Shown here: piece after piece, positions 1 to 64,000 of the stretch | Position numbering within the stretch: position 1 is the first letter of the stretch | How the letters are laid out: each line of letters opens with the position of its first letter | Assembly (NCBI RefSeq): GCF_016862275.1 | Contig: NZ_BOMQ01000088.1 | Coordinates: forward strand, 62,001 to 126,000 | DNA: 64,000 bases | From: Actinoplanes nipponensis | Lineage (GTDB): Bacteria; Actinomycetota; Actinomycetes; Mycobacteriales; Micromonosporaceae | Direction of reading: 5' to 3' | Translations under genes and position numbers: made by a program | Notes under the pieces: model-generated | What the model saw: the letters and a program-made list of their open reading frames with translations, nothing else | What the model was told of the DNA's origin: nothing | The model's database searches: none

Positions 1-81
1 ACAGCGTCGGCCGGGGCGCTCATGCCAGACTCAGCGGAAAGTCAATGGCCAGCTCAGTGGACGGTCCGGGGGGCTGATTCG

Positions 82-2868
82 GTGGAGTTCCGGTTGCTCG
101 GGCCGGTGGTCGCGGCCGTCGGCGCGGAGGAGGTCGAGCTGGGTCCGGCCCGGCAACGGGCGCTGCTGGCCGCGCTCCTGGTCGACGGCGGACGGCCGGT
201 GCCGCCCACCGTCCTCATCGGACGCGTCTGGGGCGAGGCCCAGCCCGCCCGGGTCCGGCACGCGCTGCACGTCTACCTGTCCCAGTTGCGGCGGTCGCTG
301 CCGGTGGAGATCCGCCGTGAGGCCGGCGGATACCGTCTGGTCATCGAGCCGGAAGCCGTCGACCTCCACCAGTTCGACGCGCTGACCCGTGCCGGCGGCT
401 GCCAGGCGCAGCGGCGCCGGGAGTCGCTCGGCCAGGCGCTCGCGCTGTGGCGCGGCCAGCCGCTGACCGGAGTGGGCGGGGACTGGGCCGACTCCGTACG
501 GGTGCTGTGGCACCGCAAACGCGTCGAGGCGGCAGTGGCCTGGTCAAGAGCGCACCGCGAGCCGGCCGAGGCGCGGTCGCTGGTCGGCCCGCTCAGCAGC
601 CTCGTGGCGGAGTATCCCCTGGTCGAGCCGCTCGCCGCGGAGTACATGCGGGCCCTGCACCAGACCGGGCGCAGTGCCGAGGCGCTGCAGCACTTCTCGG
701 TGGTGCGGGCCCGGCTGGCGGCAGAGCTCGGCGCGGACCCCGGCGCCGAGCTGTGCGCGCTCAACCGGGACATCCTGCGTCTGCGGCCGGCCGACGACCC
801 GGCGCCGGGACTGCCGCCGGCCCCGGCGCCCCCGCCCCGGCAGTTGCCGGTTGACGTCAGGGGGTTCGTGGGCCGGGCCGGCGCCCTCGCCCGGCTCGAC
901 CGGCTCGCCGACGGCGTCACCGCCGGCGGCACGGACGGCGGGACGGCCGTCATCGTCACCGTGTCGGGCACCGCCGGCGTCGGCAAGACCGCGCTGGCCG
1001 TGCACTGGGCCCACCGGGTCGCGCACCGCTTCCCCGACGGCCAGCTGTACGTCGACCTGCGGGGCTTCGATCCCGGCGGCGTGCCGATGACGCCGGCCGA
1101 GGCGATCCGCGGCTTCCTGGAGGCGCTCGGTTCGCCACCGGAGCGGCAGCCCGCGGAGCCGGCCGCGCGGAGCGGCCTGTACCGCACGCTGCTGGCCGAC
1201 AAACGCATGCTGGTGGTGCTGGACAACGCCCGGGCCGCCGACCAGATCCGCCCGCTGCTGCCGGCCGGGCCCGGCTGCCTCGTCCTGATCACCAGCCGGC
1301 ACGGGCTGACCGGCCTGCTCGCCGCCGAGGCCGCGCACGCCGTGCCGCTGGGAATGCTCGACACCGGCGAGGCCCGCGATCTGCTGACCGCGCGCCTGGG
1401 GGCCGAGCGCACGGCCGCCCAGGCCGGCGCCGTCGACACCATCATCGGGCGGTGTGCCCGGCTCCCCCTCGCCCTGGCCATCGCCGCGGCCCGCGCCGCG
1501 GCGCGACCCGACCTGCCGCTGGCGGCGCTCGCCGGCGAACTCCGCGACGGGGAGCGGCTCGACGCCCTCTCGACCGGGGACGTCGGGGCGGACGTGCGGT
1601 CGGTCTTCCGCTGGTCGTACGAGGCCCTCAGCCCGCCGGCGGCACGGCTGTTCGGCCGGCTGGGACTGCACCCGGCGCCCGCCTTCTCCGAGAGTGCCGC
1701 GGCGAGCCTCGCGGGCGTACCCGTGCCGCAGGTGCGCCCGCTGCTCGCCGAGCTGGTCCGGGCCCAGCTGGCCGCCGAGCCCACCCCGGGCCGGTACGCG
1801 ATGCACGACCTGCTGCACGAGTACAGCAGCCGGCTGGCGCCCGACGCCGGCAGCGCCGAAGCGACCGCCCGGATGCGGGAGCACTATCTGCACTCGGCCC
1901 GCGCCGCCGACCGGCTGCTCGAACCGGCCCGGGTGCCGGCGCCCGTCGATGCTCCCCGCGCCGGCGTCACGGTCGACGCGCCCGCCGGCCACGAGCAGGC
2001 CATGCGCTGGTTCATCGCCGAGCAGCACGTGCTGCTCGCCCTCCTCGAGCAGGTGGCGCGGGCCGCCCCCGGCCCGTACGTCTGGCAGCTGGCCGAGGCC
2101 CTGGCCGCCTTCCTGTACCGGCGCGGCATGGGACACGACCAGCTGACGGTCCAGGGCCTGGCGCTGCGTGCCGCGCAGCGCTGCGCGGCCGGCGCCGCGG
2201 AGGGTGGCGCCCACATCCACCTGGCCCGGTCGTACCTGCGGCTGCGCCGCGACGACGAGGCCGAGACCCACCTGCGCGCGGCCCTGGAGCTGTTCGTGCG
2301 GCTCGGCGAGGCGGACGGCCAGGCGCGGGCCCACCACTACCTCGGCGCCCTCCGGGAACAACAGGGCCGGTACCGGGAGGCCGTCGACCACGGCGAGCAG
2401 GCGGTCGCGATCTGCCGGGCCGGCGGCCTGCGCTTCGGGCTGGGACACGCGCTGAACGCGGTCGGCTGGCACCAGATCCGCCTGGGCGGCCACCACGAGG
2501 CGATCGCCCACTGCCGGGAGGCGATCGCGGTGACCCGCGAGCTCGGGGACCGGGCCGGGCAGGCCAACTCGTGGGACACCCTCGGGTACGCCCGCCACCA
2601 TCTGGGCGACCACGATGCGGCCGCCGCCGGCTACCGGCGGGCGATCGCGCTGTACCGCGAGCTCGACGACCGCTACTACGAGTCGGTCGGCCTGGTTCAT
2701 CTCGCCGAGACCCTGCAGGCCGCGGGCCGGGCGGCGGATGCCCGCGACGCGTACCGCACGGCGCTCGCCCTGCTCGACGAGCTCGGCCACGCCGACGCCG
2801 GCCTGATCCGGCGCCGACTCTCCATAGTGGCCGACCGGCGGCCCGACGGCCTTCGGGCGCGCTTCTGA
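82..2868 (+). CDS. SARP-family regulator with NB-ARC ATPase and TPR domains (AfsR-like)
   Basis: Predicted transcriptional activator of the AfsR/DnrI/RedD type, usually acting on secondary metabolism or morphology genes. From the GTG at 82 the protein is 928 aa. The N-terminus (starting VEFRLLGPV) is an OmpR-like winged-helix DNA-binding domain, followed by a bacterial activation domain to about residue 230. An NB-ARC/STAND ATPase follows, with P-loop GTAGVGKT at about 296-303. TPR-like repeats fill the last 230 residues. SARPs normally start right at the MEFRLLGP motif, so GTG 82 is preferred. An ATG at 22 in the same frame would add 20 residues and neither start has a strong ribosome site. 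A secreted subtilase follows 95 bp downstream on the same strand. Family is clear; target genes are unknown. Confidence 0.88.
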   Translation: MEFRLLGPVVAAVGAEEVELGPARQRALLAALLVDGGRPVPPTVLIGRVWGEAQPARVRHALHVYLSQLRRSLPVEIRREAGGYRLVIEPEAVDLHQFDALTRAGGCQAQRRRESLGQALALWRGQPLTGVGGDWADSVRVLWHRKRVEAAVAWSRAHREPAEARSLVGPLSSLVAEYPLVEPLAAEYMRALHQTGRSAEALQHFSVVRARLAAELGADPGAELCALNRDILRLRPADDPAPGLPPAPAPPPRQLPVDVRGFVGRAGALARLDRLADGVTAGGTDGGTAVIVTVSGTAGVGKTALAVHWAHRVAHRFPDGQLYVDLRGFDPGGVPMTPAEAIRGFLEALGSPPERQPAEPAARSGLYRTLLADKRMLVVLDNARAADQIRPLLPAGPGCLVLITSRHGLTGLLAAEAAHAVPLGMLDTGEARDLLTARLGAERTAAQAGAVDTIIGRCARLPLALAIAAARAAARPDLPLAALAGELRDGERLDALSTGDVGADVRSVFRWSYEALSPPAARLFGRLGLHPAPAFSESAAASLAGVPVPQVRPLLAELVRAQLAAEPTPGRYAMHDLLHEYSSRLAPDAGSAEATARMREHYLHSARAADRLLEPARVPAPVDAPRAGVTVDAPAGHEQAMRWFIAEQHVLLALLEQVARAAPGPYVWQLAEALAAFLYRRGMGHDQLTVQGLALRAAQRCAAGAAEGGAHIHLARSYLRLRRDDEAETHLRAALELFVRLGEADGQARAHHYLGALREQQGRYREAVDHGEQAVAICRAGGLRFGLGHALNAVGWHQIRLGGHHEAIAHCREAIAVTRELGDRAGQANSWDTLGYARHHLGDHDAAAAGYRRAIALYRELDDRYYESVGLVHLAETLQAAGRAADARDAYRTALALLDELGHADAGLIRRRLSIVADRRPDGLRARF

Positions 2869-2963
2869 GCGGCGACGGCGGCCGGCAGGTTGCGCTGCTG
2901 TGGAACAGTCACGGCCATCTATGGGCGCCGGGCCATGAGGGCCCGGCTGACGGGAGGCCCGGC

Positions 2964-5900
2964 ATGCGTCTGCGAAAATGGCCCGCTGCTCTGCTCGCCG
3001 TGGGGACGGCTGCCGCGCTCGGCGCGGCCGCGCCCGCCGCGGCGTCCGCGGCACCCGTTCCGGCGGGGACACCCGGGACGGCGGCCGGCACATCGACCAG
3101 CATCACGCTGATCACCGGTGACCGGGTGACCGTCGCGCCGGGCGGCCGCACCGGCATCGACCGCGGGCCCGGCCGCTCCGGCATGCGGTTCGTCAGCCAC
3201 CGGGCCGGGCGGCACCAGTACGTCATCCCGGTGGACGCGCTGCCGCTGGTCCGCAGCGGGCGGGTGGATCAGCGGCTGTTCGACGTCAGCGCGCTGCGCG
3301 ACTTCGGGTACACCGGCGAGGCCGAGCTGCCGTTGCTGCTCGCGTACCCCCGGACCGGCAACCGCAAGGGACCGGCCGGCGCGCGTTCGGCGACCGGCGG
3401 AACGGCCCGCGTGGCCCGCGATCTGTCCGAAGTGGGCGCGCTCGCGGTGCGGGCCTCGCGCCCGGCGCGCGCCGAGCTGTGGACCTCGCTGACCACCGGC
3501 CCGGCCACGGCCCGGGCCCTGAGCTCGGGCATCGAGCGGATCTACCTCGACGGCAAGCGCAAGCTCGACCTGGACGTCAGCGTGCCGCAGATCGGCGCGC
3601 CGCAGGCGTGGCGGGCGGGGCTGGACGGCACCGGCGTGACCGTGGCGGTCCTGGACTCCGGCATCGACGCCACCCACCCGGACTTCGCCGGGAAGATCGT
3701 CGCGAGTGAGAACTTCACCACCGACCCGAACGCCGACGACGTGGTGGGCCACGGCACGCACGTCGCCTCGATCATCGCCGGCAGCGGCGCGAAGTCCGGC
3801 GGAAAGTACCGGGGTGTGGCGCCGGGCGCGAAGCTGGCGATCGGCAAGGTGTGCGAGACCGAGTTCTGCGAGGAGTCGGCGATCCTGGCCGGCATGCAGT
3901 GGGCGGCCCGGACCGCCCCGGTCGTCAACATCAGCCTGGGCGGGGACGACGCGCCGGGGCTCGACCCGCTGGAGCAGGCCGTCGACGAGCTCACCGCCGC
4001 GCACGGGGCCCTGTTCGTGGTCGCGGCCGGCAACGCCGGCGGCACCGCGACGGTCGGCTCCCCCGGCAGCGCCGACGCGGCCCTCACCGTCGGCGCGGTG
4101 GACGACCAGGACCAGCTGGCCGACTTCTCCAGCCGCGGCCCCCGGGTCGGCGACGACGCCATCAAGCCGGACATCACCGCGCCCGGCGTGGACATCGTCG
4201 CGGCCGGCGCCGCCCACGGCCAGATCGGCACGCCCGCGGCAGCGGGCTACGTGAGCCTGTCCGGCACCTCGATGGCCACCCCGCACGTGGCCGGCGCGGC
4301 GGCGATCCTCACCCAGCAGCATCCCGGCTGGTCTCCGCGGCAGCGCAAGACCCTGCTGATGGGCGCCGCCCAGCCGGCCGCGGGCGCGGACGTCTTCGGC
4401 CAGGGCGCGGGCCGCGTCGACGTGGCCCGGGTGGTGCGCCAGGCGGTGTCGGTGGACGAGGGCAGCGTCAGCTTCGGCCGGCAGTTGTGGCCGCACGGCG
4501 ACGACGTCCCGGTCACCCGGACCGTCACGTACCGCAACGGCGGCGCCGCGCCGATCACCCTGGCGCTGACGCTGACCGCCGACTCGGACACGTTCTCGCT
4601 GGCCGCTTCCCACCTCACCGTGCCGGCCGGCGGCACCGCCACGACCACGGTCACGGCGGACACGCGCGGACCGGGCGCCGACGGCTTCAAGACCGGCCGC
4701 CTGGTCGCGACCGGCCCCGGCGACGTCCGGGTGCAGACGCCGGTGGCGGTCAACCGCGAGGTGGAGAGCTACGACGTCACGTTCCGCCACGTCGGCCGGG
4801 ACGGGCAGGCGGCCGAGCACTTCACGTCGCTGAACCGGCTGGGCGACTTCTCGATCCACGAGCTGTCCGGCAGCGCGGCGACCGACACGCTCCGGCTGCC
4901 CAAGGGCGAGTACGGCCTGTTCACCTGGATCTACGGCGCGGACGACGTGACCATGCTGGCCCAGCCGAAGCTCGTGGTGGACGGCCCCCGGACGGTCATG
5001 CTGGACGCCCGCACCGGCCGGCCGGTGACGATCACCGTGCCGCGCCGGGACGCGACGCCGGCCCTGATCGCGGTCAACGCCGACTGGGTCACCGAGGACT
5101 CCGGGGTGGGCGCCTCCGCCCTGTCCGCGGGCGGGGACGACCTGTTCGTCGGCCAGGCCGGCCCGCGTGCCCGGCAGGCCGGCTTCTACGGCTCGGTCAG
5201 CGCGACCTTCGCCAAGTTCGACCCGGCGGCGGAGACGTTCCGGGACACGCCGTTCACGTACAACCTCGCGTACCTGCGGAAGGGGGCGTTCTACACCGGG
5301 TTCACCAAGCACGTGCGGGCCGGCGAGCTGGCCACGGTGAAGTCCCGCTTCGCCCGCGAGGCCGACGGCGTCACCGGCGTCAAGCTCGACTGGGCCGACC
5401 ACGGCGTGAACATCGGCGGCTGGGCCGTGGGCCTGCCGTTCGGGCTGCCGTCGCGGCGCACCGAGTGGCTCAGCACCGAGGGCGCGACCACCTGGTCCGG
5501 CGAGTTCGATCAGGAGGCGCCGGGCGACCCGGACAGCTTCCCCGAGCTGCTGACCATCGCGGCCTCGCCCACCCAGCGGTACCGGGCGGGACGGACCTAC
5601 CGCGAGGACTGGAACCGGGCGGTGTTCGCACCCTCGGTGGCCGGCGACATCGACGCGGCGATGCGGGTGAAGGACCTGATCGTGGCCGGCGTGCCGATGT
5701 TCGGCGACGGCAGCGGGCACTGGGGCGACGCACGCACCGACACCGCGCGCATCGCGCTGTACTCCGGGGGCACGCTGATCGGGGAGGTCCCGTCCGGCTA
5801 CGCCGAGTTCGAGGTGCCGCCGGGCGCGCGGCCGTACCGGCTGGAACAATCGGTCACCCGCGGCGCGCCGTTCCGGCTGTCCACCTCGGTCAGCGCGGCG

Positions 5901-6263
5901 TGGACGTTCCGCTCGGCGACGGCCGGCGCCACGCCGGTCCGCCTGCCGCTGTCCACCGTGCGTTTCAGCCCGCCGGTCGACGCCGGCAACGGGGCGCCGG
6001 CCGGCGCCACGGTCACCATCGGGGTCACCGTGGAGCGGCCGACCAGGTCGGCGGCCAGGCCCGACCGCGGACTGACGGTCGAGTTCTCCACCGATGACGG
6101 CCGGACCTGGCGGCCGGTCCGGGTGCGGGGCGCGGGCGATCACCGGACGGTACGGGTGCCCGGCCCGGCCGGGGGCGGCTACGTGTCGCTGCGGGCGCAC
6201 GCCCGGGACGCCGCGGGCAACACCGCCGTGGTGACGGTGCTGCGGGCGTACGCCGTCGGGTAG
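2964..6263 (+). CDS. secreted S8 family serine peptidase (subtilase)
   Basis: Extracellular subtilisin-like endopeptidase of 1,099 aa. The ATG at 2964 follows a good ribosome site (GGGAGG). It begins with a signal peptide: MRLRKW, then an Ala-rich hydrophobic core ending near AAASAAPVPAG. A propeptide-like region precedes the catalytic domain, whose triad is visible: Asp231 in VAVLDSGID, His263 in GHGTHVAS and Ser436 in GTSMATPH. The remaining ~600 residues are beta-rich and probably fibronectin/Ig-like accessory domains, as in large actinomycete subtilases. A long open frame continues far upstream of 2964 but overlaps the preceding regulator and is not coding. Substrate is unknown; mycelial protein turnover or nutrient release is the usual role. 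Confidence 0.92.
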   Translation: MRLRKWPAALLAVGTAAALGAAAPAAASAAPVPAGTPGTAAGTSTSITLITGDRVTVAPGGRTGIDRGPGRSGMRFVSHRAGRHQYVIPVDALPLVRSGRVDQRLFDVSALRDFGYTGEAELPLLLAYPRTGNRKGPAGARSATGGTARVARDLSEVGALAVRASRPARAELWTSLTTGPATARALSSGIERIYLDGKRKLDLDVSVPQIGAPQAWRAGLDGTGVTVAVLDSGIDATHPDFAGKIVASENFTTDPNADDVVGHGTHVASIIAGSGAKSGGKYRGVAPGAKLAIGKVCETEFCEESAILAGMQWAARTAPVVNISLGGDDAPGLDPLEQAVDELTAAHGALFVVAAGNAGGTATVGSPGSADAALTVGAVDDQDQLADFSSRGPRVGDDAIKPDITAPGVDIVAAGAAHGQIGTPAAAGYVSLSGTSMATPHVAGAAAILTQQHPGWSPRQRKTLLMGAAQPAAGADVFGQGAGRVDVARVVRQAVSVDEGSVSFGRQLWPHGDDVPVTRTVTYRNGGAAPITLALTLTADSDTFSLAASHLTVPAGGTATTTVTADTRGPGADGFKTGRLVATGPGDVRVQTPVAVNREVESYDVTFRHVGRDGQAAEHFTSLNRLGDFSIHELSGSAATDTLRLPKGEYGLFTWIYGADDVTMLAQPKLVVDGPRTVMLDARTGRPVTITVPRRDATPALIAVNADWVTEDSGVGASALSAGGDDLFVGQAGPRARQAGFYGSVSATFAKFDPAAETFRDTPFTYNLAYLRKGAFYTGFTKHVRAGELATVKSRFAREADGVTGVKLDWADHGVNIGGWAVGLPFGLPSRRTEWLSTEGATTWSGEFDQEAPGDPDSFPELLTIAASPTQRYRAGRTYREDWNRAVFAPSVAGDIDAAMRVKDLIVAGVPMFGDGSGHWGDARTDTARIALYSGGTLIGEVPSGYAEFEVPPGARPYRLEQSVTRGAPFRLSTSVSAAWTFRSATAGATPVRLPLSTVRFSPPVDAGNGAPAGATVTIGVTVERPTRSAARPDRGLTVEFSTDDGRTWRPVRVRGAGDHRTVRVPGPAGGGYVSLRAHARDAAGNTAVVTVLRAYAVG

Positions 6264-6276
6264 CCCCGTGGGCGAC

Positions 6277-6304
6277 GGGGCGGCGGGCCCAGGCCGGCCG
6301 CCCC
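6277..6304. terminator. hairpin between convergent genes
   Basis: An 8-bp perfect GC stem (GGGGCGGC at 6277-6284, GCCGCCCC at 6297-6304) with a 12-nt loop lies between the stop of the subtilase and the stop of the convergent VOC gene. There is no clear T tract, as is common in high-GC actinomycetes. Probably a bidirectional terminator. Confidence 0.5.
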
Positions 6305-6308
6305 GGAC

Positions 6309-6926
6309 TCACTTGGGTGGCTCGGTGCCCGTCTGCTCGCTGACCAGATACTCCGCGTACCAGTCGGGCCAGTTCGCGTCCGCCTCGCCGGTGCGCTGTT
6401 CGTGCTCGCCGTGCGCGGCCGCGGCGCGCCGCAGCGCGCCGGCGAGGTCCTGCGCCGACGCGTAGGTCGTCACCCCGGGGTCGACGCGCCCGGGCAGCCG
6501 GCTGGTGACCTCCTGGAGCAACCAGCCGTTGCCGTCCGGGTCGCTGAACGCGACGAGCGAGTTGTAGCTGGCCCGGTCGGGCGCGGGCCCGTCGCCGCGG
6601 CCCTCCGGCGTGCGGTGGAAGATCTCGCCGGCCCGGACGCCGCGCCGGACCAGGTCGTCCCGGGCGGCCGCGATGTCGGCGACGATCAGGAACAGCCCCT
6701 GCGCGGAACCCGGTGGGGCCGCCGCCGTGCCCGGGGCGAAGTGGATGGAGCAGGGCGAGCCCGGCGGGGTGAACTGGATGGCCCGGCTGCCGCCCAGGAC
6801 GAAGTCGGCGTCGAGCCGCCACCCGAGGCCGGCGTAGAAGGCCTTCGCCCGGTCCAGGTCCGCGACCGGCAGGGTGACCACCTCCAGCTTCCGGTCGGCG
6901 CCGTCACGGTTGTCCGATGTAGCCAT
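6309..6926 (-). CDS. VOC superfamily (glyoxalase/bleomycin-resistance-like) protein
   Basis: Protein of 205 aa. The ATG at 6926 is preceded by a strong GAGGAGG ribosome site and starts MATSDNRDGADRKLEV. The N-terminal ~130 residues have the beta-alpha-beta-beta-beta pattern of a vicinal-oxygen-chelate domain (LPVADLDRAKAFYAGLGW, then FSDPDGNGWLLQEV). The C-terminal tail (WPDWYAEYLV) is frequent in actinobacterial VOC proteins annotated as glyoxalases. Exact reaction is unknown. It follows the methyltransferase by 10 bp on the same strand, so the two are probably cotranscribed from the operator region at 7813-7850. Confidence 0.82.
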   Translation of the reverse strand: MATSDNRDGADRKLEVVTLPVADLDRAKAFYAGLGWRLDADFVLGGSRAIQFTPPGSPCSIHFAPGTAAAPPGSAQGLFLIVADIAAARDDLVRRGVRAGEIFHRTPEGRGDGPAPDRASYNSLVAFSDPDGNGWLLQEVTSRLPGRVDPGVTTYASAQDLAGALRRAAAAHGEHEQRTGEADANWPDWYAEYLVSEQTGTEPPK

Positions 6927-6936
6927 CGCGGCCTCC

Positions 6937-7821
6937 TCAGGTCTCGGGGACCACCGTGTCACCGCCCCGCATCCCCCGGCCAGTGCCTCGGGCCGGGGGA
7001 ATGGGCGCATCGTGACAACGTCCCCGGCCGGTCCGTACGGCGGTGACCGCCAGGGTCGTGAGCCGCATCGTGAAGCGGCCGCCCACCGCGTCGATGGCGG
7101 CGCCGACCGCGCGGAGGATCTCGGCCGTGCGGTCCGCCGGCAGCCGGGTCAGGCCGCCGGTGGTGGGCAGCAGGGCCAGCCAGTCGTCGCGCCGGTAGGT
7201 CCGGTCGGTGTCGAAGCGCCACTGCTCGGGCTCGGCGAACCGGCCGGTCTCGCGGAGCCGGGCGGCGACCTGCGCGTAGCCGTCCTGGTAGGTCTCCAGC
7301 GGCCGCCGGGTGGGTGCGGCGGCGAACGGCGAGTCCGGCGCCACCCGCCGGTACGCCGCGGCGAACGGCTCGGCCACCTCGGGCGGCGGCTCGAACACGT
7401 GCCCGAAGACGGCCAGCCGCCCGGACGGCCGCAGCACCCGGGCCGCCTGGGCCGCGCCGGCGGCCGGGTCGATCCAGTGCCACGACTGGGCGGCGATCAC
7501 CGTGTCGAACGTCCGGCCGGCCGGCTCCCAGTCCTCGAAGGCCGCCACCTCGACCGGCAGGCCGCGATTCCGGGCGAAGGCGGCCATCCGGGCGTCGGGC
7601 TCGACGCCGAGCACCGTGCAGCCGGCGGCCTGGAACTGCCGCGCGGCGATGCCGGTGCCGCAGCCCACGTCGAGCACGTCGGGGCCGGGGCTGCCCGCCA
7701 CGACGCGCGCCACCAGGGCCTCGGGGTAGCCGGGGCGGGCCCGGTCGTAGCGGGGCGCGTCCGTGCCGAACGACTCGGCCAGCTGCCGCGCCCGGTGCGG
7801 CTCGGGCGGTAGAGTGGGCAT
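6937..7821 (-). CDS. class I SAM-dependent methyltransferase
   Basis: Soluble 294-aa methyltransferase with a Rossmann SAM-binding motif I (VLDVGCGTGIAARQF) and the conserved SWHW motif (AQSWHWIDP) typical of UbiE/ubiquinone-like methyltransferases of unknown substrate. The ATG at 7821 lies inside one half of an inverted repeat, leaving no room for a ribosome site, so the transcript is likely leaderless. It is divergent from a TetR regulator 52 bp away and followed by a VOC gene. Regulation by the TetR protein is inferred from the operator-like repeats. Confidence 0.85.
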   Translation of the reverse strand: MPTLPPEPHRARQLAESFGTDAPRYDRARPGYPEALVARVVAGSPGPDVLDVGCGTGIAARQFQAAGCTVLGVEPDARMAAFARNRGLPVEVAAFEDWEPAGRTFDTVIAAQSWHWIDPAAGAAQAARVLRPSGRLAVFGHVFEPPPEVAEPFAAAYRRVAPDSPFAAAPTRRPLETYQDGYAQVAARLRETGRFAEPEQWRFDTDRTYRRDDWLALLPTTGGLTRLPADRTAEILRAVGAAIDAVGGRFTMRLTTLAVTAVRTGRGRCHDAPIPPARGTGRGMRGGDTVVPET

Positions 7822-7850
7822 GTGCCCACGCTAATGGGCGCCTGCCCACT
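7813..7850. promoter_or_regulatory. paired inverted-repeat operator between methyltransferase and TetR gene
   Basis: Two palindromes sit between the divergent genes. The first, 7814-7829, has 7-bp arms (GTGGGCA/TGCCCAC) with a 2-bp spacer. The second, 7835-7848, has 5-bp arms (TGGGC/GCCCA). Their centres are 20 bp apart, about two helical turns. The outer half sites AGTGGGCA (7813-7820) and TGCCCACT (7843-7850) also form an 8-bp perfect inverted repeat. The arrangement fits a TetR-type repressor controlling both genes. Confidence 0.65.
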
Positions 7851-7873
7851 ATGCAACGCCGAGGGGATGCCGC

Positions 7874-8476
7874 GTGCCGACCGGGGTCCATCTGCGCGAC
7901 GCGCGCCAGCAGCTCTTCGACGCCGCCGAACGCGTGCTGCTGCGCGCCGGCCCCTCCGGGCTGACCAGCCGGGCCGTCACCGACGAGGCGGGCTGCGCCA
8001 AGGGCGTCCTGCACCGGCACTTCGCCGACTTCGACGACTTCCTCGCCGGGCTCGTGCTCGACCGGGCCGCGCAGCTCGAGACGCAGGCCGGCGCGCTGCG
8101 CGACGCCGCCGGAGCGGGCACGCCGGCCGGCAACCTCACCGCGGCGCTGACCACCCTGTTCGGGCCGGTGCCGCTGGCGATCATCCCGCTCATCACCTTC
8201 CGCGACGAGCTGCGCGCGCGGCTGCGCAGGGCCCGGCCCGGCGGCGGCATCGCGATCCTGGGCCAGGTCACCGCCGCGGTCTCGGCGTACCTGGCCGACG
8301 AGCAGGCCCGGGGCCGCATCGCCGCCGGCGCCGACCTCGACTCGCTCACCCTGTCGCTGGTCGGCGGCGGGCACCTGCTGTTCGCGGACCGCGACGGCGG
8401 CCCGCCGGACCCGGCCGCCGTGCGCCGGTTCGTGACAACGGTGCTGGCCGACGTGGTGCCCCGCCGGCAGTCCTGA
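7874..8476 (+). CDS. TetR/AcrR family transcriptional regulator
   Basis: Protein of 200 aa from a GTG at 7874 (GAGGGG ribosome site 8-13 bases upstream). The N-terminal helix-turn-helix is typical: LFDAAERVLLRAGPSGLTSRAVTDEAG followed by a CAKGVLHRHF recognition region, close to the family SKGTLYHHF pattern. The C-terminal ligand-binding domain is divergent, as usual. Its divergent position and the operator between suggest autoregulation and control of the methyltransferase/VOC pair. Ligand unknown. Confidence 0.88.
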   Translation: MPTGVHLRDARQQLFDAAERVLLRAGPSGLTSRAVTDEAGCAKGVLHRHFADFDDFLAGLVLDRAAQLETQAGALRDAAGAGTPAGNLTAALTTLFGPVPLAIIPLITFRDELRARLRRARPGGGIAILGQVTAAVSAYLADEQARGRIAAGADLDSLTLSLVGGGHLLFADRDGGPPDPAAVRRFVTTVLADVVPRRQS

Positions 8477-8505
8477 GGCTCCGCGGCCCGACCGGGCCGC
8501 TCGCC

Positions 8506-8916
8506 TCACTGCTCCCGCAGCTTGCCCCACACGTGCCAGCGCTCGATCTCCACCTGCGCGCTCACCCGGGCCCGCTCCCGATTCGGGTACGCGTTGCCGG
8601 TGTAGTGCCGCGCCAGCCGGTCGATGTCCCGCAGGCCCTCGTCGTCGGCGATCGACACGACCCGGCCCTGCAGGCTCACGTGGGTGTACCAGTTGTCGCC
8701 GTCCAGCACGGTCAGCGAGACCCGCGGGTCGGCCGCCAGGTGCTTGAGCCGGGCCCGTTCGGCGTCGAGCCCCAGCAGCACCCGCCCGTCGTCCTCGAGC
8801 AGGTACCAGGTGGCCACGGTCACCGGACGACCGTCGGCGGCGACGGTGGCCATGACCGCGGGGTTCGGCTGCTTCAGGAGGTCGAGGACGGGCTGCGGCA
8901 GGGGCGGAGTAGGCAT
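8506..8916 (-). CDS. PPOX-class F420/FMN-dependent oxidoreductase
   Basis: Protein of 136 aa with the split-barrel fold signature of pyridoxamine-5'-phosphate-oxidase-like proteins: AVMATVAADGRPVTVATWYLLEDDGRVLL, then TVLDGDNWYTHVSLQGRV and a C-terminal HVWG motif. In actinobacteria this size and motif order correspond to the F420-dependent (Rv1155-like) subfamily, reducing unidentified substrates with F420H2. Assignment of F420 over FMN is inference. It lies 19 bp after the histidine kinase stop on the same strand and could be read through from that operon. Confidence 0.8.
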   Translation of the reverse strand: MPTPPLPQPVLDLLKQPNPAVMATVAADGRPVTVATWYLLEDDGRVLLGLDAERARLKHLAADPRVSLTVLDGDNWYTHVSLQGRVVSIADDEGLRDIDRLARHYTGNAYPNRERARVSAQVEIERWHVWGKLREQ

Positions 8917-8935
8917 GCGGAGAGCCTAGTGGTGC

Positions 8936-10213
8936 TCATCCGGGGACGCCCGCGGCGTCCGTGGCGCCGTGGTCGCCGCCCCGCCCGGCACCGGGCAGGT
9001 GGATGGTGAACGCGGCGCCCCGCCCCGGCTGTCCCCACGCCTCGATGGTGCCCCCGTGCCCGGTGATGACCTCCCGGGCCAGGGCCAGGCCGAGCCCGAA
9101 CCGGCGGTGATCGCCGTGGCCGCCGCGGGCGAAGCGGGCGAACAGCCGCTCGGCGTCCGCCGGGTCGAAGCCGGAGCCGTCGTCGCGGACGACGACGGTG
9201 ACCTGGTCGTCCCGCCGGCCGAGGGTGACGCTCACGTGCCCGCCGGCCGGGGTGTGGCTCAGCGCGTTGTCGACCAGCGCGGTGAGCACCCGCCGCAGGG
9301 CGGCCCGGTGCCCGGGCACCACCGCCGGCCCGCCGGCGGCCGCGGTCAGGGTCAGCCGCACGTCCTGGTCGCGGGCCCGGTTGGCCTGTTCGGCGACGAC
9401 CTCCGCGGCGACCGCGCCGAGATCGACCGGGGCGCGGTCGGCCTCGCGCCGACTGAGCTGGGTGGACAGCAGCAGGTCGTCGACCACCTCGCCGAGGTGC
9501 CGGGTGCCGAGCACGAGCTGGTCGACGTCGGCGCCGACGTCCGCCACGCCGGCGCCGGCCCGCAGGTCCAGCTGCAGCAGCTGGGCCCGGGTGTGCAGCT
9601 GCGTCAGCGGGGTGCGCAGCTCGTGGCTCGCGTCCGCGACGAACCGCCGTTGCCGGGCCAGGGCGTCGGCCAGCGGGGCCGTCGCGCGCCGGGCGAGCAG
9701 CGCGGCCGACAGCGCCGCTATGAGCAGGCCGACCACCTCGCCGACGGCCAGCGCGCCGAGCAGCCGTTCGCGTTCGTCGTGCTGCTCGTGCCGGCTCAGC
9801 ACGACCTGCACCACGCCGGTTCCCCGTGGCCGGGTCAGCACCAGGTAGCCACCCTCGCGGCCGCCGGCCCGGGCCGTCTCGCTCGCGCCCCCGGCGCGGA
9901 CCCGGGCGAGGGCGGCGCGGTCGGGGAACCCCGGGGGTGCGCCCTCGGTGGCCGCGACCGGGCCACCGGCGTCCGCGATGAAGATCCACACGTCGGGCGG
10001 CGGATCGGCCACATCGTCCGCGCTCGCCGCCGTCTGGCGCAGCAGCGCCGTGGCGGCGGCGTTCTGGCTGCGGCTCACCACGAACAGGGCCAGCGCGCCC
10101 AGGACCAGCAGGCTCACGGTGATCGCGGCGGCGGTCTGCACGGCGATGACACGCCGGGCCCGGGTCAGCAGGATCTGGTCCGGGTCGGCGCTCACCAGCC
10201 GCGCGCGCCTCAT
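8936..10213 (-). CDS. sensor histidine kinase
   Basis: Membrane kinase of 425 aa. Two transmembrane segments (about 24-46 and 152-174) bracket a ~105-residue extracytoplasmic sensor. The HisKA domain carries the phospho-accepting His197 in FVADASHELRTPL. The HATPase domain shows the N box (LVDNALSHTP), G1 (DDGSGFDPAD) and a FGLGLALAREVI G2 motif. A HAMP segment is short or absent between TM2 and HisKA. Its ATG overlaps the response-regulator stop by 4 bp (10210-10213), giving translational coupling. The adjacent flavin/ferric-reductase and flavohemoglobin genes suggest a redox or metal signal, but the ligand cannot be read from sequence. Confidence 0.92.
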   Translation of the reverse strand: MRRARLVSADPDQILLTRARRVIAVQTAAAITVSLLVLGALALFVVSRSQNAAATALLRQTAASADDVADPPPDVWIFIADAGGPVAATEGAPPGFPDRAALARVRAGGASETARAGGREGGYLVLTRPRGTGVVQVVLSRHEQHDERERLLGALAVGEVVGLLIAALSAALLARRATAPLADALARQRRFVADASHELRTPLTQLHTRAQLLQLDLRAGAGVADVGADVDQLVLGTRHLGEVVDDLLLSTQLSRREADRAPVDLGAVAAEVVAEQANRARDQDVRLTLTAAAGGPAVVPGHRAALRRVLTALVDNALSHTPAGGHVSVTLGRRDDQVTVVVRDDGSGFDPADAERLFARFARGGHGDHRRFGLGLALAREVITGHGGTIEAWGQPGRGAAFTIHLPGAGRGGDHGATDAAGVPG

Positions 10214-10887
10214 CCGGGCCCGAGGCGGTAGCCCACCCCGCGTACGGTGGCGACCGCCTCGGCCCCGAGCTTGCGCCGCAGGTAGTGCACGTAGGTGTCG
10301 ACCAGGGCGACCCCGGAGGCGTCGGGAAAGACCCGGGCCAGGATCTCCTCGCGGGTGAACGCCCGCGCCGGGTGCTGGGCGAGCAGCCGCAACAGGTCGC
10401 TCTCGCGACCCGACAACGCCACGAGTGATCCGTCCGGGTACGCCACCGTCCGGGAGATCAGGTCGAACGCCGCGCCGCCGACCGCCAGCCGCTGCGCCGA
10501 GGCGTCGCGCCGGCGCAGCAGCACCCGGGCCCGGGCCAGGAGCTCCTCGACCTCGAACGGCTTGACCAGGTAGTCCTCGGCGCCGCCGTCCAGGCCGGCC
10601 ACCCGGTCGGCCACCGTGCCGAGCGCGGTGAGCACGAGCGCCGGCACGGTGACGCCGGACCGGCGCAGCCGGCCGAGCAGATCGAGGCCCTCGATGGCCG
10701 GCAGGCCCCGGTCGAGGATCATCAGGTCGTAGGCGCGGGTCAGCGCCAGGTGCAGCCCGGCCTGGCCGTCCGGGGCCAGGTCGCCAGCGTACCCGGCCCC
10801 GCGGAACAGGCGCAGCAGCAGCGGGCCGAGCTCGCGGTCGTCCTCCACCACCAGCACCTTCGCCGCGGGTCGGGCAGCGTCTGTCAT
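10210..10887 (-). CDS. OmpR/PhoB-family response regulator
   Basis: Protein of 225 aa from the ATG at 10887 (MTDAARPAAKVLVVEDD). The receiver domain has the acidic pair in VVEDD and the phospho-acceptor Asp59 in LMILDRGLP. The C-terminal winged helix ends with DTYVHYLRRKLGAEAVATVRGVGYRL, the OmpR-family signature. It is the first gene of the two-component operon. OmpR-type regulators bind direct repeats spaced about 11 bp. Such repeats occur at 14315-14347 between the ferric reductase and flavohemoglobin genes, making those plausible targets. Confidence 0.92.
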   Translation of the reverse strand: MTDAARPAAKVLVVEDDRELGPLLLRLFRGAGYAGDLAPDGQAGLHLALTRAYDLMILDRGLPAIEGLDLLGRLRRSGVTVPALVLTALGTVADRVAGLDGGAEDYLVKPFEVEELLARARVLLRRRDASAQRLAVGGAAFDLISRTVAYPDGSLVALSGRESDLLRLLAQHPARAFTREEILARVFPDASGVALVDTYVHYLRRKLGAEAVATVRGVGYRLGPG

Positions 10888-11046
10888 GGCGTCACTCTCC
10901 CAGGCGGACACGCCGTCACCCCGGCAGCCTTCCCGGTGGAAATGGGAGAACTCCAAGATTCGCCGTCCTAGCCTTTGCTGAGATTTCGGGCCGAAGGCGA
11001 CATCGGCGGCCCGGATCGCCTCCATCGCCGTTCCGGAAGGACATCC

Positions 11047-11610
11047 ATGGGCTCTGTCAACGGGCTGCCGGCGCACATCCTGCTGGTGCACGCCATCGTG
11101 GTTCTGCTGCCGCTCGCCGCCCTGCTGCTCGTACTGTGCGCGGTCTGGCCCGCGGCCCGCCGGCGCTTCGCCGGGCCCAACGCCTTGCTGTCGCTGGTCG
11201 TCCTCGCCCTCGTGCCGGTCACGACGAGCGCCGGCGAGTGGCTGGAGCACCGGCTCCCCGGCACGCCGCTGCTGGAGGAGCACGCGGAGCTGGGCGACAC
11301 CGCGATCTGGGTCGCGATTCCGGTGGCGCTGCTGGCGCTGGTGATCTGGTGGCGGCACCGGGAGGCCGGCGCGGCCGGCGGGTCGGCCGACGGGTCGGCC
11401 GGCGGGTCGGCCGGGACGACAGCGGTCCGGCAGCGCGCCTATCTCGCGCCGCTCTCCCGCACGGTCACCCGGGTCATCATCGTGCTCGCCGTCGTCGTCG
11501 CCGGGTCGGCCGGCTACGACACCTACCGGATCGGCGACTCCGGCGCCAAGGCGGCCTGGACCGGCAACTTCAGCCCCACGCCCACCGGCGAGGGGCCTGA
11601 CGGCGACTGA
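11047..11610 (+). CDS. DUF2231-type membrane protein
   Basis: Polytopic protein of 187 aa; ATG 11047 with an AAGGAC ribosome site. The N-terminal part (GLPAHILLVHAIVVLLPLAA) is the DUF2231 signature, with conserved His residues in the first helix that could ligate heme or metal. About four transmembrane helices are visible, separated by a Gly/Ser/Ala-rich stretch encoded by short repeats near 11375-11415. DUF2231 proteins are often found beside ApbE, FMN-binding and ferric-reductase-like genes in actinobacteria, as here. Function unknown; a membrane redox role is inferred from context. Confidence 0.78.
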   Translation: MGSVNGLPAHILLVHAIVVLLPLAALLLVLCAVWPAARRRFAGPNALLSLVVLALVPVTTSAGEWLEHRLPGTPLLEEHAELGDTAIWVAIPVALLALVIWWRHREAGAAGGSADGSAGGSAGTTAVRQRAYLAPLSRTVTRVIIVLAVVVAGSAGYDTYRIGDSGAKAAWTGNFSPTPTGEGPDGD

Positions 11611-11634
11611 GCGCACCGGCCGGCCGCCGTCAGG
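11596..11634. terminator. bidirectional hairpin overlapping two convergent gene ends
   Basis: A 10-bp perfect inverted repeat (CCTGACGGCG at 11596-11605, CGCCGTCAGG at 11625-11634) encloses the stop of the DUF2231 gene and reaches into the convergent ApbE gene. Its 19-nt loop is itself GC-rich. Likely terminates both transcripts. Confidence 0.5.
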
Positions 11635-12415
11635 GCGCCGGCCAGCCGGTGGTGGACCGCACCAGGCCCGACCGCGTCACCAGCAGGGCCTCGTACCCGT
11701 CGAGGCCCTCGAGCCAGGGCAGCGCGGCCGGGCCGCGGGCCGCGGCCGCGGTGGCGTGGACGTCGGCCCACAGCAGGGTGGGGCCGGTGACCGTCACGGC
11801 CCGGGTCGCGGTGGCGGGCCGCCGGGTGTGCGGGTCGATGATGTGCGCGCCGCGATGGGCGCTGCCGGAGGTGGCGACCGCCCCGGAGCGGCAGGCGAGC
11901 ACCCGCATGATCCGGGCCGGGTCCCGCGGGTGCTCCAGGCCGACGCGCCAGGCCGGCTGACCGTCCGGCGCGTGCACCAGGACGTCGCCCCCGGCGTTGA
12001 GGCACCAGCCGTAGCCGTCCAGGCCGGCCAGATGCCGGGCGGCGCGTTCGACCGCCCACCCCTTCACCAGGCCGGACGGGTCGTAGCGGGGCCCGCCGGG
12101 GCGCGGGCCGGGCAGCGCGCGCGGGTCGAACCAGCCCTCGGTGCGCCGCCGGGCCTCGTCGCCGAGCGCGAGGACCAGCGCGAGCATCGGATCGGCGTCG
12201 GCCGGGCGGAGCGCGCCGCGCTCCCACGCGGACAGATCACTGTCGTCCCGGTACGGGCTGAGCACGGCGTCGACCTGCCGCAACTCGGCGTACACGGCGG
12301 CCACCCGGTCACCGGCCTCGGCCCCGGTGAGCCGGTCGCCGCGCAGGTGGATGCTGACCGGCAGGCCCATGACCTGCTCGACCCACGCCCGCTGCGGTAC
12401 GGCGGTGGTGCTCAT
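11630..12415 (-). CDS. apbE: FAD:protein FMN transferase (ApbE family)
   Basis: Flavinyltransferase of 261 aa that covalently attaches FMN from FAD to a threonine or serine of partner proteins. ApbE motifs are visible: MGLPVSIHL at the start, VDAVLSPYRDDSDLSAW, DPSGLVKGWAVERAARHL, NAGGDVLVH and GAHIIDPHTRRP. The usual lipoprotein or export signal is missing, so this is a cytoplasmic-looking short form. The ATG at 12415 overlaps the stop of the FMN-binding gene by 4 bp. The obvious substrate is that neighbour, whose SGATVTS motif is the acceptor consensus. Confidence 0.92.
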   Translation of the reverse strand: MSTTAVPQRAWVEQVMGLPVSIHLRGDRLTGAEAGDRVAAVYAELRQVDAVLSPYRDDSDLSAWERGALRPADADPMLALVLALGDEARRRTEGWFDPRALPGPRPGGPRYDPSGLVKGWAVERAARHLAGLDGYGWCLNAGGDVLVHAPDGQPAWRVGLEHPRDPARIMRVLACRSGAVATSGSAHRGAHIIDPHTRRPATATRAVTVTGPTLLWADVHATAAAARGPAALPWLEGLDGYEALLVTRSGLVRSTTGWPAP

Positions 12416-12837
12416 CCGAGGTGGGCGGCGTCGAGGGCGGCCTGCAGCGACTCGCGGTAGCCGTCGCTGGTGACCGTGGCGCCGGAGACGGTGTCGATGT
12501 CCGCGTTCTGCGCCGCCAGGGTCTCCTGCCGCAGCACCGGCAGGGCGTACGCGTTGATCTCCTGGTCCTTGCCGTTCCCGGACGGGTACACCGGTACCGC
12601 CACGTCGGTGATCCTGCCGTCGGTGACGGTGATGGCGACCTGCACGTCGCCCCACCGGGTGGCGGCCACCGAGCCGGTGTAGGTCTTGCCGCCGCCGGCC
12701 GCCGTGGCCGCCGGCCCGGTGGCGGTGGTCGTCTGTGCGGCGCCGGCCGGTGCGGGGCTGCCGGTGCTGGTGCGGTAGCTGAACAGCAGCACCAGGGCTG
12801 CCACGGTGGAGAACAGCCACAGGGTGATCCGTCTCAT
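12412..12837 (-). CDS. FMN-binding domain protein, ApbE substrate
   Basis: Membrane-anchored or exported 141-aa protein. Residues 5-20 form a hydrophobic helix, followed by a Thr/Ala-rich linker and one FMN-binding domain (GSVAATRWGDVQVAITVTDG and DTVSGATVTSDGYRESL). Thr121 of SGAT is the predicted covalent FMN attachment site, by analogy with NqrC/RnfG-type domains. It lies between the ferric-reductase-like gene (11 bp upstream) and apbE (4-bp overlap). The three genes therefore look like a flavin-based transmembrane electron-transfer unit passing electrons from NAD(P)H to an outer acceptor. Confidence 0.9.
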   Translation of the reverse strand: MRRITLWLFSTVAALVLLFSYRTSTGSPAPAGAAQTTTATGPAATAAGGGKTYTGSVAATRWGDVQVAITVTDGRITDVAVPVYPSGNGKDQEINAYALPVLRQETLAAQNADIDTVSGATVTSDGYRESLQAALDAAHLG

Positions 12838-12848
12838 CGTCGCCTCTC

Positions 12849-14273
12849 TTACCAGGAGAACAGTTCGGTGTGCAGGCGCCCGGCCGGAACCCCGGCGCCC
12901 CGCGCGGCGGCCCGGGCCGCCTCGGTCCACGAGTCCGGTCCGCACACGAAGACGTGGGACCGGGCGATGTCGGGAACGATCCCGCGCAGGGCCTCGGCGT
13001 CGCCGTGGCCGGCGAACTGCCCCGGCAGCCACGACGGCCGGGCCGCCCGGGGGCCGAGCAGGCGGACCACGCGCACCCCCCGCTGGGTGGCGAACCAGTC
13101 CAGCTCGCCGCGGAACGCCACCTCGGCCGCGCTGCGCGCCCGGTAGACCAGGGTCGCCTCGCCCGGGCCGTACGGCAGCTCCCCGAGCAGCGACAGCAGC
13201 GGCGTGACCCCGATCCCGCAGGCCAGCAGCACCACCGGCCCGCCGGGGTAGGTCTCGCCGGTCAGCTTGCCGTACGGGCCCTCGATCAGCGCCCGCGTCC
13301 CGGGCCGCAGCGACGCGACGCGGGCGCTGCCGTCACCGAGATCCTTGACGGTGATACGCAGCAGCTGCCCGTTCGGGGTGGCCGACAGCGAGTACGGGTG
13401 CGACCGCGACCAGCTCGGACCGTCCAGGAACCGCCACTGGAAGAACTGTCCCGCCCGCACCGGCAGCTCACCGAGCCGCCGGCCGGTCAGGTAGACCGAG
13501 GTCAGCCCGGGACCCTCCGGCGTCACGTGCGAGACGACCAGGCGGTGCCGCCAGGACCGCCACGCGGGCAGGCCCAGCCGGTAGGTGAGGACCGCGCCGG
13601 CGGACACGGCGTACAGGCTCCACCAGTACGCCGTCGACGCCGGCGAGCCGATGAAGTCCGTGCCGGTCCACAGCTGGTGCGGCAGCGCGAGCCCGACGCC
13701 GAGGTAGGCGTACAGGTGCAGCAGGTGCCAGGACTCGTAGCGCAGCCGGCGGCGCGCCGCCCGGATCGAGGTCACCACCACCAGGACCAGGGCCAGGGTG
13801 CCGGCGGTGGCCAGCAGCATGCCGGGATAGGTGCGGATCATGTCCCACAGCTCGGCGAACGCGTCGGCGTGGGCGGCGCCGGCATAGCCGAGGGTGATCA
13901 GCACGATGTGGCCGATCATCAGCCAGAACGAGGCGAAGCCGGTCCACCGGTGCCAGCGGGCCAGCCGGTCCTGCCCGAAGGCCCGTTCCACCAGCGGGAT
14001 CCGGGCCATCAGCAGCACCTGCACCAGCAGCAGGTCCGAGGCCCAGAGGCCGGTGAGGCGGCCGAGCGCCGACACCGCGCCGGCGCCCCCGCCGGCGAGT
14101 TCGCGCACGCCGCCGTGGGCCACCCACAGCGCCGTGACGATCAGCAGGCTGACCCCGGCGCCGACGCCGCCCAGGTCGCCCCACCAGCGCGGGGTCACGA
14201 GGGGCCGCGGGCGGACCGGGCCCGGCGGGGCCGGGCGCGGCGAGGCGGTGCTCCGATGCGTTGTCGCGGTCAT
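12849..14273 (-). CDS. ferric-reductase-like transmembrane FAD/NAD(P)H oxidoreductase
   Basis: Protein of 474 aa. Residues ~30-240 hold six or more transmembrane helices with His residues suited to heme ligation (WHRWTGFASFWLMIGHIVLI, WHLLHLYAYLGVGLALPHQLW). The cytoplasmic C-terminal half is a ferredoxin-reductase-type module with FAD motif HPYSLSATP and nucleotide motif LLACGIGVTPLLSLL, ending LHTELFSW. Family members carry electrons from NAD(P)H across the membrane to ferric iron or an FMN carrier. First gene of the operon with the FMN-binding protein and ApbE. Its promoter region contains the 11-bp direct repeats at 14315-14347. Confidence 0.92.
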   Translation of the reverse strand: MTATTHRSTASPRPAPPGPVRPRPLVTPRWWGDLGGVGAGVSLLIVTALWVAHGGVRELAGGGAGAVSALGRLTGLWASDLLLVQVLLMARIPLVERAFGQDRLARWHRWTGFASFWLMIGHIVLITLGYAGAAHADAFAELWDMIRTYPGMLLATAGTLALVLVVVTSIRAARRRLRYESWHLLHLYAYLGVGLALPHQLWTGTDFIGSPASTAYWWSLYAVSAGAVLTYRLGLPAWRSWRHRLVVSHVTPEGPGLTSVYLTGRRLGELPVRAGQFFQWRFLDGPSWSRSHPYSLSATPNGQLLRITVKDLGDGSARVASLRPGTRALIEGPYGKLTGETYPGGPVVLLACGIGVTPLLSLLGELPYGPGEATLVYRARSAAEVAFRGELDWFATQRGVRVVRLLGPRAARPSWLPGQFAGHGDAEALRGIVPDIARSHVFVCGPDSWTEAARAAARGAGVPAGRLHTELFSW

Positions 14274-14314
14274 GACTGCACCATCGGTCGCGCACCTGAG
14301 AAAGACCGAGCCGG

Positions 14315-14347
14315 CAGCTATGCGTCAGCTATGAGGTCGCTATGAAC
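14315..14347. promoter_or_regulatory. three 11-bp direct repeats, putative OmpR-type binding site
   Basis: Three contiguous 11-mers, CAGCTATGCGT (14315-14325), CAGCTATGAGG (14326-14336) and TCGCTATGAAC (14337-14347), share a GCTATG core at exact 11-bp spacing. They lie between the divergent ferric-reductase operon (start 14273) and the flavohemoglobin gene (start 14484). One helical turn per unit is the geometry of PhoB/OmpR-family sites. The response regulator encoded at 10210-10887 is the natural candidate. A CTGAGA element also occurs nearby (14297) and again near 10979 upstream of the DUF2231 gene. Confidence 0.55.
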
Positions 14348-14483
14348 GACGGACGGGTGCTCCCCGCGCGCCGTCGTCGCACCACGGGTGCGACGCCCGC
14401 CGCCGGGCTCGGCGACCCTGATCGCACGGGCCGGCGCCGCCGGCCGCCGGCCCCGGCCGGACCGCCACCTCGGAGGGGCATCG

Positions 14484-15593
14484 ATGACCAGCCTGTCGAC
14501 CATCCTCAAGGAGAGCTGGGGCCTGGTCGAGGACCGCAAGGACCGGGTCGCGGCGCACTTCTACGCCCGGCTGTTCCTGTCCCACCCGCAGCTGCGGGAG
14601 CTGTTCCCGGTCCAGATGGACACCCAACGGGCGCGGCTGCTCGGCGCCATCGTCTCCGCCGTGCAGAACTTCGACAACCCCGAGGGGATCGACGGCTACC
14701 TGCGCTCCCTGGGCCGGGACCACCGCAAGTTCCACGTCACGCCGGAGCACTACGCCCAGGTCAAGGTCGCGCTGATCGACGCGATCCGCAGCCACGCCGG
14801 CGAGCAGTGGACCTCCGTGTACGAGCAGGCCTGGAACGACGTCTACGACCACATCGCCGCCACGATGACCGCCGGTGCGGCCGGGGACACCAACCCGCCG
14901 TACTGGCACGCCGAGGTCGTCCACCACGAACGCCGCGGCGCCGACGTCGCGGTCTTCACCTGCCGGCCCCTGCAGCCGCTGGCGTTCCGCGCCGGCCAGT
15001 ACGTCAGCATCGAATGCGGCTACCAGCCGCGGCTGTGGCGCACCTACTCCATCGCGAACGCCCCACGCGCGGACGGCACCCTGGACTTCCACGTCCGGGC
15101 GGCCGGCGGGGGCTGGGTCTCCGGCGCCCTGGTCCGCCGGCTCCGGGCCGGGGACATGCTGCGCCTGGCCGCGCCGATGGGGTCGATGACCCTCGACCCG
15201 CAGTCGCGCCGCGACATCGTCTTCATCACCGGCGGCACCGGCCTGGCCCCGGTCAAGGCGCTGCTGGACGAGCTGACCCGCTACAACCGCACCCGGTGGA
15301 TCCACCTGTTCCGGGGCGAACGGCAGCGCGACGACTTCTACGACCACGAGCACCTCGACCGGATCGCCGAGAGCTTCCCGTGGCTCACCATCGTCCGCGC
15401 GGTCAGCGACGAACAGGGCTACCCCGGGGAGCGGGGCGCCATCCCGGACGTCGTCTCCCGGCACGGGCCGTGGCGCGACCACGACTTCTACGTCGCCGGA
15501 TCCGCGGCCATGGTCAACGCCACCCTGCGCCGGCTGACCGAGATGTGCATCCCGTCGACCCGCATCAAGTACGACGCGTTCACCGACGCGTGA
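14484..15593 (+). CDS. flavohemoglobin (globin-FAD/NAD(P)H reductase)
   Basis: Protein of 369 aa from the ATG at 14484 (GGAGGGG ribosome site). Residues 1-135 are a single-domain globin (ILKESWGLVEDRKDRVAAHFYARLF) with a proximal His candidate in the RDHRKFHVTPEHY region. Residues ~140-240 are the FAD domain (RTYSIANAP) and the rest is the NAD(P)H domain (FITGGTGLAPVKALLDEL), ending YDAFTDA. Flavohemoglobins use NAD(P)H and O2 to convert nitric oxide to nitrate. The total is a little shorter than the ~400-aa Hmp family but all domains are present. Divergent from the ferric-reductase operon, so both may respond to the same two-component system. Confidence 0.9.
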   Translation: MTSLSTILKESWGLVEDRKDRVAAHFYARLFLSHPQLRELFPVQMDTQRARLLGAIVSAVQNFDNPEGIDGYLRSLGRDHRKFHVTPEHYAQVKVALIDAIRSHAGEQWTSVYEQAWNDVYDHIAATMTAGAAGDTNPPYWHAEVVHHERRGADVAVFTCRPLQPLAFRAGQYVSIECGYQPRLWRTYSIANAPRADGTLDFHVRAAGGGWVSGALVRRLRAGDMLRLAAPMGSMTLDPQSRRDIVFITGGTGLAPVKALLDELTRYNRTRWIHLFRGERQRDDFYDHEHLDRIAESFPWLTIVRAVSDEQGYPGERGAIPDVVSRHGPWRDHDFYVAGSAAMVNATLRRLTEMCIPSTRIKYDAFTDA

Positions 15594-15656
15594 CTGGGTA
15601 GCCTGGGCGGTCGAGGCATCGCCGGCCCGCGGCCGGCGGGCGGGGCGAGGAGCGCG

Positions 15657-15836
15657 ATGGCCGACATCGTGGCCTGCCCGGGCTGCGGGCGGCGCAACCG
15701 GATAGCACCGACGGCGTCCGGCACGCCGGTGTGCGCCAAGTGCCGCGCCGCCCTGCCGTGGATCGTCGACGCGGGCGACGGCACCTGCGCCGACGGGGTG
15801 GAGAGATCACCGCTCGAGCAGGCCCTCACCACCTGA
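15657..15836 (+). CDS. stand-alone thioredoxin-2-type zinc ribbon (59 aa), thioredoxin domain missing
   Basis: Small gene of 59 aa with a good ribosome site (GAGGAG) 6 bases before ATG 15657. It starts MADIVACPGCGRRNRIAP and continues TPVCAKCRAALPWIVDAGDG. The CPGC...CAKC pair followed by LPWIVDAGD is the N-terminal zinc ribbon and linker of actinobacterial TrxC/thioredoxin-2. In that family a full thioredoxin domain with WCGPC follows, but here the protein stops after VERSPLEQALTT and no WCGPC is encoded downstream. The tail resembles the linker joined directly to a later segment (family ALEQLA), as if the catalytic part had been deleted in frame. Its end overlaps the convergent methyltransferase by 11 bp. 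It could be a decayed gene or a retained zinc-binding peptide. Confidence 0.6.
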   Translation: MADIVACPGCGRRNRIAPTASGTPVCAKCRAALPWIVDAGDGTCADGVERSPLEQALTT

Positions 15837-16623
15837 CCGTCGCACCGGCCGCCGGCGTCCCCTCCCGCCCGCGACGGGCGGTGACGATCCAGGCCCGCGC
15901 ATCGAACCAGACACCGTCGTCGCGCCGGTGCTCGGCGAGCGCCCGGCGCAGCCGCTCGACCGTCTGCGCCGCGGCGGCGGGCTCAAGGCGCCGCAGGACC
16001 TCGCTGGTGCAGGTGAAACCGCGGATCCAGGCGAGGGCCGTCGCGACGTCCGGGCCGTAGTGGACCGGCTCACGGACGTCGGTGAAGGCGACGCCGTCGA
16101 ATCCGGCGGCGCGCAGGATCGCCGTCACCGTCGCCGGGTCGGCCAGCGAGAACGGATCCGGCCCGGCGGGCGCGGCCGCCCCGAGGGACCGGCGGATCAC
16201 CACGTCCCACTCGTTGTGCTCCCGGGCCTGCCACACCATCATCACCAGCCGGCCACCGGGGCGCAGCGCCCGCCCGACGGTGGCGAACGCGGCGACGGGA
16301 TCGGCGAAGAACATCGTGCCGAACCTGCTCATGGCCAGGTCGAAGTGCGCCGGCGGGAGGCGGTGGACCTGCGCGTCGCCCTGCTCGAAGGTGACGTTGC
16401 CGAGCCCCTCGGCCCGGGCCAGCTCGCGGGCGCGCGCGATCGCGGCCGCCGAGACGTCGACCCCGAGGGCCTCGCCGGCGGTGGCCGTCCGCGCCGCCTG
16501 GCGGGTGGTCTGCCCGGTGCCGCAGCCGATGTCGAGGACACGGTCGGCGGGCCGGACCCGGGTCGCGCGGACCAGCACCTCGTGGTGGCGCCACAGTTCG
16601 GCGTCGTAGTCGACGGGGGCCAT
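15826..16623 (-). CDS. class I SAM-dependent methyltransferase
   Basis: Soluble 265-aa methyltransferase. SAM motif I is VLDIGCGTGQTTRQA, followed by LGVDVSAAAIARARELA, an FDLAMSRFGTMFFADP motif and GGRLVMMVWQ. This is the Methyltransf_11/25 type, often annotated with ubiquinone/menaquinone or small-molecule methyltransferases; substrate not predictable. The gene follows the alpha/beta hydrolase by 11 bp on the same strand, so they probably form a two-gene operon. Confidence 0.85.
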   Translation of the reverse strand: MAPVDYDAELWRHHEVLVRATRVRPADRVLDIGCGTGQTTRQAARTATAGEALGVDVSAAAIARARELARAEGLGNVTFEQGDAQVHRLPPAHFDLAMSRFGTMFFADPVAAFATVGRALRPGGRLVMMVWQAREHNEWDVVIRRSLGAAAPAGPDPFSLADPATVTAILRAAGFDGVAFTDVREPVHYGPDVATALAWIRGFTCTSEVLRRLEPAAAAQTVERLRRALAEHRRDDGVWFDARAWIVTARRGREGTPAAGATVRW

Positions 16624-16634
16624 CGCGACCCGGC

Positions 16635-17297
16635 TCAGAACCCGGCCGCGGCGGCGTACGCCACCAGCCGGCCGGCCAGCTCGCGCGGGCGGCTCAGGGC
16701 CGGGGTGTGCCCGCCGTCGATCTCGTCGGGGACGACGCCCAGCCTCTCCCGGGCGACGCGGCGCACGTAGCCGAGCGGCAGGAGGCGGTCGTCGCGGCAG
16801 AGCAGGACCCGCGTGGGGACGTCGGGCCAGGCGGTGAGCGGCGACGGCTCGGCCATCCTGGCCTCGGACTGGCGCCGGCCCCGGCTCAGCGCCTCGGCCG
16901 CCAGCGCCGGCGGAACGTCCTGATAGAACAGGGCGATCTCGTCGTCGAAGGAGTCGCCGGCCTCCTCCCCGTACCGCGTGTGGGCCCAGTAGTCGGCCGG
17001 CGCCTCGCCCGGGGCGGGAATCAGCGGGGCGACCAGGACGAGCAGACCGACCGGCACCCGGTCGCAGACGAGCGGGGCGGTGAAGCCGCCGGCCGACTGC
17101 GCCACGACGACGAGGTCACGCCGGTCACCGACGGCGGCGGCCACCGCGTCGGCGTACTCGGGCAGGCCCGCCGTGTCGTCGTCGCAGGGCAGGTCGGGGG
17201 CCACGACCTCATGGCCGCGGGCCCGCAGCTCGGCCGCCACGAGGTGCCAGTACCAGCCGACGTCACCGGCGCCGTGGATCAGGACGAAGGTCGCCAT
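16635..17297 (-). CDS. alpha/beta hydrolase
   Basis: Protein of 220 aa starting MATFVLIHGAGDVGWYWHLV, the oxyanion-loop strand of small alpha/beta hydrolases. The nucleophile elbow is VVVAQSAGGFTAPL (Ser in AQSAGG), the acid is likely in CRDDRLLP and the base is the His of DGGHTPALS. Similar actinomycete proteins are annotated as esterases or salicylate-esterase/hydroxynitrile-lyase-like hydrolases. ATG 17297 has a GGAGAC ribosome site. Probable partner of the downstream methyltransferase; substrate unknown. Confidence 0.85.
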   Translation of the reverse strand: MATFVLIHGAGDVGWYWHLVAAELRARGHEVVAPDLPCDDDTAGLPEYADAVAAAVGDRRDLVVVAQSAGGFTAPLVCDRVPVGLLVLVAPLIPAPGEAPADYWAHTRYGEEAGDSFDDEIALFYQDVPPALAAEALSRGRRQSEARMAEPSPLTAWPDVPTRVLLCRDDRLLPLGYVRRVARERLGVVPDEIDGGHTPALSRPRELAGRLVAYAAAAGF

Positions 17298-17368
17298 GGC
17301 CGTCTCCTTCCGCTGCGGCGAGGCTAAGCCACGGCACCGACACTTTCCGGCGCCGTCGGGGGCCCGCC

Positions 17369-17475
17369 GGCGGCTCCCGCGCGGGGCGCAGCGACATCGA
17401 CGTGCTCGCCGTGGTGGCCGGCGGCCTCACCGACGCCCGGGCGGCCACCGTCGAACGCCCCAAGGCGCGGGCCGG
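17369..17475 (+). pseudogene. nucleotidyltransferase fragment
   Basis: One frame of this otherwise empty stretch reads GGSRAGRSDIDVLAVV and then GGLTDARAATVE. This matches the GS...SDIDVLxV active-site motif of the nucleotidyltransferase superfamily (aminoglycoside-adenylyltransferase type). There is no start, no full domain, and the usual residues between GSRA and SDID are shortened. Most likely the remnant of a deleted gene. Call rests on motif recognition only. Confidence 0.4.
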
Positions 17476-17510
17476 GCGTCCGCCCGGGCCCGGTGAGCCG
17501 GGCGCGGCGC

Positions 17511-17972
17511 CTACAGCCGGAAGGTGCTGGTCACGACCTGCCGCCCGCCGGGGAGTTCGCAGGCCACGCTGAACAGGCCGACCGGCGGCGGGGCGATGCG
17601 GAAGCAGCCGTCCTCGTCGACCGGGACGGTGCTGGTCTGCCCGCCGTCGAGCCGGAGGGTCACCTCGGCCGGGCCGGGCGGCACCAGCAGCCCGAGCAGC
17701 GCGGAGGGTGACACGCCCAGTTCCACGGTGAGACCGGGGGCGGCGAAGCTCAGCGTCCGCAGCTCGGCCTCCTCGGCCCGCAGGCCGGCCAGGGCCGCCG
17801 TCTCGGCGCGGGAGTCGTGGACGAGCTCGGCCAGTTCGGCGTCGACGGTGCGCCAGGTGTAGACCGCGCGGGCCGCCTCCAGCACCGCCGGCGGGGTGGG
17901 GTCGGGGGTGCGCACGGCCTCGTCGAGCGCCCGCAGGAGGTTGTCGTTCTCCTGCCAGTCGTTGCCCATCAT
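17511..17972 (-). CDS. sigma-factor-associated protein of unknown function (153 aa)
   Basis: Protein of 153 aa; ATG 17972 (or the adjacent ATG 17969) follows an AAGGAG site. It begins 29 bp after the sigma-factor stop. The N-terminal half is helical and acidic (NDNLLRALDEAVR, VYTWRTVDAELAELVHDS). The C-terminal ~75 residues are beta-rich and look like a small carboxypeptidase-regulatory or Ig-like domain (LTVELGVSPSALLGLLVPPGPAEVTLRL, VDEDGCFRIAP). There is no membrane segment and no zinc-binding anti-sigma motif. Its place in the operon makes it a candidate anti-sigma or adaptor protein and possible substrate of the neighbouring proteases. That is inference. Confidence 0.7.
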   Translation of the reverse strand: MMGNDWQENDNLLRALDEAVRTPDPTPPAVLEAARAVYTWRTVDAELAELVHDSRAETAALAGLRAEEAELRTLSFAAPGLTVELGVSPSALLGLLVPPGPAEVTLRLDGGQTSTVPVDEDGCFRIAPPPVGLFSVACELPGGRQVVTSTFRL

Positions 17973-18001
17973 GGTCGTCTCCTTCTTCGGCGCCGGCGTG
18001 G

Positions 18002-18688
18002 TCACGGCCTGTCCTGCGGGTCGGCATCGGTCAGCAGGGCCCGCAGGGTGGGGCTGCCGCGCAGCCGGTCCAGGCAGCGGGCCCGGTTCGGGCCGATCGC
18101 GCCGCACGGCATGCCGAGCCGCGCGCTGATGTCGGCGTACGAGGTGGGTGGGTCACTCATCAGCAGGCCGAGCAGCCGCCGGCAGCGGTCCGGCAGCTCC
18201 GCGAGCGCGGCCCGGAGCGCGGCGGCGCGCTCGTCGGCGATCAGGCGCCCGTCGACCGGGCCGGCTCCGTCGTCCGGGGACCGGGCCAGGTGGGCGACGA
18301 GATCGTCGGGTCGCTCCCGGCGTTGCGCGTGGTACAGCCGGGTGCATTCGCGGACCGTGGTGGTCCGCAGCCAGCCCGGCAGGGCCTGCGGCTCGCGCAG
18401 CCGGCCGAGGTTCTCCACCAGCCGCAGCCACACGGTCTGGCTCACGTCGGCGGTGTCCGCCGCGTCCAGCCGCCAGCGCCGGCAGGTCGCGTACACCAGC
18501 GGAGCGTACCGTTCCACCAGGGCGTTCCACGCCCGCGCGTCGCCGGCCGCCGCCGAGGTGAGCAGGGCGGTGAGCCCGCCGTCGCTCGCGGCGAAGTCCT
18601 CGTCGGGTGGTACGCCGCCCGGGATACCGGCCGGGACCGCGTTCGGGTCGCGGCCGGCCGTGCGGCCGGCGGGATCGCCGTCGATCAT
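18002..18688 (-). CDS. ECF-type sigma-70 family RNA polymerase sigma factor
   Basis: Protein of 228 aa from the ATG at 18688 (GAGGAG ribosome site). Region 2 runs about 45-115 (AWNALVERYAPLVYATCRRW, ADVSQTVWLRLVENLG, LPGWLRTTTVRECTRLYHAQRR). Region 4 runs about 170-225 (LPDRCRRLLGLLMSDPPTSYADISARLGMPCGAIGPNRARCLDRLR). The GPNRARCLDRLR recognition helix is characteristic of a subgroup found beside CHAT and S8 protease genes. The ~40-residue N-terminal extension is Pro/Gly/Asp-rich and probably disordered. An upstream GTG at 18754 is possible but lacks support. Lies 84 bp after the leaderless subtilase and before the 153-aa gene. Confidence 0.88.
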   Translation of the reverse strand: MIDGDPAGRTAGRDPNAVPAGIPGGVPPDEDFAASDGGLTALLTSAAAGDARAWNALVERYAPLVYATCRRWRLDAADTADVSQTVWLRLVENLGRLREPQALPGWLRTTTVRECTRLYHAQRRERPDDLVAHLARSPDDGAGPVDGRLIADERAAALRAALAELPDRCRRLLGLLMSDPPTSYADISARLGMPCGAIGPNRARCLDRLRGSPTLRALLTDADPQDRP

Positions 18689-18772
18689 TGCTGACTCCTC
18701 GTCGAGTGGTACGGGCTGGTCCCCGCCAGCGCGGACAATAGCCGCGATAGCCACCTATGCCCCGGATAACGG

Positions 18773-20059
18773 CTAAATGCAGTCTTTCGGCAGGCGGGCC
18801 GCGCTGGCTCCGGCCGCGGCGGCGCGGGTCAGCCGGTGCAGTGCGTCGCGCCCGCCGACCTCACCGCGCCGGACGCGCCCGGCGATCAGGCCGGAGACCC
18901 ACGCCGCGGCGAACGACGTGCCGCTCCACGCCGCCACCCCGCCGTAGTGCCTCTCCCGGCCCGCTTCCGAGCCGGTCACCCGCACCTCGCCGCCGAAGTA
19001 GTTGCTCACCACGTTCACGCCGGGCGCCATCAGCTGCACCCAGTCCGCGTCCGGGCTGAACGCGGCCCGGGTGCCCTTGGCCGTCAGGGCGCCGACCGCC
19101 ACCACCTCGTCGTACGCCGCCGGCCACAGCGGACGGCGGGACCCCTCCGCGGCCATGCCGTGGTTGCCGGCCGCGGCCACCACGACGGTCTGCGGGCCGA
19201 GCAGCCGCAGCGCGGCGGTGAGGGCCAGGGCCGGCTGGTTGTCGCCGGTGAAGAAGCCGGCGGAGATGTTGATGACGTCGATGCCGCGCCCGGCCAGCTC
19301 GGCCAGGTCGACGGCGAGCTGCCACGAGGTGCCCTTCGCGTCGTCGCCCAGCGTGGGGTGGACGGTGACCGCCGCGCCCGGCGCGCTCCGCAGGACGGTG
19401 CCGGTGACGAAGGTGGCGTGCCCGGCGGTGAACGGCAGGGTGACCTCTTTCTCCCGCGGCAGCAGGGCGTCCGGGGCGGCGAGGTAGCCGCCGGTGAGCG
19501 CGCCGCCGTCCCACAGCCGGGTGTCGCAGACGGCGACGGTGGCGCCCTGGCCGTACATGCCGCGATCGCGGGGCAGCCCGCCGGCCAGGCTGCGCGGGCC
19601 GCCCCGGGCGGCGTCGTCGTCCGTTTCCGGCGCGGGCAGCACGTAGGCGTCGTCGGCCAGTGACCGGTCCCCCCAGCCGCCGGCCAGCGCCTCGGCCTCG
19701 CCCTCCGCGACGGTGGGCAGGTCGCTGCCGCCGCCGCTGATCACGTGGGCGCCGCCGACGGTCTCGACCTCGCGGTTCTTGCCGAACTCCGGCACCCAGC
19801 CGTCGAAGGTGTCGCGGAAGTGGGTGCGCAGCTGTTCGAGGAGATCGTCGAGCCGGGAGTGCTTGTCCCGCGCGGTGCCGGCGAGCTCGCGCCCGTGCAG
19901 GCTCACCAGGGCGAGGCCGAGGGCCCGGTTCTCGTCGCGAACGCTCAGGTCCACCTCGAGCTCGTTGAGCCCCGCCCGGACCACGTTCAGGTGCGGCAGC
20001 GCCACCACCAGTTCGTCCACGCGGTGGAAAGCTTCCCGTGTCGCGGCCTTGTCAGTCAT
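18773..20059 (-). CDS. leaderless (cytoplasmic) S8/S53 family serine protease
   Basis: Subtilisin-fold protease of 428 aa starting MTDKAATREAFHRVDEL (ATG 20059, AGGGGGA ribosome site). No signal peptide or membrane anchor is present, unlike typical subtilases. Residues 1-110 form a non-homologous N-terminal domain. The triad is Asp179 (VAVCDTRLWDGG), His214 (FTAGHATFVTG) and Ser382 (WSGTSFAAAWVSG), with oxyanion Asn299 (AAAGNHG). DTR replaces the usual D-S/T-G, and GHATFVTG replaces HGTHVAG. First gene of the minus-strand operon with the sigma factor, and divergent from the TPR-CHAT protease. It likely processes a cytoplasmic protein, perhaps a partner in this locus (inference). Confidence 0.9.
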   Translation of the reverse strand: MTDKAATREAFHRVDELVVALPHLNVVRAGLNELEVDLSVRDENRALGLALVSLHGRELAGTARDKHSRLDDLLEQLRTHFRDTFDGWVPEFGKNREVETVGGAHVISGGGSDLPTVAEGEAEALAGGWGDRSLADDAYVLPAPETDDDAARGGPRSLAGGLPRDRGMYGQGATVAVCDTRLWDGGALTGGYLAAPDALLPREKEVTLPFTAGHATFVTGTVLRSAPGAAVTVHPTLGDDAKGTSWQLAVDLAELAGRGIDVINISAGFFTGDNQPALALTAALRLLGPQTVVVAAAGNHGMAAEGSRRPLWPAAYDEVVAVGALTAKGTRAAFSPDADWVQLMAPGVNVVSNYFGGEVRVTGSEAGRERHYGGVAAWSGTSFAAAWVSGLIAGRVRRGEVGGRDALHRLTRAAAAGASAARLPKDCI

Positions 20060-20118
20060 CGTTCCCCCTGCTCGATGTGGTGTTCCGGGTTCACCGATGC
20101 GGACCGGCGGGTGCCCTG

Positions 20119-20129
20119 TTTGATACAAA
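20119..20129. promoter_or_regulatory. AT-rich inverted repeat in the subtilase/CHAT divergent promoter
   Basis: The 128-bp gap between the two divergent protease genes contains TTTGATACAAA (TTTG/CAAA arms, 3-bp spacer). It is the only AT-rich patch in the region. It could be a shared promoter or an operator for the operon's own sigma factor or a regulator. No convincing -35/-10 pair is assigned. Confidence 0.35.
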
Positions 20130-20187
20130 TGTCCCTGGAGAAAGTCGCCGGCGCGGCGGGGGCACGAGAAATCGCTCGGGAGGCACC

Positions 20188-22824
20188 ATGGTCCGGGACA
20201 CCACGGCCGGCGCCCTCGGGAACGAGGCCCTGCGCCTGGTCGACGCGCAGCCGCGACGCGCCTGGAGCCGCGCCGCCCAGGCCCTCGAGCTGGCCCGGCG
20301 GGCCCACGACCCGGCGTCGGCGGCGGTCGCCGAGCGGGCCCGGGGCCTGGCCGCCCTGCACCTGGCGGACCTCGACACCGCGCTGCGCTGCGAGCGCGGC
20401 GCGGTCCGGCTGGCCCGGCGGGCCGGCAACCCGACCCTCGCCGCCGAGGCCCGGATGAGCCTGGCGTACGTGCTGAGCTGCCGGGGCCAGCCCGGGCGCG
20501 CGCTCGGCGTCATCGACCGGGCCCGGGCCGACCTGACCGGGGTCCAGCGGTCCCGGGCCACCGCCCAGCGCGGCGCCATCCTGCAGCAGCTCGGCCGGCT
20601 CGGGGAGGCGCTGGAGACGTACCGGGAGGTGCTGCCCCGGCTGCGCACGGCGCGCGACTGGGTGTGGACCTGGCGGGTGCTCAACAACCGCGGCGTGCTC
20701 CAGGTGTTCCGCTACCACTTCGCCGAGGCGCTCGCCGACCTGCGTGCGGCCGAGCGGCTCAGCCGGCGCGAGGGGCTGGGCCTGCTCGCCGCCAACGTGC
20801 AGGAGAACCTGGGCTTCGCGCACAGCCGGCGGGGCGCCGTGCCGGAGGCGCTGCGGCACTTCGCCGAGGCCGAACAGCAGTACCGCGCGCTCGGGGTCGG
20901 GGTCAGCTCGCTGCTGCTCGACCGCTCCGAGCTGCTGCTGTCCGTGCGGCTCGCCCGGGAGGCGCGGGAGGCGGCCGAGCAGGTGGTGGCCGAGCTGACC
21001 CGCTCCCGCGGCGGCTTCAAGCTCCCCGAGGGTCATCTGATGGTCGCCACCGCCGCCCTGCTCGCGGGCGACTGCGGCGCCGCCCTGCCCGCGGCCCGGC
21101 AGGCCGCCGCCGCGTTCGCCCGCCAGCACCGCGACGACTGGAGCGCGGTGGCCCGGCTGATCGCGCTGCGCTGCCGGCTCGGGCAGGGCCTGCACGTCGC
21201 CGTGCCGCAGCTCGTGCGGGCCGCCGAGGCCCTGGACGCGGCCGGCTGGCGGCTGCCCGCCCTCGACGCCCGGATCACCGCGGCCCGGCTCGCGCTCGAG
21301 CGCGGCCGCCGCGGCGAGGCCCGCGCGCTGCTGGCCGCGGCCGGCGCCGCCCGCCGGGCCGGGCCGGCCGAGCTGCGCATCCGCGCCTGGCAGGCGACCG
21401 CCCTGGGCCACCTGGTCGACGGGCGGCGGCGGGCGGCCAGCTCCGCCATCTCGGCCGGCCTGCGCATCGCCGAGCAGTACCGGGCCACGCTCGGCGCCGC
21501 CGACCTGCTCGCGCACGTCTCGGGGCACCGCACCGAGCTGGTCGAGCTGGGGCTGCGGATGGCCGTCGAGGCCCGGTCGGCGCGCCGGGTGCTGTGCTGG
21601 GCCGAGCGCGGCCGGGCCAGCCACCTGCTGCTGGCCCGGGCCCAGCCGCCGCGCGACCCGGTGCTCGCCGCGGAGCTGACCCAGGTCCGGGCGGTCGTCG
21701 CGGAGCTGACCGACGCGCGCCGGTCCGGCGCGCCGGTGGCCGCGCTGGAACGGCGGCAGGCGGTGCTGGAGAACCGGGTCCGCGACCGCCTGCGGCGCCG
21801 CCACGGCGACTACACCGGGGCGGCCGCGCCGGCCTCGGTCGCTCAGCTCACCGAGGCGCTGGACGGCGCGGCGGTGCTCGAGTACGTGGAGAGCGCCGGC
21901 CTGCTGTACGTCCTGCTCGTCGCCGGCGGCCGGGTCCGCATGCGCCCGCTGGGCCGGGCCGCGGAGTTCACCGGCCCGCTGGAGCACCTGCCGTTCGCCA
22001 TGCGCCGCGCCGCCGCCCGGGACCCGCACACCGCCGAGGCGGCCGGCCGGCTGCTCACCAGCCTCGGCCGCCGCCTCGACGACCTGCTGATCCGGCCGGT
22101 ACGGGCCGAGCTCGGCGACCGCCCGCTGGTGATCGTCCCGACCGGGGCGCTGCAGTCCCTGCCGTGGGCCCTGCTGCCGTCCTGCGCCGAGCGCCCGGTG
22201 ACCGTCTCGCCCTCGCTGACCCTCTGGCACCAGGCCGCCCGGCGCGCGCCCCGCGGCGGGGCCCCGCTGGCCGTCGCCGGCCCGGATCTGCCCGGCGCGG
22301 TCGCCGAGATCGCCGCGCTGCGCCGCCTGCACCCCGCCGCCCGGGTGCTGACGGGGGCGGCGGCCACCACGGCCGCCGTGCTGGCCGCCCTGCCGCACGC
22401 CGGGATCGCCCACCTGGCCGCGCACGGCACGTTCCGGCGCGACAACCCGCTCTTCTCCTGCCTGCGGCTGGCCGACGGCCCGCTCACCGTCCACGACCTG
22501 CAGACCCTGCCCGGCGTACCGGACCTGGTGATCCTCGCCGCCTGCGACAGCGGCCTGTCCCTGGTGTGCCCGGGCGACGAACTGCTCGGCTTCTCCGCGG
22601 CCCTGCTGACCATGGGCGCCCGCGCGCTGATCGCGGCCCTGCTGCCGGTGCCGGACGTACCCGCCGCGGAGCTGATGACGACGGTGCACCGCGAGCTGGC
22701 GGCCGGGGCGGCGCCGGCCGCGGCGCTCGCCACCGCCCGCCGCGACCTGGTCCGCCACGGCGGGCCGGCGGAGCGCGTGGCCGCCGCCGGCTTCGTCTGC
22801 CTCGGCGCAGGCCTGCGCCCCTGA
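20188..22824 (+). CDS. TPR-CHAT caspase-like protease
   Basis: Protein of 878 aa from ATG 20188 (GGGAGG ribosome site). Residues ~1-480 are tandem TPR-like helical hairpins (for example ALELARRAHDPASAAVAERARGL and ALETYREVLPRLRTARDW). A helical linker leads to a C-terminal CHAT domain of about 280 residues. The catalytic dyad is visible: His746 in AHLAAHGTFRRDNPLFSC and Cys786 in VILAACDSGLS, followed by LLTMGARALIAALLPVPD. CHAT proteins are clan-CD cysteine peptidases with caspase/separase-like folds. TPR-CHAT proteins are used as triggered proteases in defence and stress systems, the best known being the type III-E CRISPR Craspase. Divergent here from a subtilase-sigma operon. Confidence 0.92.
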   Translation: MVRDTTAGALGNEALRLVDAQPRRAWSRAAQALELARRAHDPASAAVAERARGLAALHLADLDTALRCERGAVRLARRAGNPTLAAEARMSLAYVLSCRGQPGRALGVIDRARADLTGVQRSRATAQRGAILQQLGRLGEALETYREVLPRLRTARDWVWTWRVLNNRGVLQVFRYHFAEALADLRAAERLSRREGLGLLAANVQENLGFAHSRRGAVPEALRHFAEAEQQYRALGVGVSSLLLDRSELLLSVRLAREAREAAEQVVAELTRSRGGFKLPEGHLMVATAALLAGDCGAALPAARQAAAAFARQHRDDWSAVARLIALRCRLGQGLHVAVPQLVRAAEALDAAGWRLPALDARITAARLALERGRRGEARALLAAAGAARRAGPAELRIRAWQATALGHLVDGRRRAASSAISAGLRIAEQYRATLGAADLLAHVSGHRTELVELGLRMAVEARSARRVLCWAERGRASHLLLARAQPPRDPVLAAELTQVRAVVAELTDARRSGAPVAALERRQAVLENRVRDRLRRRHGDYTGAAAPASVAQLTEALDGAAVLEYVESAGLLYVLLVAGGRVRMRPLGRAAEFTGPLEHLPFAMRRAAARDPHTAEAAGRLLTSLGRRLDDLLIRPVRAELGDRPLVIVPTGALQSLPWALLPSCAERPVTVSPSLTLWHQAARRAPRGGAPLAVAGPDLPGAVAEIAALRRLHPAARVLTGAAATTAAVLAALPHAGIAHLAAHGTFRRDNPLFSCLRLADGPLTVHDLQTLPGVPDLVILAACDSGLSLVCPGDELLGFSAALLTMGARALIAALLPVPDVPAAELMTTVHRELAAGAAPAAALATARRDLVRHGGPAERVAAAGFVCLGAGLRP

Positions 22825-22828
22825 CCGT

Positions 22829-22864
22829 CCGCACCGCGCCGGAGTCCGCTCCGGCGCGGTGCGG
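22829..22864. terminator. strong bidirectional hairpin after the CHAT gene
   Basis: Perfect 16-bp inverted repeat: arm 22829-22844 (CCGCACCGCGCCGGAG), loop TCCG, arm 22849-22864. It lies between the CHAT stop and the stop of the convergent 650-aa gene, isolating the protease locus from its neighbour. Confidence 0.8.
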
Positions 22865-22873
22865 GGCACCGGG

Positions 22874-24826
22874 TCAGGCGGCGAGCGCCTGGCCGGCCGC
22901 GGGTTCCCGCCGCGACCGCGGGCTCGCCGCCGCGAAGCCGCCCCCGGCCGCCAGCAGCAGCTCCAGCCGGTCCAGGTCGTCGTGGTCCCGGGCCTCGGCG
23001 ACCCGGTCCAGGTGGGCCTGCCAGTCCGAGCGCAACCGGGTCGAGGTGGCCGCCAGCGTGTGGTGACCGCCGGCGAGCAGCCGGCCCGCCCAGCCGACCA
23101 GCGGGTGCTCGGTGTCGTCGGGCAGCGCGGTCACGTGCGCCACGGCGCCGAGCAGCCGGCGCAGCTCGCCGAGGTCGGGCCGGCCCGCGGTGAGCGCCGC
23201 GAACAGGTCCCGCCGGTGCACGTCGTCCCACGCGGTGAGCGTGCCCTCGTAGGCCATCCGGTCCAGCCGGCTCAGCGTCCGCGCCGCCTGCCCCAGCACG
23301 GAGGTCTCGGCCAGGTCGCGCTCGGCCAGGATGGCCGGGATGTGCCGGTCCAGGAACGGGCCGTGGAAGCCGGTGTCGGCGTCCATGTACCGCAGGATCT
23401 GCGCCCCGCCGACCCCGATGCCGTCCACCCCGGTCAGCACCGCCTGGGCCAGGTGGTGCCGGCGGAAACCGGCCGAGAAGTACGTCAGCAGCCCACGCTC
23501 GTGCGCCCGGTGCACCAGGGTCACCGCCTCGGCGTACGAGAGCTGCTCCAGCACGCACCGGCTCGGGTACGTGTCCGCGGTCCCGTCCCAGGTGACCTTG
23601 TCGAAGCCGCCGGCCCGGGCCAGCTCCACGCCGAGCAGGCCGATGTCCAGCCGCCCGGTGACCAGCCGGGCGTCGTGCAGCTGACCGGCCCGGTCGTCCA
23701 GCAGCGGGGTGTTGAGGTTGAACGCGGCCGACAGCACCTGGGTGAAGCGGTCCCGGGCCACCCCGGCCCGCACCGCCCGCATGAACTTCACGGCGCCGCG
23801 GGCGGTCATCCCCTCGATGGCGATCTTGCACTCGGCGAGGCCCTGGGCGAAGAGCTCCGAGCACGCCGCGGCGACGGTACGGGCCGTCTTGAGCATCGAC
23901 GGCTCCACCGCCCCCTCGAAGACCGGCCGCCCGACGTACGAGGAGACGGGCGCGTCGTCGCCGACCAGCAGCCGCACCTGGCGTACGGTCTGCGGGTCCG
24001 GGATGCGGTACGGCTCGACCTGCCGGCGGTCCTGGTGGCCGCCGCGCTCCAGGTGTTCGATGTGGACGATGACGCCGTCGAGGTTGGCCAGCGACCGGAC
24101 CGTGCCGTCGAGGTGGCCCTCGCCGGGATCGGTGACCGACATGTAGGTCTGGTGGTCGCGGAAGCCCGACGTGCCCCAGTGCCGGACCGACCCGGCGCCG
24201 CGGCTCAGCGCGTCGAACGCGAAGCGCTCGGCCACCAGCTGGGCGGCCGACGGCCGACGGCCCTCCCGGCGGGCCGCGCCGGCCAGCCGCCGCACCCGGG
24301 CCAGGAACGCGGCCGTGTCGAGCTCGGCCGCGGGGCCCCGCCCGGCGCCGCCGAGGCGGATCTCCAGGGCGCCGTCCAGCGGGGTGACCGTGCAGTCGCC
24401 GGTGTCGCCGCCGCCCGGCTCGAGGACACCGAGCAGCTCGGTGTGCGCCGCCCACACCTCCGCGACGGTCGCGGCCGGCGCCAGCACCACCGCGAGGCGC
24501 CGGACCGCGCCGGCGGCCGGGCCGCACCGGTCGGGGAAGTCCTCGGCCAGCCGCCCGCACTCGGCGGTCAGCTCCGCGTAGCTCTCGTCGAGCGTCAGCG
24601 CCTCGGCCGGTTCGGTGCCGCGCAGCTGCCGGTAGTCGCCGTCGACCGATACGGTCTCGAGGATCCAGCGGGCGCGGGCCTGGCGCAGCAGGTCCCGCGC
24701 GTGGGCCAGGACCACCCACCGGACGGCGCCGTCCGGGACGCGGATCGCCCCGGCCAGCGCCGTGCGGCCGACGGTGCGCGGGGCGTCGCTGCCGCGGTTG
24801 ATGGTGGTGGTGAACGACTGTGCCAT
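22874..24826 (-). CDS. uncharacterised 650-aa protein (possible TIM-barrel C-terminal part)
   Basis: I do not recognise this family. The protein is soluble, with no signal peptide or membrane helix; ATG 24826 has a GGAGG site. Conserved-looking patches include HWGTSGFRDHQTYMSVTDPG (~245), EGMTARGAVKFMRAVRAG (~360) and DKVTWDGTADTYPSRCVLEQ (~430). Near 475-510 are LLTYFSAGFRRHHLAQAVL and GVDGIGVGGAQILRYMD. The last, a hydrophobic strand then GVDGIGVGG, resembles the phosphate-binding end of a (beta/alpha)8 barrel. The first ~200 residues form a separate variable domain. It lies 99 bp downstream of the multicopper oxidase on the same strand, which suggests a shared pathway. Confidence 0.7.
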   Translation of the reverse strand: MAQSFTTTINRGSDAPRTVGRTALAGAIRVPDGAVRWVVLAHARDLLRQARARWILETVSVDGDYRQLRGTEPAEALTLDESYAELTAECGRLAEDFPDRCGPAAGAVRRLAVVLAPAATVAEVWAAHTELLGVLEPGGGDTGDCTVTPLDGALEIRLGGAGRGPAAELDTAAFLARVRRLAGAARREGRRPSAAQLVAERFAFDALSRGAGSVRHWGTSGFRDHQTYMSVTDPGEGHLDGTVRSLANLDGVIVHIEHLERGGHQDRRQVEPYRIPDPQTVRQVRLLVGDDAPVSSYVGRPVFEGAVEPSMLKTARTVAAACSELFAQGLAECKIAIEGMTARGAVKFMRAVRAGVARDRFTQVLSAAFNLNTPLLDDRAGQLHDARLVTGRLDIGLLGVELARAGGFDKVTWDGTADTYPSRCVLEQLSYAEAVTLVHRAHERGLLTYFSAGFRRHHLAQAVLTGVDGIGVGGAQILRYMDADTGFHGPFLDRHIPAILAERDLAETSVLGQAARTLSRLDRMAYEGTLTAWDDVHRRDLFAALTAGRPDLGELRRLLGAVAHVTALPDDTEHPLVGWAGRLLAGGHHTLAATSTRLRSDWQAHLDRVAEARDHDDLDRLELLLAAGGGFAAASPRSRREPAAGQALAA

Positions 24827-24925
24827 GGTGCTGTCCTCCGTCGGGTGGCCGGCGCGGTGCCGGCTGGTTGCCGCTGACGCAGGACCGAGCGGCGAACCGG
24901 CCGGGAAATACAGCCGGCGGCGCCG

Positions 24926-26674
24926 TCAATGGCTGTGCCCGCCGGGCATGCCGGGGATGCCCGCCGGGAGCACGACGAACGGGCGCATCATCCCGGCGTC
25001 CTCGTGCTCCAACAGGTGACAGTGGTACACGTACCGTCCACTGTGTCCGGTGAAGCGGGCGGCCACCACGGCCATCTCGTTCGGGTTGACCCGCACCGTG
25101 TCCTTCCAGCCGGCCTCCTCGGGCGGCACCGGCAGGGTCGCCACGTGCGCGATCGGCGGCTCCGCCTCGCCGGTGGCCGGGTCGAAGCCGCTCGCGTCGT
25201 AGGCCTCGCGCCGCAGGATCTGGAACTGCACCAGGTGCAGGTGGATCGGGTGCATCTGCCCGCTGAGGTTGAGCACCCGCCAGATCTCCCACCCGTCCTG
25301 GGTGACGTGGAAGGTGGCCGCGTCGGCCCACGTGCCGGCCACCATCCGGAAGCCCGCGGTGGTCCCGTCGGCGGCCTTGAGCCGTACCGTCCCCGGCCCG
25401 TCCGGGGCCGGTTCCATCTCGCGCAGCGGCTTGCTGGACTTGACCAGCATCACCAGCCGGTGCCCGTGGTCGTCCGGCAGGTCGTCGTGGGTCAGCCGGC
25501 GGAAGGTGGGCGAGAGCGTGGCGGGCACGGGCGTCGCGGGCGCCGCCGGGCCCGCCTCGACCCGCAGTTGCATCACGTTCGGGAAGGGCAGCCGGTTGGC
25601 CGGGTCGCCGGTCCCCGGCGCCGCCGTGGCCGGCGCGCCCCGGAAGGGCGCCGCCGCCGTGTTCACCAGCGTGAGGGTCTGCCCGGCCTGACCGCGCAGG
25701 TCCACCAGCACGTCGGCCCGCTCGGCGGGCGCCAGGACCAGGCCGTCGGGGGGTACGGCGACCGGCGCGCCCAGCAGTCCGCCGTCGGTGCCGATCAGCC
25801 ACATCGTGCCGGTCACCGGTGCGCCGGCGGCGTCCAGCAGCACCAGCCGGTACGTGCGGGCGTTGGATGCATTGAGCATCCGCAGCCGGTGCAGCGCCGG
25901 GCGGAACCGCCCGTACGGCCAGATCCGCCCGTTGACCGTGGTGTACGGGCCGAAGAACTCGTTGGCGCCCTGCTCGGTCTTGTGCAGCAGCCGCCCGGTG
26001 AACCGCCCCTGCTCGTCCAGGTCGAGGTTGACGTCCTTGAGCACCAGCGGCAGCTCCCGCCGCCCGGACGGCAGGTCCAGCGCCTCCTCCTCGTCGTCGC
26101 GGATCAGGTACGTGCCGGCCAGCCCCGCGTACACCTGGTAGGCGGTCAGATTCATGGCATGGTCGTGGTACCAGAGCGCGGTGGCCCGCTGCTGGTTCGG
26201 ATAGGTGGAGACGGACCGGTCGCCGGTCAGGACGCCGTTCTCCGGCCAGCCGTCGCTGGCGGCGGCCACCGCCGCCCCGTGGACGTGCACGGCGGTCCAG
26301 GCCGGCACGCCGGCCAGGTCGCGGGGGACGGCGCCGGAGCGGCCGGGCTCGTTCTGGCTGCCGGGCGGGCCGGCGACGGACGCGAACGGCAGCGGGCCGG
26401 TCAGCTTGTTGATCCAGTGGATGCGCACGGGCGCGTCGCGCCGGACCTCGATCGTGGGCCCGGGCAGGTGACCCTCGTACGCCCACACGGGGGTCCTCGG
26501 CAGTGCCCGATGCAGGCTCACGGTGGTGTTTCGCGCCCGCACCCGCAGCACGCCGCTGCCGTGGGAGTCGTACATCGGACGCAGCACCGGTGGCACGGGT
26601 AACTCGTCGACGAACGGCGTCAGGGTGGCGCCGGGCGCGGCGGTCGTCTCGGTGGTGGTGACAGTCATGGTCAT
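24926..26674 (-). CDS. multicopper oxidase (CotA/bilirubin-oxidase/phenoxazinone-synthase-like)
   Basis: Protein of 582 aa with the four copper-ligand signatures in order: HVHG (130-133), WYHDHAM (168-174), HPIHLHLVQFQI near 465-475 and YHCHLLEHEDAGMM (550-563), where Cys552 and flanking His ligate the T1 and T2/T3 coppers. The length, the insertion after HVHG and the EHED...M ending match the CotA/bilirubin oxidase/phenoxazinone synthase branch, which oxidises phenols or aminophenols with O2. No Tat or Sec leader is present (MTMTVTTTETTAAPG), consistent with a cytoplasmic phenoxazinone-synthase-type enzyme. A CCCACA/TGTGGG inverted repeat (26699-26711) lies just upstream. Followed by the unknown 650-aa gene. 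Confidence 0.9.
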   Translation of the reverse strand: MTMTVTTTETTAAPGATLTPFVDELPVPPVLRPMYDSHGSGVLRVRARNTTVSLHRALPRTPVWAYEGHLPGPTIEVRRDAPVRIHWINKLTGPLPFASVAGPPGSQNEPGRSGAVPRDLAGVPAWTAVHVHGAAVAAASDGWPENGVLTGDRSVSTYPNQQRATALWYHDHAMNLTAYQVYAGLAGTYLIRDDEEEALDLPSGRRELPLVLKDVNLDLDEQGRFTGRLLHKTEQGANEFFGPYTTVNGRIWPYGRFRPALHRLRMLNASNARTYRLVLLDAAGAPVTGTMWLIGTDGGLLGAPVAVPPDGLVLAPAERADVLVDLRGQAGQTLTLVNTAAAPFRGAPATAAPGTGDPANRLPFPNVMQLRVEAGPAAPATPVPATLSPTFRRLTHDDLPDDHGHRLVMLVKSSKPLREMEPAPDGPGTVRLKAADGTTAGFRMVAGTWADAATFHVTQDGWEIWRVLNLSGQMHPIHLHLVQFQILRREAYDASGFDPATGEAEPPIAHVATLPVPPEEAGWKDTVRVNPNEMAVVAARFTGHSGRYVYHCHLLEHEDAGMMRPFVVLPAGIPGMPGGHSH

Positions 26675-26859
26675 GTCTCAGCCCTCCGTCTGCTTTGCCC
26701 CACATTGTGGGCGCAGCCGATGCCCGGATTCCGGGAGATGGCCAGGCTGACGACATCCGGACAGTTCGGGCAGCGGCCCGCGTACGCGGCTGGCACTAAA
26801 CCGGGAGCACCCAGCCCGGCACGGTCCGTAGCGTCGGAGACCACGAAAGGGGACCGTCC

Positions 26860-27840
26860 GTGACCGAAGTCCGCACCCGCCTCCGCCCCGTCCCGTCCAC
26901 GTTCCGCCGCCTGCGCCGCACCGTGCTCATGCTGGCCGCCCTCGCCCTGCTGGGCGCCTTCCTGCCGGCCGCGCCCGCGCAGGCGGCGGGCCCGGCGCCC
27001 AAGCTCCGCATCCAGAACGAGGCCAGTCGCCTCTGCCTGTCCCCCGCGGGCGGCAGCGGCGCTCTCAACGTCACGATCGTCCAGTTCTCCTGCGACGGCT
27101 TCACGCCGCGGTCCTGGGAGATCCTCGACAGCCCGGGCGGCCAGGGCCTCTACTACTTCAAGAACCTGTCCAACAGGCTGTGCCTGTCCCCGGCCGGCGG
27201 CAGCACGGGCCTGAACGTGATCGTCGTGCAGTACACCTGCGACGAGGACTCGTCGCGCTACTGGGAGTTCGTCCAGCTCGAGCGCGGCTTCGGGCTCCGG
27301 AACGTCAAGAGCCGGCTCTGCCTGTCGCCGGCGGGCGGCGACTCCGGGCTGAACACCGCGATCGTGCAGTACACCTGCGACGGTGACCCGGCCCGGCGGT
27401 GGACCGAGTTCGGCGCGTACCAGATCTCGAGCGCCAACGACGGCGGCCGGTGCCTGACCGTCGCCGGGGGCGGCACGGTCCGCAACACCACCGCCGTCAC
27501 GTACTACTGCGACCGTCTCGCGTCACGGCTGTGGGACCTCAAGTACATCGACTATCCCCGGAGCGAGCGGGTCCTCCAGAACGTCAACAGCGGCCTGTGC
27601 CTCTCCCCGGCGGGCGGCGCCACCACGCCGAACACCGTGGTCGTCCAGTACTACTGCGACGGCGACCCGGCCCGCGTGTGGCGGCCGATCCCGGACCGCG
27701 ACGGCTACGTCAAGATCCTGAACGTCAAGAGCGGGCTGTGCCTGTCCCCCGCGGGCGGCAGCACGGGCGTCAACGCGGCCGTCGTCCTCTACTACTGCGA
27801 CGCCGACCCGTCCCGGCTGTGGCGAACCACCCTGGTGTGA
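26860..27840 (+). CDS. secreted ricin-type double beta-trefoil lectin-like protein
   Basis: Protein of 326 aa from GTG 26860 (AAAGGGGA ribosome site). A signal peptide (RRLRRTVLMLAALALLGAF, cleavage near AQA-AG) precedes six repeats of about 45 residues. Each repeat has the pattern LCLSPAGG, a short variable stretch, VVQYxCD and a final W. Three beta-trefoil lobes make one trefoil, so six give two stacked trefoils. No catalytic domain is attached. Repeats 1-3, 5 and 6 are nearly identical, while repeat 4 (RCLTVAGGGTVRN) is divergent. Ricin-type trefoils bind galactose-containing or other sugars; ligand unknown. Divergent from the multicopper oxidase. Confidence 0.85.
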   Translation: MTEVRTRLRPVPSTFRRLRRTVLMLAALALLGAFLPAAPAQAAGPAPKLRIQNEASRLCLSPAGGSGALNVTIVQFSCDGFTPRSWEILDSPGGQGLYYFKNLSNRLCLSPAGGSTGLNVIVVQYTCDEDSSRYWEFVQLERGFGLRNVKSRLCLSPAGGDSGLNTAIVQYTCDGDPARRWTEFGAYQISSANDGGRCLTVAGGGTVRNTTAVTYYCDRLASRLWDLKYIDYPRSERVLQNVNSGLCLSPAGGATTPNTVVVQYYCDGDPARVWRPIPDRDGYVKILNVKSGLCLSPAGGSTGVNAAVVLYYCDADPSRLWRTTLV

Positions 27841-27843
27841 AAC

Positions 27844-27883
27844 GCGGGGGCCCCACCTGTCAGGTGACGGGCGGGGCCCCCGC
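27844..27883 (+). terminator. intrinsic-type hairpin after the trefoil gene
   Basis: Arms GCGGGGGCCCC (27844-27854) and GGGGCCCCCGC (27873-27883) are an 11-bp perfect inverted repeat 3 bp after the stop. A smaller ACCTGTCAGGT palindrome sits in the loop. No U tract. It also lies before the end of the convergent ABC permease, so it may act in both directions. Confidence 0.75.
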
Positions 27884-27922
27884 CCGTTACCCGGCGCTCG
27901 TCCACAGCGGACATGTCGTAGG

Positions 27923-29500
27923 TCAGTAGCCGATGTCGCGGCGGCGCAGTCCCGCGTACCCCCCGGCCAGGCAGGCGACGGTCAGCGCGAGGATCACGAG
28001 CAGCGGGGTGAGCGCCGGGTCCGCCAGCGGCACCCGGGGCGTGTGGGCGAACGGCGAGGCCCGCTGGGACCAGCCCGGCAGGTCGAACGAGTCGGCGAAG
28101 AGGGCGACGACCGCGCAGTACCCCACGCCCGTCCAGGCCAGCGCGGCGCTCGGCCGGGGCAGCCAGCCCAGGACCAGGACCACCACGGCGACGACCAGCC
28201 ACACCGCGGGCAGGTAGGCCAGCGCGACGGCGGCCATCCGGGGCACCTGGCCGGCGTCGGAGATGATCAGCCCGTAGGCCGCGCCCTCGCCGAGGCCGAA
28301 GGTGAGCAGGGCCAGGGCGCTGCCGGTGAGGGCCACGCTGAGCTGGCCGGCCAGCCAGGTCAGCCGGCTGGTCGCGGTGGCCAGCAGCGGCTCGGCCCGG
28401 CCCGAGGTCTCCTCGGCGCGGATCCGCAGGGCGCTGGTCACGCCGTACGCCGCCGCGATGAGCGCGGACAGGCCCACGGTCAGCGCCAGGTACGCGTCGA
28501 CGACGTCGGCGGCGCCGCCCGGCAGGAACTGGGCCACCTCCGGGTTGTCGCGGATGTACTGCTCGATGCTGTCCGCGATGGACCCGTACGCGACGCCGAG
28601 CAGGCCCAGCCCCACGGCCCAGCCCAGCAGGCTCGCCCGCTGCAGGCGCCACGACAATGCGTACGCGTTGCGCAGCGACCGGGCGGCCCGCGCCCGGCCG
28701 GGCCGGGCCGCCACCAGGCCGGCGCCGAAGTCGCGCCGCCGCAACAGGGCCGACGCCGCCGCCACCAGCAGCACGGACAGGCCCAGCGGCAGCAGCAGCG
28801 GCCACCACCGGTCGCCGGTGTAGGGGAACGTGCGCTGGCCCCAGCCGATGGGCGAGAGCCAGGACAGGGCGCCCCCGCCGACGTCCCCGGCGGCCCGCAG
28901 GACGTACGCGGCGCCCAGGATCAGCGCGACGGCGCCGTACACCGCCCGGACGTTCTCGAAGACCTGGGCCGCGACCGCGGTGAGCGCGGCGAACACGAGG
29001 CCCACGGCGGTCATCGCGGCGCCGAACAGCACCGAGCCGGCCGCCGGCAGGCCGGTGCCGACCGCGACCGCCACGATCAGCGCGCCCACCGCGACGTTGG
29101 CCACCGCGGCCAGGGTCAGCGCCGCCGTGAGCGGGGCCGGCCGGCCCACCCGGGCCGAGCGGATCAGCTCGGCCCGCCCGGTCTCCTCCTCGGCCCGGGT
29201 GTGCCGGCCGACGAGGAACATGTTCATCAGCGCGACGACGATCGCCGCGAACGCGAAGATCTCGAAGACGACCTCCCCGCCGATCGCGCCGAGCAGCCGG
29301 GTCGGCCCGCTCATCGCGATCACCGCGGTGTTGCCGCCGATCGTGTGGCGCAGCCGTTCGAGGGCCTCGGGGCTGCCGTACAGCTTCTGGCTCTGCAGGG
29401 ACTGGACCAGCACGAGCAGCGTCGCGCCCAGCAGCCACCAGGGCAGACCGGCGCGCTCGCGGCGCAGCAGGAACCGCAGCAGCCCGCCCGTGCCGGTCAT
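27923..29500 (-). CDS. ABC exporter permease (two tandem six-helix modules)
   Basis: Integral membrane protein of 525 aa with about 12 hydrophobic segments in two similar halves (first near [13 protein letters not shown], second near [23 protein letters not shown]). This is the polyketide/tetronasin-type antibiotic exporter permease layout. The ATG at 29500 overlaps the ATPase stop by 4 bp. Together they form a drug or natural-product efflux pump. No adjacent regulator or biosynthetic cluster is visible. Confidence 0.85.
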
Positions 29501-30417
29501 GACGCCACCTTCTCCCCCGCCGCCCGGTCGTCGCCGTAGTGGCGCAGGAACATCTCCTCCAACGTGGGCGGGGTGCTGGTCAGGCTGCGCACCCCCAGCG
29601 GGGCGAGCCGGCGCACCACGGTGTCCAGCTCGGCGCTGTCGACGTCGAAGCGGGCGTGGTGGTCGGCCAGCACCATGTCGTGCACCCCGGTCAGCGCCTC
29701 GATGCCGGCCAGCGGCCGGGCGGTCTCCACCGAGATCGAGGTCCGCGTCAGGTGCCGCAGCTCGGTCAGCGTGCCGGACTCCACGGTGCGGCCGAGCCGG
29801 ATGATGCTCACCCGGTCGCACAGCGCCTCGACCTCGGCGAGGATGTGGCTGGACAGCAGCACCGTGCGGCCCTGCCGCTTAACCTGCTGGATGCACTCCT
29901 GGAAGACCGACTCCATCAGCGGGTCGAGCCCGGAGGTGGGCTCGTCCAGCAGCAGCAGCTCGGCGTCGGAGGCCAGCGCGGCGATCAGCGCGACCTTCTG
30001 CCGGTTGCCCTTGGAGTACGCCCGGGCCTTCTTGCGCGGATCCAGGTCGAAGCGTTCCAGCAGCTCGTCGCGGCGGCGCTGGTCCAGCCCGCCGCGCATC
30101 CGGCCGAGCAGGTCGATGACCTCGCCACCGGTGATGCCCGGCCACAGCGTGACGTCGCCGGGCACGTAGGCCAGGCGGCGGTGCAGCGCGACCGCGTCCC
30201 GCCAGGGGTCGCCGTCCAGCATCCGTACCCGTCCCGCGTCGGGACGCAGCAGGCCGAGCAGCACCCGGATGGTGGTGGTCTTCCCGCTGCCGTTGGGCCC
30301 CAGGAAGCCGTGCACCTCGCCGGTGGCGACGCTCAGATCGAGCCCGTCCAGCGCCTTCGCGCTGCCGAACGACTTGCTCAAGGCGGCGACGGAGATCGCC
30401 TCGGTCGACGTGGCCAT
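29497..30417 (-). CDS. ABC transporter ATP-binding protein
   Basis: Protein of 306 aa; ATG 30417 with an AGGAGC ribosome site. Walker [19 protein letters not shown], signature [16 protein letters not shown] (YSKGN replaces canonical LSGGQ, common in this exporter group), Walker [15 protein letters not shown] and the switch histidine in [11 protein letters not shown]. The C-terminal ~80 residues are the accessory domain found in DrrA-like exporters. Powers the overlapping downstream permease. Confidence 0.93.
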
Positions 30418-30710
30418 GTCAGCTCCTCTGCGGCGGAACGGATGGGAGTGCGCGTCGCGGCAGGGCGGGGAAGACGGTGGGACGGGGCGGGCGGGCGATC
30501 ATGACGCCTCCACGGGTCAGCGACTCGCCGACCAGGCTTCCCGGCACTCCGCGCAGCATCGTACGACACCGTTTCCACCGGTGGCGGCCCGTGTCGCGGC
30601 GGTGGCCGGAAGTCGGGTCGATCGGCTCCGGAGAACAGGTCGCCGAGCCCTGATCAGGCGGCCGCCGAGGTCGTAGGGTCGCATCGTGGGGGGCGCCGCA
30701 GGAGGCCACC
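30418..30710. other. 293-bp intergenic region without a convincing gene
   Basis: Lies between the divergent ABC exporter operon and the GerMN gene and must hold both promoters. Short open frames run through it on both strands but have no ribosome site and no recognisable product. I see no strong palindrome or repeat. Confidence 0.5.
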
Positions 30711-31910
30711 ATGAATCTTCCGATGAGACCCCGGTGGGCGGCAGCCGTGCTCGGCGTGTTCGCCGCCGTCGTGCTGGTGCTGGGCGGCATCTGGCTGGTG
30801 GTCCGCGACGACGGGGACCACGGCACGGCGCCGCCGGCCGCCGGCGAACCGGCGAACCCGGCGCCGGGCGGGTCCCCCGACGGGGTACCGGGAACGACAC
30901 CGGGCACGACACCGGGCACGGCGCCCGGCACGGCCCCGGCCACGATGACGGTCAAGGTCTACTTCCACCGCGGGTCCGCCGACGATCCCACCCGGGTGGT
31001 CGCGGTGCCCCGCCGGGTGCCGCGCAGCCCGAAGGTGGCCACGGCGGCGCTGACCCAGCTGCTGGCCGGGCCCACCCGCGCGGAACGCGACGCGGGCTAC
31101 TGGTCGGTCTTCACCCCGGCGAGCGCGGGCAGGCTGCGCGGCGTCCGCATCGACAACGCGGTCGGCTACGCCGACTTCCGCGACCTGCGCCCGGTCCTGC
31201 CGACCGCCGGCTCCAGCGCCGGCACGGCGGCATTCCTCGCCGAGCTGGACGCCACGTTCAAGCAGTTCGGCACCGTGCGCCGCACGGTGTACTCCCTCGA
31301 CGGTGACGTCGCGGCGTTCTACGAGTGGCTGCAGTTGTCGCCGCCGGAGACCACCATGCCGCCGCTGGCCGAGGCCCGGCGGGTCGCGCGCGCGTGGCTC
31401 GCCGACGTGGCCGGGATGCGGGCCGTCAGCGTCGAGGGCTCGCGGTGGCGCAGCGACTTCATCGCCACGGTGGACGTGCGGTCCCGCACCGGCGAGAACG
31501 GCTCGGTGGCCGGCCCGCTCAGCCGGGTGGTCCTGGGCCGGTCGGCGACGTCGTTCAGCGTGCTCGGCGTCACCACCGGCACCATCGTGGTCGACCGGCC
31601 GCCGGACGCCATCACGCCCAGCCGCCTCGCGGTCGTCACCTCGCCGCTGACCGTCAGCGGCCGGGCGCTCGCCTTCGAGGGCGGGGTCAACGTCCGCGTG
31701 GTGCAGGTCCGCGACGGCGTCGTGCGGCAGCTCGGCAGCGGACACGTCACCGGCGGGGGCGACGTGCTGCGGCCGTTCACCGGCCGGATCGCCTTCGCCG
31801 CGCCGAGCACCGACACCGGCTGGGTGCTGGCGTCGGAGCTGTCCGCGTACGACGGCTCGGTCGTCAAGGTGACGGCCGTCCGGGTGGCCTTCACCCATCT
31901 GCACGCGTGA
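30711..31910 (+). CDS. membrane-anchored GerMN / Gmad2 domain protein
   Basis: Protein of 399 aa; ATG 30711 with a GGAGG ribosome site. A transmembrane helix (WAAAVLGVFAAVVLVLGGIWLVV) is followed by a Pro/Thr/Gly-rich linker encoded by 12-bp repeats. A GerMN domain follows (MTVKVYFHRG, ALTQLLAGPTRAERDAGY, FTPASAGRLRGVRIDN). The C-terminal Gmad2 immunoglobulin-like domain contains ITPSRLAVVTSPLTVSGRALAFEG and ends near GWVLASELSAYDGS. Such proteins sit on the outer face of the cytoplasmic membrane and are thought to bind other envelope proteins. No enzyme motif. Exact role unknown. Confidence 0.85.
   Translation: MNLPMRPRWAAAVLGVFAAVVLVLGGIWLVVRDDGDHGTAPPAAGEPANPAPGGSPDGVPGTTPGTTPGTAPGTAPATMTVKVYFHRGSADDPTRVVAVPRRVPRSPKVATAALTQLLAGPTRAERDAGYWSVFTPASAGRLRGVRIDNAVGYADFRDLRPVLPTAGSSAGTAAFLAELDATFKQFGTVRRTVYSLDGDVAAFYEWLQLSPPETTMPPLAEARRVARAWLADVAGMRAVSVEGSRWRSDFIATVDVRSRTGENGSVAGPLSRVVLGRSATSFSVLGVTTGTIVVDRPPDAITPSRLAVVTSPLTVSGRALAFEGGVNVRVVQVRDGVVRQLGSGHVTGGGDVLRPFTGRIAFAAPSTDTGWVLASELSAYDGSVVKVTAVRVAFTHLHA
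30887..30934 (+). repeat. four 12-bp tandem repeats coding a PGT-rich linker
   Basis: Units ACCGGGAACGAC, ACCGGGCACGAC, ACCGGGCACGGC and GCCCGGCACGGC follow one another in frame and encode a repeated TPGT/APGT tetrapeptide just after the membrane anchor. This kind of repeat readily varies in length between strains. Confidence 0.75.
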
Positions 31911-31920
31911 CGGCACGAAC

Positions 31921-31949
31921 GTGCCGGGCGCCCGACGGGCGCCCGGCAC
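31921..31949. terminator. strong bidirectional hairpin
   Basis: Perfect 13-bp arms GTGCCGGGCGCCC (31921-31933) and GGGCGCCCGGCAC (31937-31949) around a 3-nt loop, 10 bp after the GerMN gene stop and 13 bp before the end of the convergent 97-aa gene. Confidence 0.8.
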
Positions 31950-31962
31950 ATCGGTGTCGCGA

Positions 31963-32256
31963 TCAGGAACGCCGCTCGAACAGCTCCCGCACCTGGGCCC
32001 CGACCCGGGTGAACGCGGTGTCGAGCGCGTCGGTGAGCAGCCGGCCGACCTCGCGGACGTCCGCCCGGACGGCGTTGTCCTGCACCGCGTTGCCGGCCGC
32101 CTGGAACGCCTCCTCGACATCGGCCCGCAGCCGGCCCATCGCGTCCCGGACCTCCCGGTTGTCGCCGGCCTGCTCGACGTGCAGCTTCAGCTTGAGCGCC
32201 AGGGCCTCCACCCGGTCCGCCAGCTCCTGCCACTGAGTGGACTGATCGGTCGTCAT
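31963..32256 (-). CDS. uncharacterised 97-aa helical protein
   Basis: Small soluble protein from ATG 32256 (GGGGAG ribosome site), entirely helical and amphipathic: MTTDQSTQWQELADRVEALA, LKLHVEQAGDNREVRDAMG and VGAQVRELFERR. It probably forms a coiled coil or helical bundle. No Cys, no membrane segment, no known motif. It lies 49 bp downstream of an ABC-2 permease on the same strand and may be cotranscribed. I do not recognise a characterised family. Confidence 0.65.
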   Translation of the reverse strand: MTTDQSTQWQELADRVEALALKLKLHVEQAGDNREVRDAMGRLRADVEEAFQAAGNAVQDNAVRADVREVGRLLTDALDTAFTRVGAQVRELFERRS

Positions 32257-32305
32257 CGCACTCCCCTTCCTCGTGCCCGGCGGACATCCGCCGGCTGCCT
32301 GGCCA

Positions 32306-33043
32306 TCAGGGCGAGCGCCGCCGCAGGGTCGCCGCGCCCAGCATCAGCGCGATCACCGCGGCGGCGACGATGATCGCCAGATCGCGCCACATCAGCGAGG
32401 TGGCCGCGGCGTTCGCGCCGACCTCGGTCAGGGCCTCGACCGCGTACGACATCGGCAGGACGTCGCTGATCGCCTGCAGCCAGCCCACCATCTGCTCGCG
32501 CGGCACGAACAGCCCGCACAACAGCACCTGCGGCAGCACCACCGCCGGCATGAACTGCACCGCCTGGAACTCGCTGCGCGCGAAGGCGCTGACGAACAGC
32601 CCCAGGGCCATCCCCAGCACCGCGTTGCCGACCACGATGACGCCGACCAGCCACGGGTTGCCCGTCGTGTCCAGGCCGAGCAGCCAGAAGGCCAGCGCCG
32701 AGGCCACCGCCGCCTGCAGCGCGGCGGCCACGGCGAACGCCAGGCCGTAGCCGAGCAGGATGTCGAGCTTGCCGATCGGCGTGGTCAGCAGCCGCTCCAG
32801 GGTCCCGCTGGTCCGCTCCCGCAGCATCGCGACGCTGGTCAACAGGAACATCATGGTGAACGGGAAGACGCCCAGCATCACCAGGGCGATCCGGTCGAAG
32901 GTGGCGGGCTGCGCGTCGAACATGAACCGCAGCAGGGTCAGCAGCAGCGTCGGCACCACCAGGATCAGCGCGACGGTGCGCCGGTCGTGCCGCAGCTGGC
33001 GCAGGATGCGGGCCGCGGTGGCCAAGGTGACCTGGACGGACAC
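32306..33043 (-). CDS. ABC-2 type transporter permease
   Basis: Membrane protein of 245 aa, probably starting at GTG 33043 (VSVQVTLATAARILRQLRHD), 2 bp after the ATPase stop. Six hydrophobic helices are visible, with the ABC-2 signature around FTMMFLLTSVAMLRERTSGTLERLLTTPI and a C-terminal LPMSYAVEAL. The frame stays open upstream through the ATPase gene but only this part has membrane-protein character. It is the permease partner of the ATPase at 33046-33783, of the NodJ/DrrB-like export type. Substrate unknown. Confidence 0.85.
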   Translation of the reverse strand: MSVQVTLATAARILRQLRHDRRTVALILVVPTLLLTLLRFMFDAQPATFDRIALVMLGVFPFTMMFLLTSVAMLRERTSGTLERLLTTPIGKLDILLGYGLAFAVAAALQAAVASALAFWLLGLDTTGNPWLVGVIVVGNAVLGMALGLFVSAFARSEFQAVQFMPAVVLPQVLLCGLFVPREQMVGWLQAISDVLPMSYAVEALTEVGANAAATSLMWRDLAIIVAAAVIALMLGAATLRRRSP

Positions 33044-33045
33044 GG

Positions 33046-33783
33046 TCAGACCGCCTCTCGGGTCTGCGGGCCGCGCGGCTCGCCCTGCACGATGCGCAGG
33101 AACGCCGTCTCCAGGTCGCTGGCGCCGGCCGCGCGGCGTACGGCATCCGGGGTGTCGTCGGCGACCAGCCGGCCGTCCCGGATCAGCAACAGCCGGTCGC
33201 ACCGGCCCGCCTCGTCGAGCACGTGACTGGACACCAGCAGCGTGGTGCCGCTCTCGGCCAGCGCGTGGAAGCGCCGCCAGAGGTCCTGACGCACCACCGG
33301 GTCCTGCCCGACCGTGGGCTCGTCCAGCACCAGCAGCTCGGGGCGGCTCAGCAGCGCGCAGGCCAGCGAGGCCCGCGCCCGTTCCCCGCCGGACAACGCG
33401 GTGACCAGCTGGCCCGCCACGTCCGACAGCCCCACGTCGCGCACCGCCTCGTCCCCGGCCGAGCGGGGCAGGCGGTACAGGGCGGCGAAGTAGCGCGCGT
33501 TCTCGCGGACGGTCAGATCGGCGTAGACGCTGGGCGCCTGCGTCACGTAGCCGACCCGCTGCCGCAACGCGGGCGCGCCGGCCGGTTCGCCGAGCACGGT
33601 CACCGTGCCGGCGCGTACCTTCTGCACCCCCACGACGCAGCGCATCAACGTCGTCTTGCCGCTGCCGTTGGGGCCGAGCAGACCCGTGACGCTGCCCCGG
33701 CGTACGGCGAAGTCCAGGCCGTGCAGCACCGGCCGGCCGCCGCGGTCGACCACGAGCCCGTGCACCTCGATCGCGGTGTCCAT
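33046..33783 (-). CDS. ABC transporter ATP-binding protein
   Basis: Protein of 245 aa from ATG 33783 (GGGAGGGG ribosome site): MDTAIEVHGLVVDRGGRPVL. Walker [19 protein letters not shown]-loop YVTQAPSVYADLTV, signature ALSGGERARASLACALL, Walker B LLVLDEPTVGQDPVV and H-loop SSHVLDEAGRCDRLL. It forms an exporter with the immediately downstream permease. GQDP in place of GLDP after Walker B is a minor variant. Confidence 0.92.
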   Translation of the reverse strand: MDTAIEVHGLVVDRGGRPVLHGLDFAVRRGSVTGLLGPNGSGKTTLMRCVVGVQKVRAGTVTVLGEPAGAPALRQRVGYVTQAPSVYADLTVRENARYFAALYRLPRSAGDEAVRDVGLSDVAGQLVTALSGGERARASLACALLSRPELLVLDEPTVGQDPVVRQDLWRRFHALAESGTTLLVSSHVLDEAGRCDRLLLIRDGRLVADDTPDAVRRAAGASDLETAFLRIVQGEPRGPQTREAV

Positions 33784-33932
33784 CGCCCCTCCCGTCGAGC
33801 CGGCGGCGCCGCTGACGGTGACCGCCGCCGTCGCGGCGGCCACCACCACCGACCCTGCCCCGCCGCACCGCGCCTGCGCAGGGTCGAAGGTCCCGACCCG
33901 CGGCGGTTACCCGGCGGCGGGGAGCCCGGCCG

Positions 33933-34760
33933 TCACCGCGGCCGGGACTCCGGCGGGCCGGGCTCGGCCGGCGGCCCGGCGCCGGGCCGGCTCCCCACCT
34001 CGAGGCGCAGCCCGGCCACCTCTCGGCGGAGCTCCCGGATCTCGCGCAGCAGCAGGGCGCTGTCGGCGGACTCGTCGGCGGACTTCTCGGCGGTCTCGAT
34101 GCGTTCGACGATCCAGCTGGCCAGGGACCCGGTCACGAACCCGATCAGGCCGATCCCGGCCAGCATCATCGCCAGAGCCACCAGGCGGCCCTCGAGCGTG
34201 GTCGGGTAGAAGTCGCCGTACCCGACCGTGGTGATGGTGACCAGTCCCCACCACAGCGCCTGCGGGTAGGTCTGGATGGTGCTGTCGGGGTGCCCCCGTT
34301 CGGCCTCCAGCACGGCCAGCGCGGCGATCAGCACGAGCAGCGTGGTGGTGACCCCGACATAGATCGCCAGCCGGCCCCGGGTCCACGCCTCGGCGCGGCG
34401 GTTGAGCACGCTCAGGGCGGTGATCAGCCGGAGCGCCCGCAGCGGGCGGAGGATGGGCAGCAGCAGGACCAGCAGGTCGAACCAGTGCGAGCGCAGGAAC
34501 CACCGCCGGTTGCGGGCCAGCGACAGCCGCGCGAGGTACTCCAGCCCGAACAACGCCCAGATGACGAGGTTCGCCGCTTCGCAACCGCGCCGCCACCGCG
34601 GATCCAGGCCGGGGTCCAGGATCGGCACGGCGTACACGGCTATGAACAGAACCGACAGCATGGTCAACGGGTAGGCGGTCGTCCGCTCCCACCGTCGCAG
34701 CCGCCGCTCGGACCCGGCCTCCAGCACTGTCGCGGCCCCACCTTTCCGGTAGTCGGCCAC
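33933..34760 (-). CDS. voltage-gated-like potassium channel
   Basis: Membrane protein of 275 aa with six predicted helices. S1-S3 run from TTAYPLTMLSVLFIAVYAV to about residue 100. An S4-like helix has regularly spaced arginines (LPILRPLRALRLITALSVLNRRAEAW). The pore loop carries the K+ selectivity filter TTVGYGD (177-183) before S6 (MMLAGIGLIGFVTGSLASWIVERIE). The C-terminus is a Ser/Glu-rich coiled coil ending in a proline-rich tail. Kv/KvAP type, likely tetrameric K+ channel of the cytoplasmic membrane. Monocistronic as far as can be seen. Confidence 0.9.
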   Translation of the reverse strand: MADYRKGGAATVLEAGSERRLRRWERTTAYPLTMLSVLFIAVYAVPILDPGLDPRWRRGCEAANLVIWALFGLEYLARLSLARNRRWFLRSHWFDLLVLLLPILRPLRALRLITALSVLNRRAEAWTRGRLAIYVGVTTTLLVLIAALAVLEAERGHPDSTIQTYPQALWWGLVTITTVGYGDFYPTTLEGRLVALAMMLAGIGLIGFVTGSLASWIVERIETAEKSADESADSALLLREIRELRREVAGLRLEVGSRPGAGPPAEPGPPESRPR

Positions 34761-34827
34761 CGGGCGGCCGCTCCGCGGTCCACCGCCTCGTTGTGCGGCG
34801 GCGAGCGCCGACCCTACACCGCCGCCC

Positions 34828-34953
34828 TCAGTCCTCCGGCGGACCCGATCTCCGCCGCGGCCGGCCGGGGCGGGAGATCACCAGGCCGGCGGCCGCGGCG
34901 ATGACGAACCCGAACACCGTCCAGCCGGCCAGCAGCGCCTCGGTGGCGGTCAC
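34828..34953 (-). CDS. 41-aa single-span membrane peptide
   Basis: Tiny gene whose GTG start (34953) overlaps the stop of the PRC-barrel-like gene by 4 bp. It encodes one transmembrane helix (ALLAGWTVFGFVIAAAAGLVI) followed by a basic tail (RPGRPRRRSGPPED). The tight overlap at the end of a six-gene operon and the clean helix-plus-basic-tail structure support translation. Possible accessory subunit of the operon's transporter. Function unknown. Confidence 0.55.
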   Translation of the reverse strand: MTATEALLAGWTVFGFVIAAAAGLVISRPGRPRRRSGPPED

Positions 34954-35294
34954 GGCCGCACCACCTCCAGCAGCGGCGGGAGCTCGGCGCCGCCGGTCCG
35001 CACGCGGACGACCTCCGGCCCCCACGCCAGGACGCGCTCGGCGGGCACGTACCGGGCCACGCGGCCGGCCCTCGCGGTGATCTTCCGCAGCAGCCAGGGG
35101 CCCGCCGCCCGGCGCTCGGCGAAGCCCCAGGCGTGCACGAGGCGGCCGCCGCCGACCGCGAGGCCGGCGACGGCCCAGCCGCGGGCCGGCCCGTGCTGCT
35201 CCGGCCGGCGGGCGATCCGCAGGTCGTGCACCCGGCCCAGGGGCCGGCCGTGCTCGTCGACGACGGGGCGGGAGAGCAGCTCAGTCGCGCGCAT
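34950..35294 (-). CDS. PRC-barrel-like protein (114 aa)
   Basis: Soluble 114-aa protein starting MRATELLSRPVVDEHGRPLGRVHDLRI, the strand-turn-strand of a PRC barrel (LSRPVVDxxGxxLGxVxDL). A second, less conserved half contains ERRAAGPWLLRKITARAG and VARYVPAERVLAWGPEVV. PRC barrels bind other proteins or RNA and often accompany stress or transport genes. Overlaps the 131-aa PRC gene by 14 bp and the 41-aa gene by 4 bp, so translation is coupled. Confidence 0.7.
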   Translation of the reverse strand: MRATELLSRPVVDEHGRPLGRVHDLRIARRPEQHGPARGWAVAGLAVGGGRLVHAWGFAERRAAGPWLLRKITARAGRVARYVPAERVLAWGPEVVRVRTGGAELPPLLEVVRP

Positions 35295-35676
35295 CGCCGG
35301 CTCCGGGGAGTCCCTCGACGAGGTGGTGGGCCAGCCAACGTTCCAGGCCCGCCACGTGCGGCAGGTCGCCGAGCGGCACGGTCAGCTGCACCAGGTCGGC
35401 GTGGTCGCCGATCGCCGATGCCGGGATGGCCACCGGTTCGGCGCGGTGCTCGCCGGAGCGCAGCCGGGAGGCGACGGCGGCCATGAGCTTTCCGGCCGGC
35501 CCGCCCATCCGTTCACCCAGCGCCTGCGCGCCGGTCAGCACCGCGACCACCACCGGTGGCCCGCCGTCCGCGGGCAGGTCGAGCAGGACGTCGTCGACCC
35601 GGCCGACCGGCCGGTCCTCGGCATCGACGAGTTGCTGGTCGAGCAGGGTGAACCGCAGGCTCTCGTGATCGTTCAC
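35281..35676 (-). CDS. PRC-barrel / CBS-like accessory protein (131 aa)
   Basis: Protein of 131 aa from GTG 35676 (VNDHESLRFTLLDQQLVDAEDRPVGRVDDVLL). The N-terminal half repeats the PRC motif (LLDQQLVDAEDRPVGRVDD). Later segments (PVVVAVLTGAQALGERMGG, VAIPASAIGDHADLVQLTVP) resemble the PRC half of MgtE-associated regulatory proteins. Start overlaps the Nramp-like stop by 4 bp. It may regulate or sense for that transporter; this is inferred from position. Confidence 0.7.
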   Translation of the reverse strand: MNDHESLRFTLLDQQLVDAEDRPVGRVDDVLLDLPADGGPPVVVAVLTGAQALGERMGGPAGKLMAAVASRLRSGEHRAEPVAIPASAIGDHADLVQLTVPLGDLPHVAGLERWLAHHLVEGLPGAGDARD

Positions 35677-36917
35677 GACGCACCGGCTTTCGTCAGGATC
35701 AGCAGCGGCACGGCCGCGACGGACACGACGATGCTGATCAGCAGGGTGATGGTGCCGACGGTGTTGGACAGCCGTCCGTTGGCCAGCTCCCCCATGACCC
35801 GCTTGTCGTTGCCGACCAGCAGCACGGGCAGGAACGCGAAGGGCAGCAGCACGGAGCTGAACACGACGGCGTAGATCGTGACCGTGATCGGGTTCAGGGT
35901 GGTGAGGGCCAGCGCCGTCGACAGCAGCAGCAGCGCCGCGACGGTGGTGGTGAACCTGGTGGCCCGGGCCGGCGGCTGGACCTCGCCGTAGGCCCACCCG
36001 AAGTACTGGGCGAGGTCGTACCCGGTGGCGAACAGCGTCTCCAGGGTGGCGCCGAAGGTCGCCGCGAACACCCCGACCAGGGCAATCGCCAGACCGACCC
36101 GGCCGAGCGCCAGCGCGACGGGCAGGACCGTCTGCGAGATGTGCTCCACCCGGATGCCGGGGTCGAAGAACACCAGGAAGGCCACCGCCTGGATGGCGAC
36201 GGCGAGCAGCCCGCCGAGCGGGAAGCCGATGATGACGTTGACCCGCATCTCGACGAGGTCCTTGGGCCGCCACCGGCTCTCGACCGCGCCCGAGGAGAAG
36301 AAGAACATCTCGTACGGGGTCATCTGGGCGCCGACGAGGGTGACGGCGAAGAACAGGTACGCCGGCCAGCTCTCCCCCGACGTGGGCGCCACCGTGGTGG
36401 CCGAGGCCCACAGGCGCGACCAGTCGGGCTGCAAATGCCAGACCGCGACGACGAACACGAGCATCGCCAGGCCGAGCAGGCCGTAGATGCGTTCGGTGGC
36501 CTCGAACGGCAGCCGCCAGATGACGATGAACACGACGACCGCGGCGATCGGGACCCACAGCAGATAGTGGACACCGCTGGCCAGTTGCAGCGCCAGGGCG
36601 ATGCCGGACAGCTCGGCCATCACCAGCAGGGCGGTGACCAGGAACGAGCCGATCAGGCCGCCGAGCGCGTAGCCCGGGCCCAGCCGCGAACGGGCCAGGT
36701 CGAACGCCGGCCGTCGGGTCTTCAGGGCGATCCGGGCGGACATCTCCGCGTAACACATGATGCCGATGACGGCGAACCCGGTCACCCAGGCCAGGCGCAG
36801 TCCGAACCGGGCGCCGACCAGGGCGTCGGCCACCAGATCGCCGATGTCGATGAACCCGCCGATGGCCGACAGCGTGCCCAGGGTGAACCCGAGCAGCATG
36901 GACGGTTTGATCCTCAT
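35673..36917 (-). CDS. Nramp-family transporter with altered metal-binding motifs
   Basis: Membrane protein of 414 aa, about 11 helices, from ATG 36917. The overall pattern is Nramp (LeuT fold). In true Mn/Fe Nramps helix 1 has DPGN and helix 6 has MPH. Here helix 1 reads GGFIDIGD (22-27) and helix 6 reads GAQMTPYEMFFFSS (MTPYE 199-203), so the Asn and the Met/His ligands are replaced. This suggests a non-canonical substrate, as for the Nramp-related Mg or non-metal branches. Overlaps its neighbours on both sides by 4 bp in a MarR-led operon with two PRC-barrel proteins. Confidence 0.85.
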   Translation of the reverse strand: MRIKPSMLLGFTLGTLSAIGGFIDIGDLVADALVGARFGLRLAWVTGFAVIGIMCYAEMSARIALKTRRPAFDLARSRLGPGYALGGLIGSFLVTALLVMAELSGIALALQLASGVHYLLWVPIAAVVVFIVIWRLPFEATERIYGLLGLAMLVFVVAVWHLQPDWSRLWASATTVAPTSGESWPAYLFFAVTLVGAQMTPYEMFFFSSGAVESRWRPKDLVEMRVNVIIGFPLGGLLAVAIQAVAFLVFFDPGIRVEHISQTVLPVALALGRVGLAIALVGVFAATFGATLETLFATGYDLAQYFGWAYGEVQPPARATRFTTTVAALLLLSTALALTTLNPITVTIYAVVFSSVLLPFAFLPVLLVGNDKRVMGELANGRLSNTVGTITLLISIVVSVAAVPLLILTKAGAS

Positions 36918-37408
36918 GAACGGCTCGCCGCGGTGAGTTCGTCCGCCACGGCGCCCAGCCGCTCGGCCAGGTCGGGCAGGGGGCGCGCCACCCCCGGCAG
37001 GTCGGCCCACCGGCCGCGGTTCGCGGCGATGCGCAGCTCCGCCAGCCGCCGGGTGACCTCGTCGCCCAGGGCGGTGACGGTGGCGCGCACCGCATCCGAT
37101 CCGGCCGGCGGATCCCAGCCGGCGAACCTGGCCGCGGTGGCGCTCGCGTCGTCCTCGGCCTCCCGCAAGGCGACCGAGGCGGCCTGATGAGTCGCGGACC
37201 CGCTCGCCACCGCATCGACCCACAGGCGTGCGGTCCGGGTCTGGGACCGCAGGTAGCCGACCGTCTCGGCGCCCTGCCGGGCGTAGGCCGCGGCGGACCG
37301 GGGCGGGGCGTGGCCGAACCACAGCGACGCCATGACCACCGCGAACACGGCGGCCGACACCGCCACCCATCGCACGCCGGTGCCGGCGCCCATATGTGTC
37401 GTAGTCAA
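36914..37408 (-). CDS. uncharacterised membrane-anchored protein (164 aa)
   Basis: One N-terminal transmembrane helix (VRWVAVSAAVFAVVMASLWFG) followed by an ~125-residue extracytoplasmic, helical, alanine-rich domain (AAYARQGAETVGYLRSQTRTARLW, LREAEDDASATAARFAG, LGDEVTRRLAELRIAANRG). The helix pattern resembles four-helix-bundle sensor domains, but no family is recognised. Overlaps MarR and the Nramp-like gene by 4 bp each, so it is translated with them. Confidence 0.7.
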   Translation of the reverse strand: MTTTHMGAGTGVRWVAVSAAVFAVVMASLWFGHAPPRSAAAYARQGAETVGYLRSQTRTARLWVDAVASGSATHQAASVALREAEDDASATAARFAGWDPPAGSDAVRATVTALGDEVTRRLAELRIAANRGRWADLPGVARPLPDLAERLGAVADELTAASRS

Positions 37409-37962
37409 CTCTCCATCCTCCCTGTGCTGGCCCCGGCGGGCACCTCGTCGGCGAGCGGCGCAGTCGTGCTCCAGCCGAGGGACCAGCTCTGCTCCGGAAC
37501 CTCTCCGGCGGCGTCGGCGAAGCTGCGCAACGCCGTCAGCAGGGGCTCACGGGACCGGGCGGGCATGGTCCGCAGGATGCGACTGATCTCCCGACGCCGC
37601 GCCTCGGTGATCTGCTCCACCAACCGCCGGCCGGCGGCCGTCAGGGAGACCCGCACCGCGCGCCGGTCATCGGTGGCCCGGACACGCTGCACCAGACCCC
37701 GGCGTTGCAGCCGGTCGCAGTGGCGGGTGGCGGTGGAACTGTTCACCGCCAGCAGGTCGGCGAGGTCGGTCATCCGCTGCGGCCCCCGGGAGGCCAGCAC
37801 CACCAGGGCACGGTGCTGCGGCAGGGTGATCTCGGCGTCGCCGGAGGCCAGGGACCGCGCGGCCACGGCCACGAGCGCCCGGCTGGCGCTGAGGAACGCC
37901 TCCACCAGGTGGGCGTCGACCTGGTGGGACTGGGCGCGGGACGGCGTCACGGCAGGATTCAT
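37405..37962 (-). CDS. MarR family transcriptional regulator
   Basis: Protein of 185 aa with a MarR winged helix: ITLPQHRALVVLASRGPQRMTDLADLL, recognition helix NSSTATRHCDRLQRRGLVQR and wing DDRRAVRVSLTAAGRRLV. First gene of the six-gene overlapping operon. A perfect 17-bp inverted repeat (37970-37986) lies 8 bp upstream of its ATG, so autorepression and co-regulation of the divergent copper-protein fragment are likely. Ligand unknown; the neighbours suggest metal or redox sensing. Confidence 0.9.
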   Translation of the reverse strand: MNPAVTPSRAQSHQVDAHLVEAFLSASRALVAVAARSLASGDAEITLPQHRALVVLASRGPQRMTDLADLLAVNSSTATRHCDRLQRRGLVQRVRATDDRRAVRVSLTAAGRRLVEQITEARRREISRILRTMPARSREPLLTALRSFADAAGEVPEQSWSLGWSTTAPLADEVPAGASTGRMES

Positions 37963-37969
37963 GCCCCGG

Positions 37970-37986
37970 GCATAGGTGTCCTATGC
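37970..37986. promoter_or_regulatory. 17-bp perfect inverted repeat, likely MarR operator
   Basis: GCATAGG (37970-37976), spacer TGT, CCTATGC (37980-37986). It is the only palindrome in the 67-bp gap between the MarR operon and the divergent copper-protein gene. Length and symmetry fit a MarR dimer site. Binding would block both start regions. Confidence 0.75.
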
Positions 37987-38029
37987 ACGGGTATCCCCTC
38001 GGGGGACGAGGAGAAGGAGAAAGGCCAGG

Positions 38030-38221
38030 GTGCTTTCCCGGCACACCGGCTACGACGCCACCATCACCCGCAGCCTGCTCGAGGCCTGCGCCGCCGCCTG
38101 CCGGTCCTGCGGTGACGAATGCTCCGGCCACGCCGACATGCACGAGCACTGCCGGATCTGCGCCGACGCCTGCCGCGCCTGCGAGAAGGCCTGTCGCGAC
38201 TTGCTGAGCACCATCGCCTGA
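38030..38221 (+). CDS. C-terminal half of a four-helix-bundle copper-binding protein (DUF326/Csp)
   Basis: Encodes 63 aa from GTG 38030 (AAGGAG ribosome site 12 bases upstream): VLSRHTGYDATITRSLLEAC, then the Cys-rich helices AACRSCGDEC and HCRICADACRACEKACRDLL. Full-length Csp proteins are about 110-135 aa with four helices whose Cys residues store many Cu(I) ions. Here the first two helices are absent and nothing upstream encodes them. It begins exactly at the conserved VLSRHTGYD junction. It could be a degraded gene or a functional two-helix form that assembles as a dimer; the intact ribosome site and clean frame favour expression. Shares an operator with the MarR operon. Confidence 0.7.
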   Translation: MLSRHTGYDATITRSLLEACAAACRSCGDECSGHADMHEHCRICADACRACEKACRDLLSTIA

Positions 38222-38263
38222 GCGCCGCCCGACATCCCGGCGGCGCCGGCCGGGTCGTGCGGG

Positions 38264-38911
38264 CTATCGCCGCTGCCGGTGGGGGCCGAGGACCTGCTCG
38301 ATGACCTCGCCCACCAGCGTCGGCGGGATCGGGTGGTGGGCGACCAGGCGGCGGTAGAAGAACGGGGCCGTCAGCAGGTCGGTGGTCAGCTCCAGGTCGA
38401 GGGCGGCCGGGAGCTCGCCGCGCTCGCGGGCGCGGCGCAGGATCTCCACGAGCGGCTCGCGACGGCGGCGGGTGAGGTCGGCGTGCCGAGCGGCCAACGC
38501 CGGCTCCCGCTCGGCCGCGGCGATGAAGGACCCGAGCAGCCGCGGGAACGGCGTGTCGCGCAGCAGCGCCACGAACGCGCCGAGCAGCTCGGCCACATCG
38601 GACTCCAGCCGCCCGGTGGCCGGCGCCGGGAACGGCCGGTACGTGGCGTCCATCGCGTCGACCAGCAGCGCCCCGGTGCTGGGCCAGTGCCGGTAGAGAG
38701 TCGCCTTGCTCGCGCCGGCCCGGCGGGCCACCGCCTCCATGGTGAAGCCGCCCAGCCCGTCGGCGTCCAGCACGGCCAGGGCGGCCTCGAGCACCCGGCG
38801 CCGGGCCCCCGCGCCCCGGCTGATCGGCCCGCGCCCCGGATCCGGCCGCCGCTCCGGCCCGCCGGACCGGTCCCCGCCGCCGAGCCGCGTCCCGTCTTCC
38901 CCGTCCGGCAT
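38264..38911 (-). CDS. TetR/AcrR family transcriptional regulator
   Basis: Protein of 215 aa from ATG 38911 (GGAGGTGG ribosome site). After a ~35-residue Gly/Arg-rich disordered start comes a TetR HTH: VLEAALAVLDADGLGGFTMEAVARRAGASKATLYRHW. The C-terminal domain (TetR_C, LLGAFVALLRDTPFPRLLGSFI) is the type annotated in AcrR-like repressors. Divergent from DoxX; the intervening palindromes at 38930-38964 are likely its operators. Confidence 0.9.
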   Translation of the reverse strand: MPDGEDGTRLGGGDRSGGPERRPDPGRGPISRGAGARRRVLEAALAVLDADGLGGFTMEAVARRAGASKATLYRHWPSTGALLVDAMDATYRPFPAPATGRLESDVAELLGAFVALLRDTPFPRLLGSFIAAAEREPALAARHADLTRRRREPLVEILRRARERGELPAALDLELTTDLLTAPFFYRRLVAHHPIPPTLVGEVIEQVLGPHRQRR

Positions 38912-38929
38912 TGCCCACCTCCGATCGGC

Positions 38930-38964
38930 ACGGTACCGTACCGATAGAGAAACGGATTCGTTTC
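38930..38964. promoter_or_regulatory. two palindromes in the TetR/DoxX divergent promoter
   Basis: A perfect 10-bp palindrome ACGGTACCGT (38930-38939) is followed by GAAACG-GATT-CGTTTC (38949-38964, 6-bp arms, 4-bp spacer), an AT-richer site typical of TetR operators. Both lie in the 67 bp between the divergent start codons. Probable operator for the TetR protein, controlling itself and doxX. Confidence 0.65.
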
Positions 38965-38978
38965 GATCGGAGGTTCCG

Positions 38979-39452
38979 ATGCGGACCACCGGCCTGACCC
39001 GGACGACGACCTTCTACTGGACGACGACGGCGCTGGTGGCCGCCGAGAGCCTGGGCGGCGGCCTCGCCGACCTCCTGCGCGCCCCGCCCTTCTACCCGGC
39101 CATGATCGCGCTGGGCTACCCGCCCTACCTCGCCACCATCATGGGCGCCGCCAAGCTCGTCGCCGCCGTGATCGTCCTGGCGCCGGCGCTGCCCCGGCTC
39201 AAGGAGTGGGCCTACGCGGGCATCCTGATCACCCTGATCGGCGCCGTGGCCAGCCACGTGGCCACCCGGGACTCGCCGGCGGCCGTCATCGCGCCGGCGG
39301 CGTTCGCGGGGCTGGCTCTGCTCTCGTGGCACGGGCGTCCCGCGTCCCGCCGCCTCGACGCGCACCCGCCGGGCGCCGCCGTCGGTCGCGGGCGGGAGCC
39401 GGGCCGAAACGCCCCGGGCCTCGGCCCGGGGCGGGCAGACTCGGCCGGGTGA
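38979..39452 (+). CDS. DoxX-like membrane protein
   Basis: Protein of 157 aa from ATG 38979 (GGAGG site). Four transmembrane helices with DoxX-like motifs: FYWTTTALVAAESLGGGLADLL, PYLATIMGAAKLVAAVIVLAPALPRLKEWAYAGILITLIGA. The last ~35 residues are a low-complexity Arg/Gly/Pro tail beyond the usual length. This tail overlaps a perfect 11-bp hairpin with a 2-nt spacer (39410-39433) that could act as an intragenic attenuator. TetR-controlled DoxX proteins are often linked to thiol or electrophile stress. Its stop overlaps the HEAT gene start by 4 bp. Confidence 0.82.
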   Translation: MRTTGLTRTTTFYWTTTALVAAESLGGGLADLLRAPPFYPAMIALGYPPYLATIMGAAKLVAAVIVLAPALPRLKEWAYAGILITLIGAVASHVATRDSPAAVIAPAAFAGLALLSWHGRPASRRLDAHPPGAAVGRGREPGRNAPGLGPGRADSAG

Positions 39453-40672
39453 CCGACGTACCGCCGCCCGAACCGGGCGACCTGCCGACCGGGCTGCTGC
39501 TGCGGCTGGCCCTGCGCGAGGCCGAGGACGACGAGGACGCGCCGGCGCCGTACCTGGTCGCCCTGCACCGGCGGCCGGTCCGGGCGGTGTTCGACGCCGC
39601 GGCCGCGCTGGCCGGCGACGGCGATCCGGCCCGGCGGGCGCTCGGGCTGCGCATCCTGCGGGAACTCGGCGCGGAGCGACCCGACGGGCACCGGCCGTTC
39701 CGGGCCGCGACGATCCCGCTCCTGCGGGCCCGGCTGCGCGCCGAACCGGACCCCGCCGTCCTGCGCTGGGTCGTCTCCGCGCTCGGCTACCACGGGGTCC
39801 GGGAGGCGCTGCCGGAGGTGCTGGCCCTCGCCGGGCATTCGGACGCGCGGGTACGGTTCCACGTCGCGGCCGCCGTGCCCGCCCTGGCCGACCCCGCCGG
39901 CGTGCCGGCGGAGGCCGCCGCCGCCCTGCTCCGGCTCTGCCAGGACGACGACGCCGACATCCGCTGGTACGCCCTGCACGCGGTGACCCGGGAGGTCGCG
40001 GGGATCGACCCGGCCACGGTGACCCGCCTGACCGCCGGGCTCCTGGACGACCCCGACGAGCAGGTCCGGGCGATGGCGGCCGAACACCAGGCGGCCGCCC
40101 CCGCGCCGGGCGCCCGGCCCCCCGCCGGGCCCGGCCGGGCGACGCTACGCTGGACGGGACATCGTGGACGACAGACCGGCGCAGGGTCGCCCGGACGGGC
40201 GCCCGGACCTCACCGAGGCAGGCATGACCGACCATTCCCCGAAGATCCTGCGGGTGCTCTGGGGCGAGATGCACGTCGAAGGACTGGGCCGGAGCAAGGA
40301 CGTCAAGGTGTACCCCGGCGGCGCCCGCGCCTGGGACTGGGCCGAGACCGGCACCGCGCACTACCCCGGCATCCAGCCCGCCGACGTCCAGGAGCTGCTG
40401 GACCACGGCGCGCGGGTGATCGTGTTCGGGGTGGGACTGCTGGAACGGCTGCGGGTCCGCCCCGAGACGCTGCGCCTGCTCGACGAACGCGGTGTCACGA
40501 CGCACGTGGCGGCCACCCCGGAGGCCGTGGCCCGCTACAACGAGCTGGCCGGCGCCGAGGCGGTCGGCGGGCTGTTCCACTCGACCTGCTGACCGGGCGC
40601 GCGGCCAGCGCGTGCGATCAAGGCGGGGGCGCGGTAGACCGGGGAGGTCTGTCGTCGAGGAGGCCGATGTGA
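39449..40672 (+). CDS. HEAT-repeat protein, C-terminus running through the next gene
   Basis: Starts at GTG 39449 inside the DoxX stop. The first ~210 residues are a helical-repeat protein: RRALGLRILRELGAERPDG, PAVLRWVVSALGYHG, ALAGHSDARVRFHVAAAVPALADPAG and DADIRWYALHAVTREVAG. About four HEAT units end at DDPDEQVRAMAAEHQ. Beyond about 40090 the frame is Arg/Gly/Pro-rich with no structure, and it continues 407 codons to a stop at 40670. It thus passes completely through the Mth938-like gene in another frame. The natural protein is probably ~215 aa and its stop appears to have been lost. HEAT repeats mediate protein-protein contacts. Confidence 0.65.
   Translation: MTDVPPPEPGDLPTGLLLRLALREAEDDEDAPAPYLVALHRRPVRAVFDAAAALAGDGDPARRALGLRILRELGAERPDGHRPFRAATIPLLRARLRAEPDPAVLRWVVSALGYHGVREALPEVLALAGHSDARVRFHVAAAVPALADPAGVPAEAAAALLRLCQDDDADIRWYALHAVTREVAGIDPATVTRLTAGLLDDPDEQVRAMAAEHQAAAPAPGARPPAGPGRATLRWTGHRGRQTGAGSPGRAPGPHRGRHDRPFPEDPAGALGRDARRRTGPEQGRQGVPRRRPRLGLGRDRHRALPRHPARRRPGAAGPRRAGDRVRGGTAGTAAGPPRDAAPARRTRCHDARGGHPGGRGPLQRAGRRRGGRRAVPLDLLTGRAASACDQGGGAVDRGGLSSRRPM
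40224..40592 (+). CDS. Mth938-like domain protein
   Basis: Protein of 122 aa (ATG 40224): KILRVLWGEMHVEGLGRSKD, WDWAETGTAHYPGIQPADVQELL, VIVFGVGLLERLRVRPETL, and ends AVGGLFHSTC. This pattern matches the Mth938-like (DUF498/NDUFAF3-related) fold, whose function in bacteria is not established. Downstream an untranslated gap leads to the GH15 gene. The gene lies wholly inside the extended HEAT-protein frame, but its motif conservation and own start show this is the real coding frame here. Confidence 0.85.
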   Translation: MTDHSPKILRVLWGEMHVEGLGRSKDVKVYPGGARAWDWAETGTAHYPGIQPADVQELLDHGARVIVFGVGLLERLRVRPETLRLLDERGVTTHVAATPEAVARYNELAGAEAVGGLFHSTC

Positions 40673-42786
40673 CTGCGATCCTGCCCGCCCTGCCCCTGCT
40701 GCTCGTGGCCACCCTGGCAGTCGCGCCCGGCGCCGGCGCGACCGCCGCCCCCGCGACCGGGTCCGCGCCCGGCGCGCCCGGCGTCGACCAGCAGTATCTG
40801 CCGGCCGACAAGTCGGGGCTGCTCACCTCGCGCACCCGGCAGAGCCGGGTCTGGGCCACCGTGCAGCGCGAGGGCGGCCTCGGGGAGATCTTCTATCCGA
40901 CGATCGGCGGGCCGAGCGCCCGGGCCCTCAGCTTCGTCGTGACCGCCCACGGCGGCGTCGTTCCGGCCCGGGTCCGCACCGAGCAGCTCGACGGCCTGCG
41001 CTTCCGGCAGACGTTCACCGGCGCCGGGTGGCGGCTCACCGCCGACTACGCCACCGACCCGGCCCGGTCCACCGTGCTGGTGGACCTTGCGCTCGCGGCG
41101 CCGCGGGGCCACGACCTGTACGCGATCTACGACCCGGCGCTGGGCAACTCCCGCGCGGGCGACTCCGGGCGTACCGCCGGCGGGGCCCTGCTCGCCACGG
41201 ACGGCGGGGTGTCGAGCGCGCTGGCCGGCTCCTTCGCCGCCACGTCGAGCGGGTTCGCCGGGGTCAGCGACGGCCGCACCGACCTGCGCGACGGGCGGAT
41301 GGACTGGCGGTACTCCTCGGCCACGGCCGGCAACCTGGTGCAGACGGCGGCGCTGCGCGGGCGGCACACCACCGTGGCGCTGAGCTTCGCCGGCACGGCC
41401 GCCGACGCGCTGACCGCCGCCCGGGCCTCGCTGCGGGCCGGCTTCCCGGGCGTCGCGCGCTCGTACGCGTACGGCTGGCAGCGTTATCTGTCCGGGCTGG
41501 ACGACCCGCCCCGGGTGCTGCGCACCGCCGCGCAGCGGCAGCTCTACCGCACCTCCGCGATGGTCCTCGCGGCCTCGGAGGACAAGACCCACCCCGGGGC
41601 GTACGTGGCGGCGCCGGCCGCGCCGTGGGCGTTCGGCACGGACGACCCGTCAGGCCCGTACCACCTGGTGTGGTCGCGGGACCTCTACCAGATCGCCACC
41701 GGCCTGATCGCCGCCGGTGACCGCGCCGGGGCCGGACGCGCGCTCGACTTCCTGTTCGGCGTGCAGCAGAAGCCCGACGGCTCGTTCCCGCAGAACTCCC
41801 GGGTCGACGGCACACCGGTGTGGGGCGGCCTGCAGCTGGACGAGGTGGCGCTGCCCATCGTGCTGGCCTACCAGCTGGGCCGCGGCGACCGGTGGCCCGG
41901 CGTCAAGCGGGCGGCCGACTTCCTGGTCGCGTACCCGGGGGCGCCGTTCACGCCGCAGGAGCGCTGGGAGAACCAGTCCGGCTACTCCCCCAACACGATC
42001 GCCACGGCCATCGCCGGCCTGGTGTGCGCCGCCTCGTTGGCCCGCGCGCACGACGACCCGGCCTCGGCGCGGCGCTACCTCGCCACGGCCGACGCGTGGC
42101 GGGCGCGGGTGAAGTCCTGGACGGTGACGACCACCGGCCCGTACTCGGCCCGGCCGTACTTCCTGCGGCTGACCAAGGACGGCAACCCGGACGCCGGCAC
42201 CACCTACGACATCGGCGACAGCGGGCCGGTGGGGGTGGACCAGCGCCGCGTGGTCGACCCCAGCTTCCTGGACCTGGTCCGCCTGGGCGTCCTGCCGCCC
42301 GCCGACGCCGACGTGGTCAACACCCTGGCCGTCGTCGACGCGCAGCTCGGCGTGGCCACCCCGCGCGGCTTCTTCTGGCACCGGGCCTCCTTCGACGGCT
42401 TCGGCGAGCAGCTCGACGGCAGCCAGTGGGAGTACGACGAGCCCGGCGGCTCCCTGGTCTCCCGGGGCCGGGCGTGGCCGCTGCTCGGCGGCGAACGCGG
42501 CGAGTACGAGATCGCCGCGGGCGACCTGCGTGCGGCGAGCGCCCGGCTGGCCGCGATGACCCACGCCGCCGGCCCGGGCGGCATGCTGCCCGAGCAGGTC
42601 TGGGACCACACGCCCCCGGCCGGGCAGAGCGGCCGGTTCGCGCCGGGCACGCCCACCTTCTCCGCGACCCCGCTGGCCTGGACGCACGCGCAGTACCTGC
42701 GGCTGGCCCGCGACCTGGCGGCGCGCCGGGTCGTCGAGCAGCCCGCCGCGGTCGCCGAACGTTACCTGGGCCGCCGTTCCGGTTGA
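40669..42786 (+). CDS. secreted glycoside hydrolase family 15 (glucoamylase/glucodextranase-like)
   Basis: Protein of 705 aa from GTG 40669 (GAGGAGG ribosome site). A signal peptide (ILPALPLLLVATLAVAPGAGA) is followed by the N-terminal beta-sandwich domain of GH15 (QQYLPADKSGLLTSRTRQSRVW, GGLGEIFYPTI, RTEQLDGLRFRQTF). The (alpha/alpha)6 catalytic barrel contains the substrate motif VWSRDLYQIATGL. The general acid is likely the Glu of RWENQSGYSPNT and the catalytic base is in MLPEQVWDHTPP. It releases glucose from alpha-1,4/1,6-glucans or dextran outside the cell. Length fits single-catalytic-domain bacterial glucodextranase-type enzymes. Confidence 0.92.
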   Translation: MTAILPALPLLLVATLAVAPGAGATAAPATGSAPGAPGVDQQYLPADKSGLLTSRTRQSRVWATVQREGGLGEIFYPTIGGPSARALSFVVTAHGGVVPARVRTEQLDGLRFRQTFTGAGWRLTADYATDPARSTVLVDLALAAPRGHDLYAIYDPALGNSRAGDSGRTAGGALLATDGGVSSALAGSFAATSSGFAGVSDGRTDLRDGRMDWRYSSATAGNLVQTAALRGRHTTVALSFAGTAADALTAARASLRAGFPGVARSYAYGWQRYLSGLDDPPRVLRTAAQRQLYRTSAMVLAASEDKTHPGAYVAAPAAPWAFGTDDPSGPYHLVWSRDLYQIATGLIAAGDRAGAGRALDFLFGVQQKPDGSFPQNSRVDGTPVWGGLQLDEVALPIVLAYQLGRGDRWPGVKRAADFLVAYPGAPFTPQERWENQSGYSPNTIATAIAGLVCAASLARAHDDPASARRYLATADAWRARVKSWTVTTTGPYSARPYFLRLTKDGNPDAGTTYDIGDSGPVGVDQRRVVDPSFLDLVRLGVLPPADADVVNTLAVVDAQLGVATPRGFFWHRASFDGFGEQLDGSQWEYDEPGGSLVSRGRAWPLLGGERGEYEIAAGDLRAASARLAAMTHAAGPGGMLPEQVWDHTPPAGQSGRFAPGTPTFSATPLAWTHAQYLRLARDLAARRVVEQPAAVAERYLGRRSG

Positions 42787-42793
42787 GTCACGC

Positions 42794-42821
42794 CGGGCAC
42801 CGGCCGAGCGGCCGGTGCCCG
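42794..42821. terminator. strong bidirectional hairpin after GH15
   Basis: Perfect 12-bp arms CGGGCACCGGCC (42794-42805) and GGCCGGTGCCCG (42810-42821), 4-nt loop GAGC, between the GH15 stop and the end of the convergent secreted-protein gene. Confidence 0.85.
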
Positions 42822-42829
42822 GCTGCTCG

Positions 42830-43508
42830 TCAGCCGGCGACCGTGATGGTGAACGTGTCGACGTTGGCGTCGTCGCTCTGCGGGACGTCCGGGACGAAGC
42901 CCACCATCGTCGTGCCGGTGCCGAGCGGGCCGGCCGCCGTCCCGGCGGGCGCCGTGAGGATCCACTCGAAGCTGCGCTCCTCGCCCTCGGCGAGCTGGCC
43001 ACCGGAGAGCGTGCAGCCGACGCCGCCGCCGCCCGGCGGGACGGGCAGCCGCCCCGCCCCGACGCAGACGTCGCTCGGCTCGACGGCCGGCCATCCGTCG
43101 AGGCCGGCCGGAACCGCGACCTCGGTCCACAGCTCACGATGCGCGACGTCACCGTCGTTGCGGACGGTCACCGGGACCCGGCCCGCGAAGGTGCCGTCCG
43201 CCTGGCGCGTGAGTGTCACGTCGGCGGCGGTCACCGCGAGGGCGCCGGTGGTGGCCGGCACGTACGGCTGCGGGTTGCGCACCGAGCCGGAGGTGGACCG
43301 GAACAGCGCCGGGAACTCGGCGGTCACCCCGCCGGCCCCGACGCTGCCGACCTGCGGCGTGGCCGGGCGCGGCAGGCTCCAGGATCAGCCTGTTCACCTT
43401 GACCGTCACGGCGGCGTCGGCGGGTGCGGCGTCGGCCGCGACGGCGCCGCCGAGCACCCCGGAGGCTGCCGCGAGCGCGATCGCGCCCGCGCGGAAGAGA
43501 GTGCGCAC
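42830..43508 (-). pseudogene. secreted protein gene with a +1 frameshift
   Basis: Two frames join into one logical protein. From GTG 43508 the first frame encodes a signal peptide (VRTLFRAGAIALAAASGVLG, then AADAAPADA) and VTVKVNRLILEP. At about 43370-43385 the sense shifts to a second frame that continues PATPQVGSVGAGGVTAEF, GALAVTAADVTLTRQADG, GRVPVTVRNDGDVAHRELW and a beta-sandwich with two Cys, to the stop at 42830. The span is 679 nt, one base over a multiple of three, consistent with a single inserted base near 43373. The product would be a ~225-aa Ig/DUF11-like exported protein of unknown function. A sequencing error or true inactivation are both possible. Confidence 0.7.
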
Positions 43509-43584
43509 GCTGGGTCGTCCTTTACATCGATTCCCCGTGCGACCGGAGGATGATCCGGCCGATCGATTGCGCGGGCCACGGTAG

Positions 43585-43600
43585 CGATGATCGATCATCG
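43585..43600. promoter_or_regulatory. 16-bp perfect palindrome CGATGATCGATCATCG
   Basis: Perfectly self-complementary site in the 188-bp gap between the frameshifted secreted-protein gene and the DUF574 methyltransferase. Several further GATC/ATCGAT words lie around it. Candidate regulator site; no cognate regulator is adjacent. Confidence 0.45.
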
Positions 43601-43661
43601 ATGTCTGCCCGGGACGGGGCGGCCGGCTCAGCGGGCCGGCAGCGCCGCCGGCCATCGATGC

Positions 43662-43690
43662 TTGCGCATCCTGCGCGGTTGTCGTAGAAC
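43662..43690 (+). promoter_or_regulatory. sigma-70-like promoter giving a leaderless DUF574 transcript
   Basis: TTGCGC (43662-43667) and TAGAAC (43685-43690) are separated by 17 bp. The start codon at 43697 lies only 6 bases after the -10, so transcription should begin at or next to the ATG. No ribosome site is present, which agrees with a leaderless mRNA. Confidence 0.55.
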
Positions 43691-43696
43691 GGGCCC

Positions 43697-44491
43697 ATGA
43701 CGCCCACGGATGACGAGATCTCGGCCCAGCTGCGGCCGGACGTCCCGCACGCGGCCCGGATCTGGAACTACTGGATGGGCGGCAAGGACAACTTCGTCGC
43801 CGACCGGGCCGCGGGGGACGCGGTCGCCCAGGTCTACCCCGAGATCGTGCTGATGGCGCAGCACTCGCGCCGGTTCCTCATCCGGGTGGTGCGGTACCTG
43901 GCCGCCGAGGCCGGCATCCGGCAGTTCCTCGACATCGGCACCGGGCTGCCGACCATGCAGAACACCCACGAGGTCGCTCAGGTCGTCGCGCCCGAGGCGC
44001 AGACCGTCTATGTGGACAACGACCCGCTGGTGCTGGTGCACGCACGGGCCCTCATGGCCCAGGCGCCCGGCAAGGGCCGCACCACGCACGTGGCCGCCGA
44101 CTACCACCAGCCGGAGCTCATCCTCGCCGAGGCGGCCGAGGTGCTCGACTTCTCCCGGCCGGTCGCGGTGATGTTCATGGGCGTCATGGGCTACGAGCCG
44201 GACCTGACGGTGGTGTCGTCGATCGTGCACCGGGTGCTGGACGCGACCGCGCCGGGCAGCCACCTGGTGCTGTGGGACGGCACGAACACCACCCCGGCCG
44301 TGGTCGAGGGCGCGGCCCGGCTGGCGCAGAGCGGTGGCGTGCCGTACATCCTGCGCAGCCCGGAGCAGATCGGCAGCCTGTTCGACGGGCTGGAGCTGGT
44401 CGAGCCGGGCCTGGTGCAGATCACCGCCTGGCGCCCGGACGGCGAGCCCCCGTGGCTGGACGCGTACGGCGCGGTGGCCCGCAAGCCCTGA
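43697..44491 (+). CDS. SAM-dependent methyltransferase, DUF574 family
   Basis: Protein of 264 aa beginning with the family hallmark PHAARIWNYWMGGKDNFVADRAAG. SAM-binding motif: FLDIGTGLPTMQNTHEVAQ, then VYVDNDPLVLVHARALM. This actinobacteria-specific family is usually present in many copies per genome; substrates are unknown. The promoter at 43662-43690 predicts a leaderless mRNA. Confidence 0.92.
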   Translation: MTPTDDEISAQLRPDVPHAARIWNYWMGGKDNFVADRAAGDAVAQVYPEIVLMAQHSRRFLIRVVRYLAAEAGIRQFLDIGTGLPTMQNTHEVAQVVAPEAQTVYVDNDPLVLVHARALMAQAPGKGRTTHVAADYHQPELILAEAAEVLDFSRPVAVMFMGVMGYEPDLTVVSSIVHRVLDATAPGSHLVLWDGTNTTPAVVEGAARLAQSGGVPYILRSPEQIGSLFDGLELVEPGLVQITAWRPDGEPPWLDAYGAVARKP

Positions 44492-44501
44492 GCGCGGCGG
44501 C

Positions 44502-47276
44502 TCAGCGATCGAGCAGCTGGGCCAGGTGCACCGCGGGCCGGTCCCGCAGGTCGGCGACCTGGGTGCGGCAGGAGAACCCGTCGGCCAGCACGACGACCCC
44601 GGGCGCGGCGTCGAGGGCGGGCAGCAGGTTCTGCCCGGCCACGGCCACCGACACCTCGTAGTGGCCGATCTCCACGCCGAAGTTGCCGGCCAGGCCGCAA
44701 CAGCCGGCCAGCCGCCGCACCCGGGCCCCGGTGGCGGCGAGCAGGTCCGCGTCGGCCTGCCAGCCCAGCACGGCGTGGTGGTGGCAGTGCGGCTGGGCGA
44801 TGACCTCGACGCCGGACAGGTCGGGAGCGGTCCAGCCGGGGGTCTCGGCGAGCAGCTCGGCGAGCGTCCGCACCGACTTCGCGACCGCCGCCGCGTCCCG
44901 GTCTCCGGGCAGCAGCTCGTGGACGTCGGAGCGCAGGACAGCCGTGCAGGAGGGCTCGATGCCGACGATCGGGACGCCGTCGCGGGCGGCGTCGGCCAGC
45001 GCCGCCACGGTACGGGTGAGGATCTTCTTCGCCGCGTCGAGCTGACCCGTGGTGATCCAGGTCAGGCCGCAGCACACCGAGCCGGACGGCAGCCGCGGCT
45101 CGTACCCGGCGGCGCGCAGCACCCGTACCGTGGCCTCGGCCACCTCGGGTGAGAAGGCGTCGGAGAACGAGTCGGCGAAGAGCACGACCGGTTTGCGGCC
45201 CTCGGCGGCCTTCGCCGCGAAGGTCCGCCGGAACGGGCGCCGCGCGAAGGCGGGCACGGAGCGCCGCTTGTCCACCCCGGCCAGCCAGAGCAGGAACCGG
45301 CCGAGCACCGGCAGCCGGATGGCCAGGTTCGCCGGCCCCGGCGTCCAGCCGGCCAGCCGCGCCCAGAGCGGCAGCTTGCCCAGCGTGTAGTGCGAGCGGG
45401 GCCGCAGCCGGCGCCGGTAGGTCTGGTGCAGCACCTCGGACTTGTAGCTGGCCATGTCGATACCGGTCGGGCAGTCGGACGCGCAGCCCTTGCAGGACAG
45501 GCACAGGTCCATCGCGTCGTGCACCGACGGGTGCGACCACGCGAGCTCGCCGCGTACCACCTCCTGCAGCACCCGGGCCCGCCCGCGGGTGGAGTCCTTC
45601 TCCTCGCGGGTGGCCAGGTAGGAGGGGCACATGACGCCGCCGGCCGCGGAGTTGTCGGCGCGGCACTTGCCGACGCCGGTGCAGCGGTGCACGGCCTGGC
45701 CCAGTTCGCCGTCGTCGTGCGGGTAGGCCAGGGCCAGGTTCCGCAGCGGGAAGCGGCCCGCGGGCCGGACGTCGGCGTCGACCGGGTCGGGGTCGACCAG
45801 CACGCCGGGGTTGAGCAGGTTGTCCGGGTCGAAGGCGCGTTTGACGCCGGCGAACAGGGCGATCGCGTCCGGGGAGTACATGTGCGGCAGCAGCTCGGAG
45901 CGGGCCCGGCCGTCGCCGTGCTCGCCGGAGAGCGAACCGCCGAACTCGCCGACCAGCTTCGCCGCGTCGGTGAGGAACTCCCGCATGATCTTGGTGCCGC
46001 CGGGCTGGTCGAGCGGCAGGTCGAGCCGGACGTGCATGCACCCGTCGCCGAAGTGGCCGAACGGGGCGGACGTCAGGTCGTACGAGGCCACCAGCTCGTC
46101 GAAGCGGGCCAGGTAGGCGCCCAGCTTCTCCGGCGGGACGGCGGCGTCCTCCCAGCCGGGCCAGGCCGGTTTGTCCGACGGGGCCCGGCCGGCCAGCCCG
46201 GCGCCGTCCTCGCGGATGCGCCACAGCCGGGCCTGGATCGCGGGGTCGGTCACCACCAGGGCGTCGTCGGCGATGCCGCCGGCCGCGAGCCGCCGCGCCC
46301 GGGCCGCCACCTCGCCGGCCTCGTCGCCGGCCAGCTCGACGAACAGCCAGGCGCCACCGCGCGGCAGTGGCGGGACGGCGCCCGGGCCGCGCCGGGCCCG
46401 CAGCACGTCGAGCAGCCGGGAGTCGAGTCCCTCGCAGGAGGTCGGGCCGTGCGCCACCACGGCCGGCGCCGCCTCGCCGGCCGCGACGATGTCGGCGAAC
46501 CCGAGCACGACCACCACCCGGACCGGCGCGTCCACGACCAGCTTGACGGTGGCCCGGGTGATGACCGCCAGGGTCCCCTCCGAGCCGACCAGCGCCCGGG
46601 TCAGGTCGAAGCGCTCGGGCAGCAGGTGCTGCACGGCGTAACCGGAGACCTGCCGGCCGAACCGGTCGAACTCGGTGCGGGCGGTGGCCAGGTGCCGGCC
46701 GACGACCGTACGCAGCTCGTCGAGGACGGGCGCGGCGCCGTGCACGCCCGCCGGCCCGGTGCTCAGCGCCTCCCCCGCGGCGGTCAGCAGCTCCAGGCCG
46801 GCCACGTTGTCCGACGTCCGGCCGTAGGCCAGCGACCGGGAGCCGCAGGCGTTGTTGCCGATCATCCCGCCGATCGTGCAGCGCGGATGGGTCGACGGGT
46901 CCGGCCCGAAGCGGACGCCGTGCGGCATGACCGCCTTCTGCAGGACGGCGTGCACCGTCCCGGGCTCCACCACCGCCGTGCGGGCCTGCGGGTCGATCTC
47001 CAGCACCCGGTTGAGGTGCCGGGAGAAGTCGAGCACGATGCCGCGCCCGACGGCGTTGCCGGCCACCGACGTGCCGGCGCCCCGGGAGGTGAGCGGCACC
47101 CCGGTCGCCCGGGCGACGGCCAGCGCGGCGGCCACCTCGTCGACGTGCCGGGGGCGCACCACGGCCAGCGGGGGGATCCGGTACAGCGAGGCGTCGGAGG
47201 CGTACATGCCGAGCGTGCCGGCGTCGGCGCGCACCTCGAGCCCGGCCCGGTCCAGCGCCGCCACCACGTCAGTCAT
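44502..47276 (-). CDS. FAD-linked oxidase fused to Fe-S / CCG-domain oxidoreductase (GlcD-GlcF-like)
   Basis: Protein of 924 aa (ATG 47276; ATG 47285 is 3 codons earlier). The N-terminal ~500 residues are a PCMH-type FAD domain (PLTSRGAGTSVAGNAVG, DPSTHPRCTIGGMIGNNACGSR) plus FAD-oxidase C-terminal domain (GHFGDGCMHVR, GGSLSGEHGDGRAR). A 4Fe-4S module follows (CLSCKGCASDCPTGIDM) with an upstream Cys set (CTGVGKCRADNS). Two CCG domains end the protein (SVCCGLTW, AGCCGLAGNFG). This layout oxidises a 2-hydroxy acid such as D-lactate, glycolate or D-2-hydroxyglutarate and passes electrons to the quinone pool. Divergent from a GntR/FCD regulator, as for lactate/glycolate operons. Confidence 0.9.
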   Translation of the reverse strand: MTDVVAALDRAGLEVRADAGTLGMYASDASLYRIPPLAVVRPRHVDEVAAALAVARATGVPLTSRGAGTSVAGNAVGRGIVLDFSRHLNRVLEIDPQARTAVVEPGTVHAVLQKAVMPHGVRFGPDPSTHPRCTIGGMIGNNACGSRSLAYGRTSDNVAGLELLTAAGEALSTGPAGVHGAAPVLDELRTVVGRHLATARTEFDRFGRQVSGYAVQHLLPERFDLTRALVGSEGTLAVITRATVKLVVDAPVRVVVVLGFADIVAAGEAAPAVVAHGPTSCEGLDSRLLDVLRARRGPGAVPPLPRGGAWLFVELAGDEAGEVAARARRLAAGGIADDALVVTDPAIQARLWRIREDGAGLAGRAPSDKPAWPGWEDAAVPPEKLGAYLARFDELVASYDLTSAPFGHFGDGCMHVRLDLPLDQPGGTKIMREFLTDAAKLVGEFGGSLSGEHGDGRARSELLPHMYSPDAIALFAGVKRAFDPDNLLNPGVLVDPDPVDADVRPAGRFPLRNLALAYPHDDGELGQAVHRCTGVGKCRADNSAAGGVMCPSYLATREEKDSTRGRARVLQEVVRGELAWSHPSVHDAMDLCLSCKGCASDCPTGIDMASYKSEVLHQTYRRRLRPRSHYTLGKLPLWARLAGWTPGPANLAIRLPVLGRFLLWLAGVDKRRSVPAFARRPFRRTFAAKAAEGRKPVVLFADSFSDAFSPEVAEATVRVLRAAGYEPRLPSGSVCCGLTWITTGQLDAAKKILTRTVAALADAARDGVPIVGIEPSCTAVLRSDVHELLPGDRDAAAVAKSVRTLAELLAETPGWTAPDLSGVEVIAQPHCHHHAVLGWQADADLLAATGARVRRLAGCCGLAGNFGVEIGHYEVSVAVAGQNLLPALDAAPGVVVLADGFSCRTQVADLRDRPAVHLAQLLDR

Positions 47277-47278
47277 GC

Positions 47279-47290
47279 GTAACATGTTAC
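47279..47290. promoter_or_regulatory. 12-bp palindrome GTAACATGTTAC, likely GntR operator
   Basis: Perfect palindrome placed exactly between the divergent oxidoreductase and GntR genes, with GT...AC half sites as expected of FadR-subfamily operators. It contains the ATG of the GntR gene (47284) and the upstream candidate ATG of the oxidoreductase (47285), so a bound repressor would cover both starts. Neither gene has a ribosome site, implying leaderless transcripts or downstream starts. Confidence 0.75.
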
Positions 47291-47991
47291 TCGTGCCCGC
47301 CCTGACCCTCCCCGCGGAGGCGCCCTCGCTCGCCGAAGCGGTCGCCCAGTCGGTCCGCGACGGCGTCGCCGCCGGCGAGCTCGTGCCCGAGCAGACCTAC
47401 TCCGTCTACCAGCTGGCGGACCTGCTCGGGGTCTCCCGCAGCCCGGTCCGCGAGGGGCTGCTGCGGCTCGCCGAGGCCGGCCTGGTGGAGATCATCCGCA
47501 ACCGCGGCTTCCGGGTGCTGCCGCCGCGGGCGCACGACATCGAGGAGATCGTCGGCATCCGCCTCGCCCTGGAGCCGCCCGCCGCCCGCCGGGCCGCCGA
47601 GCAGGCGAGCGACGAGCAACTCGGCGCCGTCCGGTCGGCCCTGGACGCCATGGCGGCCGCGGCCGCCCGGGGCGACGACGCGTCCTTCTGGCCGGCCGAC
47701 CGGGCCCTGCACGACCTGCTGCTGCGCGCCTCCGGCCGGACGCGTACCGCCGGCATCGTCGCGCAGCTGCGCACCACCACCGCGCTGCTCGGCCCGCCCA
47801 CCACGGCCAGCGGGCGCACCCTGCGCGAGATCCACGCCGAGCACGAGCCGGTGGTCGGCGCCGTGCTGGCCCGCGACGGCGCCGCCGCCGAGGCGGCCAT
47901 GCGCGCCCACCTCGAGGCCACCGGCCGGCTGCTGATGGCCACCCTCGTCAGCGGCTCGTCACCAGCTCGCGGCGGACCTGGCCGGAGCTGA
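47284..47991 (+). CDS. GntR/FadR family transcriptional regulator (FCD domain)
   Basis: Protein of 235 aa (ATG 47284; GTG 47293 is an alternative). Winged helix: EQTYSVYQLADLLGVSRSPVREGLLRLAEAGLVEIIRNRGFRVLPP. The C-terminal FCD effector domain contains the metal-ligand pattern DRALHDLLLRASG and IHAEHEPVVGAVLARDGAAAEAAMRAHLEATGRLL. Effector is probably a small carboxylate used by the neighbouring FAD/Fe-S oxidoreductase, for example lactate or glycolate. Its 3' end overlaps the convergent secreted-protein gene by 44 bp. Confidence 0.9.
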   Translation: MLLVPALTLPAEAPSLAEAVAQSVRDGVAAGELVPEQTYSVYQLADLLGVSRSPVREGLLRLAEAGLVEIIRNRGFRVLPPRAHDIEEIVGIRLALEPPAARRAAEQASDEQLGAVRSALDAMAAAAARGDDASFWPADRALHDLLLRASGRTRTAGIVAQLRTTTALLGPPTTASGRTLREIHAEHEPVVGAVLARDGAAAEAAMRAHLEATGRLLMATLVSGSSPARGGPGRS

Positions 47992-48499
47992 CCGCGAGCG
48001 CCCAGCCGGTCGCCGACGACACCAGGCGCAGCTTGACGATCGTCGAGCCCGGCGCCGCGCCGAGATCCGCGGGACACGGCCGGCCGACCGCCGGCCCCAC
48101 GGAGGTGCCCGAGATGCCGGAGCTCGCGCCGGTGAGCCGGAACCCGGTGACGCCGTCGCCGTAGCCGGTGGACGAGCGCGGCCGGTCGCGGCGGACCACG
48201 GCCTCGGTCAGCTCGTAGCGCCCGAACTCGCGGTGGTGCACCAGCGGGTACGTGCGACCCCCGCAGACCGCCGAGTACGTGTCGTCGGTCCAGAAGTCGT
48301 GGTCGAAGGCGAGGCGGCCGGCCCGCGCGGTCAGCGTCGCGGGCGTCCAGCCGAAGGCCCGGCGCACGTCCGCCGCGCCGACGAAGCCGGTGTGCGCCTC
48401 GGGGTCGTACGTCACCGCCGCGGAGGCCGGAGCGCCCCCTCCGAGGCCCGCGGCGAGAACGGCGCCGGCGACGACAAGCCGGGAAAAGCGCGCATCCAT
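47948..48499 (-). CDS. secreted protein of unknown function (183 aa)
   Basis: Exported protein: signal peptide MDARFSRLVVAGAVLAAGLG with cleavage near ASA-AV. The mature part (TYDPEAHTGFVGAADVRRAFGW, HDFWTDDTYSAVCGGRTYPLVHH, SSTGYGDGVTGFRLTG) has two Cys that could pair. The pattern is common among actinomycete secreted hypotheticals with no assigned role. The last 15 codons overlap the convergent GntR gene. Confidence 0.78.
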   Translation of the reverse strand: MDARFSRLVVAGAVLAAGLGGGAPASAAVTYDPEAHTGFVGAADVRRAFGWTPATLTARAGRLAFDHDFWTDDTYSAVCGGRTYPLVHHREFGRYELTEAVVRRDRPRSSTGYGDGVTGFRLTGASSGISGTSVGPAVGRPCPADLGAAPGSTIVKLRLVSSATGWALAVSSGQVRRELVTSR

Positions 48500-48879
48500 G
48501 GTCGACTCCTGAGTTCATCCGCGGCGGCCGGCGCCCGCGCCCGCGGGTGCCCATCGCGATCAACGAGCAAGCACCGGCCCGGGTTGTGTGACGCATGGCA
48601 CATAACTCAGTGTTAGGAATGCGGATTTCCGGGAAAGCGCGGATCCCGCCCGGAGAGACGGGCAGCGCGCCACACGGCTGTCCCGGCTGAAGGGCACCCG
48701 GCACAGCACTGCCGGGCGCGGGGGCCGCCTCCGGTGATCCCGCCGGTCACCGGGGGTAGCCGCCGGCGGTCACCGTCCGGGCCGGCGCGCCGAGCTCGTG
48801 CCCCGAGGACCACCGGCGGGACCTTCGCCCCTTCACCCGGCTCCGTCCGAGGTCTGGACTGGAGTCGAGGTGGACCGCC
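48500..48879. other. 380-bp intergenic region
   Basis: No supportable gene. It carries the promoter of the minus-strand secreted protein and of the plus-strand 215-aa gene. A relatively AT-rich patch at about 48588-48633 (around CATAACTCAGTGTTAGG) stands out from the 75% GC surroundings and may be a promoter. Short GC-rich hairpins occur at 48690-48720 but none is strong. Confidence 0.5.
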
Positions 48880-49527
48880 ATGACCAGGAACGTCGAGCCC
48901 GGCCCGCCGAGCGCCAGCGTGTCGGTGTACTGGCTGCCGCTGGGCGCGGGCGGGCACGTCGTGCGCTGGAACGGCCGGCTCTACGAGGCGGTCGTCGCCC
49001 GCCGCGAACACCGCCCGGCCGCCGACCTGTACCACTGCGCCCTGGAGGTCGTGGTCGACGCCGGCCGCTCCGTCATCGAGATGGCGCCGGTCTGGAGTGT
49101 CCGCGCCGCCGACCGCGGCGTCGTCCGGCAAGGACCGGTCGGCCTGCCGTGGCTCGGCCGGTTCACCGCGTTCCGCTACGAGGTCCGGCGGTGGCGGGAC
49201 GGGATCATCCCGGATCTCGCCGAGGCCGCCGGCGGCCCCGTCCTGGCCGGATCCGACCCCGGGCGCGCCCGGGAGCTGCTCGACCTCGTGCCGCAGGCGC
49301 CCCCGGTCACCTGGGGCCGCGACGAACTGCGCACCGGTGACATGTGGAACTCCAACTCGCTCGTCGCCTGGCTGCTGGCCCGCAGCGGGCACCCGGTGAC
49401 CGGGATCGGCCCGCCCGCCCACGGCCGCGCCCCGGGCTGGCGGGCCGGCCTGGTCCTGGCCGCCCGGCAGCAACCCGGCCGGCGGCGGGCGCCCACCGTC
49501 GGACACCACGATGGGAGGTCATCGTGA
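48880..49527 (+). CDS. uncharacterised 215-aa protein
   Basis: Soluble protein (ATG 48880) with a beta-rich first half (SVSVYWLPLGAGGHVVRWNG, YEAVVARREHRP, YHCALEVVVDAGRSVIEMAP). A conserved-looking core includes WLGRFTAFRYEVRRWRDG, TGDMWNSNSLVAWLLARSG and GIGPPAHGRAPGWRAGL. The second half (DLVPQAPPVTWGRDELRTGDMWNSNS) resembles enzymes with a Trp/Asn/Ser-rich active loop, but I cannot name a family with confidence. Stop overlaps the next gene's GTG by 4 bp. Confidence 0.7.
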   Translation: MTRNVEPGPPSASVSVYWLPLGAGGHVVRWNGRLYEAVVARREHRPAADLYHCALEVVVDAGRSVIEMAPVWSVRAADRGVVRQGPVGLPWLGRFTAFRYEVRRWRDGIIPDLAEAAGGPVLAGSDPGRARELLDLVPQAPPVTWGRDELRTGDMWNSNSLVAWLLARSGHPVTGIGPPAHGRAPGWRAGLVLAARQQPGRRRAPTVGHHDGRSS

Positions 49528-49955
49528 ACACCAGCGCCACCACCCGGAGCCGGCCGTCCAGGGCGGCCCGCGCCTTCGGCTACACGATCGCGGCCGTCGT
49601 CAACTCCGTGCTGCTCTACCTGATCAACGTCCGGCCCGGCTGGCGGGCCGTGCCGTTCCTGACCGAGGACACCAGCCAGGTCCTGGCCCTGGTCAACCTG
49701 TCGCTGGCCGCGGGGATAGCGGCCGACCTGCTGTACGTGCTCCACGACGCGCCGCGGTGGAAGGCGCTCGGCGACCTGATCACGACCGGCATCAGCATCG
49801 CCGTGCTGGCGCGCCTGTGGACGGTCTTCCCGTTCGCCTTCGACGCCGAGCAGTGGACGCTGGTCGCCCGTACCGTGCTGGTGGTCGCGATGGCCGGCAG
49901 CGCGATCGCCATGCTGGTGGACCTGGTGGCGATGACCCGGCACCGGACGGCCTGA
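49524..49955 (+). CDS. four-helix membrane protein of unknown function (143 aa)
   Basis: Starts at GTG 49524 after a GGGAGG site. Four transmembrane helices: FGYTIAAVVNSVLLYLINV, VLALVNLSLAAGIAADLLYVL, LITTGISIAVLARLWTVFPF and VLVVAMAGSAIAMLVDLVAM. Its start overlaps the preceding 215-aa gene by 4 bp, so the two are translationally coupled and may act together at the membrane. No family recognised. Confidence 0.75.
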   Translation: MNTSATTRSRPSRAARAFGYTIAAVVNSVLLYLINVRPGWRAVPFLTEDTSQVLALVNLSLAAGIAADLLYVLHDAPRWKALGDLITTGISIAVLARLWTVFPFAFDAEQWTLVARTVLVVAMAGSAIAMLVDLVAMTRHRTA

Positions 49956-49974
49956 CCACCCGGTGGCCCCCGCG

Positions 49975-50862
49975 TCAGGCGGACGGCCGCTGACCGCCGG
50001 CCCGCGCGGGCCGGCGGCCACCGTGCGCCAGCATCAGCGCCGCGCCCACCGCGAAGGCGGCGACGATCACCGGCTCGACCGGGTCGAAACCCGGGGCGCC
50101 GGGCACCTCGGCGACCCTCTGCACCACCAGCGCCGTCAGGTACGCCACCTGGTGCAGGACGCCGGCCACGAGCAACCCCGTCGCGGCGACGTAACCCCAC
50201 CCGGCCCGGCGCCACAGCAGCACGCCGGCCAGCCCGTAGGCCGGCGCCAGCAGCGACAGGTCCAGCGCGGCGCCGAGCCGGGTGACCGCGGCCGGCACGA
50301 TCAGCCGCGACGGTTCGGCCAGGGCCGATCCCGCGGCCAGGGCCCGTACCGTGCCGGCGGTCCACATGACCGCGAGCGCCACACCCAGCAGCAGCAGGAC
50401 GCCGCCGGCGAACCGTACCGGCGTCCGGGGGCCGAAGCCGGCGGCGAGCCGCGGCACGTCGATGGCGGCCAGCAGGAGCACCAGGGCGGCCAGGGACAGG
50501 GTGAACACCACGGCGTGGGCCGGGAACAGCACGGTCAGCTCGGTCCCGAACAGGTAGTAGGCGTAGGTGTAGACCAGGGACATCAGGACGCCCGCCCACA
50601 CCAGCGCGGCCCGCGGGGTGCGCCGCGCCGCCGCCCACCCGAGCAGTGGCACCGTGAGCAGCAGCGTGACCAGGTCGTAGCCGCGCAGCACGGCCGAGAC
50701 CGAGCCCGGGCCCGGATAGCCGCCGACGAGGCCGGCGAGCGCGGACCCGGCGAGCAGCACGGCCAGCCCACCCGACACCGCCGCCGAGGCAGCGAGCGCC
50801 CGCGGATGCGCGACGGGCACCCGGTCGGCCGGCGGGCCGGGCGCCGCCGGGTTGCTGGTCAT
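49975..50862 (-). CDS. polytopic membrane protein of unknown function (295 aa)
   Basis: Starts at ATG 50862 (GGGGAGGGG site). Seven to eight hydrophobic helices, for example ALAASAAVSGGLAVLLAGSAL, LVTLLLTVPLLGWAAARR, VWAGVLMSLVYTYAYYLFG and VVFTLSLAALVLLLAAIDV. Both termini are charged and Pro-rich. Typical of uncharacterised actinomycete integral membrane proteins. Convergent with the 143-aa gene. Divergent from the hydrolase at 51167 across a 300-bp repeat-containing gap. Confidence 0.75.
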   Translation of the reverse strand: MTSNPAAPGPPADRVPVAHPRALAASAAVSGGLAVLLAGSALAGLVGGYPGPGSVSAVLRGYDLVTLLLTVPLLGWAAARRTPRAALVWAGVLMSLVYTYAYYLFGTELTVLFPAHAVVFTLSLAALVLLLAAIDVPRLAAGFGPRTPVRFAGGVLLLLGVALAVMWTAGTVRALAAGSALAEPSRLIVPAAVTRLGAALDLSLLAPAYGLAGVLLWRRAGWGYVAATGLLVAGVLHQVAYLTALVVQRVAEVPGAPGFDPVEPVIVAAFAVGAALMLAHGGRRPARAGGQRPSA

Positions 50863-51049
50863 GACCCCTCCCCTGATCGTGGCCGGGGACCGCCGGGAGC
50901 CCCGGGCGGCCCGTCTCCAGCCTTCGCCCGAAACACCGCCGATGGCCAGGGCCCGAGGTCCCCGAACCCGGGTCCTTCGGGCCCGGCGGTGGACAAGGAG
51001 GCCGGTGACGCCGGGACGTCGTCCTCTGCCGCCGGCGGCGCCCGCGCGC

Positions 51050-51150
51050 GACGCTGGACGGGACACCGCCGCCGGCGACCCCGGCGCACGACGCCCGGGC
51101 GGGACACCGCGGCCGGCGACGCCGGCGCTGGACGCCGGGACCGGACGCTG
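51050..51150 (+). repeat. degenerate ~41-bp tandem repeat upstream of the hydrolase gene
   Basis: Unit 1 (51050-51089) and unit 2 (51090-51130) share GACGC, GGGACACCGC and GCCGGCGAC blocks in the same order. A third, shortened copy begins at 51131. The repeat fills the gap just before the 497-aa hydrolase start (51167). Apart from it, the 51-kb intergenic region (50863-51166) contains nothing recognisable. Confidence 0.55.
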
Positions 51151-51166
51151 GAAGAGGTGATCACCG

Positions 51167-52660
51167 ATGCCTGTCACACCGGTGCTGCCCGCGGCGGGCG
51201 AGAACGCGCCCGGCGCGCCCGCAGCCGCACGAGAGAACCGGGTGCCGGCCGTCGTGGCCTGGCTACTCGTCGCGCTGTCGGCAGTGGTGTCGGCCGCCCT
51301 GATGCCGCGCGCCCCGGTCACCGGCACCCAGGTGATCGCGGTGCTGGTCGGGGCGACCGTGGTCGGCGGGCTGACCGGCTGGTCCGTACGGTCGCGGTGG
51401 GCCGTCGTGGCGGCGCCGGCGCTGCACCTGGCCGTCTGGGAACTCGCCCGCGCGACGGTGTTCCGGCTGGACGGTCCCAGCTTCGGGCCGCCGCGCTTCG
51501 ACGTGGCGCTGGGCGTGCTGCTCTTCGTCGCCGTCCACGTCATGTACGCCGTGGTGGCCGGCCTGCCCATGCTGCTGGGCGTGCTCGCCGGGCGGGCCTG
51601 GCGGCGCCGGCCGGCGCGGGCCGCCGTCGTCTGGCCGGCGGTCGCCGTGCTGGCGGTCGCCTCCCTGGGCGACGCGCTGGTGCGCCCGGAGCGGGTCCAT
51701 CCGGTGCCCGGCGGCGTCGCCACCGTGACCAGGGTCCGGCTGGGCGGCGCCGAGCAGTGGGTGTCGATCCGCGGCGACCGGGCGGACAACCCGGTGCTGC
51801 TGCACCTGGCCGGCGGGCCGGGCAGCTCCGACGTCGGCTGGGTGCGCACCTTCAACCAGCCGCTCGAGAAGCACTTCACCGTCGCGGTCTGGGAGCAGCG
51901 CGGCGCCGGCAAGTCCTACCCGGCGGTGGACCCGACCACCGACCTGACCCTCGACCGGCTGGTCTCCGACGGCCTCGAGCTGGCGAGCTGGCTGGCCCGG
52001 CGCTTCGACGAGCCGAAGATCTACCTGACCGGCAACTCCTGGGGCAGCACCCTGGGCGTGCTGATGGCGCAGCGCCGGCCGGACCTGTTCCACGCCTACG
52101 TCGGCACGGGCCAGATGGTCGACCAGCGCGAGACCGACCGGCGGCTGTACCGGCAGCTGTCCGCGTACGCCGAGCGCATCGGCGACCGGGAGCTGCGGGG
52201 CAGGCTGACCGCGCTCGGCGAGCCGCCGTACCGCGACGTGTTCGGCTATGCCCTGGTGATGGACCACTACGACGTCATCGAGCCCTACGACCGGACGCCG
52301 GCCTTCGAGGCGGCGCGCGGCCCCCGCGGCTTCTTCCCGGACGAGTACAGCCTGCTCGACTCGTGGAACGAGCTGCGCGGCTTCGCCGACATGGGCGGGC
52401 TGGTCTACCCCCAGCTGCAGGACATCGACTTCCGGCGGGACGTGCCGCGGCTGGACGTGCCGGTCTACTTCATGCGGGGCCGGCACGAGCTGACGGCCCG
52501 CGGCGCCCTGGCCGACGAGTGGATCGCCGGGCTGCGCGCGCCGATCAAGCGCGTGTACGACTTCCCGGACTCGGGCCACAACGCCGACGCCGAGGAGCCG
52601 GGCCGCTACAACGACCTGCTCGTCACCACCGTCCTCGCCGAGACCTACGGCCGCCGGTGA
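51167..52660 (+). CDS. membrane-anchored alpha/beta hydrolase, proline-iminopeptidase-like
   Basis: Protein of 497 aa from ATG 51167 (GAAGAGG upstream). The first ~165 residues hold four transmembrane helices (VVAWLLVALSAVVSAALM, VIAVLVGATVVGGLTG, VALGVLLFVAVHVMYAVVAGLPMLLGV, AVVWPAVAVLAVASL). The rest is an alpha/beta hydrolase: oxyanion loop LHLAGGPGSSDVGW, FTVAVWEQRGAGKSYP, nucleophile elbow TGNSWGSTLGVLM, and catalytic His in FPDSGHNADAEEPG. HGGPG-type loop plus DQRGxGxS points to the prolyl aminopeptidase (S33) family. Catalytic domain probably faces the cytoplasm or cell wall; topology not resolved. Confidence 0.85.
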   Translation: MPVTPVLPAAGENAPGAPAAARENRVPAVVAWLLVALSAVVSAALMPRAPVTGTQVIAVLVGATVVGGLTGWSVRSRWAVVAAPALHLAVWELARATVFRLDGPSFGPPRFDVALGVLLFVAVHVMYAVVAGLPMLLGVLAGRAWRRRPARAAVVWPAVAVLAVASLGDALVRPERVHPVPGGVATVTRVRLGGAEQWVSIRGDRADNPVLLHLAGGPGSSDVGWVRTFNQPLEKHFTVAVWEQRGAGKSYPAVDPTTDLTLDRLVSDGLELASWLARRFDEPKIYLTGNSWGSTLGVLMAQRRPDLFHAYVGTGQMVDQRETDRRLYRQLSAYAERIGDRELRGRLTALGEPPYRDVFGYALVMDHYDVIEPYDRTPAFEAARGPRGFFPDEYSLLDSWNELRGFADMGGLVYPQLQDIDFRRDVPRLDVPVYFMRGRHELTARGALADEWIAGLRAPIKRVYDFPDSGHNADAEEPGRYNDLLVTTVLAETYGRR

Positions 52661-52668
52661 CCCGCGGG

Positions 52669-52706
52669 CCGGGGCGGCGCACCTCGACACCGGTACGCCG
52701 CCCCGG
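52669..52706. terminator. bidirectional hairpin
   Basis: 11-bp perfect arms CCGGGGCGGCG (52669-52679) and CGCCGCCCCGG (52696-52706) with a 16-nt loop, between the hydrolase stop and the convergent secreted-protein gene stop. Confidence 0.7.
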
Positions 52707-52721
52707 GAGCATCGCCGGCCG

Positions 52722-53786
52722 TCAGCCGGCCGGCGCGGGAATGACGTGCAACTGGGCGTTGGTGGTGGGCTGGTAGTAGACGTCGGAGGTCACCGCGTAC
52801 ACCTTCCGGCCGTTCGGGGCCCAGGCGAGCGCGCCGTCCAGCACCCGGTAGCCCTGGCCGACCTCGTAGGTCGACAGCGCCGCCGGGTTGCCGATCGTGT
52901 AGAAGTACACGTCCGGCTCGTAGCTGCCGTTGATGCCGCCCACGAGCCGGCCGCCGTCCCGCGACACCTCCACGGCCAGCGGGTACGGCTGCGCCTCGTA
53001 GTTGAGGCCCGGCGCCGTCAGGTCACCGGCGGGCACGGACGGGAAGTAGTAGGGCGCGCCGTTGGCCACGAACGCGGTGGCGCCGGCCGGGTCGAGGGCC
53101 AGGTCGCCGAGGTTGCTGCCCAGGTCGCGGGTGGAGCTGACCTCGGTCAGCCGGCCGCCGGCTACCGTGAAGCTGTGGATCTCGCTGGGGCTGGTGCCGG
53201 TCTCGCCGGCCAGCAGCACCGAGGGGTTGCGCAGCGCCGAGGTGACCAGCGGCGCGTAGTAGAAGAAGGTGTCGCCGGCCAGGCCGAGGGTCACCCGGGC
53301 GGGCTGGCGGCGCAGATCGATGTGGCCGATGTCGCCGGCGCCGGCCTGGCAGCCGTAGCCGAACCACAGGTAGCGGCCGGCCAACGCGAGGTGCGCCGGG
53401 CAGCCGCCGTCGGCGCCGGTGTCGTAGCGCGCCGACTCGGTCAGCGTGCCGGTGTCGAAGGCGGCGACGGCGTTCGCGGCGGGCAGCGCCGCGAACAACG
53501 TGCGCCGGTCGTTGCTCAGGGCCAGATCGGTCGGGCCGGGCAGGCCGTCGATCGTGGCCACGACGGCGCCGGCCGCGTCGGCCACCGCGATCTGACTCGT
53601 GCCGTATCCGCCGCTGATGAACTCGCGGTCGCCGGCGGCCACCACGTCGGCGCCGGCGGCGATCGGGATCGGCAGGCGGGTGACGACCGGGCCGGCCGCC
53701 AGGGCGGCGCCGGGCGCGACCGCGACGGCCGGCGCCGCGGCGGTGAGTGCGGCGGTGAACAGGCCCAACTTCCTCCAGAAACCCAT
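52722..53786 (-). CDS. secreted beta-propeller-like (YVTN/lactonase-type) protein
   Basis: Exported protein of 354 aa from ATG 53786 (GGGGGAG site). Signal peptide: FWRKLGLFTAALTAAAPAVAV, cleavage near ALA-AG. Repeated strands with LALSNDRRTLFAALPAANAVAAFD, LALDPAGATAFVANGAPYYFP, LAVEVSRDGGRLVGGINGSYEPDVY and LAWAPNGRKVYAVTSDVYY follow the blade pattern of seven-bladed propellers. No catalytic residues evident, and two Cys (GGCPAHL, GYGCQAG) may pair. Function unknown; possible extracellular binding or matrix protein. Confidence 0.8.
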   Translation of the reverse strand: MGFWRKLGLFTAALTAAAPAVAVAPGAALAAGPVVTRLPIPIAAGADVVAAGDREFISGGYGTSQIAVADAAGAVVATIDGLPGPTDLALSNDRRTLFAALPAANAVAAFDTGTLTESARYDTGADGGCPAHLALAGRYLWFGYGCQAGAGDIGHIDLRRQPARVTLGLAGDTFFYYAPLVTSALRNPSVLLAGETGTSPSEIHSFTVAGGRLTEVSSTRDLGSNLGDLALDPAGATAFVANGAPYYFPSVPAGDLTAPGLNYEAQPYPLAVEVSRDGGRLVGGINGSYEPDVYFYTIGNPAALSTYEVGQGYRVLDGALAWAPNGRKVYAVTSDVYYQPTTNAQLHVIPAPAG

Positions 53787-53834
53787 AGCTCCCCCATGTC
53801 TAGAGCATTCGGACGTGTCTCTGTGTAGCACAAT

Positions 53835-53853
53835 GGACCGATATTTTCGGTCC
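53835..53853. promoter_or_regulatory. 19-bp inverted repeat GGACCGA-TATTT-TCGGTCC
   Basis: Perfect 7-bp arms around an AT-only centre, about 50 bp upstream of the propeller gene start, in the only AT-rich patch of this intergenic region. Candidate operator or promoter element. Confidence 0.5.
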
Positions 53854-53871
53854 CGTACCGGACGGCGCACT

Positions 53872-53935
53872 TCGGTGGCCTGGGAAATCGGTGGCCCGGG
53901 AATTCGGTGGCCTGGGAATTCGGTGGCCCGGGACG
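53872..53935. repeat. four 16-bp tandem repeats
   Basis: Consensus TCGGTGGCCTGGGAAT/TCGGTGGCCCGGGAAT: units at 53872, 53888, 53904 and 53920, directly adjacent, with C/T alternating at one position and the last unit ending ACG. They lie between the divergent propeller gene and the DUF3800 gene, 16 bp before the latter's ATG. This could be a multi-site binding array or a replication-slippage repeat. Confidence 0.75.
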
Positions 53936-53950
53936 GGACGGCGGACGAGC

Positions 53951-54961
53951 ATGGTCGCCATGGGCCGGGATCGGGTGTGGTCGCCGCCGCAGGGCGGCCT
54001 GCCGCCGGCCGGCGCGACGACCGGTCCGGTCGTGGAGATCGCCTGCGACGAGTCCGGGTTCTCCGGCACCAACCTGCGCGACCCGGCCACCCCGGTGATC
54101 ACCCACGCCAGCGTCGACCTGCGCGTCGACGAGGCGGTCGGGCTGATCGCGGCGCTGCGCTCCGGCTTCGGGTACGCGCCCAGCGAGGTCAAGTCCGGGC
54201 GGTTCCTCCGTGGCCCCCGGGCCGGCGAGGCGCTGGCCCGGCTGCTGGACGCGCTGCGCGGCCGGGCCCACGTGCACCTGGTCGACAAGGAGTTCTTCCT
54301 CGTCACCCGGATCGTCGACCTGCTGCTGGGGGAACCGTCCTGGACGGCCGGCACGCGGCTCGCCCTCGAGCACCGCCCGGCCGCCCTCGCCCTGTACCGG
54401 GCCGGGCGCGGGGCCGGCGGCGACTGGGACGCGTTCCTCGCGGCCTTCATCGAGCTGGTCCGGACCAAGCACCGGCGCCGGCCGGACGATCCGGCCCTCG
54501 CGCGGTTCTTCCGGGCACGCGACGCGCTGGCCGGCCACGCGCTCGACGCCCGGGCCGGCGACGTCCTCGCCGGGCTCGGCCGGGCGCGGGTGGGCGCCGT
54601 GCTGACCCGGCTGAGCGACGGCGATCCGGCGATCCCGCCGCCGCTGGAGCCGATGCTGCCGGCGCTGGCCGAGACCGTCCTGTTCTGGAGCGGCGGGCAC
54701 CGGCGGGTGCTGGTGATCCACGACGAGCAGAGCGCCCTGACGGCCGGCCGGCTGCGGCGCCTGCAACACGCCCTGGCCGCCGGCGCCGGGCCGGCCGGGG
54801 TGTCGCCGCTGGCCGGGCTGGTGACCGTCGACTCCCGCGACGATCCGCGGGTGCAGGTCGCCGACCTGTTGGCCGGGATGGCCCGGCGGTTGCCGCGGGC
54901 GGCGGAGGGTCCACTCCGGCCGTTCCTGTCCCCCACCTCGCTGGGCGATCCCGGGTCCTGA
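53951..54961 (+). CDS. DUF3800-like protein (predicted RNase-H-fold nuclease)
   Basis: Protein of 336 aa (ATG 53951; ATG 53960 also possible). The N-terminal EIACDESGFSGTNL carries the Asp-Glu pair typical of DUF3800. A second acidic cluster (VHLVDKEFFLVTRIVDLL) and the C-terminal VTVDSRDDPRVQVADLLAGM, with conserved DxxADLxAG, complete the motif set. DUF3800 domains have a predicted RNase-H-like nuclease fold and occur in defence islands and mobile elements, but also alone; no function is proven. Four 16-bp repeats precede the start. Stand-alone gene, no partner recognised. Confidence 0.75.
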   Translation: MVAMGRDRVWSPPQGGLPPAGATTGPVVEIACDESGFSGTNLRDPATPVITHASVDLRVDEAVGLIAALRSGFGYAPSEVKSGRFLRGPRAGEALARLLDALRGRAHVHLVDKEFFLVTRIVDLLLGEPSWTAGTRLALEHRPAALALYRAGRGAGGDWDAFLAAFIELVRTKHRRRPDDPALARFFRARDALAGHALDARAGDVLAGLGRARVGAVLTRLSDGDPAIPPPLEPMLPALAETVLFWSGGHRRVLVIHDEQSALTAGRLRRLQHALAAGAGPAGVSPLAGLVTVDSRDDPRVQVADLLAGMARRLPRAAEGPLRPFLSPTSLGDPGS

Positions 54962-55134
54962 CCGGGCCGCCCCGGGCGGGCACCCGGCGGCGCGGTCGCC
55001 GCCGCCCGGCCAGGGCCGAAAGGCCCGCCCGGCCGGTGCCGCAGGTCGAGCCCATCGGTGCCGTTCGGCGGTTGAGCCGGCCGCGGTGTCGCCCAAGACT
55101 GGAGGCAACCGAGGCGCCCACCTGCGAGGTCGCG

Positions 55135-57027
55135 ATGAACCCGAACCTCACCGACCATCCCACGATCCTGCGCTCGCTGGACCGCGCCGGGGTCCGGACC
55201 CTGCAGCGGGCCGGCGTCCTCCAGGAGCCGGCGAGCCCGCTGCCGACCGACACCCCGGAGGTCGCGCAGCTGCTCGGCGACGCCGGCCTGGCCGAGCGGC
55301 TCACCGACCTCGCCCACTCGCTCGGCCGCGACCCGCGGGAGGTGCGCGCCGAGGCCGCCGGCCACCTGCGCGAGATGGGGGCCACGCACACCGGGCGCGC
55401 GCCGCGGGACTGGGCCCGGTTCAGCCGGTGGCTGTCCCGCGCCCACGACCTGGTCGTCGACCCCGAGCAGACCCGCCAGCTGCGCGCGCTCGACCGCAAA
55501 CAGTCGCTGCTGTTCCCGTTCTCGCACCGGTCCTACCTGGACGGTGTCACGGTGCCGGCCGCGGTGTCCCAGAACGGCATCACGCCGGCCTTCGTGCTGG
55601 CCGGGGCCAACCTCGACGTGTTCCCGTTCAACCACCTGCTGCGCCGCTCGGGGTTCGTCTACGTGCGGCGCTCCACCGCCGACATCCCGGTGTACCGGCT
55701 GGTGCTGCGGGCGTACGTGGCCCAGATGATCCGCAACCGGCGCAACCTCTCCTGGTCCATCGAGGGCGGCCGGACGCGCACCGGCAAGCTGCGCCCGCCG
55801 ACGTACGGCGTGCTGCGCTACATGATCGACGCGCTGGACGAGGAGACCCGCGCCCAGGCGCTGATCGTCCCGGTGTCGATCGTCTACGAGCAGCTGCACG
55901 AGGTCGCGATGATGACCGCCGAGGCGCGCGGCGACAGCAAGCGCCCGGAGGACCTGCGCTGGCTGTGGAACTTCGGGCGGTCCCAGCGCGAACGGTTCGG
56001 CCGGGTCTACCTGCAGTTCGGTGAGCCGATCCCGCTGCGTGACCGGCTCGCCGAGCTGCGCGCCGACGAGCGGGTCGGCCCGCGCGTGGTGGAGCGGATC
56101 GCCCTGGAGACCTGTCACCGGATCAACCGCGCCACCCCGGTGACGACGACGGCGGTGGTGTGCCTGGCGCTGCTCGGGGCCGACCGCGCCCTGACCCTGG
56201 ACGAGGTGCTGGCCACCGTCGCGCCGCTCGCGCGGTACATCAGGCGGCGGGGCCGGCCGGTGGCCGGCGCGGCCGACCTGACCGACCGGGCCACCATCCG
56301 CCGGACGCTGGACGACCTGGTCCGGTCCGGGGTGCTGGCCAGCTACGACGGCGGCACCGACGCGGTCTGGCGGATCGGCCCGGGCCAGCACCTGGTCGCC
56401 GCCTTCTACCGCAACACCGCCGTGCACGTGCTGGTGGACCGGGCGATCGGCGAGCTGGCCCTGGCGGCGGCGATGGCCGGCGGCGAGAACGCGCTGCAGA
56501 CCGCGACCCGGGAGACCCTGCGCCTGCGCGAGCTGCTCAAGTTCGACTTCTTCTTCCCGCCGCGCCGCGAGTTCGCCGACGAGATGGCCGCCGAGCTCGC
56601 GATCGCCGACCCGGGGCAGGCCGACGGGTGGCACGAGTTCACCCCGGACGACGCCCGGCGGTGGCTGACCGACACCGAGCCCCTGGTCGCCCACCTGGTG
56701 CTGCGGCCGTTCCTGGACGCCTACCACGTCGTGGCCGACCGGCTGGCCGCCTGGGAGGACGACGACGAGCCGTTCGACGAGGCCCGCTTCCTCGACGAGT
56801 GCCTGCGGGTGGGCCGGCAGTGGGCCCTGCAGAAGCGCCTGGCCAGCGAGGAGTCGGTGTCGCTGGAGCTGTTCAAGCCGGCCCTGCGCCTGGCCGAGCA
56901 CCGTGACCTGGTCGTGTTCCGCGGACCCGACACGGCCAAGCGCCGCGCCGACTTCCTCGACGAGATGCGCGGGACGGTGAGCCTGGTCGCCGTGATCGCG
57001 CAGTCGGCCCGCCGGGACCGGCCATGA
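55135..57027 (+). CDS. glycerol-3-phosphate/1-acyl-glycerophosphate acyltransferase (PlsB-like)
   Basis: Protein of 630 aa from ATG 55135 (GCGAGG site): MNPNLTDHPTILRSLDRAG. Acyltransferase blocks in order: block I HRSYLD (131-136; HX4D catalytic), block II GFVYVRRSTADI, block III WSIEGGRTRTGKLRPP and block IV ALIVPVSIVYEQL. The ~300-residue C-terminal extension is typical of PlsB rather than PlsC. It acylates sn-glycerol-3-phosphate or lysophosphatidate at the inner face of the membrane. First gene of a run with 4-, 4- and 7-bp overlaps, so it initiates a lipid-synthesis operon. Confidence 0.9.
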   Translation: MNPNLTDHPTILRSLDRAGVRTLQRAGVLQEPASPLPTDTPEVAQLLGDAGLAERLTDLAHSLGRDPREVRAEAAGHLREMGATHTGRAPRDWARFSRWLSRAHDLVVDPEQTRQLRALDRKQSLLFPFSHRSYLDGVTVPAAVSQNGITPAFVLAGANLDVFPFNHLLRRSGFVYVRRSTADIPVYRLVLRAYVAQMIRNRRNLSWSIEGGRTRTGKLRPPTYGVLRYMIDALDEETRAQALIVPVSIVYEQLHEVAMMTAEARGDSKRPEDLRWLWNFGRSQRERFGRVYLQFGEPIPLRDRLAELRADERVGPRVVERIALETCHRINRATPVTTTAVVCLALLGADRALTLDEVLATVAPLARYIRRRGRPVAGAADLTDRATIRRTLDDLVRSGVLASYDGGTDAVWRIGPGQHLVAAFYRNTAVHVLVDRAIGELALAAAMAGGENALQTATRETLRLRELLKFDFFFPPRREFADEMAAELAIADPGQADGWHEFTPDDARRWLTDTEPLVAHLVLRPFLDAYHVVADRLAAWEDDDEPFDEARFLDECLRVGRQWALQKRLASEESVSLELFKPALRLAEHRDLVVFRGPDTAKRRADFLDEMRGTVSLVAVIAQSARRDRP

Positions 57028-58472
57028 CCGTCACCGCCGCCGAGGTCGTCGAGGCGATCCGCACCGGACCCGCGGGGCCGGAGATCGGCGCGTTCTTCGA
57101 CTTCGACGGCACGCTGGTACGCGGCTACACCGCCGGCGCCGTCCTGCGCGACCGGATCAGCAAGGGCGAGATCGGCGCGCTGGAGCTGGCCCGCCTCATC
57201 GTGGCCGGGCTGGACGGCACCGTGCTGGGCGGCAACCCGCTGACCATCGGCGACATCAGCTTCGCCGCGCTGCGGGGCCGGACCGTGGACTCGGTGGCCG
57301 AGATCGGCGAACGGCTGTTCGTGCAGAGGATCGCCGGGACCATCCGGCCGGAGGTCCGCGACGTCGTCCGGGCCCACCTGCGCCGCGGGCACACCGTCGT
57401 GGTGGCGTCCTCGGCCACCCGGGTGCAGATCGAGCCGGTGGCGCGCGACCTGGGCATCACCCATCTCGTGTGCACGGAGCTGGAGGCCGAGGACGGCGTC
57501 CTCACCGGGCACAGCAGCACCGGCATGCTGTGGGGCGAGCGCAAGGCCGCCGCGGTACGGGCGTTCGCCCGCGACCGCGGGATCGACCTCAAGCGCAGCT
57601 ACGGCTACGCCAACGGGCCGGAGGACATCGCGTTCCTCGGTTCGGTCGGCCGGCCGTACCCGTCGAATCCGCATCCCCTGCTGCACCGGGCCGCCCGGGA
57701 GTACGACTGGCCGGTGCTGATGCTGCGCGAGCCGAGGTCGCCGGGGCTGCGCGCGTACGCCGGCACCGTCGGCGGCGTGGTCGGCACCAACCTGGGCCTG
57801 GCCGCCGGGGTGGCCTACGGCTGGCTGATCGGTGACCGCCGGCGGGGCGTCAACACCGGCATCGGGCTGTCCACCCAGGTCGGGCTGGGCCTGGCCGGCG
57901 TCCGGCTCAACGTGGTGGGCGAGGAGAACCTCTGGAAGGCCCGGCCCGCGGTGTTCGTGGCCAACCACCAGAGCGCCCTGGACGTCCTGGTGCTGGGCGC
58001 GCTGCTGCGGCGTGACTTCACCGCCGTGGCCAAGAAGGAGGCCCGCCTCGACCCGCGGATGATGGTCATCGGCGCGGTGCTGGACCCGGCCTGGATCGAC
58101 CGGAGCGACCTGACCAAGGCCAAGCACGCCCTGGACGGGGCCGTGGCCAAGCTGCGGGCCGGCATCTCCATCCTCATCCTGCCCGAGGGCACCCGGATGC
58201 CGACGCCGAGCCTGGGCCGGTTCAAGAAGGGCGCGTTCCACATCGCCCGGCAGGCCGGCGTGCCGATCGTGCCGATCGTGCTGCGCAACACCGGCGAGCT
58301 GGCCTGGCGGCGCTCGATGGTGGTCAACCCCGGCACGGTCGACGTGGCGGTGCTGGAGCCGGTCGAGACCGCCGGCTGGACGGCCGACGAGCTGGACGAC
58401 CGGGTCGCCGAGGTACGCCGGCGGGTCACGGACACCCTGGCGGACTGGCCGCGGGAGGTGACCACGCGATGA
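57024..58472 (+). CDS. HAD-IB phosphatase fused to 1-acylglycerol-3-phosphate acyltransferase
   Basis: Two-domain protein of 482 aa. N-terminal HAD domain: FFDFDGTLVRG (Asp26/Asp28), VVVASSATRVQIEPVA and the SYGYANGPEDIAFLG motif. The C-terminal PlsC domain has block I HQSALD (315-320), a RLDPRMMVIGAVLDPAWIDR region and PEGTRMPT near 387. The HAD part may dephosphorylate phosphatidate or lysophosphatidate to give diacylglycerol, while the PlsC part adds the second acyl chain. ATG overlaps the PlsB-like stop by 4 bp. Fusion arrangement is common in mycobacteria and relatives. Confidence 0.9.
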   Translation: MTVTAAEVVEAIRTGPAGPEIGAFFDFDGTLVRGYTAGAVLRDRISKGEIGALELARLIVAGLDGTVLGGNPLTIGDISFAALRGRTVDSVAEIGERLFVQRIAGTIRPEVRDVVRAHLRRGHTVVVASSATRVQIEPVARDLGITHLVCTELEAEDGVLTGHSSTGMLWGERKAAAVRAFARDRGIDLKRSYGYANGPEDIAFLGSVGRPYPSNPHPLLHRAAREYDWPVLMLREPRSPGLRAYAGTVGGVVGTNLGLAAGVAYGWLIGDRRRGVNTGIGLSTQVGLGLAGVRLNVVGEENLWKARPAVFVANHQSALDVLVLGALLRRDFTAVAKKEARLDPRMMVIGAVLDPAWIDRSDLTKAKHALDGAVAKLRAGISILILPEGTRMPTPSLGRFKKGAFHIARQAGVPIVPIVLRNTGELAWRRSMVVNPGTVDVAVLEPVETAGWTADELDDRVAEVRRRVTDTLADWPREVTTR

Positions 58473-59485
58473 GCGCCCGCAAGCCGAAGGTCACCGTGCT
58501 CGGCGGCGGCACCTGGGGCACGACGGTGGCCTCCATCACCGCCCGCAAGACGCAGACCCTGCTGTGGGTGCGGGACCCGGACATCGCCAAGGCGATCAAC
58601 GAGAACCACCGCAACCCGCGCTACCTGGCCGGCTTCGACCTGACCGCCGGGCTGCGCGCGACCGCGGACCTGGCCGAGGCCGTCGGGGACGCCGACGTGC
58701 TGGTGGCCGGGGTGCCGTCGCAGTACCTGCGGGGCGTGCTGGAGCAGACGGTCGCGCACGTCCGCCCCTTCATCCCGGTGGTGAGCCTCGTCAAGGGCCT
58801 GGAGCGGGGCACGCGCAAGCGGATGACCGAGGTGATCGGCGAGGTGCTGCCCGGGCACCCGGCCGGCGTGCTGTCCGGTCCCAACATCGCCCACGAGGTG
58901 GTGCAGGGCTACTCGGCCGCGGCGACGCTGGCCATGCCCGACCACCGCACCGCGCAGTCCCTGCAGAGCCTGGTGCACACCTCGCGGTACCGGGTCTACA
59001 CCAGCGAGGACGTGGTCGGCGTGGAGATCGCCGGCGCGTTGAAGAACGTGTTCGCGATCGCCGTCGGCTTCGGCGACGGGCTGGGCGCCGGCGACAACAC
59101 CCGGGCGATGGTGATCACCCGGTCGTTGCACGAGCTGACCCGGCTGGGGGTGGCGATGGGCGGGCGGGCGGAGACGCTGGCCGGCCTCGCCGGCATGGGC
59201 GACCTGGTCGTCACCTGCATCAGCCCGCACAGCCGCAACCGGCGCGTGGGTTTCGAGCTCGGCCGGGGCAAGCCGCTCGAGGAGATCCTGGCGTCGATGC
59301 ATCAGGTGGCCGAGGGCGTCGCGACCACGACGGCGGTGATCCGGCTCGCCGCCGAGCGGGGCATCGAGATGCCGATAGCCCGGGAGGTCGACGCGGTGCT
59401 CAACCACCGGCAGCCGGTCGAGGAGACCTATCGCGGCCTGCTGCGCGTCACCCCCGGTCACGAGGTGGACGGGGAGGCATGGTGA
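58469..59485 (+). CDS. gpsA: NAD(P)H-dependent glycerol-3-phosphate dehydrogenase
   Basis: Protein of 338 aa: nucleotide motif VTVLGGGTWGTTVAS, substrate residues around EIAGALKNVFAIA (catalytic Lys192) and GMGDLVVTCISPHSRNRRVG. It reduces dihydroxyacetone phosphate to sn-glycerol-3-phosphate, the substrate of the upstream acyltransferase. Overlaps the HAD-LPLAT gene by 4 bp and the WS/DGAT gene by 7 bp. This looks like a second, lipid-dedicated copy. Whether the genome has a housekeeping gpsA elsewhere cannot be seen. Confidence 0.92.
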   Translation: MSARKPKVTVLGGGTWGTTVASITARKTQTLLWVRDPDIAKAINENHRNPRYLAGFDLTAGLRATADLAEAVGDADVLVAGVPSQYLRGVLEQTVAHVRPFIPVVSLVKGLERGTRKRMTEVIGEVLPGHPAGVLSGPNIAHEVVQGYSAAATLAMPDHRTAQSLQSLVHTSRYRVYTSEDVVGVEIAGALKNVFAIAVGFGDGLGAGDNTRAMVITRSLHELTRLGVAMGGRAETLAGLAGMGDLVVTCISPHSRNRRVGFELGRGKPLEEILASMHQVAEGVATTTAVIRLAAERGIEMPIAREVDAVLNHRQPVEETYRGLLRVTPGHEVDGEAW

Positions 59486-60951
59486 GCACGAGCAGCCCGG
59501 ACCGGCCGGCGGTGGACCCGGCCGAGGCCAACGCGCAGGCGTGGGCGCTGGCCGGCGCCTGGGGCACAGGGGACCGGATGACCGAGGTCGAGGCCCTGAT
59601 GTGGCGCAGCGAGCGGCACCCGCGGCGGTCGGCGACCATCTCGGTGCTGATGATGCTCGACACGGCGCCGGACTGGGACCGGTTGCGCGCCGCCCACGAC
59701 TGGGTGACCCGGCTGGTGCCGCGCACCCGCAAGCGGGTGCTGGAGCCCGCCGTGCCGGTCGGGCCGCCGGCCTGGGTCACCGACCCCGCCTTCGACCTGG
59801 ACTACCACCTGCGCCGGGTGAGCCTGCCGGGGCCGGGCGGGATGGCCCAGGTGCTGGCGTTCGCCCAGGCCGCGGCGATGACGCCGTTCGACCGTACGCG
59901 CCCGCTGTGGGAGGGCACGCTCATCGAGGGACTGCCGGACGGCCGGGCGGCGTACTTCCTCAAGCTGCACCACTCGCTCACCGACGGCCCGGGCGGCGTA
60001 CGGCTGGTGTCGCTGATCCAGAGCCGGCACCGGGAGCACACCCACGACAAGCCGGTGGCCCCGCCGCGGCCGTCCGAGCCCCGGCCCGACCCGCGGTGGC
60101 TGGCCGTCGAGGAGGTCACCGAGCAGGTGCTGACCCTGCCGTCGGCGGCCGGCCGGCTGCTCGCCGCGGGCGCCCGGGTCCTGGCCCATCCGGAGTCCGC
60201 GGCCGCGAGCGCGCTGCGGTTCGCCGGCTCGCTGCGCCGGACCACGGCGCCGTGGTCGGTGCCCGGCTCGCCGCTGTTCCGCGGCCGGACCGGCAAGGCG
60301 TGGCGGTTCGGCGTCCTGGAATGCCCCCTGGCCGACCTGCGGGCGGCGGCCGAGGCGGCCGGCGGGTCGCTCAACGACGCCTTCGCCGCCGCGCTGCTCG
60401 GCGGGATGCGCCGCTACCACGAGCGGCACGGCGCCGAGCTGGCCGAGATGTCGATGACGATGCCGGTCAGCCTGCACAAGTCGGACGACCCGATGGGCGG
60501 CCACGAGTGGGCCGGGGCGACCTTCGCCGCGCCGGTCGGCCTGGCCGACCCCGAGGAAAGGATCGCCACGCTCCGCGGCATCGGGCTGACGCTGCGGGTG
60601 GAGCCGGCCCTGGACGGCCTGTCGGTGGTGGTGCCGGTGCTGAACCGGGTCCCGTCCGCGGTACGCGCCGCGGTCGGCCGGCTCCCGACGGCGGCCGACC
60701 TGTCCGCGTCGACCTTCCCGGGCGCGCCCGGCGAGACCTACCTGGCCGGCGCGAAGGTGGAACGGGCGTACCCGTTCGGGCCGTTGCCCGGCGCCGCGGT
60801 GATGGCGGCGATGGTGTCGCAGGCCGGCACCTGCGGCCTGGGCCTGACCATCGACGGATCCGTCGTGTCCGACCCGCAGGTGCTGGTGGAGTGCGTACGT
60901 GAGGGCCTCAAGGAGGTGCTGGCGCTGGCCCCGGACGTCGCGGGCGCCTGA
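59479..60951 (+). CDS. wax ester synthase / diacylglycerol O-acyltransferase (WS/DGAT)
   Basis: Protein of 490 aa from ATG 59479 (GGGGAGG site). Family signature HHSLTDG (164-170) holds the catalytic His pair. Other motifs: FDRTRPLWEGTLIEG, LNDAFAAALLGGMRRYH, MTMPVSL and the C-terminal GLGLTIDGSVVSDPQVLVECV. It esterifies diacylglycerol or fatty alcohol with acyl-CoA, forming triacylglycerol or wax ester. Ends a four-gene run PlsB, HAD-PlsC, GpsA, WS/DGAT, so the run covers dihydroxyacetone phosphate to triacylglycerol. Confidence 0.93.
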   Translation: MVSTSSPDRPAVDPAEANAQAWALAGAWGTGDRMTEVEALMWRSERHPRRSATISVLMMLDTAPDWDRLRAAHDWVTRLVPRTRKRVLEPAVPVGPPAWVTDPAFDLDYHLRRVSLPGPGGMAQVLAFAQAAAMTPFDRTRPLWEGTLIEGLPDGRAAYFLKLHHSLTDGPGGVRLVSLIQSRHREHTHDKPVAPPRPSEPRPDPRWLAVEEVTEQVLTLPSAAGRLLAAGARVLAHPESAAASALRFAGSLRRTTAPWSVPGSPLFRGRTGKAWRFGVLECPLADLRAAAEAAGGSLNDAFAAALLGGMRRYHERHGAELAEMSMTMPVSLHKSDDPMGGHEWAGATFAAPVGLADPEERIATLRGIGLTLRVEPALDGLSVVVPVLNRVPSAVRAAVGRLPTAADLSASTFPGAPGETYLAGAKVERAYPFGPLPGAAVMAAMVSQAGTCGLGLTIDGSVVSDPQVLVECVREGLKEVLALAPDVAGA

Positions 60952-60952
60952 T

Positions 60953-60983
60953 CGGCCCCGGCCGGCCCTTGTCCCCGGGGCCG
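60953..60983 (+). terminator. hairpin after WS/DGAT
   Basis: 9-bp arms CGGCCCCGG (60953-60961) and CCGGGGCCG (60975-60983) with a 13-nt loop just after the stop. The next gene starts at 61031 on the same strand. Could be a terminator or attenuator separating the operon core from the lipase/PPTase pair. Confidence 0.5.
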
Positions 60984-61030
60984 GTACGCCGCACGCTGTC
61001 GGTGGACCCTCACCGGGACGGGAGCTGGCG

Positions 61031-62308
61031 ATGAGCGGCGAAGCGGAGATCAGGGCGGCCGGACGGGTGGTCGGCGACGCCCTGGCCGGCGTGGTCGGCG
61101 TGGTCCGGGACACCCACCGGGCGATCGCCGACCGGGCGTTCGCCGCGGGCGGACCGGCCGCACAGCCGATCCGCGCGGCGCACGGCCTGATCGCGGGCGG
61201 GGTGTACGCGACCGTCGCCGGCGCCCACGCCCTGGTGCCCCGGCTTATCGGCGTCGCCGTCGGCGAGGGGTGGCGTCCCGAGCGGCCCCCGCTGTCCGGC
61301 AGCCGGGCCGGCCGGTTCGCCCTCGCCGTGCTCAACGGCCTGTGGGGCGACACCCTCAGCGGCCGGCACCCGGAGCTGGCGACCCCGATGGCGGTCCGGT
61401 CGCACGGCGAGGACGTCGCGCTGACCGGCGAGGCGCTGCGGGCGGCGTTCCCGGCGGCGGGCCCGCGGATCGCGGTGTTCGTCCACGGCCTGTGCGAGAC
61501 CGAGGACTACTGGTCCCTGGCCGCCCGGCGGCACCACGGGACGCCCGAGATGACGCTCGGTGCGCGGCTGCGGCGCGACCACGGGTACACCCCGGTCCAC
61601 CTGCGCTACAACACCGGCCTGCACGTGTCCGACAACGGGCTGCGGCTGGCCGCGCTGCTCGAGGAGCTGGTCGCGCACTGGCCGGCCGCGGTGGAGCGGA
61701 TCGCCCTGATCGGACACTCGATGGGCGGCCTGGTGATCCGCAGCGCCGGCCGGCAGGGCGCGGCGGCCGGACACCGGTGGGTGCCGGCGGTCCGGCACGC
61801 GATCTTCCTGGGCACTCCGCACCTGGGCGCGCCGCTGGCCCGAGGGGTGCACACCGCGGCCTGGCTGCTGGCCCGGTTCCCGGAGAGCCGGCCCGTCGCC
61901 CGGCTCATCGGGGGGCGCAGCGCGGGGGTGCACGACCTCAACTACGGCGCGCTGGTGGAGGAGGACTGGCGCGACGTCGACCCCGGCGAGCTGCCCCGCG
62001 ACCTCTGCACCGACGTGCCGTTCCTGCCGGACGCGGCCCACCACTTCATCGGCGCCACCCTCGCCCGGAGGCACGACGGGCCGCTGGCCACCGTCCTCGG
62101 TGACCTGTTCGTGCCGTACCGCAGCGCCGCCGGCCTCGGCGAGCGGCGGAGCGTGCCCTTCGACTCGGGCAACGGCCGCCACCTCGGCGGCCTGCACCAC
62201 TTCGACCTGCTGAACCACCCGGAGGTGCACGACCAGGTGTGCGCCTGGCTGGCCGGGCCGCCCGCGCCCGCCCCGCCCGGGGATGCGCCGGCCGGGCCGG
62301 CGCGGTGA
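61031..62308 (+). CDS. alpha/beta hydrolase (lipase/esterase-like, PGAP1-type)
   Basis: Protein of 425 aa from ATG 61031 (GGGAGC site). The first ~90 residues are helical and Ala-rich (RVVGDALAGVVGVVRDTHRA, LIAGGVYATVAGAHALVPRLIG) and may associate with membrane or lipid droplets. The hydrolase core has RIAVFVHGLCETEDYW, nucleophile elbow LIGHSMGGLVIRSAG, LGTPHLGAPLARG and C-terminal His candidates in LHHFDLLNHPEVH. Similar proteins are annotated as permease/lipase or PGAP1-like esterases. Overlaps the PPTase gene by 4 bp; role in triacylglycerol turnover is inferred from its position. Confidence 0.85.
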   Translation: MSGEAEIRAAGRVVGDALAGVVGVVRDTHRAIADRAFAAGGPAAQPIRAAHGLIAGGVYATVAGAHALVPRLIGVAVGEGWRPERPPLSGSRAGRFALAVLNGLWGDTLSGRHPELATPMAVRSHGEDVALTGEALRAAFPAAGPRIAVFVHGLCETEDYWSLAARRHHGTPEMTLGARLRRDHGYTPVHLRYNTGLHVSDNGLRLAALLEELVAHWPAAVERIALIGHSMGGLVIRSAGRQGAAAGHRWVPAVRHAIFLGTPHLGAPLARGVHTAAWLLARFPESRPVARLIGGRSAGVHDLNYGALVEEDWRDVDPGELPRDLCTDVPFLPDAAHHFIGATLARRHDGPLATVLGDLFVPYRSAAGLGERRSVPFDSGNGRHLGGLHHFDLLNHPEVHDQVCAWLAGPPAPAPPGDAPAGPAR

Positions 62309-63057
62309 CGGAGCGGCCGGCGGCGCCGCGCTGGCTGGTCCGGGGCGAGGACGCCCTGCCCGCCGGCACGCGGTGGCTGTCCCCCGGCGAGGCCGCCCGC
62401 GCCGCCGCGCTGGTCCGTCCCAAGCGGCGCACCGAATACCTGCTGCGCCGGCTGGCCGTCAAGCACACGGCGGCCGCGCTCACCGGACGGCCCGTTGAGG
62501 TTGCGGCGCTGGCCCGCATCGAGGTCCCCAACACGCCCGGCGGGGCGCCGTACGTCCTGCTCGACGGCGACCCGGCCGGGTTCGACGTGTCGGTCACCGA
62601 CCGGGCCGGATGGGCCGTCTGCGTCACCGGCCGGCGGGTCGGCTGCGACCTGGAGCTGGTCGAGCCGCGCAGTCCCGCCTTCGTGCGGGACTTCCTGACC
62701 CCGGCCGAGCAGCGCTTCGTCGCCGCCCGTACGCCCGGCGACGACCGGGCCGCCGCCGCCAACCTGATCTGGTCGGCCAAGGAGAGCGCCCTCAAGCTGC
62801 TCGGGACCGGGCTGCGGCGCGACACCCGCAGCGTGGAGGTGACCGCCGCCGCGCCCGGGCCCGACGGGTGGGGGACGCTGGCCGTCCGCGACGCCGAGGG
62901 CCCGCCCCTGTCGGGCTGGTGGCGCCGGGAGGGCGCGTTCCTGCTCACCGTGGCCACCGCGGCGCCGGGGCCGCCGCCGGTCGCTCTCGACCCGCCCGGC
63001 GTCCTGGCCGCCGCGGCGCCCCGGCACTCCTGGCTCGAGCGTCCGTCACCCCGGTGA
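62305..63057 (+). CDS. 4'-phosphopantetheinyl transferase (Sfp type)
   Basis: Protein of 250 aa from GTG 62305. Signature motifs: VGCDLELVEPRSPAFVRDFL (G-[IV]-D region; here Cys-Asp-Leu-Glu) and WSAKESALKLLGTGLRRDT (WSxKEA/S). It transfers the phosphopantetheine arm from CoA to carrier proteins. Sfp-type enzymes serve polyketide, peptide or fatty-acid synthases. The neighbouring lipid operon and carboxylase suggest carrier-protein-dependent acyl synthesis. Start overlaps the lipase stop by 4 bp, and the end overlaps the convergent carboxylase by 12 bp. Confidence 0.88.
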   Translation: MTERPAAPRWLVRGEDALPAGTRWLSPGEAARAAALVRPKRRTEYLLRRLAVKHTAAALTGRPVEVAALARIEVPNTPGGAPYVLLDGDPAGFDVSVTDRAGWAVCVTGRRVGCDLELVEPRSPAFVRDFLTPAEQRFVAARTPGDDRAAAANLIWSAKESALKLLGTGLRRDTRSVEVTAAAPGPDGWGTLAVRDAEGPPLSGWWRREGAFLLTVATAAPGPPPVALDPPGVLAAAAPRHSWLERPSPR

Positions 63058-64000
63058 GGCCGCCATCCCCCGCTCCAGCGCGGCCACCAGGTCCGGCCGC
63101 AGCCGCTCGGCGCTGATGATCCGGTCCACCGAGCCGACCGCCATCGCCCGCTGCACCGTGTGGATCCGGTCGAACTCGTCGGCCACCTCGCCCAGCTTGG
63201 CCGACCGTACGGTCGCGCTGACCTCGGCCAGCCGGGCCCGCAGCGGCCCGGCGGCCGGATCGGCGGCGGCGCGCAGCTGCTCGGCGGCCTCGCGGACCCG
63301 CGGGTCCCGTTCCGTGCGGGCCGTGACCTCCCGGGCGAAGACGGTGGCCGCGGCCGGCGCGCCACCGATCACCGAGGCGAACGAGCCCTCGACGGCCACC
63401 ATCTCCAGCCGCTCGTTGAGCGCCTTGGAGAACACCACGAACGCCCCGCCGTGGTAGCGGGAGACCACCACGAAGACGATCGGGCCGCGGAAGTTGGTCA
63501 TCGCCCGGCCGATCTCCGCGCCGTACTCCAGCTGCCAGCGCCGCATCGACTCCGGCGAGCCGTCGAAGCCGGACAGGTTGGCCAGCACCACCAGCGGCCG
63601 GTTGCCGCTGGCGGCGTTCACCGCCCGGGCCAGCTTGCGCGACGACTGCGGGAACAGGGTGCCGGACGTCCACGCCGACGGCCCGCCGGCCGGCACGAAC
63701 CCGCGCCGGGTCAGCGTGTGCGACTCCACCCCGAGCAGGCAGACCGGGATGCCGCCGATCCGGGCGTCCCAGACGACCGCGATCTCCGCGCCGCGCCAGT
63801 ACGCCCAGCGCTCCAGCGGCGCCGCGTCGGTGTCGGTGACGGCCCGCATCACCGAGCGCATGTCGAACGGCTTCTTGCGGTCGCCGTTGCGCTCGGCCGA
63901 GAACACGTCGCCGACCGTCGTCAGGTCCGTGCCGGCCACGGCGGCGTGCGGCGCCGTCCGGACGTCGCGGTCGGCCGGGTCGGCGGTGGGGTGCCGGCGC
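63046..64000 (-). CDS. acyl-CoA carboxylase, carboxyltransferase domain (partial, 5' end outside window)
   Basis: C-terminal end of a large biotin-dependent carboxylase; the frame is open to the window edge. Motifs of the carboxyltransferase alpha half: GIPVCLLGVESHTLTRRGFVPAGG, TLFPQSSRKLARAVNAASG, RPLVVLANLSGFDGSPESMRRW, GRAMTNFRGPIVFVVVSRYHGG and GGAPAAATVFAREVTART. A GTG at 63939 is in frame but lies inside the conserved region, so it is not the true start. Probably makes malonyl- or methylmalonyl-CoA for fatty acid or polyketide synthesis. Convergent with the PPTase gene. Confidence 0.88.
   Translation of the reverse strand, partial: RRHPTADPADRDVRTAPHAAVAGTDLTTVGDVFSAERNGDRKKPFDMRSVMRAVTDTDAAPLERWAYWRGAEIAVVWDARIGGIPVCLLGVESHTLTRRGFVPAGGPSAWTSGTLFPQSSRKLARAVNAASGNRPLVVLANLSGFDGSPESMRRWQLEYGAEIGRAMTNFRGPIVFVVVSRYHGGAFVVFSKALNERLEMVAVEGSFASVIGGAPAAATVFAREVTARTERDPRVREAAEQLRAAADPAAGPLRARLAEVSATVRSAKLGEVADEFDRIHTVQRAMAVGSVDRIISAERLRPDLVAALERGMAASPG

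What the first reader, a model, noticed from the sequence alone, without database searches (positions are those of the whole stretch)
17511..22824. TPR-CHAT protease, leaderless subtilase, ECF sigma factor and small partner in one divergent locus
Sequence shows a caspase-like TPR-CHAT protein (His746, Cys786) divergent from an operon of a signal-less subtilase (Asp179/His214/Ser382), an ECF-type sigma factor and a 153-aa protein, closed off by a 16-bp-stem terminator. In type III-E CRISPR a TPR-CHAT protease cleaves Csx30, which restrains an ECF-like sigma factor. Here there is no CRISPR, but the same logic (protease trigger, small regulator, sigma factor) could form a CRISPR-independent proteolytic stress or defence switch. 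The 153-aa protein would be the anti-sigma or substrate and the subtilase a second protease in the cascade. The proposed wiring is inference.
Basis: partly seen in the sequence, partly recalled or inferred. Interest (0 to 1): 0.78.

Follow-up and report, generated by a model that had tools for sequence, protein, structure and literature searches.

The report
Protease-gated sigma factor switch module
Four neighbouring genes that travel together across many actinobacteria (a caspase-like protease, a subtilisin-like protease, a sigma factor and a small two-part protein) look like a switch in which a protease cuts the small protein to free the sigma factor, similar in logic to a known CRISPR-linked pathway but without any CRISPR.

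Summary
The four genes are real and intact, and they form a conserved module. Of 80 loci anchored on the small protein, 71 hold all four genes within 6 kb, in 11 gene orders; no other flanking gene family is comparably shared. [quoted passage not shown] My evidence points to the small protein as the missing anti-sigma and protease substrate: next to SIG in 74 of 80 loci, one natural SIG-small fusion, an anti-sigma-like N-domain in divergent homologues, and a predicted disordered hinge holding an Arg in 109 of 109 sequences. CHAT is closest in structure to separase and Csx29, and in sequence to the anti-sigma DdvA. A conserved ECF-type promoter precedes the window operon, though most distant relatives lack it. 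AlphaFold predicted no docking of the hinge in CHAT; binding and cleavage are untested, and a defence role is unsupported. Kribbella modules add a covarying structured RNA behind the same promoter.

The parts
20188..22824 (+). TPR-CHAT caspase-like protease (CHAT), 878 aa, His746/Cys786
   Evidence: structure class
18773..20059 (-). Subtilase (S8), 428 aa, no leader, Asp179/His214/Ser382
18002..18688 (-). ECF-type sigma factor (SIG), 228 aa
   Evidence: TIGR02937 66.8 bits, cut-off 42.9
17511..17972 (-). Small protein (SMALL), 153 aa: N-terminal helices, hinge, beta-sandwich; proposed anti-sigma and protease substrate
   Evidence: fold from the Kribbella homologue
17778..17780 (-). Codon of hinge Arg65 of SMALL, the proposed cleavage position (AGLR|AEE)
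   Evidence: a second hinge Arg (Arg55) exists in the window protein
20100..20127 (-). ECF-type promoter TGTATCA-N17-TCCG, first base 68 nt before the S8 start, driving S8-SIG-SMALL
22829..22864 (+). 16-bp perfect stem, 4-nt loop, just 3' of CHAT, no T-run

Best explanation
The locus is a stand-alone, CRISPR-free proteolytic switch on a sigma factor. SMALL is a cytosolic anti-sigma of SIG: its N-terminal helices hold SIG and its C-terminal beta-sandwich is joined by a flexible hinge. When the TPR domain of CHAT meets its (unknown) trigger, CHAT cuts SMALL after the conserved hinge Arg (Arg65 in the window). SIG is freed and transcribes its own operon, S8-SIG-SMALL, from the TGTATCA-N17-TCCG promoter. 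The response therefore amplifies itself and raises the subtilase, which acts as the output protease. Shown by computation: conservation of the module, intact active sites, the hinge Arg and its predicted disorder, the promoter, and the structural class of CHAT. Inferred: SIG-SMALL binding, cleavage and its position, the trigger, and the role of S8.
For: Linkage: in 80 loci anchored on SMALL (37 organism labels) SIG, S8 and CHAT lie within 6 kb in 78, 73 and 73, all four in 71 (61 of 67 loci with at least 6 kb on both sides), in 11 gene orders; SIG is immediately upstream on the same strand in 74 of 80. Among 20 further regions that I picked mostly for weak SMALL hits, 17 hold all four. Natural SIG-SMALL fusion of 307 aa inside a complete module (L180). 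Anti-sigma signature: the N-domain of 9 divergent SMALLs aligns with zf-HC2 anti-sigma domains of own-genus genes (hhalign probability 62%, P 7.6e-5, 59 columns); 15 control slices of CHAT and SIG reach at most 0.8% and P 0.068; weak zf-HC2 or RskA_N Pfam hits in 3 of the 9. Hinge: Arg in 109 of 109 distinct SMALLs, next residue S/A/G/T in 103, 5-9 residues before a near-invariant Arg in 107; also in 22 of 22 divergent copies, by script plus reading; predicted pLDDT below 50 around it (residues 259-269, Arg264). CHAT: separase Z 28.5, Craspase Z 27.0, Arg-gingipain RgpB Z 18.8; H746/C786 in 57 of 57. Promoter: 34 hits against 3 for the reversed pattern in 18 genomes, 15 of them the module's own promoter. 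Precedent: Csx29 cuts Csx30, an inhibitor of CASP-sigma (PMC10028731, passages).
Against: No binding or cleavage was measured. In the read-through SMALL-CHAT model the hinge stays disordered (44-58, Arg56), so AlphaFold shows no docking; the one-chain design and shallow alignment limit that result. No interface score or coordinates were available for the SIG-SMALL model. The window-type N-domain itself shows no detectable anti-sigma similarity (probability 1.6%). Arg is common in these proteins (about 9% of hinge letters; 38 of 109 hinges have more than one, the window's included), so one Arg per hinge is partly expected. The promoter was found in 24 of 78 loci only (54 without), and in the own genome the reversed control pattern also matched once. 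Jiangella has SIG-SMALL without CHAT or S8 within 9 kb (L115, L127, L128; L122 cut short), and orphan SMALLs exist (L102, L177). In L169 and L170 extra S8-SMALL-CHAT sets share a single SIG, which suggests that SMALL does more than hold SIG.
Confidence: 0.5

Rival explanations
1. S8, not CHAT, is the protease that cuts SMALL; CHAT is an upstream sensor or activates S8.
For: S8 is co-operonic with SIG and SMALL in the commonest order (38 of 80 loci), has an intact triad and is cytosolic in the window.
Against: Subtilases usually prefer hydrophobic P1 residues (recalled), whereas the conserved hinge residue is Arg; 11 of 73 S8 homologues carry a Tat-like RR leader and would leave the cytosol.
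Confidence: 0.15
2. CHAT works without cutting SMALL, as part of an anti-sigma complex like DdvA, releasing SIG by a conformational change; the hinge Arg is a binding or structural residue.
For: The best PDB sequence match of the CHAT domain is DdvA (8rot, E 1e-11, better than Craspase TPR-CHAT at 2e-8), titled a transmembrane anti-sigma factor; a paper calls DdvA the cognate anti-sigma of the ECF DdvS (PMC4374960, passages).
Against: Both catalytic residues are invariant in 57 of 57 CHATs; a pure scaffold would not need that. DdvA also keeps a His and a Cys at these places, so it may itself be a protease.
Confidence: 0.2
3. SMALL is not an anti-sigma but a substrate, effector or adaptor of the proteases; SIG is regulated otherwise, for instance by transcription only, as the review assumed.
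For: S8-SMALL-CHAT sets without their own SIG in L169 and L170; the review proposes control without an anti-sigma.
Against: SIG is the immediate upstream neighbour in 74 of 80 loci, the natural fusion and the anti-sigma-like domain in divergent copies; Jiangella keeps SIG-SMALL alone.
Confidence: 0.15

Closest known systems
ECF54 sigma factors and their neighbourhood (Huang 2015; Casas-Pastor 2021, both seen only as quoted in PMC8999054)
   Same: ECF sigma factor with carboxypeptidase-domain, subtilase and CHAT proteins in its context, in actinobacteria
   Different: Nothing in kind. The review states no anti-sigma; here SMALL is proposed as one, with a hinge site, a promoter and, in Kribbella, an RNA. 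Assignment of SIG to ECF54 by model or tree was not tested.
Type III-E CRISPR CASP: Cas7-11, Csx29, Csx30, CASP-sigma (PMC10028731, passages)
   Same: TPR-CHAT protease of the same fold, an ECF-type sigma factor, and a two-domain inhibitor or candidate inhibitor with a flexible hinge or linker
   Different: No Cas7-11 or RAMP protein, no Csx31 seen, a subtilase added, SMALL is 153 aa while Csx30 runs beyond residue 560, and no sequence match to Csx30 chains was found.
DdvA, CHAT-containing transmembrane anti-sigma factor of Myxococcus
   Same: Nearest solved relative of the CHAT domain by sequence, TPR plus CHAT, controls an ECF sigma factor
   Different: One membrane protein; here the CHAT protein and the proposed anti-sigma are separate and look cytosolic.
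Separase and Arg-gingipain
   Same: Best structural matches of the catalytic domain (separase Z 28.5, rmsd 3.0 over 307; RgpB Z 18.8); both cut after Arg (gingipain: PDB title; separase: recalled)
   Different: Eukaryotic cohesin cleavage; secreted bacterial protease.
HetF-PatU3 of Anabaena
   Same: HetF is reported to cleave a negative regulator, PatU3 (PMC12288457, passages); that HetF gives the CHAT family its name is said
   Different: Heterocyst development, no sigma factor; the cleavage site was not seen.

Membership tests
ECF54 neighbourhood | ECF sigma gene next to carboxypeptidase-type, subtilase and CHAT genes | tested here: met
   the 'carboxypeptidase' protein is taken to be SMALL (sub-threshold PF13620), which is inference
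ECF54 neighbourhood | SIG falls in group ECF54 by its published model or tree | not testable with these tools
   neither defining paper is held
Type III-E CRISPR CASP | TPR-CHAT protease with Csx29 fold | tested here: met
   fold met; but the NCBIfam Csx29 model gives 22.3 bits against a cut-off of 300, so the protein is not Csx29
Type III-E CRISPR CASP | Cas7-11 (gRAMP) effector and CRISPR array | tested here: not met
   0 RAMP matches in the own genome; no array in window 5000-36000
Type III-E CRISPR CASP | SMALL homologous to Csx30 | tested here: inconclusive
   profile A1 against the PDB gives 3 hits, none Csx30; Csx30 is not among the 50 structural rows listed
Class I (zf-HC2 type) anti-sigma factor | N-terminal anti-sigma domain in SMALL | tested here: inconclusive
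   window type: not detectable; divergent homologues: probability 62%, P 7.6e-5 against 15 controls
CHAT protease (PF12770) | CHAT domain with catalytic His and Cys | tested here: met
CHAT protease (PF12770) | proteolysis of a partner in the locus | not testable with these tools
   needs the bench; AlphaFold docking negative
Anti-phage defence system | match to a known system or defence-island context | tested here: inconclusive
   PADLOC: BovA 14.8 bits, generic subtilase E 1.3e-11; no shared flanking gene; plasmids 0; phage and viral collections not searched

The most novel reading that the evidence does not exclude
The module is a phylum-wide, CRISPR-independent caspase-like relay: an initiator TPR-CHAT protease cuts a dedicated anti-sigma after a conserved Arg, the freed ECF sigma factor amplifies its own operon, and the induced cytosolic subtilase executes a proteolytic programme. 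Craspase of type III-E CRISPR would then be a CRISPR-captured version of a widespread regulatory circuit, and in Kribbella the same sigma factor also drives a structured small RNA.
Probability: 0.3. Interest if true: 0.85.

Novelty: new variant of a known kind. Interest (0 to 1): 0.62.

Why it matters
If right, protease-triggered release of a sigma factor, known from one CRISPR subtype, is a general actinobacterial signalling design, and Craspase borrowed it. The published ECF54 group would gain its missing anti-sigma, a concrete cleavage site and a promoter, so that a ten-year-old unexplained neighbourhood becomes testable with four purified proteins and one reporter. It also adds a case, beside DdvA, of CHAT proteins controlling ECF sigma factors.

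Tried and rejected
Defence system: no support beyond generic PADLOC matches; SMALL not found in the plasmid collection. Phages and viral contigs were not searched.

SMALL as a Csx30 homologue: profile searches of the PDB with A1 and A5 gave only beta-sandwich proteins, and the structural rows show a common Ig-like sandwich (Z about 8), so no claim. Csx30 is not listed there, which proves nothing.

CHAT-SMALL docking: three alignments were unusable or poor (A6, A9, A10) before A11; the model shows no ordered hinge. An acidic S1 pocket in CHAT could not be settled: position 823 is Asp in 38 of 57, position 787 Asp/Glu in 52 of 57; no claim is made.

Regulon: the second motif sites of three Asanoa genomes have no gene in the right direction; most other extra sites were not examined or looked like chance. 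The motif was found by eye from word counts, so the reversed-pattern control is the only guard. In the own genome each pattern matched once and its reversed control also once. Micromonospora and Saccharothrix loci seem to have another, unidentified promoter.

A fifth gene: none; the next most shared flank cluster has 6 labels against 34 and 36.

L124 'fusion' of SIG and SMALL was dropped as frameshift-suspect, because its region 4 reads out of frame. L178 is a false hit. L055 and L060 were left out of the 13-row RNA alignment, then matched the model at E 7e-5 and 6e-6.

Papers: ten searches found no experimental study of this module; the two papers that define ECF54 are not held, so print is only partly covered.
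Full report
What is there. The window holds CHAT (20188-22824, +) divergent from S8 (18773-20059), SIG (18002-18688) and SMALL (17511-17972), all on the minus strand. The gaps S8-SIG and SIG-SMALL are 84 and 29 nt. The nearest CHAT among 56 aligned relatives is that of Winogradskya consettensis (80% identity; L120), so the host is probably an Actinoplanes-like actinomycete (inference).

Conservation. SMALL was found in 26 of 40 relatives and, with a profile, in 52 of 396 genomes of the phylum; that is a lower bound because only 9 candidates per genome were scored, and it includes at least one false hit. A scan of named genomes returned 80 loci (the best 80 of 124 relatives; pattern WRT[VI]DAEL) with 37 organism labels. 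SIG, S8 and CHAT lie within 6 kb in 78, 73 and 73 of 80; all four in 71, which carry 32 labels. Many loci are close relatives (14 Kribbella, 11 Micromonospora, 8 Saccharothrix), so the counts are not independent; but there are 11 different gene orders, which means that the set has been rearranged and kept. Of 20 more regions, chosen by me mostly for weak or unusual SMALL hits, 17 have all four; L164 is a contig end, L177 an orphan SMALL, L178 a false hit. Clustering of all flank genes gave two clusters made of the module genes (36 and 34 labels); the next spans 6 labels. So the unit is exactly these four genes.

SMALL. The family has an acidic start, two helices with the motif WRTVDAEL..LxxDS, a variable hinge and a beta-sandwich. 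In 109 distinct sequences the hinge (11-26 residues) always holds Arg; in 107 the Arg chosen lies 5-9 residues before a near-invariant Arg that opens the first strand, and the next residue is Ser, Ala, Gly or Thr in 103. No Lys occurs in any hinge. Caution: 38 of 109 have two or three Args, the window among them (Arg55 and Arg65), and Arg makes up about 9% of hinge letters, so the bare presence of one Arg is not remarkable by itself; its place and its neighbour are. In 22 divergent copies the same Arg-small pair is present (21 of 22 by script, of which L179 was matched at a wrong place; L179 and L175 were then read by eye, L175 as Arg-Thr; one of the 22, L180, is the same protein as L006 of the first set). 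An AlphaFold model of a Kribbella SIG-SMALL read-through protein puts this Arg (264) in the middle of the least confident stretch, 259-269.

SMALL as anti-sigma. It is SIG's immediate downstream neighbour in 74 of 80 loci. In G032 the two are one 307-aa protein within a complete module (L006/L180). In family f32 SMALL has a longer N-domain that aligns with zf-HC2 anti-sigma domains from the own genus (probability 62%, P 7.6e-5, 59 columns; 15 controls at most 0.8%, P at least 0.068), with weak zf-HC2 or RskA_N Pfam hits in 3 of 9. The window-type N-domain shows no such match (1.6%), so the transfer to the window is by orthology: same place, same hinge, same beta-domain.

CHAT. The model of the L129 homologue matches Csx29 from the Csx30-bound Craspase first in Foldseek (8eey_B, E 2.7e-14, query TM 0.28) and separase first in VIA-align (Z 28.5, rmsd 3.0, 307 aligned), then Craspase (Z 27.0), with DdvA (Z 19.6) and Arg-gingipain (Z 18.8) further down. 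By sequence the CHAT domain is nearest to DdvA (E 1e-11), ahead of Craspase TPR-CHAT (E 2.4e-8). DdvA is an anti-sigma of an ECF sigma factor (PDB title; PMC4374960 passages). Two separate precedents thus tie CHAT proteins to ECF sigma factors. In the same model, in which SMALL and CHAT form one chain, the SMALL hinge is not ordered, so there is no computational support for docking.

Promoter. TGTATCA-N17-TCCG lies on the minus strand at 20127-20100, its first base 68 nt before the S8 start. The same element, GTATCA-N16-18-TC[C/T]G, stands before the SIG-bearing operon in 24 of 78 loci, against 39 other occurrences in 2.62 million strand-bases and none for the reversed pattern; with a looser start rule 28 of 63 occurrences lie up to 600 nt before a SIG or S8 start. 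In 18 genomes a stricter form gave 34 hits against 3 for the reversed pattern, 15 of the 34 being the module promoters themselves. In the own genome it occurs once, at the module, but the reversed control also occurs once. So in part of the family SIG very probably drives its own operon, and in the window's genome nothing else matches the strict pattern. Fifty-four of 78 loci lack it, and Micromonospora and Saccharothrix must use something else.

Mechanism. I propose: trigger, CHAT active, cut of SMALL after the hinge Arg, SIG free, S8-SIG-SMALL operon up, more subtilase. The first steps rest on the evidence above and on the Csx30 precedent; the executioner role of S8 is inference. Against a purely cytosolic cascade, 11 of 73 S8 homologues, in Micromonospora and Plantactinospora, show an RR-plus-hydrophobic leader.

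Prior art. [quoted passage not shown] That is this neighbourhood. What I did not find in print is SMALL as anti-sigma, the hinge Arg, the promoter, or the parallel with Csx30 and DdvA; the ten searches are listed under Tried and rejected, and the two defining papers were not available.

Kribbella RNA. All 15 Kribbella-type loci (14 Kribbella and one named Streptomyces sp. SID13031) have a second GTATCA-N16-18-TCCG site just beyond the 3' end of S8. It is followed by no evident gene but by a conserved stretch that folds with 30 pairs in 13 sequences, 11 of them with changes on both sides; 94.6% of cells pair, against 31-49% when slid, and 0 of 500 shuffles reach four of five measures (178 of 500 for the fifth). 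No Rfam family matches in three of these loci. The model finds it once in each of four Kribbella genomes and not in four others, the window's included, but only 150 candidates per genome were scored. A sigma-driven structured RNA is the simplest reading.

Noticed in passing
L053:356-491, L058:4216-4346, L070:4228-4358 and the corresponding place in the 15 Kribbella-type loci: A second SIG-type promoter followed by a conserved, covarying structured RNA with GGGGGGAG loops next to the 3' end of S8; no Rfam match in 3 loci searched.
   Followed up: yes
L273:953 and L274:977 (Microbispora): A SIG-type promoter right after SMALL, in front of a gene cluster (a possible M15-like peptidase and a hemopexin-like repeat protein, judged by eye from the translations), a candidate further target.
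   Followed up: partly
PDB 8rot/8rw5 against the CHAT domain: The Myxococcus anti-sigma factor DdvA carries a CHAT domain that keeps the His and Cys.
   Followed up: partly
L077, L078, L086, L090, L092, L099, L100, L104, L114, L125, L130: S8 homologues of Micromonospora and Plantactinospora with Tat-like RR leaders (11 of 73).
   Followed up: no
L169, L170: Tandem S8-SMALL-CHAT sets sharing a single SIG.
   Followed up: no
L115, L122, L127, L128 (Jiangella); L102, L177: SIG-SMALL pairs without CHAT or S8 in the sequence held, and orphan SMALLs.
   Followed up: partly
L270:7876, L271:2324, L272:7996 (Asanoa): A second promoter-like site kept in three species with no gene in the right direction.
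   Followed up: partly
window 20115-20130: The -35 region TTTGTATCAAA is nearly palindromic and lies between the divergent S8 and CHAT genes, so CHAT might share the control.
   Followed up: no
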